A stretch of 21,774 bases of DNA, from positions 1 through 21,774 of the IMG/VR virus record IMGVR_UViG_3300025012_000303; one strand, 5' to 3'. The notes below the pieces were generated by a model. That model was not told the DNA's origin and ran no database searches. It saw only the letters and a program-made list of their open reading frames with translations. Positions 1 to 21,774 of the stretch are shown piece by piece. How positions within the stretch are numbered: position 1 is the first letter of the stretch; every line of letters begins with the position of its first letter. Origin of the DNA: a virus. A program made the position numbers and the translations under genes.

Positions 1-125
1 TGTTCTAGTTTTAGTAAATCTTTCTTATGCTGTAGGTCAAGCTGCCTCTGTTTACCTTGTTCTAAACCTTGTATAATCCCACTGAGTAAACCTCCAGCAG
101 CCATACCTTTCGTACCCATAGCCAT
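1..125 (-). CDS. Start of a structural-block gene, cut by window edge
   Basis: Only the first 41 codons are in the window and no stop is reached. The ATG at 125 follows a strong ribosome site (GAGGAGGTGG, about 5 bases upstream). The protein opens MAMGTKGMAAGGLLSGIIQG, a small Gly/Ala-rich hydrophobic segment, then turns polar and Gln/Lys/Leu-rich, as in a helix or coiled coil. It lies 16 bases after the preceding gene, so it belongs to the same late transcript. Gly-rich starts followed by long helices are common in phage internal virion or DNA-ejection proteins, but this fragment is too short to assign. Confidence 0.75.
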   Translation of the reverse strand, partial: MAMGTKGMAAGGLLSGIIQGLEQGKQRQLDLQHKKDLLKLE

Positions 126-141
126 TCAAACCACCTCCTCT

Positions 142-1044
142 TTATGCGTTACCTGTAAGATACTGGTCATAAAGCATCATACCTAATGTTTGCCCAGTTT
201 GACTTAATTGTTGTGACCCTTGTTGATATAGGTTAGTAGCCATATTCATAATAGGTTGTCTAGTAGCTGCTGCACTCTGTATCTGTTGACCAGCTAATGC
301 TGGATTTGCTATACCTAGTGCTTTAGAAAAAGCATCGTCATACATCTTACCTGGTAAACTACCTATATCAGAAGCTCTTGTAGATTCTAACATAGCTAAC
401 GCCTTAGCCAAAGCACCCTCTCCTTTTACATTACTTTCTATACCTTTTCTGGCCTGTGCATACTGACTTTCTAAAGGATTTCTATAGTTAGCATACATAG
501 GTAAAGTAGATGGGTCTGTTTTACCACTCAGTATAGCTTCTAGTTGTCCGTATGTCATATCCCTCATAGGTTGACCTTGATTATACAAATCAATTTGCAT
601 ATTAGACAACCTTTCCATAGCATCCGCTTCTCTACCCATTATATCTGACTGTTCACTCATACCTAGATAGTTTAATAAACTAGAACCTCCTAGTAACCAG
701 TAGGGAACATTAGATTTTGTAAACAGACCTCCTAAAGTAGACGCTAAAGCTCCAGTACCTCCAGCACCTATAGCTGAAATACCTCCAGCACCTCCTGCTC
801 CACCAGCTAATCCACCAAAACCAGAAATAGTAGCACCTTCTAAACCTGTTGCACCCGCACTAGCTCCTCCTAAATAAGGAGCAGCTAAATAACCTCCAGC
901 TGCACCTAACCCTAATGTACCTGGTTGTTGATACCAAGGGTCATCTCTTTTACCAGAGAAACCTAGAGTTAAAGGTTCTTCAACTAAATCTTCTAAACTC
1001 CACCCATTACCTAAACCTAAAGTCTGTGATAAACTAAAGCCCAT
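142..1044 (-). CDS. Gly/Ala-rich structural protein, possible internal virion protein
   Basis: 300 aa from the ATG at 1044 (MGFSLSQTLG), chosen because AGGTGG lies about 6 bases upstream; a GTG nine bases earlier is also in frame but sits on top of that ribosome site. Residues about 50-110 are a flexible Gly/Ala/Ser-rich segment with runs such as GGLAGGAGGAGG. The rest is largely helical and rich in Gln, Met and Ala. No enzyme motif is visible. Its place near the end of the tail cluster, after the 553-aa tail protein and before another Gly/Ala-rich protein, fits the position of internal or ejection proteins in short-tailed phages. That role is inferred from composition and position, not from a recognised domain. 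Confidence 0.8.
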   Translation of the reverse strand: MGFSLSQTLGLGNGWSLEDLVEEPLTLGFSGKRDDPWYQQPGTLGLGAAGGYLAAPYLGGASAGATGLEGATISGFGGLAGGAGGAGGISAIGAGGTGALASTLGGLFTKSNVPYWLLGGSSLLNYLGMSEQSDIMGREADAMERLSNMQIDLYNQGQPMRDMTYGQLEAILSGKTDPSTLPMYANYRNPLESQYAQARKGIESNVKGEGALAKALAMLESTRASDIGSLPGKMYDDAFSKALGIANPALAGQQIQSAAATRQPIMNMATNLYQQGSQQLSQTGQTLGMMLYDQYLTGNA

Positions 1045-1053
1045 CTTAACCAC

Positions 1054-1200
1054 CTACCCTTTCTGTATAAACTCCCTCTCCCAAATCTGTGTAGTAACAT
1101 AATCCTGCCTTAGACCCTCAAGCCTGTCAAATCTATCTTCTAACTGTGTCAGTATAATATTAAGGTCTACTATCAACCTCTTTAAATCCTCAGTAAACAT
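1054..1200 (-). CDS. Small coiled-coil protein (48 aa)
   Basis: A short ATG gene fills the gap between two tail genes and ends just before the next coding region. It opens MFTEDLKRLIVDLNIILTQL. Hydrophobic residues recur every three to four positions across residues 5-30 (L, I, V, L, I, L, L, F, L, L), giving an amphipathic helix or coiled coil, followed by a polar tail ending in QKG. A GGGAG ribosome site lies rather far upstream (about 14 bases). Without this gene the operon would have a gap of about 170 bases, which is unusual here. Small helical proteins among tail genes may be chaperones or minor virion proteins; no function is recognised. Confidence 0.65.
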   Translation of the reverse strand: MFTEDLKRLIVDLNIILTQLEDRFDRLEGLRQDYVTTQIWEREFIQKG

Positions 1201-1222
1201 CAGTCGATATGTAACTCCCTTC

Positions 1223-2884
1223 TTACTCAATGCTTAATGCCCCTATAGATACTCTGCTAGTAACACTACTCTCTATTTCAATTTGAGGACTTTTCAGAGA
1301 TACTCCTTGTAGAACTCTACGTTTCTGAGTTTCATTGTCTGTAAAACTATGACTATAAGCAGAACTCCCGTTTGCTAAATAACGAACTGTAACAGTATTG
1401 CCACCACTATTGCCTATATCATACCTACCCAAACTAGGCATAACCTGTGTTAAGCCAGCTAGTTCTCTACTCTGAACTTTAAAGGTAAAACTAGAACCAT
1501 TGTCATCTTCACCTGTTTCTAATCTAATTAGGTTTCCAGAAGTATCTCCAGCTACTAATCTGTTGTTGTATATATCTACAAAAGCTGATATAAATTGTTT
1601 ACTGTAGTCAAAGATAGAAAACTTAAACTCATCAAAGTCATACACTAAGACCTTATTAGGAGTAGTATAAGTAGAATCAGCATATCCGTAAAACATCTTA
1701 CCATTAAAATAAACAAGCCAGCTACTACCTACAGCCTCTAAATTAACTGGACTTACTCCATTTACAGATTCTCCTCTAAACAGTGGATCAACCTTATCTC
1801 TAGTTAAGCAAACCTCAGCTTGTCCGTTAAAAGCATAAATCCCGTCATAACTACCATACAGGATACCTTTCTCTGTAGCCTTAATAGCATGTTTAGAAGC
1901 TAATCCACGACTAGCCATTGTCTTAACAGGATAAAAAGTATCGGGGTCTGTTCCTTGTACCATATAAACAGCAGTTTTGGTAAAGATAAATATTAATCCT
2001 GCCCAGTCTACTAATGCCATAATAGTATCATTAGGAGTTCCTACATTGAAGTAGTATAAAACGGGAAAACTCTCTGGCCTACCTACTTTACTATAATAGA
2101 CTGTATTACCTGTAGCTATAAAGATAACATTAAAAGCTCCAGGTCCAGCTATACTAGATAGACTAACAGCAGGGGGTATATCGTTATCTACTTCTATTAA
2201 TGCACCTAAAGCACTATCAGCAGTAGTATCAGCATAAGTTACAGTTCCTATAGCTACTTCTGTTAGATAGTAGTAATCATTGGACCCAGACGCTCCTCCG
2301 TTTAAAGTTCTGTAAACCCTCACATGTGTAACCTGACTATCCGAAGAAGCTGTCCAGGTTACGTCTACTGTTTGATTAGCTGGACTAGCTACAGCCGAAG
2401 CCGAACTAGGATTACTCTCTGCTACTAGAGTAGAACCACTCTTCCTGATGTAGGTGTAACGGTAGTAGAAGCTGCCTGTTAATCCAGTACCAGACAAAGC
2501 TACTGTAGCTACATTAGCCGGAGCTGTAATACCCCAGTTTGTTACACTACTACCCTCTACCTTTTTATTAGCTGTTCCACTGACTAAGAGAGCCTCAGTA
2601 GCTATATTTCTCAACTTACAAACTCCTAGTGCCGTAACAGCAGAAATCCCTGTAGCACTTAAAGCTGTACCGTCTTTGTAAACATCTGTATCTACTGAGT
2701 AAATGAAACCCTGTGCTCCACCTATTAGGTCTACTCCTTGTGAACTATATAGGGTAGTAGAACCATTTCTACTCCTAACTAAGCCTTTCTGTCGGTAGTC
2801 AGCGTTTTGAGATAAACTAGTCTCATTTTCTGCTATCTGTTTTGAGTCGTTTAAGTTTAAGCCACCGTCTAGTTTTAGGTTCAT
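1223..2884 (-). CDS. Tail nozzle/stabiliser-type protein with Fn3-like insert
   Basis: 553 aa. The N-terminus (MNLKLDGGLNLNDSKQIAEN, then NADYRQKGLVRSRNGS) matches the pattern of phage tail tubular B or nozzle-like proteins and P22-type stabilisers, which open with a 'GGLN..D....I..NE' motif and a conserved R-x-G. Residues about 128-230 look like a fibronectin-III-like beta sandwich (FYYRYTYIRKSG, VTHVRVYRT, VTYADTTAD). Residues about 250-470 are repetitive beta-strand stretches such as GAFNVIFIATGNTVYYSKVG and GILYGSYDGIYAFNGQ, consistent with a beta propeller. It probably forms the distal tail below the adaptors. The family link is from pattern recognition; the propeller count is not established. 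It starts at an ATG only a base or so after the previous stop. Confidence 0.75.
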   Translation of the reverse strand: MNLKLDGGLNLNDSKQIAENETSLSQNADYRQKGLVRSRNGSTTLYSSQGVDLIGGAQGFIYSVDTDVYKDGTALSATGISAVTALGVCKLRNIATEALLVSGTANKKVEGSSVTNWGITAPANVATVALSGTGLTGSFYYRYTYIRKSGSTLVAESNPSSASAVASPANQTVDVTWTASSDSQVTHVRVYRTLNGGASGSNDYYYLTEVAIGTVTYADTTADSALGALIEVDNDIPPAVSLSSIAGPGAFNVIFIATGNTVYYSKVGRPESFPVLYYFNVGTPNDTIMALVDWAGLIFIFTKTAVYMVQGTDPDTFYPVKTMASRGLASKHAIKATEKGILYGSYDGIYAFNGQAEVCLTRDKVDPLFRGESVNGVSPVNLEAVGSSWLVYFNGKMFYGYADSTYTTPNKVLVYDFDEFKFSIFDYSKQFISAFVDIYNNRLVAGDTSGNLIRLETGEDDNGSSFTFKVQSRELAGLTQVMPSLGRYDIGNSGGNTVTVRYLANGSSAYSHSFTDNETQKRRVLQGVSLKSPQIEIESSVTSRVSIGALSIE

Positions 2885-2885
2885 A

Positions 2886-3203
2886 TTACCATTCTACTGA
2901 TATTACTGGAAACATTATAGCTGGTATATCAGCTCCAGTTTTTCTTCTGTTATGTACAACTGCTGCTGTATGTAAAGCTGCCCACAAAGGTTTGTATTTA
3001 TTATACTTTTTTAAATCTGTTAAAGCTAACACAGTTCCTAAAGCACCTAAACCAACTTCACCTGTTGAGTTTCTACTCTGTACAAGAGGTTTAGCAATAG
3101 GATTACCTTCTTTATAACCTTTAGCAGTAAAATCTGCTGTTTGGTTTAAATCAGACAACATAGCTGATATTAACCAGGGACTTATATCAATAGTAAAAGG
3201 CAT
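2886..3203 (-). CDS. Small hydrophobic phage protein
   Basis: 105 aa, ATG abutting the TAA of the fibre-like gene upstream, so translation is probably coupled. Key features are a SDLNQTADFTAKGYKEGNPI segment near residue 17, resembling the 'D..TT....G..E.NP' signature of small membrane proteins such as DUF5658-like families. Two moderately hydrophobic stretches follow (about residues 48-62, GLGALGTVLALTDL, and 70-82, PLWAALHTAAVV), and then a basic RRK. Hydrophobicity is too weak to call transmembrane segments firmly. It sits between a fibre-like protein and the large tail protein. Possible roles are a membrane-associated tail factor or minor lysis protein; no function is recognised. Confidence 0.65.
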   Translation of the reverse strand: MPFTIDISPWLISAMLSDLNQTADFTAKGYKEGNPIAKPLVQSRNSTGEVGLGALGTVLALTDLKKYNKYKPLWAALHTAAVVHNRRKTGADIPAIMFPVISVEW

Positions 3204-4130
3204 TTATACGTACCAAATTGTTATCCAGCCACGATTATAAAAAGTATCAGTATTAAATGCTGTAGAATCAAATAATCCACCACTTCTTATTGTTAAAGTA
3301 ACAGATGATGATCCTATTTTAGTATAACCATCAGCTATAGTAGATGCCATACTTGTTATATCTAATGGATAATAAAACGCATTAGAATCATCCCTCACAA
3401 GAACATCTATACTTCTTATGTTGGATAATGTTAAACCGTGATTTACCAAAATATTATCGGAACCAGACCCACCTCCCGAATCATACATATTCCAATCACC
3501 AATTTCAATTACTTTAACCTTTAAACCATTATGCTGTTCAGCATTAAGATTAGTAACAACTGTCCCACTAGCTGCACCAAACAAACCAAAAATATAAGCA
3601 GATACTACCGAAGCATCATTAGAAAGAGCTATAGCAAAAACTCCCTGTTTAAAAGTACTAGGAACAGCCTTTAATACAGTAGTTGAAGTTTTTAAATAAT
3701 CACCTCTAACAGTTGCTCCTGTTACCTTAACACTCCCTACATACCCTCCTGTAGCTACTAACCCTGTAGCCAAATTAGCTATAGTCTCTAACACCACTCC
3801 CAGAACCAAAACAGAACCTTCTGATGTTGTAGTAGTAAAACTATTATCATTGTTAGTATCTATTATAACTACATCTCCAGCTTCTCTACTAGAACCACTT
3901 CTATTAGTCAACTTCTTAACATTAGAACCAGACTCCTCTCTGGTCATACACTCAGACAAGGCAGTTTCTACCTCTGTACCTGTAAACCTTCCAGCACTAT
4001 CTACCACCGGTATATGACTAGCTCTTATCTTAGTAATAGGTATAAACTGTCCTGACTGACTCTTTCTCTGGAAGGTGTCTGTACCGAAGTTTATATCTTC
4101 AAAACCTATTAAGCCTTTTTCTATACTCAC
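3204..4130 (-). CDS. Fibre-like structural protein
   Basis: 308 aa, starting at a GTG with GGAGG about 5 bases upstream. The sequence is Ser/Thr/Gly/Val-rich with many short beta strands. Residues about 70-190 carry a small beta barrel (EAGDVVIIDTNNDNSFTTTT, VLGVVLETIANLATGLVATG), similar in style to decoration or head-fibre domains. The last 100 residues (IGDWNMYDSGGGSG, NILVNHGLTLSNIRSIDVLV, then FNRGWITIWYV) match a C-terminal beta module seen in many environmental phage fibre proteins: 'IGDW..d', 'hgl....Ir...v.ir.D' and a terminal 'RGWItI.Y'. It is likely an appendage or receptor-contacting protein. The module is recalled from general familiarity; no named family is claimed. Confidence 0.7.
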   Translation of the reverse strand: MSIEKGLIGFEDINFGTDTFQRKSQSGQFIPITKIRASHIPVVDSAGRFTGTEVETALSECMTREESGSNVKKLTNRSGSSREAGDVVIIDTNNDNSFTTTTSEGSVLVLGVVLETIANLATGLVATGGYVGSVKVTGATVRGDYLKTSTTVLKAVPSTFKQGVFAIALSNDASVVSAYIFGLFGAASGTVVTNLNAEQHNGLKVKVIEIGDWNMYDSGGGSGSDNILVNHGLTLSNIRSIDVLVRDDSNAFYYPLDITSMASTIADGYTKIGSSSVTLTIRSGGLFDSTAFNTDTFYNRGWITIWYV

Positions 4131-4142
4131 TACTACCTCCTA

Positions 4143-5186
4143 CTAACGCCAATAACTTGGATAGCTTGATGGAAGGTCTGCTAACTTCCTACTCCGCCTA
4201 GCCATTGCTCCTGCGTCATCCAACCTATACCGTCTAAGAGAATTCTGCTTACTCTTATACTTAGCTACCTGCTCTAAACCTGCTTCATACAGATTATGAA
4301 ACATCTGTGCTATGTCCTTGTTAAAAAGGTCTGTTTCCATTACCAGAAGCCGTGATATAACCCTACACTCTATAAACTTAACTACCCACCTAGGCCATTC
4401 TATAGTCTGACTAGCAGAGGTCAGTGGTAAGGGTGTGTGTCTGTAAATTATCTGTAAGGCATCAGTAGATTCCTGTGCTCTTGTTACTATACCAAGATTA
4501 GAATCCATATCCTCAGTTACGCTAAAGATAACAACTCCGTAATCTGTAGCAGGATTTAAACTATCATTAGACCCATCTGCATATACTACCTCACCAAAAT
4601 CAGAACTAGCCTCAGTAATACCGTTTACCTCTACCCTCGGATACAGGAAAAAGGTATTACTCTCCTTGTCTTCTATGTAGATAGCCGGCCTAGTACCAGA
4701 GATAGTTTTAAAACTCTGCCCTACAGAACCTATATCCTCCCTACTAATACAGTCAATCGGCTTGTTATCATACGCAGCGTAGAGTAACTCTGTATAATCA
4801 TCAGGGAAGTAATGCCGAAGTCTGTTCTGTAACAGAGCATACAGAACTTCCCAATTCTGAGTTCCCGTATACCCACCTGTTACACTAGGCTCTACCCCTG
4901 CATCTACATGAGGTTCCCAAGGTTGAGTATAACTGTTAGAACCCATAAAGTTATAGACCACTGTAGATGGTTTAGCTATGTAGTCTTCTTCCCATAGGTG
5001 GGTGTAGGTATAACAACTAATAGCAGGTACAGCTAGATTAACAACACGTTCAAAGATAGAGGTTCTCAAAGCTACTTGCATACTAACCTCATCAAAGACC
5101 CTAATAATAGAACTATCTGTAAAGACAGAACTATTTGTATCCCTGATTAACCGTCTAATCCTTGTTAAGCTATCACTTAGTAGCAA
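4143..5186 (-). CDS. Adaptor/neck-type structural protein (TTG start)
   Basis: 347 aa. The reading starts at TTG (LLSDSLTRIRRLIRD), which begins right after the previous gene's TAA and has AGGAGA about 7 bases upstream; no ATG nearby fits better. The N-terminal region (SLTRIRRLIRDTNSSVFTDS, SIIRVFDEVSMQVALRTS) has the helical layout of phage head-tail adaptors: 'I..lI.D...  f.D..I....neA'. The middle is beta-rich. The C-terminal part (WPRWVVKFIECRVISRLLVM, then HNLYEAGLEQVAKYKSKQNS) is helical and resembles the closing helices of connector proteins. With the 215-aa protein next to it, it probably builds the neck below the portal. This is assigned by pattern and position. Confidence 0.65.
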   Translation of the reverse strand: MLLSDSLTRIRRLIRDTNSSVFTDSSIIRVFDEVSMQVALRTSIFERVVNLAVPAISCYTYTHLWEEDYIAKPSTVVYNFMGSNSYTQPWEPHVDAGVEPSVTGGYTGTQNWEVLYALLQNRLRHYFPDDYTELLYAAYDNKPIDCISREDIGSVGQSFKTISGTRPAIYIEDKESNTFFLYPRVEVNGITEASSDFGEVVYADGSNDSLNPATDYGVVIFSVTEDMDSNLGIVTRAQESTDALQIIYRHTPLPLTSASQTIEWPRWVVKFIECRVISRLLVMETDLFNKDIAQMFHNLYEAGLEQVAKYKSKQNSLRRYRLDDAGAMARRSRKLADLPSSYPSYWR

Positions 5187-5187
5187 G

Positions 5188-5835
5188 TTATTTCTCCTGT
5201 AGTTTTGTAACCTTATACGAAAGCTGTGCCGTCTTCTTACTATCTAACCCCAGACCTACAGAGTAGCTCTTAAAAAACCCCAAAGCCTTCTCTAACCTAC
5301 GCATAGACATCAGTGTCATAGCTGCTGCATAATCCACTACTGGTCTAATCAAGCTACTACCTAAATCCACTACCTCATCATCTGTAGAAAGACTGGGTGG
5401 TAGGCACACGCATGACCCTTCTAGGCTCTGCCCGTTGGTACTAGGGTAAGGAACTACACGAATAGTATTCACCCCCACAGGGAAAAACACTCTCGGAGTA
5501 CCCGTCCGAGTCATCCAGTTATAGTCCTCCCTAGCGAGCTTTGTCGGGTCTGCACCACCCAGTTCGTAACCTTCTGGTTGTAGGAGTAGGTGTTTAACCC
5601 ACAGAAACTGTCCACCTTTACCTGGGTCTACCCTATACCAACTTCTGTCTGCAAACAGTGGTAAGGTAAACTCCTCAACATACTGTCCTGTAACTAAACA
5701 AACCTGCTCTAGTCCGTCGTTAATCCATTCTGTAAGTTCAGAGTCATTAGAACTATTCCAATACGTAGGACTAGAACTATCCTCACCTACTATGTCCATT
5801 ACCATTAGTTTTATGTCTTGTAAAGTATAAGACAC
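5188..5835 (-). CDS. Head-tail adaptor-like protein
   Basis: 215 aa with a GTG start that overlaps the TAG of the preceding gene (TAGTG), so it is likely translated by coupling. It opens MSYTLQDIKLMVMDIVGEDS, followed by SELTEWINDGLEQVCLVTGQ, the helical signature of phage adaptor/connector proteins ('l.....d.l..ded...s...l...iNea...i'). A beta-rich core with GTPRVFFPVGVNTIRVVPYP follows, then a long C-terminal helix pair (RPVVDYAAAMTLMSMRRLEK ALGFFKSY). These features resemble the adaptor that docks to the portal in short- and long-tailed phages. The exact family is not assigned. Confidence 0.7.
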   Translation of the reverse strand: MSYTLQDIKLMVMDIVGEDSSSPTYWNSSNDSELTEWINDGLEQVCLVTGQYVEEFTLPLFADRSWYRVDPGKGGQFLWVKHLLLQPEGYELGGADPTKLAREDYNWMTRTGTPRVFFPVGVNTIRVVPYPSTNGQSLEGSCVCLPPSLSTDDEVVDLGSSLIRPVVDYAAAMTLMSMRRLEKALGFFKSYSVGLGLDSKKTAQLSYKVTKLQEK

Positions 5836-6134
5836 TATCTTCCTGTCTGTGGGGTTAAAGTCCCACCATGAAGTATTGTAGTAGTAGCACCACCATCAGA
5901 CATCATTTTACTGTGTTCATGAGTACTAGCAAAAATTAAATCAGTTATTTTATGGTCTTCAGAAGACCAATCTAAGTCTACACCTTTAGGCCCATCAGGA
6001 CCACTACCTTGAGGCCATCTTTCTTGTCTTGCCTCAAACATAGTACCTAAATTAGTATTAACTATAGCCCAATCGGAAATCCTATGTAACCCACTCTCAT
6101 TATCTATGAGTAAACTTCTACTAATAATAGTCAC
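5835..6134 (-). CDS. Conserved-looking small phage protein, unknown function
   Basis: 99 aa with a GTG start 6 bases after a strong AAAGGAGG ribosome site. I do not recognise it. It contains LHRISDWAIVNTNLGTMFEA, a Pro/Gly-rich linker (RWPQGSGPDGPKGVDLDWSS), and a His/Met/Gly-rich tail (THEHSKMMSDGGATTTILHG). No transmembrane segment or enzyme motif is visible. It sits between the glycosyltransferase fusion and the first adaptor gene, whose GTG start overlaps its stop, so it is probably made with the neck proteins and may be a minor virion component. Confidence 0.65.
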   Translation of the reverse strand: MTIISRSLLIDNESGLHRISDWAIVNTNLGTMFEARQERWPQGSGPDGPKGVDLDWSSEDHKITDLIFASTHEHSKMMSDGGATTTILHGGTLTPQTGR

Positions 6135-6154
6135 TGTAACCTCCTTTAGTTAGT

Positions 6155-7558
6155 CTAAACACCTACTAACTCTGTTAATATAACTGGGTCTTTTACCCAC
6201 CTATACGGATTAATTGGATAAACACCGTTTTTAATAAACTCTTGTTTTACTAACTCTTTATTCTGGTTTATATGCTCTACATTCATTAAATCGTAGTTAT
6301 AAAAATAGTTAGTAATAACACTACCACCTGATTTTAATCTACTAATTAAATTTACAAACACACTACTAAACTTTTCTGGGTGTAAATGTTCAATAGCATC
6401 TAGTAATAATATCCAATCATAATTATCTGTTAGCTGAAACCCACAACTAATTTTATGTTTTTCACTTCTCCATTTAACAAACTCTTCGGCATAACTACCA
6501 GGAACATCAACAAAATCTACATAATGACCTCTCCTTGCTAACTCAAAACCAACTGGAGCAGAACCACAACAAAAATCTAAACCCTTTATAGGTACTCCGT
6601 TTGTATGATTAAACATAGACAATATTGCTACGTCATTCTTTTTAATTCCTGGATTACTGTGAAATATAACATTTCTAGCTAGTTGGTTTACACCTAAACC
6701 CCTGTAGTAATCTTCTAGATTATTTATATCAAAGTTACCAAAATTACTATCTTTGTACATAATAGCTAACTCTTCTAATTCATACATAGACTTACCACTA
6801 AACAATCTTGCATCTGTTTCATAATCTGATAAAGTAGAAAATACAGGTTTAGCTTTTTGTATATCAGAACGAGCTAACCACTCGTCTGTTTCTTTTACGT
6901 GTTTAGCAATATTCTTAGAAGTTATAACCTCCCTTTCAGTTTTTATATGCCCTAACTCTATAGAGGTATCACACCAAATTTCAAAACCAACCTGTTTAGC
7001 TTTTCTACAAACTTGTATATCTGTACCGTATTCAAACTCTGGTTCAAACCAGGGTGAAGGTATTTTGTCAAAAACCTCTTTACGTATAAGCATACAACCC
7101 CCACCAGTTACATCTACCTTCTGTAAACCACCAGTAACCTCTTCATGAGTTTTAAAGAAATACTGTCCGTTATATTCCTCCATGATTACAGGTTCACATT
7201 TACCTCCTCTTTGGTAATACAAAGCACCAATTATACCCTTTTTAGAATCAGCCTCTAAGTGACCAATTAACACTTTTAAAAACTCGTAGCTAGTATCCGG
7301 TCCTAGTGTTTTATTAATATCAATAACATGGTCATCATCTAACATAAGTATATAATCACTATCATAAACAAGTGCTGCTTGTACTATTGCATTCCTAGCT
7401 CTGAACTGTTCTGACTTACCTTTAATAGCTAAAAAGAAATCATACTCAGTATATCTTCTGCCTAAGTAAAAAGCAAATCTCATGTAATCTTCAAGAACTT
7501 CAAATGGTACGTCCCTATAACAAGGAATACCTATGCAAATAGATTTCTTTTTACTCAT
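6155..7558 (-). CDS. Glycosyltransferase (GT-A) fused to SAM methyltransferase
   Basis: 467 aa, two enzyme-like halves. Residues 1 to about 240 look like a GT-A nucleotide-sugar transferase: strand SICIGIPCYRD at 6-16, the RARN motif at 53-56, the metal-binding DDDH at 74-77, and KVDVTGGGCMLIRKEVFDKI followed by EYGTDIQVCRKAKQVGFEIW. Residues about 321-467 look like a class I methyltransferase: motif I GLDFCCGSAPVGFELARRG at 326-344 and DWILLLDAIEHLHPEKF near 381-397. The linker is helical. Likely roles are adding a sugar and a methyl group to a virion protein, a host-surface glycan or DNA; the substrate is unknown. The ATG overlaps the end of the zinc-ribbon gene (ATGAGTAA), which suggests the two are made together. 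Confidence 0.8.
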   Translation of the reverse strand: MSKKKSICIGIPCYRDVPFEVLEDYMRFAFYLGRRYTEYDFFLAIKGKSEQFRARNAIVQAALVYDSDYILMLDDDHVIDINKTLGPDTSYEFLKVLIGHLEADSKKGIIGALYYQRGGKCEPVIMEEYNGQYFFKTHEEVTGGLQKVDVTGGGCMLIRKEVFDKIPSPWFEPEFEYGTDIQVCRKAKQVGFEIWCDTSIELGHIKTEREVITSKNIAKHVKETDEWLARSDIQKAKPVFSTLSDYETDARLFSGKSMYELEELAIMYKDSNFGNFDINNLEDYYRGLGVNQLARNVIFHSNPGIKKNDVAILSMFNHTNGVPIKGLDFCCGSAPVGFELARRGHYVDFVDVPGSYAEEFVKWRSEKHKISCGFQLTDNYDWILLLDAIEHLHPEKFSSVFVNLISRLKSGGSVITNYFYNYDLMNVEHINQNKELVKQEFIKNGVYPINPYRWVKDPVILTELVGV

Positions 7559-7835
7559 TTACTACCTCCTCTATTGGTGTAGGTCTATTAACAACCAATG
7601 GACTTAGTTCTTCTATTTTTTCAAATAAATCTAAAAACCCAGGGTCTATACCCCAATCTTTACACTGTTTCATTTCCACTGTTTGTAGAACCTGAACATT
7701 TTTTATACGTCTGTTACCACATTTAGAACAACTACCTATCTTATGGATGGTTGTTCTAAGTAATAACTCTTGACATGAGTCACACCTAACAACAGGGTCA
7801 TTAAACCCTTCTTGTGATTTTGCATCGTAATCCAT
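7551..7835 (-). CDS. Zinc-ribbon protein
   Basis: 94 aa, ATG preceded by GGAGGGGG. Two CxxC knuckles (C18-x2-C21 and C36-x2-C39-G40, in VVRCDSCQELL and IGSCSKCGNRRIK) should bind one zinc ion. The second half (KDWGIDPGFLDLFEKIEELS) is helical and acidic with no known signature. It directly follows a hairpin terminator/attenuator and overlaps the glycosyltransferase-methyltransferase gene by 8 bases. It could be a small adaptor for that enzyme or a nucleic-acid-binding factor. The zinc site is seen in the sequence; the partner role is inferred. Confidence 0.75.
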   Translation of the reverse strand: MDYDAKSQEGFNDPVVRCDSCQELLLRTTIHKIGSCSKCGNRRIKNVQVLQTVEMKQCKDWGIDPGFLDLFEKIEELSPLVVNRPTPIEEVVNE

Positions 7836-7853
7836 ATAACCCCCTCCACTATT

Positions 7854-7899
7854 AAAAATATAGAGTCCCCTTTCTCTGTAAGTTAAAAGAGGACTCTAT
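7854..7899 (-). terminator. Hairpin terminator or attenuator after capsid genes
   Basis: On the minus strand a stem of about 14 bp (arms 7886-7899 and 7860-7873, one G-U wobble, loop of about 12) starts with ATAGAGTCC and closes with GGACTCTAT. It is followed by a short U-rich run (ATTTTTAAT). It lies in the only sizeable gap between the decoration-like gene and the zinc-ribbon gene, so it probably ends or weakens transcription after the abundant capsid proteins. The U run is short, so partial read-through is likely. Confidence 0.65.
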
Positions 7900-7921
7900 T
7901 AATTATTGGTCTACTTTTAAC

Positions 7922-8398
7922 CTACAGACACTTCAAAAAGCAAGCTATTGCTTTAGTAGTATAAGACGCCTGTGCAGCTAATGCAAAACCACAACCGTGT
8001 ATAACCTGAGCAGTTTCTGCTGGTGTTACACCCTCAAGACCAAAAATAGCTGTTAACCCACCAGCAAGTCTAGTACCCTTAGCAACAGCCGCTCTTGACT
8101 CGTGATATACATGTCCTGTTGAAGTTATGGTTCTGACTCTAACAGCACTATGGTAACCATAAACCTGTATAAGTCCGTAGTCACCAGCAGCTATAGTCTC
8201 AGCAGCTATACCAGCTATATCAATACCAGCAGCTACGTTCTCAGTTGCTGTAGCTAGTGTAACCCCTACACCATCAATATCTGTAGTCCAATCCCATATA
8301 ACAGCCTGTCCATTTGTTAGTGAAGCAGTTGAGTAACTATTTCTTACTGTTATAAACATCTTCTCTGGATTACTACGATTAATTCTTTGAAATAACAT
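7922..8398 (-). CDS. Capsid decoration-like protein
   Basis: 158 aa, ATG with AAGGAGGAG about 5 bases upstream, a strong site. It is rich in Ala, Gly, Thr and Val with short beta strands. The core (TATENVAAGIDIAGIAAETI, AAGDYGLIQVYGYHSAVRVR) resembles small decoration/cement or head-associated proteins of environmental phages, which carry 'a.a.i..GdyG.vqv.G'. It directly follows the major capsid gene and precedes a terminator, as expected for a protein needed in many copies. The assignment rests on this motif and the context. Alternative: a minor head protein. Confidence 0.6.
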   Translation of the reverse strand: MLFQRINRSNPEKMFITVRNSYSTASLTNGQAVIWDWTTDIDGVGVTLATATENVAAGIDIAGIAAETIAAGDYGLIQVYGYHSAVRVRTITSTGHVYHESRAAVAKGTRLAGGLTAIFGLEGVTPAETAQVIHGCGFALAAQASYTTKAIACFLKCL

Positions 8399-8424
8399 CT
8401 TACTCCTCCTTTGTTGTGACTTAC

Positions 8425-8447
8425 CTTTAATCCACTATAGATTAAAG
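8425..8447 (-). other. Perfect 8-bp hairpin between capsid and decoration genes
   Basis: CTTTAATC and GATTAAAG form a perfect 8-bp stem with a 7-base loop just after the major capsid stop codon. On the transcribed strand it is not followed by a U run, so it is not a classical terminator. It may protect the 3' end of the capsid message or mark a processing site. Confidence 0.45.
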
Positions 8448-8454
8448 AGTTTTG

Positions 8455-9507
8455 TTAGGAAGTTATACTCTGACTAACTCCATGAAGCACACCCTGTTTT
8501 CTCCTATTAGAACAGGTCATATTACCATACACCAGAATATGAGCTACCTTAGCATCCTGATTCTCAGGTTTTGTAAATGGTGTAGTTATAAAATTTGTCT
8601 GACTATCTACTATTAGATTAATATACTTAGTATTCAACATAAAAAATGTTGAGTAAGCATAAGAACCACTTTCATAATTCACACCCGTATACAAATCCGG
8701 TACCATTTCGTCCCAGTACATAAGACAACCCTTTTTAAACATAATATTATCAAACGCCAAACTACCAGAACTCTGCTGAATATATCTAGTCTTATCTGCA
8801 AGACTAGCCTCAAAGGTTTCATAACCAGTAGGGTCACAGAGAATCATATTAGGTAATCCACCCGCTCCTCTACTACACTGATTATAAACCTTCCTAAGTG
8901 CTGCTTGTAGTTCAACCCAGGTGTTAACAGAATCAGCTACTCCATCTTTGTACCTAGGTCTCCACCATGCGTTTGTTGACTGACTAAGTCCTCCTATAGA
9001 AATTGCGGTAGTGGGGTCTTTAGGAATCAGAAGTGCAAGAGGGTCTAAATCCTTCTCCCCATTACCAGCTACAAACACAGCACTAGATACAGTCTTACCC
9101 AGGAGTTGATAATTAATCTCCTCTGTTAAAGACATTTCTGCTTGTTTAATCTTAGCCTGTAAGAGGTCAAAAATCTTACTCGACCCACTGTTCTTTCTCT
9201 CCTCTATTCTACTAATAGCTATTGGTGTAGAAAGCTGCTTCCAATCAAAGAAAGCTGCTGTCATGCCGTCACTAGGAGTGGTATCTAATACATCATACCC
9301 ACTATAACTAGCGACTGGTGTTCTTCCGTACATAAGCTGTTCACGAATCTTGTCACCACCATCTTTAGTTTGAAAACCACCCACTGTTTTAAGAGCAGAT
9401 AAAAAAACCGAACTAGCAAATATATTATCTACTAACTGGTCTCTATAGTTATCCAAAGTGGAAGTAAGCAAGGCATCGTAGTTTATTGTCCTACTAGATG
9501 CTGGCAT
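8455..9507 (-). CDS. Major capsid protein, HK97-fold type
   Basis: 350 aa, ATG after AAAGGAGA. Length, position (right after the scaffold) and pattern fit an HK97-fold coat protein. A polar N-terminal arm is followed by a glycine/charge segment (GGFQTKDGGDKIREQLMYGR, E-loop-like), then FDWKQLSTPIAISRIEERKN and the long spine helix region IFDLLQAKIKQAEMSLTEEI. Further on are TWVELQAALRKVYNQCSRGA, NMILCDPTGYETFEASLAD, MFKKGCLMYWDEMVPD, and a C-terminal beta strand, HILVYGNMTCSNRRKQGVLH. The phrase 'm.f.g.p..wd..vp' near residue 255-270 is typical of coat proteins from this broad group. No protease domain is fused. Hairpins lie on both sides of the gene. Confident as capsid; the subfamily is not assigned. 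Confidence 0.85.
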   Translation of the reverse strand: MPASSRTINYDALLTSTLDNYRDQLVDNIFASSVFLSALKTVGGFQTKDGGDKIREQLMYGRTPVASYSGYDVLDTTPSDGMTAAFFDWKQLSTPIAISRIEERKNSGSSKIFDLLQAKIKQAEMSLTEEINYQLLGKTVSSAVFVAGNGEKDLDPLALLIPKDPTTAISIGGLSQSTNAWWRPRYKDGVADSVNTWVELQAALRKVYNQCSRGAGGLPNMILCDPTGYETFEASLADKTRYIQQSSGSLAFDNIMFKKGCLMYWDEMVPDLYTGVNYESGSYAYSTFFMLNTKYINLIVDSQTNFITTPFTKPENQDAKVAHILVYGNMTCSNRRKQGVLHGVSQSITS

Positions 9508-9530
9508 TGTTTAGTTCTCCTTTTGTAAAT

Positions 9531-9559
9531 GGACATTGTTTTGTGTTAAAACACTGTCC
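9531..9559 (-). other. Hairpin in leader of the major capsid gene
   Basis: GGACATTGTTTT and AAAACACTGTCC form a 12-bp stem with one mismatch and a 5-base loop (GTGTT), between the scaffold stop and the capsid ribosome site. On the transcribed strand it is not followed by a long U run. It may be a 5' stabiliser, a processing site or a weak attenuator that sets the scaffold to capsid ratio. Confidence 0.5.
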
Positions 9560-9564
9560 TTTGT

Positions 9565-10344
9565 TTAATCCGTAATCCCTAACTGTTTCTTAGCTATATC
9601 AAAGGCTTCTTGTACTGTCTTAGCTTTGCTAGGTGTAACAACTCCTCCCCTACCTTTGCTAGTCTGAGTAATAACCTTCTCTGTTTTAGTAGATGCTTTT
9701 TTAACAGTAGCAGCTCTATCAGCTCCAGTCTTACTCAAAGTGTATAAACTATCAAGGTCATCTCTTAAAGAAGGGTGTTTCTTTACCAACTCTGACATTA
9801 CATCTTCATACAGATACCAATCTGGATGATTTTCGTTCAGGTATGCAATAGCAGTCTGAGCTTTTATATTAGCTTGTTCTGTTCTCATACTAGCTATCGT
9901 CGGTGCTAGTGTATCCTGAACTATTTTACGTATCCATTTTGTAGTATCTGTATCAGATACTTCTTCACCAGTTTGTTGATTAACTGGCTGCTGTATCTGA
10001 ACTCCTGCCTTTCTAGCTAGTTGTTCTATAGCCTGTTGAGGATTTGTCATAAGCTGGTCGTACATAGCTACCTTGTCTCTGTCTCCAGCTATACGTTGCA
10101 TTGCCCTAGTGAAGGATTTTTGCATAGCCTTAAAAGAAGGTAGCAGTTCCTTTGGTAGCTCATTAGGGTTCATAAATGTTTGTTCTTTATCAGAGGGTTC
10201 AACCTCAGTCTCTGTATCAACTTCAGCAACCTCCTCTGTTTCTACTTCTACTTCTACTTCTACTTCTTCCTGCTCCTGCTCCTGCTCAGTGAGGTTCTTA
10301 CCTTCATCAGTAAGGTTCTCATTTTGTTCTACTACTGTTGGCAT
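9565..10344 (-). CDS. Head scaffolding protein (probable)
   Basis: 259 aa, ATG 7-8 bases after AAAAGGAGGGG. It is highly acidic and Gln-rich at the N-terminus (NLTEQEQEQEEVEVEVEVET), then predicted helical, with FMNPNELPKELLPSFKAMQK, QAIEQLARKAGVQIQQPVNQ and SMRTEQANIKAQTAIAYLNE. The C-terminus is basic (KKASTKTEKVITQTSKGRGG, VVTPSKAKTVQEAFDIAKKQ). An acidic helical protein with a basic C-terminal coat-binding tail, placed immediately before the major capsid gene, is the usual pattern of internal scaffolds. No protease motif is visible. The acidic repeat is encoded by a hexanucleotide microsatellite (10243-10287). Confidence 0.75.
   Translation of the reverse strand: MPTVVEQNENLTDEGKNLTEQEQEQEEVEVEVEVETEEVAEVDTETEVEPSDKEQTFMNPNELPKELLPSFKAMQKSFTRAMQRIAGDRDKVAMYDQLMTNPQQAIEQLARKAGVQIQQPVNQQTGEEVSDTDTTKWIRKIVQDTLAPTIASMRTEQANIKAQTAIAYLNENHPDWYLYEDVMSELVKKHPSLRDDLDSLYTLSKTGADRAATVKKASTKTEKVITQTSKGRGGVVTPSKAKTVQEAFDIAKKQLGITD
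10243..10287. repeat. Hexanucleotide microsatellite inside scaffold gene
   Basis: On the plus strand TACTTC is repeated four times (10243-10266), followed after three bases by CTGCTC three times (10270-10287). On the coding strand these read as GAAGTA and GAGCAG units, giving EV and EQ dipeptides. Every unit is in frame, so copy number can change without a frameshift. Confidence 0.85.
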
Positions 10345-10445
10345 TTTAAACCCCTCCTTTTGTTAATAATTACATACTTAAACTTTCTTATAACACTTAA
10401 AAAATATATTAAGATAAGTTTTTTCATAATATTAAAATATAATCC

Positions 10446-11558
10446 TCACCTTATTACTGGAATACGTGCACTAATTGGCCATTTAACAGGAATACCTGGT
10501 ATATCTTCAGGGGTCACTGAAGCAGCATGAATATAACCATTAAAAGGCGGTGAGATGTCCTGAGTTCCAGTATAGTCGCTTGAACCATATACAAAGTCGC
10601 CTATTTTTATAAAATTTATACCATCTCTGGTAGCATAGAATATTCCACCTTTACCTTGAGTATAAGCACTAACAAGACCAATAAATAGAGTATCGTCTAC
10701 AACAGATAAACGGTATGCTTCTTGTTCATAATCAGGGAAATCAAACATTTTAGTCCAAGTTACTCCATAGTCTGTTGATTTATATATTGCCCCACGATAA
10801 GGAGAATTATTAGAATTATGTGTGCCAATATAAAACGCTCCGTTAAAAAATACTAATGAATGTAGAAGCTGATAACCTGCAACATTAAAATCAGTAGTGC
10901 TAATCTTATTAAAAGTTGTCCCGTCGATAGATTTATAGATACCACTATCAGCATCAGGCACATTACTGGTAGTAGCATAAATAGCCCCCCCATGCACCAA
11001 CATAGATGAAAACATTTCTATACCAGTTGGCATTGTATATATAGATGCCCAATTACCACTTGTCCCGCATCCATTGCTTAATAAGCATCTGTATACAGCC
11101 CCAGTTTCATTATTATCCCCTTTTACGGACACATAGAGATAACCAAGCCATTCAAAACACCACCGGCCATAAGCCAGTGTTGAAGGTAAAGTGATAATTG
11201 ATGTCCATGCACCTTCACCTGTATCAGAACGAGTAATTCTTGGAGAACTGGCACTTGTAATGCAGTATAAATACCCATCAGACGCCGAATGAAGCCTACG
11301 GCAACCAGTACCAAAAATAGTACCTGTGGACGAAGTCCAGGTAACTCCATCGCTACTATAAAGTATACTCATAGTATTAGTTATATACGTTCCACCAACA
11401 AACAGTTTACCTTCATGGATTGCCCAACTATGAACTGTACTTCTATTTGACCCCGCAATGCCGAAATTTGAATTTCCCTGTTCCCATACCCCGTTAGGCA
11501 AGGCAAAAACCATTGAAGGCAATAAACTAAATATAAGTGCTATAATAAGTTTTTTCAT
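10446..11558 (-). CDS. Secreted Asp-box (BNR) beta-propeller protein
   Basis: 370 aa from the ATG at 11558 (MKKLIIALIFSLLPSMVFA), which overlaps the upstream stop as ATGA; a GTG six bases earlier is less likely. Residues 1-19 form a clear signal peptide with a plausible cleavage site after VFA. The mature part has at least four Asp-box-like repeats (YSSDGVTWTSS, YKSIDGTTFNKIS, YKSTDYGVTWTKM, YATRDGINFIKIG) joined by strands such as GKLFVGGTYI and GAFYIGTHNS. This is the layout of sialidase-like or Vps10/BNR propellers, but no catalytic sialidase residues are evident. It may bind glycans at the cell surface or act as an appendage. A signal peptide on a gene inside a virion block is unusual. 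Its small Cys content (GTGCRRL, YRCLLSNGCG) could allow disulfides. Confidence 0.75.
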   Translation of the reverse strand: MKKLIIALIFSLLPSMVFALPNGVWEQGNSNFGIAGSNRSTVHSWAIHEGKLFVGGTYITNTMSILYSSDGVTWTSSTGTIFGTGCRRLHSASDGYLYCITSASSPRITRSDTGEGAWTSIITLPSTLAYGRWCFEWLGYLYVSVKGDNNETGAVYRCLLSNGCGTSGNWASIYTMPTGIEMFSSMLVHGGAIYATTSNVPDADSGIYKSIDGTTFNKISTTDFNVAGYQLLHSLVFFNGAFYIGTHNSNNSPYRGAIYKSTDYGVTWTKMFDFPDYEQEAYRLSVVDDTLFIGLVSAYTQGKGGIFYATRDGINFIKIGDFVYGSSDYTGTQDISPPFNGYIHAASVTPEDIPGIPVKWPISARIPVIR

Positions 11559-12073
11559 TTCCACACCACCGTGACATCAGCATCAGGAGTGCCATTTGAT
11601 GTTGTTATACATAGACCTGAACTGAAATATACCCCTGGGCCATAATTCAAAAACGTCTGTGCTCCTGTACTTACTATCCCTATAGTTGTCCCTGAACAGG
11701 CTGTGTTATCATAAATTGTCGCTGTAGTAGAAGCTCCGGCAGTGTTAACCACAACACTAAAAAGATACCCCGCAGCACTCTTGATTTGTGTACCAGTATC
11801 TGTAGTTATATTTGTATAAGATGGAGTGGGAGGATAAACGGTGATACTATCCACGCCACTGGAAATTGCCGTGCCGAGGGTGACTTTAAGGTTACCAGAC
11901 GAATCTATACTAATTAAATCCCCATCTGCATCTTTAATTTCAGCATTTACTTCTAACTGATGTTCTGCATTAATCTCAGCACATATTCCAGTATTAACCC
12001 CACATAAAGTTTCACTGTAACTATTAGTAGAAATCAATAAAATAAACAACCATAATATTAATTTTAGTAACAT
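11555..12073 (-). CDS. Signal-peptide protein, beta-rich, unknown function
   Basis: 172 aa, ATG with AGAGAGGAA upstream. Residues 1-20 (MLLKLILWLFILLISTNSYS) make a strongly hydrophobic signal peptide, with cleavage probably after SYS. The rest is Thr/Ser/Gly/Val-rich with many beta strands and a Cys pair in NTACSGTT and SGLCITT, plus an early CGVNTGICAE pair, so disulfides are possible. No lipobox was seen. It directly precedes the Asp-box protein and shares an ATGA junction with it, so the pair is probably made and exported together. No known family is recognised; a structural, adhesive or host-envelope role is possible. Confidence 0.65.
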   Translation of the reverse strand: MLLKLILWLFILLISTNSYSETLCGVNTGICAEINAEHQLEVNAEIKDADGDLISIDSSGNLKVTLGTAISSGVDSITVYPPTPSYTNITTDTGTQIKSAAGYLFSVVVNTAGASTTATIYDNTACSGTTIGIVSTGAQTFLNYGPGVYFSSGLCITTSNGTPDADVTVVWK

Positions 12074-12089
12074 AATTCCTCTCTTTCTG

Positions 12090-12335
12090 TTAACATTTCT
12101 GTTCTAAACCCAAACTTTGTAGAAGTTCCCTTTTATGTCTAGGACTTTTTACAATACACTCTAAAACTGGGTCCGTATAAGGATACCCAACCATACCATT
12201 TCTAAATCCATTTATTATAATCTGGTGCATATAACCACCACACTGTTCACAATTTGGGCTTTTATGTCTATCATCTATTTTTCTAAAAGCCTCTTGTCTG
12301 TGACCACAAACACATTGATAATCATACACAGGCAT
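12090..12335 (-). CDS. FmdB-like zinc-ribbon protein
   Basis: 81 aa from the ATG at 12335. This start is chosen over a GTG nine bases upstream because GAGGTG lies about 10 bases before it and because the family opens MPxYdYxC. The protein opens MPVYDYQCVCGHRQEAFRKI and has cysteines C8, C10, C29 and C32 (C-x-C-G and C-x2-C-G), a zinc-ribbon arrangement typical of FmdB/putative regulatory zinc-ribbon proteins. The C-terminus is helical and basic (SPRHKRELLQSLG). Small proteins of this sort are often found in phages; their role is usually unknown. It follows a small structural gene in the same operon. Confidence 0.75.
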   Translation of the reverse strand: MPVYDYQCVCGHRQEAFRKIDDRHKSPNCEQCGGYMHQIIINGFRNGMVGYPYTDPVLECIVKSPRHKRELLQSLGLEQKC

Positions 12336-12336
12336 C

Positions 12337-12675
12337 CTAATCACCCACCTCTCTAGCCCAAAAGGGAGCTTCTCTCCAAGCTACATCTACTGTAACCGCT
12401 GTTGCAGAAGGTAAAGTTATATAAAGATTAGCATTCATAAGACCCTCTACAAAATCTGGATGTTCATTAAAACCATAAATAGCCCCTGTTTTAGGATTCC
12501 TAGCACCAGCTATTATACGGTCTCCTAGCTTTATAGTAACCTCTCCAGTTATGTCTGCATTAGGGTGAAACAGAACACTAAATACCTTTAATTTACCGTT
12601 TTTAGGAGTCAGAACCAGATTATCCCCAGAACTAGATACTACAAAACTTTTCTTTTCTACAAGTTGTCCACTCAT
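12337..12675 (-). CDS. Small beta-rich phage protein, possible minor structural
   Basis: 112 aa, ATG overlapping the upstream TGA (ATGA). Its residues alternate hydrophobic and polar in beta strands: KSFVVSSSGDNLVLTPKNGK LKVFSVLFHPNADITGEVTI in two consecutive stretches, then KLGDRIIAGARNPKTGAIYG and LYITLPSATAVTVDVAWREA. This is a compact beta sandwich like those of small head- or tail-decorating proteins of environmental phages ('f.pnad.tGe....ig', 'l.i.l.sa..v...v'). No enzyme residues are visible. It is probably a small virion protein; the assignment is by pattern only. Confidence 0.6.
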   Translation of the reverse strand: MSGQLVEKKSFVVSSSGDNLVLTPKNGKLKVFSVLFHPNADITGEVTIKLGDRIIAGARNPKTGAIYGFNEHPDFVEGLMNANLYITLPSATAVTVDVAWREAPFWAREVGD

Positions 12676-12959
12676 CCTAACACTCCATTTACTATTTTAG
12701 TTAACTCATCACCTTCTAACCACGGATACTCTATAACAAGTTTAGAAACAAGTTGTTCTCTTTTCCACCCAACGGGTTCATAACCTATATAGTTTCTGTT
12801 AATTTCATTTACTATAACAATAGCTCTAAACCATATGTCTTGTAAGTTATCCTGTTTCTTTAGTTCAACACTAGAACTAACACTAACCTTAAAACCCTCT
12901 TCTTGGTATTTTAGAAAAGATAAACACTTTAACAATAACTTAATTAATAACTGTCTCAT
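12672..12959 (-). CDS. Small phage protein with hydrophobic N-terminus
   Basis: 95 aa, ATG with GAGGAT about 8 bases upstream, overlapping the 50-aa gene before it (ATGA). Residues 1-16 (MRQLLIKLLLKCLSFL) form an amphipathic or membrane-associating helix. Residues 40-95 read as helices (LQDIWFRAIVIVNEINRNYI, then KREQLVSKLVIEYPWLEGDE). The C-terminal pattern is loosely reminiscent of the LLH-type phage holin family, where a helix is followed by a two-helix polar domain, but the hydrophobic segment is short and interrupted by Lys. It could be a second lysis factor or a small virion protein. Unsure. Confidence 0.55.
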   Translation of the reverse strand: MRQLLIKLLLKCLSFLKYQEEGFKVSVSSSVELKKQDNLQDIWFRAIVIVNEINRNYIGYEPVGWKREQLVSKLVIEYPWLEGDELTKIVNGVLG

Positions 12960-13108
12960 GCTAAAATCCTCAACAATCTAATGTTGTTAATCTCCCACGG
13001 TTTAAAAGTTACAACCGGAGGAGTTCCAGAAATAAATCCAAGTGTTGGGATATACTTAACAGAACCTGGACTAAAACCTATACCCTGTGCTATTATAAAC
13101 TTTATCAC
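12956..13108 (-). CDS. Tiny phage protein (50 aa, GTG start)
   Basis: The gap between two larger genes contains a full open frame with a GTG at 13108 overlapping the previous TAG (TAGTG) and a TGA overlapping the next ATG (ATGA). Both junctions are the type used elsewhere in this operon, which argues that it is real. The peptide opens MIKFIIAQGIGFSPGSVKYI and continues PTLGFISGTPPVV; the 'GIGFSPGSvKyIpT.GF' string is one I associate with small uncharacterised phage proteins in tail regions. It has no signal or enzyme motif. GTG is the only usable start, because an in-frame stop lies just upstream. Confidence 0.6.
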   Translation of the reverse strand: MIKFIIAQGIGFSPGSVKYIPTLGFISGTPPVVTFKPWEINNIRLLRILA

Positions 13109-14052
13109 TATGTAGCCCTTGTTCTTAAAGTTGGGTTAGTTCCATCGTCAAGAGTGAAGGTCATTGATGTTGTTATTCCATCCAACTTTTTACAAGTTAT
13201 AATTGTTCCGCTTATAGAGAACTCTGTAAGTGCTGACAGTAATTGGAATAAAGCCTGTGTCAGTGTTGGTGCAACCCCATCAGCAGCGTAACTTTCTGTT
13301 AATGCACCAGATAAAATAGCTAACCTCGCTTCAGTACACACAGATGCAAGGGCAGCACTATCAGTCCCTCTCATAGCAGCACCATCAAGACCAGCTACAT
13401 CTACGGCTACGGTATTTAAATCTGTTGCAAGATCGCCAAATGTTGTAGCCCCTGTATGGTCGGCTTTAGCCTCATCCCATATAGCATCAGTTATGTTTTG
13501 CACACCCGTTGCTGTAGAAGCTATAGCATCTAAACCTGTTGCACTTAACGCAAAACCTGTTTTATCTCCAACCAGAACGCTTGCACCAATATCTCTTGCT
13601 GTTTGAGCAGTGCCAGCTACATGAGTCACATCAACCTCTGGTACTCCATTTGTTGTAGGGGTTGCATAAGCAGTACCGATATGTTGAATTGCATCTATTT
13701 GCAAGTAATCAGTAGTAGCTGCTGCAAACAGGGAATCAAACACATTAGCGTTAACCACCATAAAATCATGCCGGACAGGTAAACAAAGGGAGTCATCATT
13801 AATAAGTATAGTGAGCCTACCTTCTGTGTCTACATCACCAGTTACAAGGTCAAGAGCATAATAACCATCTGCACTTGTTATAGCTGCCAATGTGCCTGTA
13901 ATTGCTGTCACTGTAGTAGCCCCATGCTTTATAATCTCTGCTTCATCTGCACCGGCTATAGTAAGTGAAGTTACAGGAGTAAAGCCGTCTCCTACCGCTA
14001 CTACGGGACCTATTAAAACTTCTGTTACTGTATCTGCTTTAAGATATTGCAT
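13108..14052 (-). CDS. Tail-fibre-like structural protein
   Basis: 314 aa; its ATG overlaps the upstream TAA (TAATG). The N-terminal module (MQYLKADTVTEVLIGPVVAV, then GFTPVTSLTIAGADEAEIIK) and the strand GYYALDLVTGDVDTEGRLTI are typical of a repeated phage fibre/baseplate-type domain found in many environmental phages. In the middle are linker motifs IDAIQHIGTAY and GDKTGFALSATGLDAIASTA. The C-terminal module (LTQALFQLLSALTEFSISGT, followed by TLDDGTNPTLRTRAT) also recurs in such proteins. It is Ala/Thr/Gly-rich with few charged residues, consistent with an elongated, beta-rich virion fibre. It lies next to another fibre-like protein. The family link is recalled, not searched. Confidence 0.7.
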   Translation of the reverse strand: MQYLKADTVTEVLIGPVVAVGDGFTPVTSLTIAGADEAEIIKHGATTVTAITGTLAAITSADGYYALDLVTGDVDTEGRLTILINDDSLCLPVRHDFMVVNANVFDSLFAAATTDYLQIDAIQHIGTAYATPTTNGVPEVDVTHVAGTAQTARDIGASVLVGDKTGFALSATGLDAIASTATGVQNITDAIWDEAKADHTGATTFGDLATDLNTVAVDVAGLDGAAMRGTDSAALASVCTEARLAILSGALTESYAADGVAPTLTQALFQLLSALTEFSISGTIITCKKLDGITTSMTFTLDDGTNPTLRTRAT

Positions 14053-15197
14053 TAAACTCCACTCCCTATATGGTGATTATAATGAAACATGGCGATTGGT
14101 ATGGAAAGCCCACCACCACCTGCTGCTGTATAGTCTATATACATTGACCCTTCTCTTGCATACACCCCGTTTCTTGCACCAAAGGGATTTGGTAATGTTG
14201 TCTGATTATCATCATATTGCATATCCTCATAACCAGGTGTAGTAGAATCATAATAAATTGTATCTCCAACAGCATCACAGGCAACAGCAAGAAAATAATC
14301 TGTCCCTGAAGTCAATCCTGTCCATGTAACAGCACCAGATACCCACGCGCCAGAAGTACTTGTGACTAAAGCAGCATCAGCACTATTCAGCTTAGCATTT
14401 CCAGATATATCCCCATCACCTACCTCGTAAGCTCCACCAAGCCATGATTGAGATGTAGTAGATTTACCGTAAACATAGAATGTTCCTGGATTTGCATCTC
14501 CAGAAGCAGAACAGTTAAAACGATTAACAACAGCACGAACATTAAGGGCATATGTACTTGCACCAGCTACGTTATATCCTATAGTTGGGTCTATAGTTAC
14601 AGGGTATGCAGCCTTACTTAACCACATATCATCAATGATTATTGTCATGATTTTTGTAATTGGGTCAATAAAAAGCTCTCCCCAAATAGACTTCCCCATA
14701 GCATCTGTCACGTGAGGTCTATAGATATGGCAGAACTTACCTGTCTGATACTGATTATTTTTCTTATCCCAATAAACAGCATAAGAACCAATTACATTAT
14801 CTGGTCTATAACAATCCATCTTCTCTGTATTTGTAAGTTCGGGTTGATAGTAGAAGTTAAGACCATCAGGGAAAGCTAAATTGAACGTAAATTTATTTGA
14901 AGTTGGTATAATTGGAAGTATAATTTCATATTCTAATTCATCTTTTGGTGTCATGTAAAACTTATGAATTTCTCCATTCTTGTCTGTTATCTCAACAGCA
15001 TCAGTTGAATAAATTTCCTTCTCTGTTGTAATAGAAACTGGATAATTAATATTCAGCCAACATTCATCAGCCCACCTATTGAAATTGATATTAGGAACAA
15101 ACTTATCAAGTTTACTCCCGATAAGAATATCAGTTTTCAAGTCCTGAAATCCTAAATGTGATGCAGAATATTCTGTTTTTGTTTTAACTAACTCCAT
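14052..15197 (-). CDS. Fibre/tail-associated structural protein
   Basis: 381 aa, ATG directly after a TAA, with GGGGAT about 8 bases upstream. Residues about 60-200 contain VEITDKNGEIHKFYMTPKDE, NKFTFNLAFPDGLNFYYQPE, NVIGSYAVYWDKKN, TGKFCHIYRPHVTDAMGKSI and YPVTIDPTIGYN. I recognise this as a recurrent module in uncultured tailed-phage structural proteins ('GSYAVYh...tGka.HIyRP..iDa.G' and 'YPv.iDPt.GY'). The second half is Ala/Ser/Gly/Thr-rich and strand-like, with a Gly-rich end (TAAGGGGLSIPIAMFHYNHH). It probably is a fibre or surface-exposed tail protein. It lies between the endolysin and another fibre-like gene. Confidence 0.7.
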   Translation of the reverse strand: MELVKTKTEYSASHLGFQDLKTDILIGSKLDKFVPNINFNRWADECWLNINYPVSITTEKEIYSTDAVEITDKNGEIHKFYMTPKDELEYEIILPIIPTSNKFTFNLAFPDGLNFYYQPELTNTEKMDCYRPDNVIGSYAVYWDKKNNQYQTGKFCHIYRPHVTDAMGKSIWGELFIDPITKIMTIIIDDMWLSKAAYPVTIDPTIGYNVAGASTYALNVRAVVNRFNCSASGDANPGTFYVYGKSTTSQSWLGGAYEVGDGDISGNAKLNSADAALVTSTSGAWVSGAVTWTGLTSGTDYFLAVACDAVGDTIYYDSTTPGYEDMQYDDNQTTLPNPFGARNGVYAREGSMYIDYTAAGGGGLSIPIAMFHYNHHIGSGV

Positions 15198-15245
15198 TTA
15201 CTGTATCCCCAGAATTTTAGGTGGGCTTGCCTTCTTTTTATACAT
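15198..15245 (-). CDS. Possible 15-aa minigene
   Basis: In the 48 bases between the endolysin stop and the next ATG there is an open frame MYKKKASPPKILGIQ. Its ATG follows the endolysin stop directly, with GGGAG about 6 bases upstream, and its TAA abuts the next ATG. It may be a short leader peptide that couples translation or simply chance. Basic and Pro-rich; no function is recognised. Confidence 0.25.
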   Translation of the reverse strand: MYKKKASPPKILGIQ

Positions 15246-15593
15246 CTAAACACTCCCATCCATTTCTGCATGTATATGAGTAGCCTCTACAATAATATCC
15301 CAACTATTACCGAGTTCAATTCGTAACATTCTAGCTATTTCTTCTACCTTACCTACCTCTAAATTCTTAGTTCTTAAATCCCACGCTAGGTTTTTATAAT
15401 GCAAAGAACCCTGCATGTGTTGTCCGTCATTAGCTGAGGTTATAACCGGAACTATGGAAGGTGTATATAAGTCCCACGCTTTAATCACGGCTGTAACAAA
15501 AGCTGCAAAATGTAGATTAAAGCTGTGAAATTTAACACCGTCTTTTATTAGTAAACCTCTGTCCATATCTGTTCCTGTTATGCCTCCGCTCAT
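15246..15593 (-). CDS. Endolysin, M15-type peptidoglycan peptidase
   Basis: 115 aa, ATG overlapping the holin-candidate stop (ATGA). The metal-site layout of the M15 D-Ala-D-Ala carboxypeptidase/L-Ala-D-Glu endopeptidase fold is present: GSLHYKNLAWDLRT supplies H65 and D72, and the C-terminal EATHIHAEMD supplies E103 and H108 (E-x2-H-x-H). It should bind zinc and cut the peptide cross-links of the host wall during lysis. It has only the catalytic domain: no signal peptide, membrane anchor or wall-binding domain, so it needs a holin for release. The compact size matches single-domain M15 endolysins. The preceding membrane gene fits a holin. Confidence 0.8.
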   Translation of the reverse strand: MSGGITGTDMDRGLLIKDGVKFHSFNLHFAAFVTAVIKAWDLYTPSIVPVITSANDGQHMQGSLHYKNLAWDLRTKNLEVGKVEEIARMLRIELGNSWDIIVEATHIHAEMDGSV

Positions 15594-15823
15594 TTATGTA
15601 TACCTAATCTAAACAACGCACCTAAAGCTATTAAACTTAGAATAGTTATAATAACCGCTTTTATAATTGTTCTCCATATAGTTTTAGAAGTATCGTCACA
15701 CCACTTCATCCATTTATCTATAAACTTATGATGTTCAAAATGTAACTCCCTATCTACCCAAAACTGACTCAACTTCTCATCTATAGCTTCTGCTACAGCA
15801 CTTTTAACCTCATCACGTGTCAC
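15590..15823 (-). CDS. Single-TM protein, holin candidate
   Basis: 77 aa with a GTG start overlapping the portal stop (GTGA). The N-terminal half is a charged amphipathic helix (MTRDEVKSAVAEAIDEKLSQ) followed by FDKW-like aromatic residues (HKFIDKWMKWCDDTSKTIWR). Residues about 52-72 (IIKAVIITILSLIALGALFR) make one clear transmembrane segment with a short basic tail (LGIHK). A small membrane protein directly upstream of a signal-less endolysin is usually a holin, but single C-terminal segments also occur in other phage proteins. The role is inferred from context. Confidence 0.65.
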   Translation of the reverse strand: MTRDEVKSAVAEAIDEKLSQFWVDRELHFEHHKFIDKWMKWCDDTSKTIWRTIIKAVIITILSLIALGALFRLGIHK

Positions 15824-17604
15824 TGATTCATTCCCAAAGTTTTAGCCATATCTCCAGACATAGATGGCTGACCTGGTTGGCCGCCTTGTAATTTCTGCTG
15901 TTCTATAATCCTCATAGCTGCTTCTTGTAGTTCTGCTATGATAACCTTATCTTTTACACCAAACATTTTAGCTGTTTTCTGTAACAGAGTAGGAGATAAA
16001 GCTATCTGTGGGTTCATAGCTACAAATTGTGTAAAAGTTACCCAACTAACTCTTTCAGATTCAGAAGTTTGTGGTACCAAACTGTCTGCTGCTACTTCGT
16101 ACAAAAACTCACCCTGACCACTCTGTAGGTTCTGTGGATTCAGGTTCTTCCATTCTGCTCCTGTTTCACCTACTATGTTAATTAGTGTGGGTAGAGTAAG
16201 TTCATTTTCATACAGTAAGATTAACTTCCTAGCTACTTGTTCTAAGAAGTCAGAAACACTACCTAAAACTCCACGCTTTCTATTCTCTTGTCTATTACTA
16301 ACTAACTGTGCTACAGTAGCCTTCTCAATCTGAGCCATTTCGGATTCTGGTATAACCTCACCAGCTACATCCATAAAATCCTTACGAAGCATGTTAACAT
16401 CAAAATAAACAGCTTGGTCTAAAGAAGGGTCTTCTATAGCGTTTATATTCCTACCAGACCCACCTTTAGTTTTTATAACCATACCATCATAGGGTTCTTC
16501 TAGTTTAGAAAGTTCTGTATCATCTATAGCACCTTCTTCTACTTCATATTTTCTGTTAAAACGCTTCCTGTGTGTAATAATCTGATTTCTGGTTATGTTG
16601 TATTCATCCTGTGGCCCTAACTGGTGCCATATATAAGGTATAGGATAGGGACTATTCCGACGGTCTATAAACCACATAAACGCATAAGGATGACCCTCTA
16701 TACCATCAGGAGTAGGGTCATTACGGAGTTCCTTGTCATAACCCTCTGATATACAGATAATCCGGTTTTCTTTTATGTCGTAAATTTCCCACACATAAAC
16801 TATTTCACGTTTCTTATTTGTAACATTACCAGGTAGGCTGCTGTTACCACCAGACAAAGGCTTAGCTATATCGTTACCTATTTTACGTTCTTGTTCTAGT
16901 TCCTTATCCTCCTGTCGAACTTCAAAGGCTTTTATGTCTGCTGTGTTCTTGAATAATTTATTAGCCTTAACCTCATCAACAGTCATCTCTATTCGTTCAG
17001 CTACCCAGGTTATGGTTTCTATACTGTCTGCAAAAGGGTCAAACAGTATATCATCAGGATTTCTACGTTGTACTAGAAAGTTCTCTTTGTATAGTTCTGT
17101 AGAAGCTTCTTTTTCTACATAACCATTTTCATCCATTGTAGGTAAGCCAGTAGGACCTGTTATAGCTTTACCAGCATTAGGGTTGTCTCTGTGATAGGGT
17201 GTGTAGAAAGTTTTAGCTACTCCGAAGTTTATAAAAGCATCTAGTACTACTTTTTGTAGTTCTCTTTTAAAACCCTGTTCCCTAACGTGATAATTTAACA
17301 CAGATTCTCTTAGATTAGATTGTTGGTCTAACTGTTGAGCAAGCATTATAGAACCTATCATGGTTCTAGCTGGACGTACGTTGAATTCGGGAGTTATTGT
17401 TTTAAAACTATCTAACTGAGTTTTAACATTAGCAAATATTAGGTTAATAGTTATAAAGGTTTCCTGTGGCCACCAGCTAGGCTGTTGATAACCTTCCCAA
17501 TACTTATCGAGGTCATCTACCCTGAAAGTGTCACGCCATTTCTTTTTAGTAGCCTGCCCACATTTAATCTTGTCAAGCCATTCTGTTACTAGTTCACTTG
17601 GCAT
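15820..17604 (-). CDS. Portal protein
   Basis: 594 aa. The size, its place downstream of the terminases and the sequence pattern fit a portal: KWRDTFRVDDLDKYWEGYQQ and PSWWPQETFITINLIFANVK near the N-terminus, then NPDDILFDPFADSIETITWV and HPYAFMWFIDRRNSPYPIPY. The conserved core follows as QLGPQDEYNITRNQIITHRK, then a long helical region with MAQIEKATVAQLVSNRQENR and FLEQVARKLILLYENE. The C-terminus is Gln/Gly-rich (QQKLQGGQPGQPSMSGDMAK). It should form the twelve-subunit ring at the head vertex, through which DNA enters and leaves, and bind the terminase and adaptor. Its ATG overlaps the small basic gene upstream by 11 bases; AAGGAG lies about 11 bases before it. This size is closer to portals of short-tailed phages. 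Confidence 0.85.
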   Translation of the reverse strand: MPSELVTEWLDKIKCGQATKKKWRDTFRVDDLDKYWEGYQQPSWWPQETFITINLIFANVKTQLDSFKTITPEFNVRPARTMIGSIMLAQQLDQQSNLRESVLNYHVREQGFKRELQKVVLDAFINFGVAKTFYTPYHRDNPNAGKAITGPTGLPTMDENGYVEKEASTELYKENFLVQRRNPDDILFDPFADSIETITWVAERIEMTVDEVKANKLFKNTADIKAFEVRQEDKELEQERKIGNDIAKPLSGGNSSLPGNVTNKKREIVYVWEIYDIKENRIICISEGYDKELRNDPTPDGIEGHPYAFMWFIDRRNSPYPIPYIWHQLGPQDEYNITRNQIITHRKRFNRKYEVEEGAIDDTELSKLEEPYDGMVIKTKGGSGRNINAIEDPSLDQAVYFDVNMLRKDFMDVAGEVIPESEMAQIEKATVAQLVSNRQENRKRGVLGSVSDFLEQVARKLILLYENELTLPTLINIVGETGAEWKNLNPQNLQSGQGEFLYEVAADSLVPQTSESERVSWVTFTQFVAMNPQIALSPTLLQKTAKMFGVKDKVIIAELQEAAMRIIEQQKLQGGQPGQPSMSGDMAKTLGMNQ

Positions 17605-17767
17605 TTATAAAAGCACTCCTTAACGCTGATTGTACTTTACCTTTGTGTTTCTTTCTCTTGTTAGCTGTGGCGTAGAATACAGACTTCCCTTTTTTCTTAC
17701 CGTATTTAGAAGTCATCTTTTTCATAACTTCAGAGCCGTGACCACCATAATATTTACCAATAGGCAT
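17594..17767 (-). CDS. Small basic phage protein (57 aa)
   Basis: 57 aa from the ATG at 17767 (MPIGKYYGGHGSEVMKKMTS), chosen because GAGGTAG lies about 3-7 bases upstream and the peptide from here is the coherent part. A longer frame starting at 17857 would overlap the upstream small gene and encode a low-quality Arg/Ser-rich stretch. The protein is very basic (KYGKKKGKSVFYATANKRKK), with a Gly/Tyr-rich start. I have seen 'MPIGKYYGG.G..V...M...YG..KGk.vFYATaNK' in many environmental phages, always small and next to the portal, with no known role. It may bind DNA or the packaging machine. It overlaps the portal gene by 11 bases. Confidence 0.75.
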   Translation of the reverse strand: MPIGKYYGGHGSEVMKKMTSKYGKKKGKSVFYATANKRKKHKGKVQSALRSAFINAK

Positions 17768-17927
17768 AGCTACCTCTATTAGCCTTCGGGGGCTTCGCCC
17801 CCTCAGTGGGGAACATTTTTGTAGACGGGATAGGATTTCCGATTTCGTCTGACCCAATAACCACCAGCGGAACGTTCCCCAACAAACCGCCTAACTGTTT
17901 AAAGTCCAAGCTACTGGGCCAAGTCAT
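17754..17927 (-). CDS. Tiny phage protein overlapping terminase (57 aa)
   Basis: An ATG at 17927 overlaps the terminase TGA as ATGA and opens a 57-codon frame ending in TAA at 17754: MTWPSSLDFKQLGGLLGNVP, then LVVIGSDEIGNPIPSTKMFP and TEGAKPPKANRGSYAYW. The hydrophobic core and Pro/Gly-rich tail look like a genuine peptide, and the start-stop overlap is the junction used throughout the operon. Its last 14 bases overlap the next gene's start. It covers the 156-base gap that would otherwise follow the terminase gene. A GC-rich hairpin lies inside its 3' half. Function unknown. Confidence 0.6.
   Translation of the reverse strand: MTWPSSLDFKQLGGLLGNVPLVVIGSDEIGNPIPSTKMFPTEGAKPPKANRGSYAYW
17788..17802. 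other. Very GC-rich hairpin within small gene
   Basis: GGGGGC-TTC-GCCCCC (plus strand) is a 6-bp all-G/C stem with a 3-base loop; the minus-strand RNA form is GGGGGCGAAGCCCCC. It lies about 20 bases before the ribosome site of the small basic gene, and inside the 57-aa coding frame above. In an AT-rich genome such a hairpin is conspicuous. It could regulate translation of the next gene, slow ribosomes or be a protein-binding site. Confidence 0.55.
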
Positions 17928-19390
17928 ATAATACCCCTGTTCATCAACCCAAACACTTCTCTTCTGTTCTGTCCAGTTCTTTTACTAATAGCTGTAGCTG
18001 TTAACATACGTTCCCGCAAGGCTAAAAAGCTATTAAAAGGAGTCTTAGCAGCTATCTTGGCTGGATTAGGTCTAGTCATTATACCATACCGTAAGGCATC
18101 ACAAGCATGATCGTTCATTTTTTTAGGTTGTTCTTTACTAGTGTCTTCACTACTACGATTCTTCCATATATAATCAGGTATTTCCAGAATAAGGTTAACA
18201 CAGTTTCTGAAAATAAAAAGGGTAGGGCTACCTAGAGTAGCTGTTAGTGGATGAATCTTATCTGGCCTAATGGTCAGGAACTCCCCTACCCTATTTATAC
18301 CAGCTTCTACTTCGTTGTTAGCCTTGCTACAGTATAGACCGTGTTCTCTGTATTCATCAGCTACAGACCAGAATTTGTGGTCCTTCTCCATAGTCCTACC
18401 CCAAGATTCGGGAGGAAGTTTTGTACAGGTATAGTCTTCATTCTCTGATAGCGACTTAATAGCTTTACAGTGGTCACTGACCAAGCCAGGACTGTAATAC
18501 TCCCGATAAACATAAATATTCCCGTCATAATCTATAGCAAACCATAAGCAAGCTGTAGGATTAACCTGCCCGTGGTCTATGGCTCTGAACTTACGCCATT
18601 CCTGTGGTATGGAGAAAGGCTCTATAACATGATCGTTGAAGTCAAACATAGGCCAAATCTGACCAGCTAAAGCATCCCAGTTCCCTTTTATATACTTAGA
18701 AACCCAAGATTCTGGATTTGATTCTTTAAGGTCAGGGATGTAGTCAGAGGGTAGGTAGGGATTATCTGTAGGAAGAGCCTGTATAAAACTATGTCTAGGT
18801 AAAGGTTTACCCATCTTCTCAGGAGTTACAAACAGATTCTTAACCCAACCTGGTTCAGGATTACTGGCTAATAGACCTGTAAATGGAGGGTATGTACCAG
18901 AAGGGAGCTTCCATCTAAGGCGGGATTTCAGCATTCTGAAGTTATCCAACACTGTTTCAGAAGCTTCGTCTATACCAAAAAAGCCTATCTCCAGTGACTT
19001 AATACGTTCAAAATCAGAAGCCTCTCCCAAACCACCGTAGAGGATTTCACTTCCGTTTGTAAAGTAAAGCATTTTATCTGTTTTATGGTGATTAGACAAC
19101 AACCGCTGCTTAGTGATTGATTCTATTTCTGCTACTAACTTTAGGAGAGTTTTCAGTGTAGTATTAACAAAAGCTCTAGATTCATGTCTACAGAGAAAGC
19201 CTCTATTACCATTAAAAGCTAATGACAACCGTAAGCTCTCTGCTGCTACTGCTACCGACTTACCTCCTCCTACCGCACCTCCGTATAGCTTATACCTAGC
19301 TGGACAATCCCTGAACTGAGCCTGTCTGTGTGTAGGGCCTTTTACTCCGTATAGAAGGTCTATACCAGTGTCAGTCGGTGTTAGTAGCAC
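17924..19390 (-). CDS. terL: Terminase large subunit
   Basis: 488 aa with GTG start (MLLTPTDTG), GGAGAA about 8 bases upstream, overlapping the small-subunit gene by 20 bases. It is the packaging motor and DNA nuclease. N-terminal ATPase: Walker A YGGAVGGGKS at 36-45, Walker B IGFFGIDEASE at 135-145 with the catalytic Glu, and the LLASNPEPGWVK coupling motif near 173-184. C-terminal RNase H-like nuclease: first Asp in FRAIDHGQVNPTACLWFAID (D272) and the last acidic site in NDHACDALRYGI near residue 440. All the key residues are present, so it should be active. It cuts concatemers and threads DNA through the portal. Overlap with the small subunit suggests coupled translation. Confidence 0.93.
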   Translation of the reverse strand: MLLTPTDTGIDLLYGVKGPTHRQAQFRDCPARYKLYGGAVGGGKSVAVAAESLRLSLAFNGNRGFLCRHESRAFVNTTLKTLLKLVAEIESITKQRLLSNHHKTDKMLYFTNGSEILYGGLGEASDFERIKSLEIGFFGIDEASETVLDNFRMLKSRLRWKLPSGTYPPFTGLLASNPEPGWVKNLFVTPEKMGKPLPRHSFIQALPTDNPYLPSDYIPDLKESNPESWVSKYIKGNWDALAGQIWPMFDFNDHVIEPFSIPQEWRKFRAIDHGQVNPTACLWFAIDYDGNIYVYREYYSPGLVSDHCKAIKSLSENEDYTCTKLPPESWGRTMEKDHKFWSVADEYREHGLYCSKANNEVEAGINRVGEFLTIRPDKIHPLTATLGSPTLFIFRNCVNLILEIPDYIWKNRSSEDTSKEQPKKMNDHACDALRYGIMTRPNPAKIAAKTPFNSFLALRERMLTATAISKRTGQNRREVFGLMNRGII

Positions 19391-19805
19391 TATCTAGTTC
19401 TCCTGTTTCATTCTGAACCTCCCAGTGAGGAGGAGTATATAGATTAATAGAACCTGAAACTTCTTGTTCTAATTTGATAGCAGGATTAAAACCGGTTCGG
19501 TTTAGGATTTCCCTCGCTGACTGTAGCCGAACTCTGGGGTCTGTATCGGTTACAGTATCAGACAGAGCATCTATAGCTTTATCAGACAGAATATTCAACT
19601 TGTCCTGCCTACTAGACCTACGCTCTTCACGGAGTTTAGATTCAACCTGCTTCCATATTTGGCTACTTCTCAGAAGGGAAAGCCTAGATTCTGTTATAGA
19701 AAACTCCGCTGCTACTTGTCTAGGTAGAACTCCTTCCAAAAGCCTAAGCATAATCGCTTCGTGTCTGGCAGATAGCTGGTCTATATCGGACATAAGAGTA
19801 GTCAT
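19371..19805 (-). CDS. terS: Terminase small subunit (probable)
   Basis: 144 aa from the first ATG (MTTLMSDIDQL), or 140 aa from the second ATG at 19793. The predicted promoter lies so close (-10 at 19820-19815) that transcription would start around 19808, leaving almost no leader for the first ATG and about 15 bases for the second. The N-terminal part is a helix-turn-helix-like DNA-binding domain (LEGVLPRQVAAEFSITESRL SLLRSSQIWK), followed by a charged helix (VESKLREERRSSRQDKLNIL) and a helical oligomerisation region (DPRVRLQSAREILNRTGFN). It should recognise viral DNA and load the large subunit. Direct adjacency to the large terminase gene supports this. Confidence 0.75.
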   Translation of the reverse strand: MTTLMSDIDQLSARHEAIMLRLLEGVLPRQVAAEFSITESRLSLLRSSQIWKQVESKLREERRSSRQDKLNILSDKAIDALSDTVTDTDPRVRLQSAREILNRTGFNPAIKLEQEVSGSINLYTPPHWEVQNETGELDSATNTD

Positions 19806-19858
19806 TTCCTGTATAGTGTAGCAGGGCTTTTAGGAAATGTCAAGATTTTTTTTAAAAA
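19803..19858 (-). promoter_or_regulatory. Late-operon promoter before terminase
   Basis: On the minus strand TTGACA (19842-19837), a perfect -35 box, is followed after exactly 17 bases by TACACT at 19820-19815, with an A/T-rich upstream stretch. It points at the terminase genes. The expected start site, about 19808, is within a few bases of the first ATG. The upstream half of this promoter is repeated at 19963-19986. Confidence 0.7.
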
Positions 19859-19986
19859 CAAATGTCCATTTATACACTCTTAATACACTTTGTAAACATT
19901 ACACCCTTGTATAGCTCAGAATGGCCAAAGGTCGCTTAGACATTTACAAAATAGCTTTTTCAGAAATGTCAAGATTTTTTTAAAAA
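19834..19986. repeat. Duplicated promoter-like element (two direct copies)
   Basis: A 24-25 base sequence containing GAAATGTCAAGA, a T7-8 run and A5 occurs at 19834-19858 and again at 19963-19986, 129 bases apart. On the minus strand both copies provide the same TTGACA -35 box preceded by an A/T-rich tract. The first has a good -10 at 17 bases; the second has only a weak one (TTGTAA). The second may be an upstream operator, a second promoter or a relic. Confidence 0.7.
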
Positions 19987-20121
19987 GAACGGTCAATAGA
20001 TATAACTAAAAGAATGTCCAATAAAATTATTAAATTCTTATAGTCAGTGCTTAGCTAACAAACAATGACCGTTGTTTAGAAGTTACCTAGTTAGAAACAG
20101 AGGCTTCCCTGCCTTTAAACC

Positions 20122-20143
20122 ACCCACCGCCCCCGACCCCCCC
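20122..20143 (-). other. C-rich tract, possible G-quadruplex on minus strand
   Basis: The plus strand has short C runs, a C5 run (20130-20134) and a C7 run (20137-20143). Minus-strand reading gives GGGGGGG-TC-GGGGG-CGGT-GGG, enough G tracts for a quadruplex if the longest is split in two. It stands out in AT-rich surroundings. Function not shown. Confidence 0.4.
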
Positions 20144-20167
20144 TTATGGCCTCCTACTTAGATCGGG

Positions 20168-20195
20168 ATAGCTGGAAAGGATAAACTCCAGCTAT
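20168..20195. promoter_or_regulatory. Perfect 9-bp hairpin/inverted repeat upstream of rightward promoter
   Basis: ATAGCTGGA and TCCAGCTAT form a perfect 9-bp inverted repeat around a 10-base loop, 15 bases before the -35 box at 20210. No U run follows. It could be an operator for the rightward gene or a leftward-transcript structure. The protein that would bind is not known. Confidence 0.5.
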
Positions 20196-20209
20196 TTCGG
20201 AATAAAGAC

Positions 20210-20244
20210 TTGCTATCCTGCTGAGGTCTGCTATAATTATATTA
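20210..20244 (+). promoter_or_regulatory. Rightward promoter with extended -10
   Basis: TTGCTA (20210-20215), 16-base spacer, then a perfect TATAAT (20232-20237) with a TG three bases before it (TGCTATAAT), so an extended -10. The expected start is near 20244, giving a leader of about 38 bases before the ATG at 20282, with AAGGAG at 20269-20274. The promoter before the 85-aa gene shares the TTGCTAT...CTGCTATA layout. Confidence 0.65.
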
Positions 20245-20281
20245 AGACTTGCAATTATGCAGGCTATAAAGGAGATATAAG

Positions 20282-20569
20282 ATGAATAAAAACCACAAAG
20301 AAACAAGAGAGGTAGATGCAAAAAAGGTCAATCAGAAGAAGACTATTGATATTATGGTTTATTCTGATGCAGACCTTAAAGAATGCACCCACTTTCCTTT
20401 TGAAGAACTGAAGTTTATCAATAAACAACTTATAATCAAGGCAATGGATGCTTGTAGAAAAGAGATGGAAGAGCCTGAAAAGGCTAAAGATAGAGAATTG
20501 CTATCCCTGCTGAAGGGCCTTTCTCCGGATCAGCTTGCAGCTATTCAGAAGATGCAGCCAAAGGGATAA
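20282..20569 (+). CDS. Charged protein of unknown function, rightward block
   Basis: 95 aa, ATG 7 bases after AAGGAG. I do not recognise it. The first 22 residues are very polar and basic (MNKNHKETREVDAKKVNQKK). Residues 23-60 contain a possible mixed alpha/beta core (TIDIMVYSDADLKECTHFPF EELKFINKQLII). The rest is a charged helix (KAMDACRKEMEEPEKAKDRE) and a short end (LLSLLKGLSPDQLAAIQKMQ). The last segment resembles the small amphipathic tail that ends some DNA-binding proteins, but no helix-turn-helix is clear. It has its own promoter and terminator, so it is a separate unit and may be regulatory or early. A copy of the TGCTATCC word lies in its coding frame (20499-20506). Confidence 0.7.
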   Translation: MNKNHKETREVDAKKVNQKKTIDIMVYSDADLKECTHFPFEELKFINKQLIIKAMDACRKEMEEPEKAKDRELLSLLKGLSPDQLAAIQKMQPKG

Positions 20570-20594
20570 TATCCCTGCCCAATAGCACCCTATA

Positions 20595-20631
20595 GAGGGC
20601 ATAGCAATCAATCGCTATGCCCTCTTTTTTT
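20595..20631 (+). terminator. Strong intrinsic terminator
   Basis: GAGGGCATAGC (20595-20605) pairs perfectly over 11 bp with GCTATGCCCTC (20614-20624) around an 8-base loop (AATCAATC), followed by seven T (20625-20631). It closes the 95-aa gene 26 bases after its stop. This is a textbook rho-independent terminator. Confidence 0.9.
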
Positions 20632-20641
20632 GCCTTATCCC

Positions 20642-20768
20642 TGCTATCCTATCCTATCCTATAGCTTGCTATCCTGATAAAGGCTATATAGCCTTGTAGA
20701 AGCTCACAAGCCCAACTCTATGCTATCAAAGGCTTTCTGAGCTAAACTATTCAAAAAAAATGCTATCC
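20642..20768 (+). repeat. TATCC tandem and TGCTATCC octamer cluster
   Basis: TATCC occurs four times almost back to back at 20645-20660 (CTATCCTATCCTATCCTATA). The octamer TGCTATCC is present at 20211, 20499, 20642, 20667 and 20761, all plus strand. One lies in the -35 region of the rightward promoter and one in the 95-aa gene. Uneven spacing argues against a tandem repeat and for a binding word. Confidence 0.55.
20680..20695. repeat. 16-bp perfect palindrome
   Basis: AAGGCTATATAGCCTT (20680-20695) is self-complementary over all 16 bases. It sits between the TATCC cluster and the large repeat arrays and could be a dimer operator or an origin element. Confidence 0.6.
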
Positions 20769-20790
20769 CGAAATTAGAAAATATACCTAT

Positions 20791-21006
20791 CTATTCCTAA
20801 GCTATTGATATATAAAGCTATATCCTAAAATAAGCTAAAATAAAAAGAGATAAGCTTTCCCTATTCCTAAGCTATTGATATATAAGCCCATACCTCAGAA
20901 TGAGCAAAGGTAGGGATAAGCTTTCCCATCATGCAAGCTATTGATTTTATAGGCAATATATCAAAATGAGATAAGATTCTGCAAAAGGGCTATGCCTATG
21001 CCTACC
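20791..21006 (+). repeat. Left array: three imperfect units of 47-70 bp
   Basis: Units begin AAGCTATTGAT at 20799, 20869 and 20935 (steps of 70 and 66 bases). Units 1 and 2 share a 25-base stretch without a mismatch (20791-20815 and 20861-20885). They end near GATAAGCTTTCCC (20849-20861) and GGGATAAGCTTTCCC (20913-20927). Unit 3 ends GATAAGATTCTGC and leads into TGCAAAAGGGCTATGCC. Confidence 0.85.
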
Positions 21007-21110
21007 CCCCCCCTTTTTCTATGTAGTCTTCCCTTACGTGTAGTCTGTACGTGTGTGATTTTTTTTTTTTTTTTTTTTTATATAAACACTACACGTAGTC
21101 TGACAGTAGA
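21005..21110. other. Centre of the inverted arrays: C9, T21, nested inverted repeat
   Basis: A C9 run (21005-21013), an ACGTGTAGT/ACTACACGT inverted pair (21036-21044 and 21088-21096), a T21 run (21059-21079) and two direct GTAGTCTG words (21040 and 21095) sit between the arms. No gene or promoter is evident. A long T run could act as an unwinding or phase-variable element. Confidence 0.6.
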
Positions 21111-21128
21111 TTAGTAGGACAGACGTAA

Positions 21129-21345
21129 GCCGAGGCATAGGCAGGCATAGCCTATTTTGCAATTCTTATCCCTATTTAAGAATAGCTCATATATATCAAT
21201 AGCTTAAATAGCATCAAAGCTTATCCCTACTTTATCTCATTCTGCTATTTAGCAATAAAATCAATGGCTTAGAGATAGCAAAAGCTTATCCCTACTTTAG
21301 CATTATTTTATTTCTTAGGCATTCATATCAGATATCAAAGCTATT
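21129..21345 (-). repeat. Right array: inverted counterparts of the left units
   Basis: Read on the minus strand, units start with AAGCTATTGATATATATG at 21205 and AAGCCATTGATTTTATTGC at 21270, and a degenerate AGCTTTGATATCTGATATG near 21342. Their ends are GGGATAAGAAT, AGTAGGGATAAGCTTTG and AGTAGGGATAAGCTTTT. The inner end is TGCAAAATAGGCTATGCC, matching the left array's inner end except for a 4-base insertion. A further AAGCTATTGATTTTA at 21338 is in plus orientation. Confidence 0.8.
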
Positions 21346-21381
21346 GATTTTATTAAGAATTTCCCTCTTTAAATATATGCC

Positions 21382-21410
21382 TTGCTATTCTATTCTATCT
21401 CTGCTATATT
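21382..21410 (+). promoter_or_regulatory. Promoter of the 85-aa gene, possibly leaderless
   Basis: TTGCTA (21382-21387), 17-base spacer, TATATT (21405-21410) with TGC just before it. The expected start, about 21417, is at or next to the ATG at 21418. It resembles the promoter of the 95-aa gene (TTGCTAT ... CTGCTATAA). Confidence 0.55.
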
Positions 21411-21417
21411 ATAAGGA

Positions 21418-21675
21418 ATGAGCAAATATTATAATAAAATGCAAGCATATCTTATTCAGAAACAACGTGTAGCTACCTACTCCGAGTCTAAAAAAATAAA
21501 AAACCTTCTATGTGAATTAGTCCGCAGAGACCCTTCCTGTGGTCTGGATGTGAGTGAGTTCTGGAAGTTAAGGGAACAGTTAAGACATTTAAGTAGAGTT
21601 CTGGACGACAAAATGCGACAGAACTTCTTGCTACGTATAGGAGATATAAACCCACTAAAAACTTTAATAAAGTAG
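21418..21675 (+). CDS. Small charged helical protein, rightward block
   Basis: 85 aa. The ATG at 21418 is preceded by AAGGA with only 1-2 bases of spacing, too close for a normal site, so it may be read as leaderless; the internal ATG (MQAYLIQKQR) has no better site. The protein is helical and charged (MSKYYNKMQAYLIQKQRVAT, SKKIKNLLCELVRRDPSCGL, SEFWKLREQLRHLSRVLDDK), with a positive net charge. No enzyme motif is visible. It could be a small DNA- or RNA-binding protein. It has a promoter of its own and precedes another gene 35 bases further on. Confidence 0.65.
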   Translation: MSKYYNKMQAYLIQKQRVATYSESKKIKNLLCELVRRDPSCGLDVSEFWKLREQLRHLSRVLDDKMRQNFLLRIGDINPLKTLIK

Positions 21676-21710
21676 GTAGTAGATAGAAAACCGAAAGGAG
21701 GTGATGTAGG

Positions 21711-21774
21711 ATGGATTTTGTACAATTAGAACAGTTTCTTAGTAGTAGTCCAGAGATGTTGCAAAAAGAAACTG
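21711..21774 (+). CDS. Start of a gene cut by window edge
   Basis: The ATG follows an exceptionally strong ribosome site (AAAGGAGGTGAT, almost the full anti-16S match) ending 5 bases before it. The visible peptide is MDFVQLEQFLSSSPEMLQKE followed by T. Only 21 codons are in the window, so no function can be given; the site predicts high expression. Rightward, 35 bases after the 85-aa gene. Confidence 0.75.
   Translation, partial: MDFVQLEQFLSSSPEMLQKET

Follow-up and report, generated by a model that had tools for sequence, protein, structure and literature searches.

Two facing arrays of repeated sequence boxes, which mirror each other to within about 1 bp around a tract of 21 T residues, occupy a 560-base non-coding stretch in a fragment of a tailed-phage genome and probably form a two-sided replication origin, with initiator boxes arranged around an unwinding tract. 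The window analysed here is the whole IMG/VR record of an uncultivated virus, 21,774 bases in length. The boxes, their arrangement with two-fold symmetry, a soft A/T centre, a non-coding setting shielded by a terminator, a position between early and late genes and the conservation of the geometry are seen in the sequence, while binding of the boxes by an initiator, melting of the tract, the start of replication at this place and its progress in two directions are what these features would imply. A two-sided origin is taken as the most likely explanation because the boxes, the soft centre, the terminator-shielded setting and the genome plan together fit it, and because there is a parallel in oriC1 of Sulfolobus. 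A preliminary description had proposed a bidirectional origin with initiator-binding repeats; this is the best-supported reading, and the proposal as a whole is partly supported.

The left arm (20791-20997, plus strand) consists of three imperfect units with boxes directed to the centre, and the right arm (21143-21349, minus strand; mirror-sum 42140) of three mirror-image units, which confirms the three facing units per side noted earlier, except that the outermost right unit is degenerate. Each unit spans 55-70 bp and contains two kinds of box. Boxes of the AAGCTATTGAT type start at 20799, 20869 and 20935 on the plus strand and, inverted, at 21195 and 21260, the sixth, outermost right copy being degenerate; those of the GRGATAAG type start at 20847, 20913 and 20968 (plus strand) and at 21165, 21220 and 21285 (inverted). 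The direct repeats at 20791, 20861 and 20927 (family D1) are 63-81% identical, and those at 21195 and 21260 (family D2) 80%. For the mirrored GATAAG boxes the position sums are 42139, 42140 and 42140, and therefore the dyad lies at 21069.5-21070, in the middle of the T tract, with the key box pairs symmetric to within 1 bp. When the entire window was scanned for ungapped mirror symmetry, the best centre was 21070.0 (z 6.1, against 4.4 for the next), and in a k-mer mirror score of 69 non-coding gaps from this phage and its relatives the array gap ranked first (z=22). The match between the arms was reached in none of 1000 shuffles, and the design, described before as near-symmetric, is thus sharper than had been noted. 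The 4-base insertion ascribed to the innermost ends, by contrast, is not needed: 20968-20997 and 21143-21172 align as mirror images without a gap, at 22 of 30 positions.

A mirror image of this kind could also be produced during assembly, if two copies of a single arm were wrongly joined. The right arm is known from this record only and the arms have exact 17-mers in common; nevertheless, such an artefact is extremely unlikely. The arms have different flanks, and even in their best-matching 50 nt (20896-20945 against 21195-21244, 78% complementary) they differ at about 22% of positions. In addition, the T tract carries no adapter sequence, unlike that of a chance match treated below. The worry about misassembly is further lowered by the relatives, in which the presence of the arms had been proposed as a check of the origin reading, a check whose outcome favours that reading: the left arm is kept in a close relative (L005), and the joined ends of a distant relative (G001) yield at the same place an independent mirror array with the same geometry and another sequence.

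Boxes of the AAGCYATTGAT type occur in the window only at the array, and those of the GATAAG type have few matches elsewhere; because the box families are concentrated at the array, they do not represent a phage-wide promoter. A 34-bp composite element, ATCAATRGYTT-N11-AWGCTTATCYCT, is present in four copies, two per arm, and nowhere else in the window; none would be expected, and none ever appeared in shuffled sequences. The left copies (20846-20879 and 20912-20945) are on the minus strand and the right copies (21195-21228 and 21260-21293) on the plus strand, the inner two being mirror partners with a sum of 42140 and the outer two with a sum of 42139. Multiple copies of specific boxes are thus clustered in one non-coding locus, as in origins of the iteron type. 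DnaA boxes of the E. coli type (TTATNCACA) have 31 near matches versus 30.4 expected, and none lies within the array, which does not show the DnaA-box cluster of a bacterial DnaA-dependent origin.

The T21 tract at the dyad centre (21059-21079, plus strand), the proposed unwinding tract, lies within a 29-bp run of A and T only (21058-21086), the longest in the window. At 30 bp it belongs to the softest 0.03% of the window, although at 50 bp it is not the window's softest place. An easily opened A+T-rich tract adjoins the boxes, as it does in iteron-type origins. The centre had been described as T21/C9, of which the T tract stands, since it is found at the equivalent place in L005 and G001, whereas the C9 tract (21005-21013, plus strand) is not conserved in L005 (CCCTACCCTACCC...) and is probably incidental. 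An Rfam search gave no structured RNA match, and single-strand DNA folding was unremarkable (z -0.7 to -2.0).

The array is located between the early and late gene blocks, ahead of the early genes. The late block runs leftward, starting with the terminase small subunit (19371-19805, minus strand), and comprises the small and large terminase subunits (19805-17924), the portal (17604-15820) and the major capsid protein (9507-8455); matches to an SU10-type portal and adaptor are weak. About 850 non-coding bases, which include the array, separate a 95-aa gene on the left (20282-20569, plus strand) from the first gene on the right, which encodes 85 aa (21418-21675, plus strand) and has no family match. 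The earlier placement next to divergent genes is therefore close, but the divergence is about 0.9 kb to the left of the array, which has a rightward gene on either side. An intrinsic terminator-like hairpin of 12 pairs followed by a T run (20594-20625, plus strand), the stem of which is also present in L005, separates the 95-aa gene from the array. A sigma70-like promoter match (9/12) lies just right of the array at 21382-21410 on the plus strand, and a further promoter-like site at 19843-19815.

With such neighbours, the array might instead be a set of regulatory operators, to both arms of which a repressor or activator of the phage would bind and, by looping the DNA, control early transcription from the promoter at 21382 and perhaps late transcription from the divergent one. 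The two promoter-like sites, the rightward gene whose start is some 70 bp beyond the right arm and the small gene left of the array would suit this explanation, which is nevertheless unlikely: a pair of mirror arms of about 200 bp with a long, conserved T tract between them is more than operators need, the late promoter is about 1 kb away with the terminator in between, shuffled sequences contain sigma70-like promoter matches no less often, and the central T tract is left unexplained.

In L005, the terL of which is 98% identical to that of the window, the left arm is kept box for box, and the contig ends in the T tract. An identical single-base change from GATAAGCTTT to GATAAGCATT in two array units of L005 hints at concerted change of the boxes. 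When the viral contig collection was scanned for the composite element with a spacer of N10-12, L005 was the sole match.

It should be noted that the 95-aa gene is 57% identical to its same-place counterpart in L005 (514-801), compared with 97-98% for terL and portal, and thus evolves or is exchanged much faster than its surroundings; the G001 counterpart is weakly similar, and the predicted structure of the protein (pLDDT 66) is too poor to use. Its C-terminal motif, L..L.GLSP..I...LG, recurs in similar form at the end of several small early G001 proteins (L016 11044-11340, 13721-14137, 18241-18672 and 18623-19015; L015 314-691), and is perhaps a short DNA-binding tail common to otherwise different proteins. 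A direct repeat, GCTTTT..GAAATGTCAAGATTTTTTT..AAAAA, is present at 19825-19859 and 19956-19986, between two promoter-like sites that diverge, one belonging to the late block and one to the 95-aa gene; it is partly kept in L005 and represents a possible operator pair.

The contig of the distant relative G001 (40,818 bp, 40.8 kb; terL 63%, capsid 60%) has an A tract at either end, both on the same strand, and its ends, if joined as the two contig ends suggest, would give a mirror layout like that of the window, built from another box, ATTCCTAAT. The TTCCTAA boxes lie at 207, 163, 152, 90 and 83 bp to the left of the junction and at 203, 159, 149, 93, 84 and 77 bp to its right, and 10 of the 15 copies of ATTCCTAA in G001 are found within 300 bp of it. 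A mirror scan of the whole G001 genome had its best centre at the junction, which ranked second of 69 in the gap test (z=13.7) and includes the 50 bp of lowest stability in G001. The genes diverge from the site, with the late genes in one direction and the replication genes in the other; the latter include a lytic replisome set of PolA-UDG, DUF3987 primase/helicase, Sak4, an SSB-like protein and an exonuclease. The flanks of the T tract are only marginally conserved between the window and G001 (p 0.04 and 0.024). The geometry of the array appears to be kept while the sequence of its boxes turns over. In G001 the GC skew changes sign at the site; however, the gene that runs rightward on the left side of the array has positive skew in all three genomes, and GC skew was rejected as origin evidence since it follows the coding strand, is therefore not independent and cannot place an origin.

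Contig ends within the tract raise the possibility of a packaging site, where a terminase would recognise the arrays and cut at or near the T tract, the tract then being the physical end of the packaged genome. Two of the three contigs (L005 and G001) end within the tract, and terS is about 1 kb away. The window, however, reads through the T tract, and the A tracts on the same strand at both ends of G001 are consistent with a single tract that was split, the genome being circular or terminally redundant, and not with inverted terminal repeats. Long homopolymers commonly break assemblies, the known pac and cos sites are directional and lack two-fold symmetry, and a weaker array in the relative L048 is more than 5 kb from the terS-like gene of that contig (5665-6147). 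A packaging site is accordingly improbable.

Long inverted repeats are also a feature of recombination, partition and telomere-resolution sites (attP, parS-like sites or hairpin telomeres), and G001 encodes a ParB_N-methyltransferase fusion. A function of this kind is very unlikely here: neither an integrase, which attP would require from the phage, nor a protelomerase was found among the larger early G001 proteins scanned, no ParA was seen, and the arms are imperfect (78% in the best 50 nt) and separated by 145 bp, whereas telomere-resolution sites have near-perfect central palindromes.

If the array is a two-sided origin, it can be compared with origins of known type. Origins of papilloma-, polyoma- and herpesviruses have binding sites that are arranged as a dyad around an A/T centre; the likeness of these two-fold symmetric animal DNA virus origins to the phage array is one of geometry alone, and their genes and sequences are unrelated to it. 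In oriC1 of Sulfolobus, ORB2 and ORB3 are inverted and flank an AT-rich potential DUE (PMC12141716), and the phage array likewise has polar boxes inverted on both sides of an AT-rich tract, in the manner of the archaeal ORB-DUE-ORB arrangement. It differs in its three multi-box units per arm, its homopolymeric T tract, its bacteriophage-like genome and box sequences that are unrelated among relatives. Despite the similar geometry, the array is not assigned to the archaeal type, as no Orc1/Cdc6 was found among the larger early G001 proteins or the window ORFs scanned. Lambdoid phages carry their iteron array on one side of an AT-rich region, and ori-lambda, with its O-protein iterons, resembles the site described here in that repeated boxes adjoin an AT-rich tract in a phage (PMC7466680); however, its single array lies inside the initiator gene O, whereas here two mirror arrays lie in non-coding DNA, and no O homologue was seen. 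Iteron plasmid origins of the P1, F and RK2 type also have a repeat array adjoining an A+T-rich opening region (PMC5043065), from which the phage array is distinguished by its unit length of 55-70 bp, its two kinds of box and its dyad symmetry, with no Rep gene identified. An initiator gene was recognised neither in the window, from which the replication half is absent, nor among the early G001 proteins scanned.

Such an origin would belong to a tailed phage of about 40 kb and would be worked by a phage-encoded initiator, copies of which would occupy the box pairs of all three units on either side. As mirror images at equal distances, the arms would give rise to two facing complexes, which would load onto or distort the T-rich centre and open it, and the phage replisome would then establish two divergent forks, of which one would enter the late genes and the other the early genes.

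A tentative extension, possible but doubtful, is that there is a class of phage origins set by geometry and not by sequence, in which mirror multi-box arms are phased to about 1 bp around a T homopolymer, the boxes are replaced jointly on both arms as the initiator changes, and replication has a symmetric two-helicase start, as in archaea and unlike one-sided lambda. The parts are of known kind; for the strict mirror geometry around a T homopolymer combined with box turnover, no description was found in the open-licence full texts searched. As the best-known phage origin, that of lambda, is one-sided, a strict-dyad phage origin would offer a compact model of face-to-face helicase loading in a bacterial virus, and box turnover under constant geometry would provide natural variants for studying how initiator and site change together. 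If this is true, origins in uncultivated phages could be found by geometry alone.

Neither of the near-complete relatives G008 and G009 was found to have the full layout, and the gap test gave weak matches in G009 and L048 and no mirror array in G008. In L048 (terL 48%) the weaker mirror pair (z 6.4) lies at 120-640, in a non-coding gap of the early region, where AAAGTTCTCA boxes are mirror-paired about an A/T centre at 384; a C8 tract is present too. G009 has two weaker mirror arrays (z 5.3-5.4). It also has CCTAG-rich inverted arms (L090 2327-2542) and, in its divergent region, four CGTCACNTTYTTGTTAC repeats with 16-20-bp spacing (L090 1412-1481), which are two candidate origin or operator sites. 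Among these candidates only the L048 array and the G009 centre at 2434.5 bear any resemblance to the array of the window, and they were not counted as confirmed; a candidate array in L049 was set aside as coding.

A scan of 2.9 million viral contigs for the T-tract-flank pattern (TACGTRTGT-N0-3-T11) retrieved G001, L005 and L098 (IMGVR_UViG_3300011126_000067). The last was discarded as false because its T run adjoins an Illumina adapter, CAAGCAGAAGACGGCATACGAGAT, which lies within positions 1-170 of this public viral contig. Nothing was found in a terL-based scan of cellular genome contigs, a portal-based search gave no further near relatives, and a nucleotide search against named phages gave no match.

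Two minor observations concern other parts of the window. A 467-aa protein inside the structural block (6155-7558) has weak glycosyltransferase-2 and methyltransferase matches, and G001 has a similar protein of 460 aa at the equivalent position. A TTCTAC hexamer is repeated in 4.7 copies at 10240-10267, inside the coding sequence of a scaffold-like protein of 259 aa, where it encodes a Glu/Val repeat.
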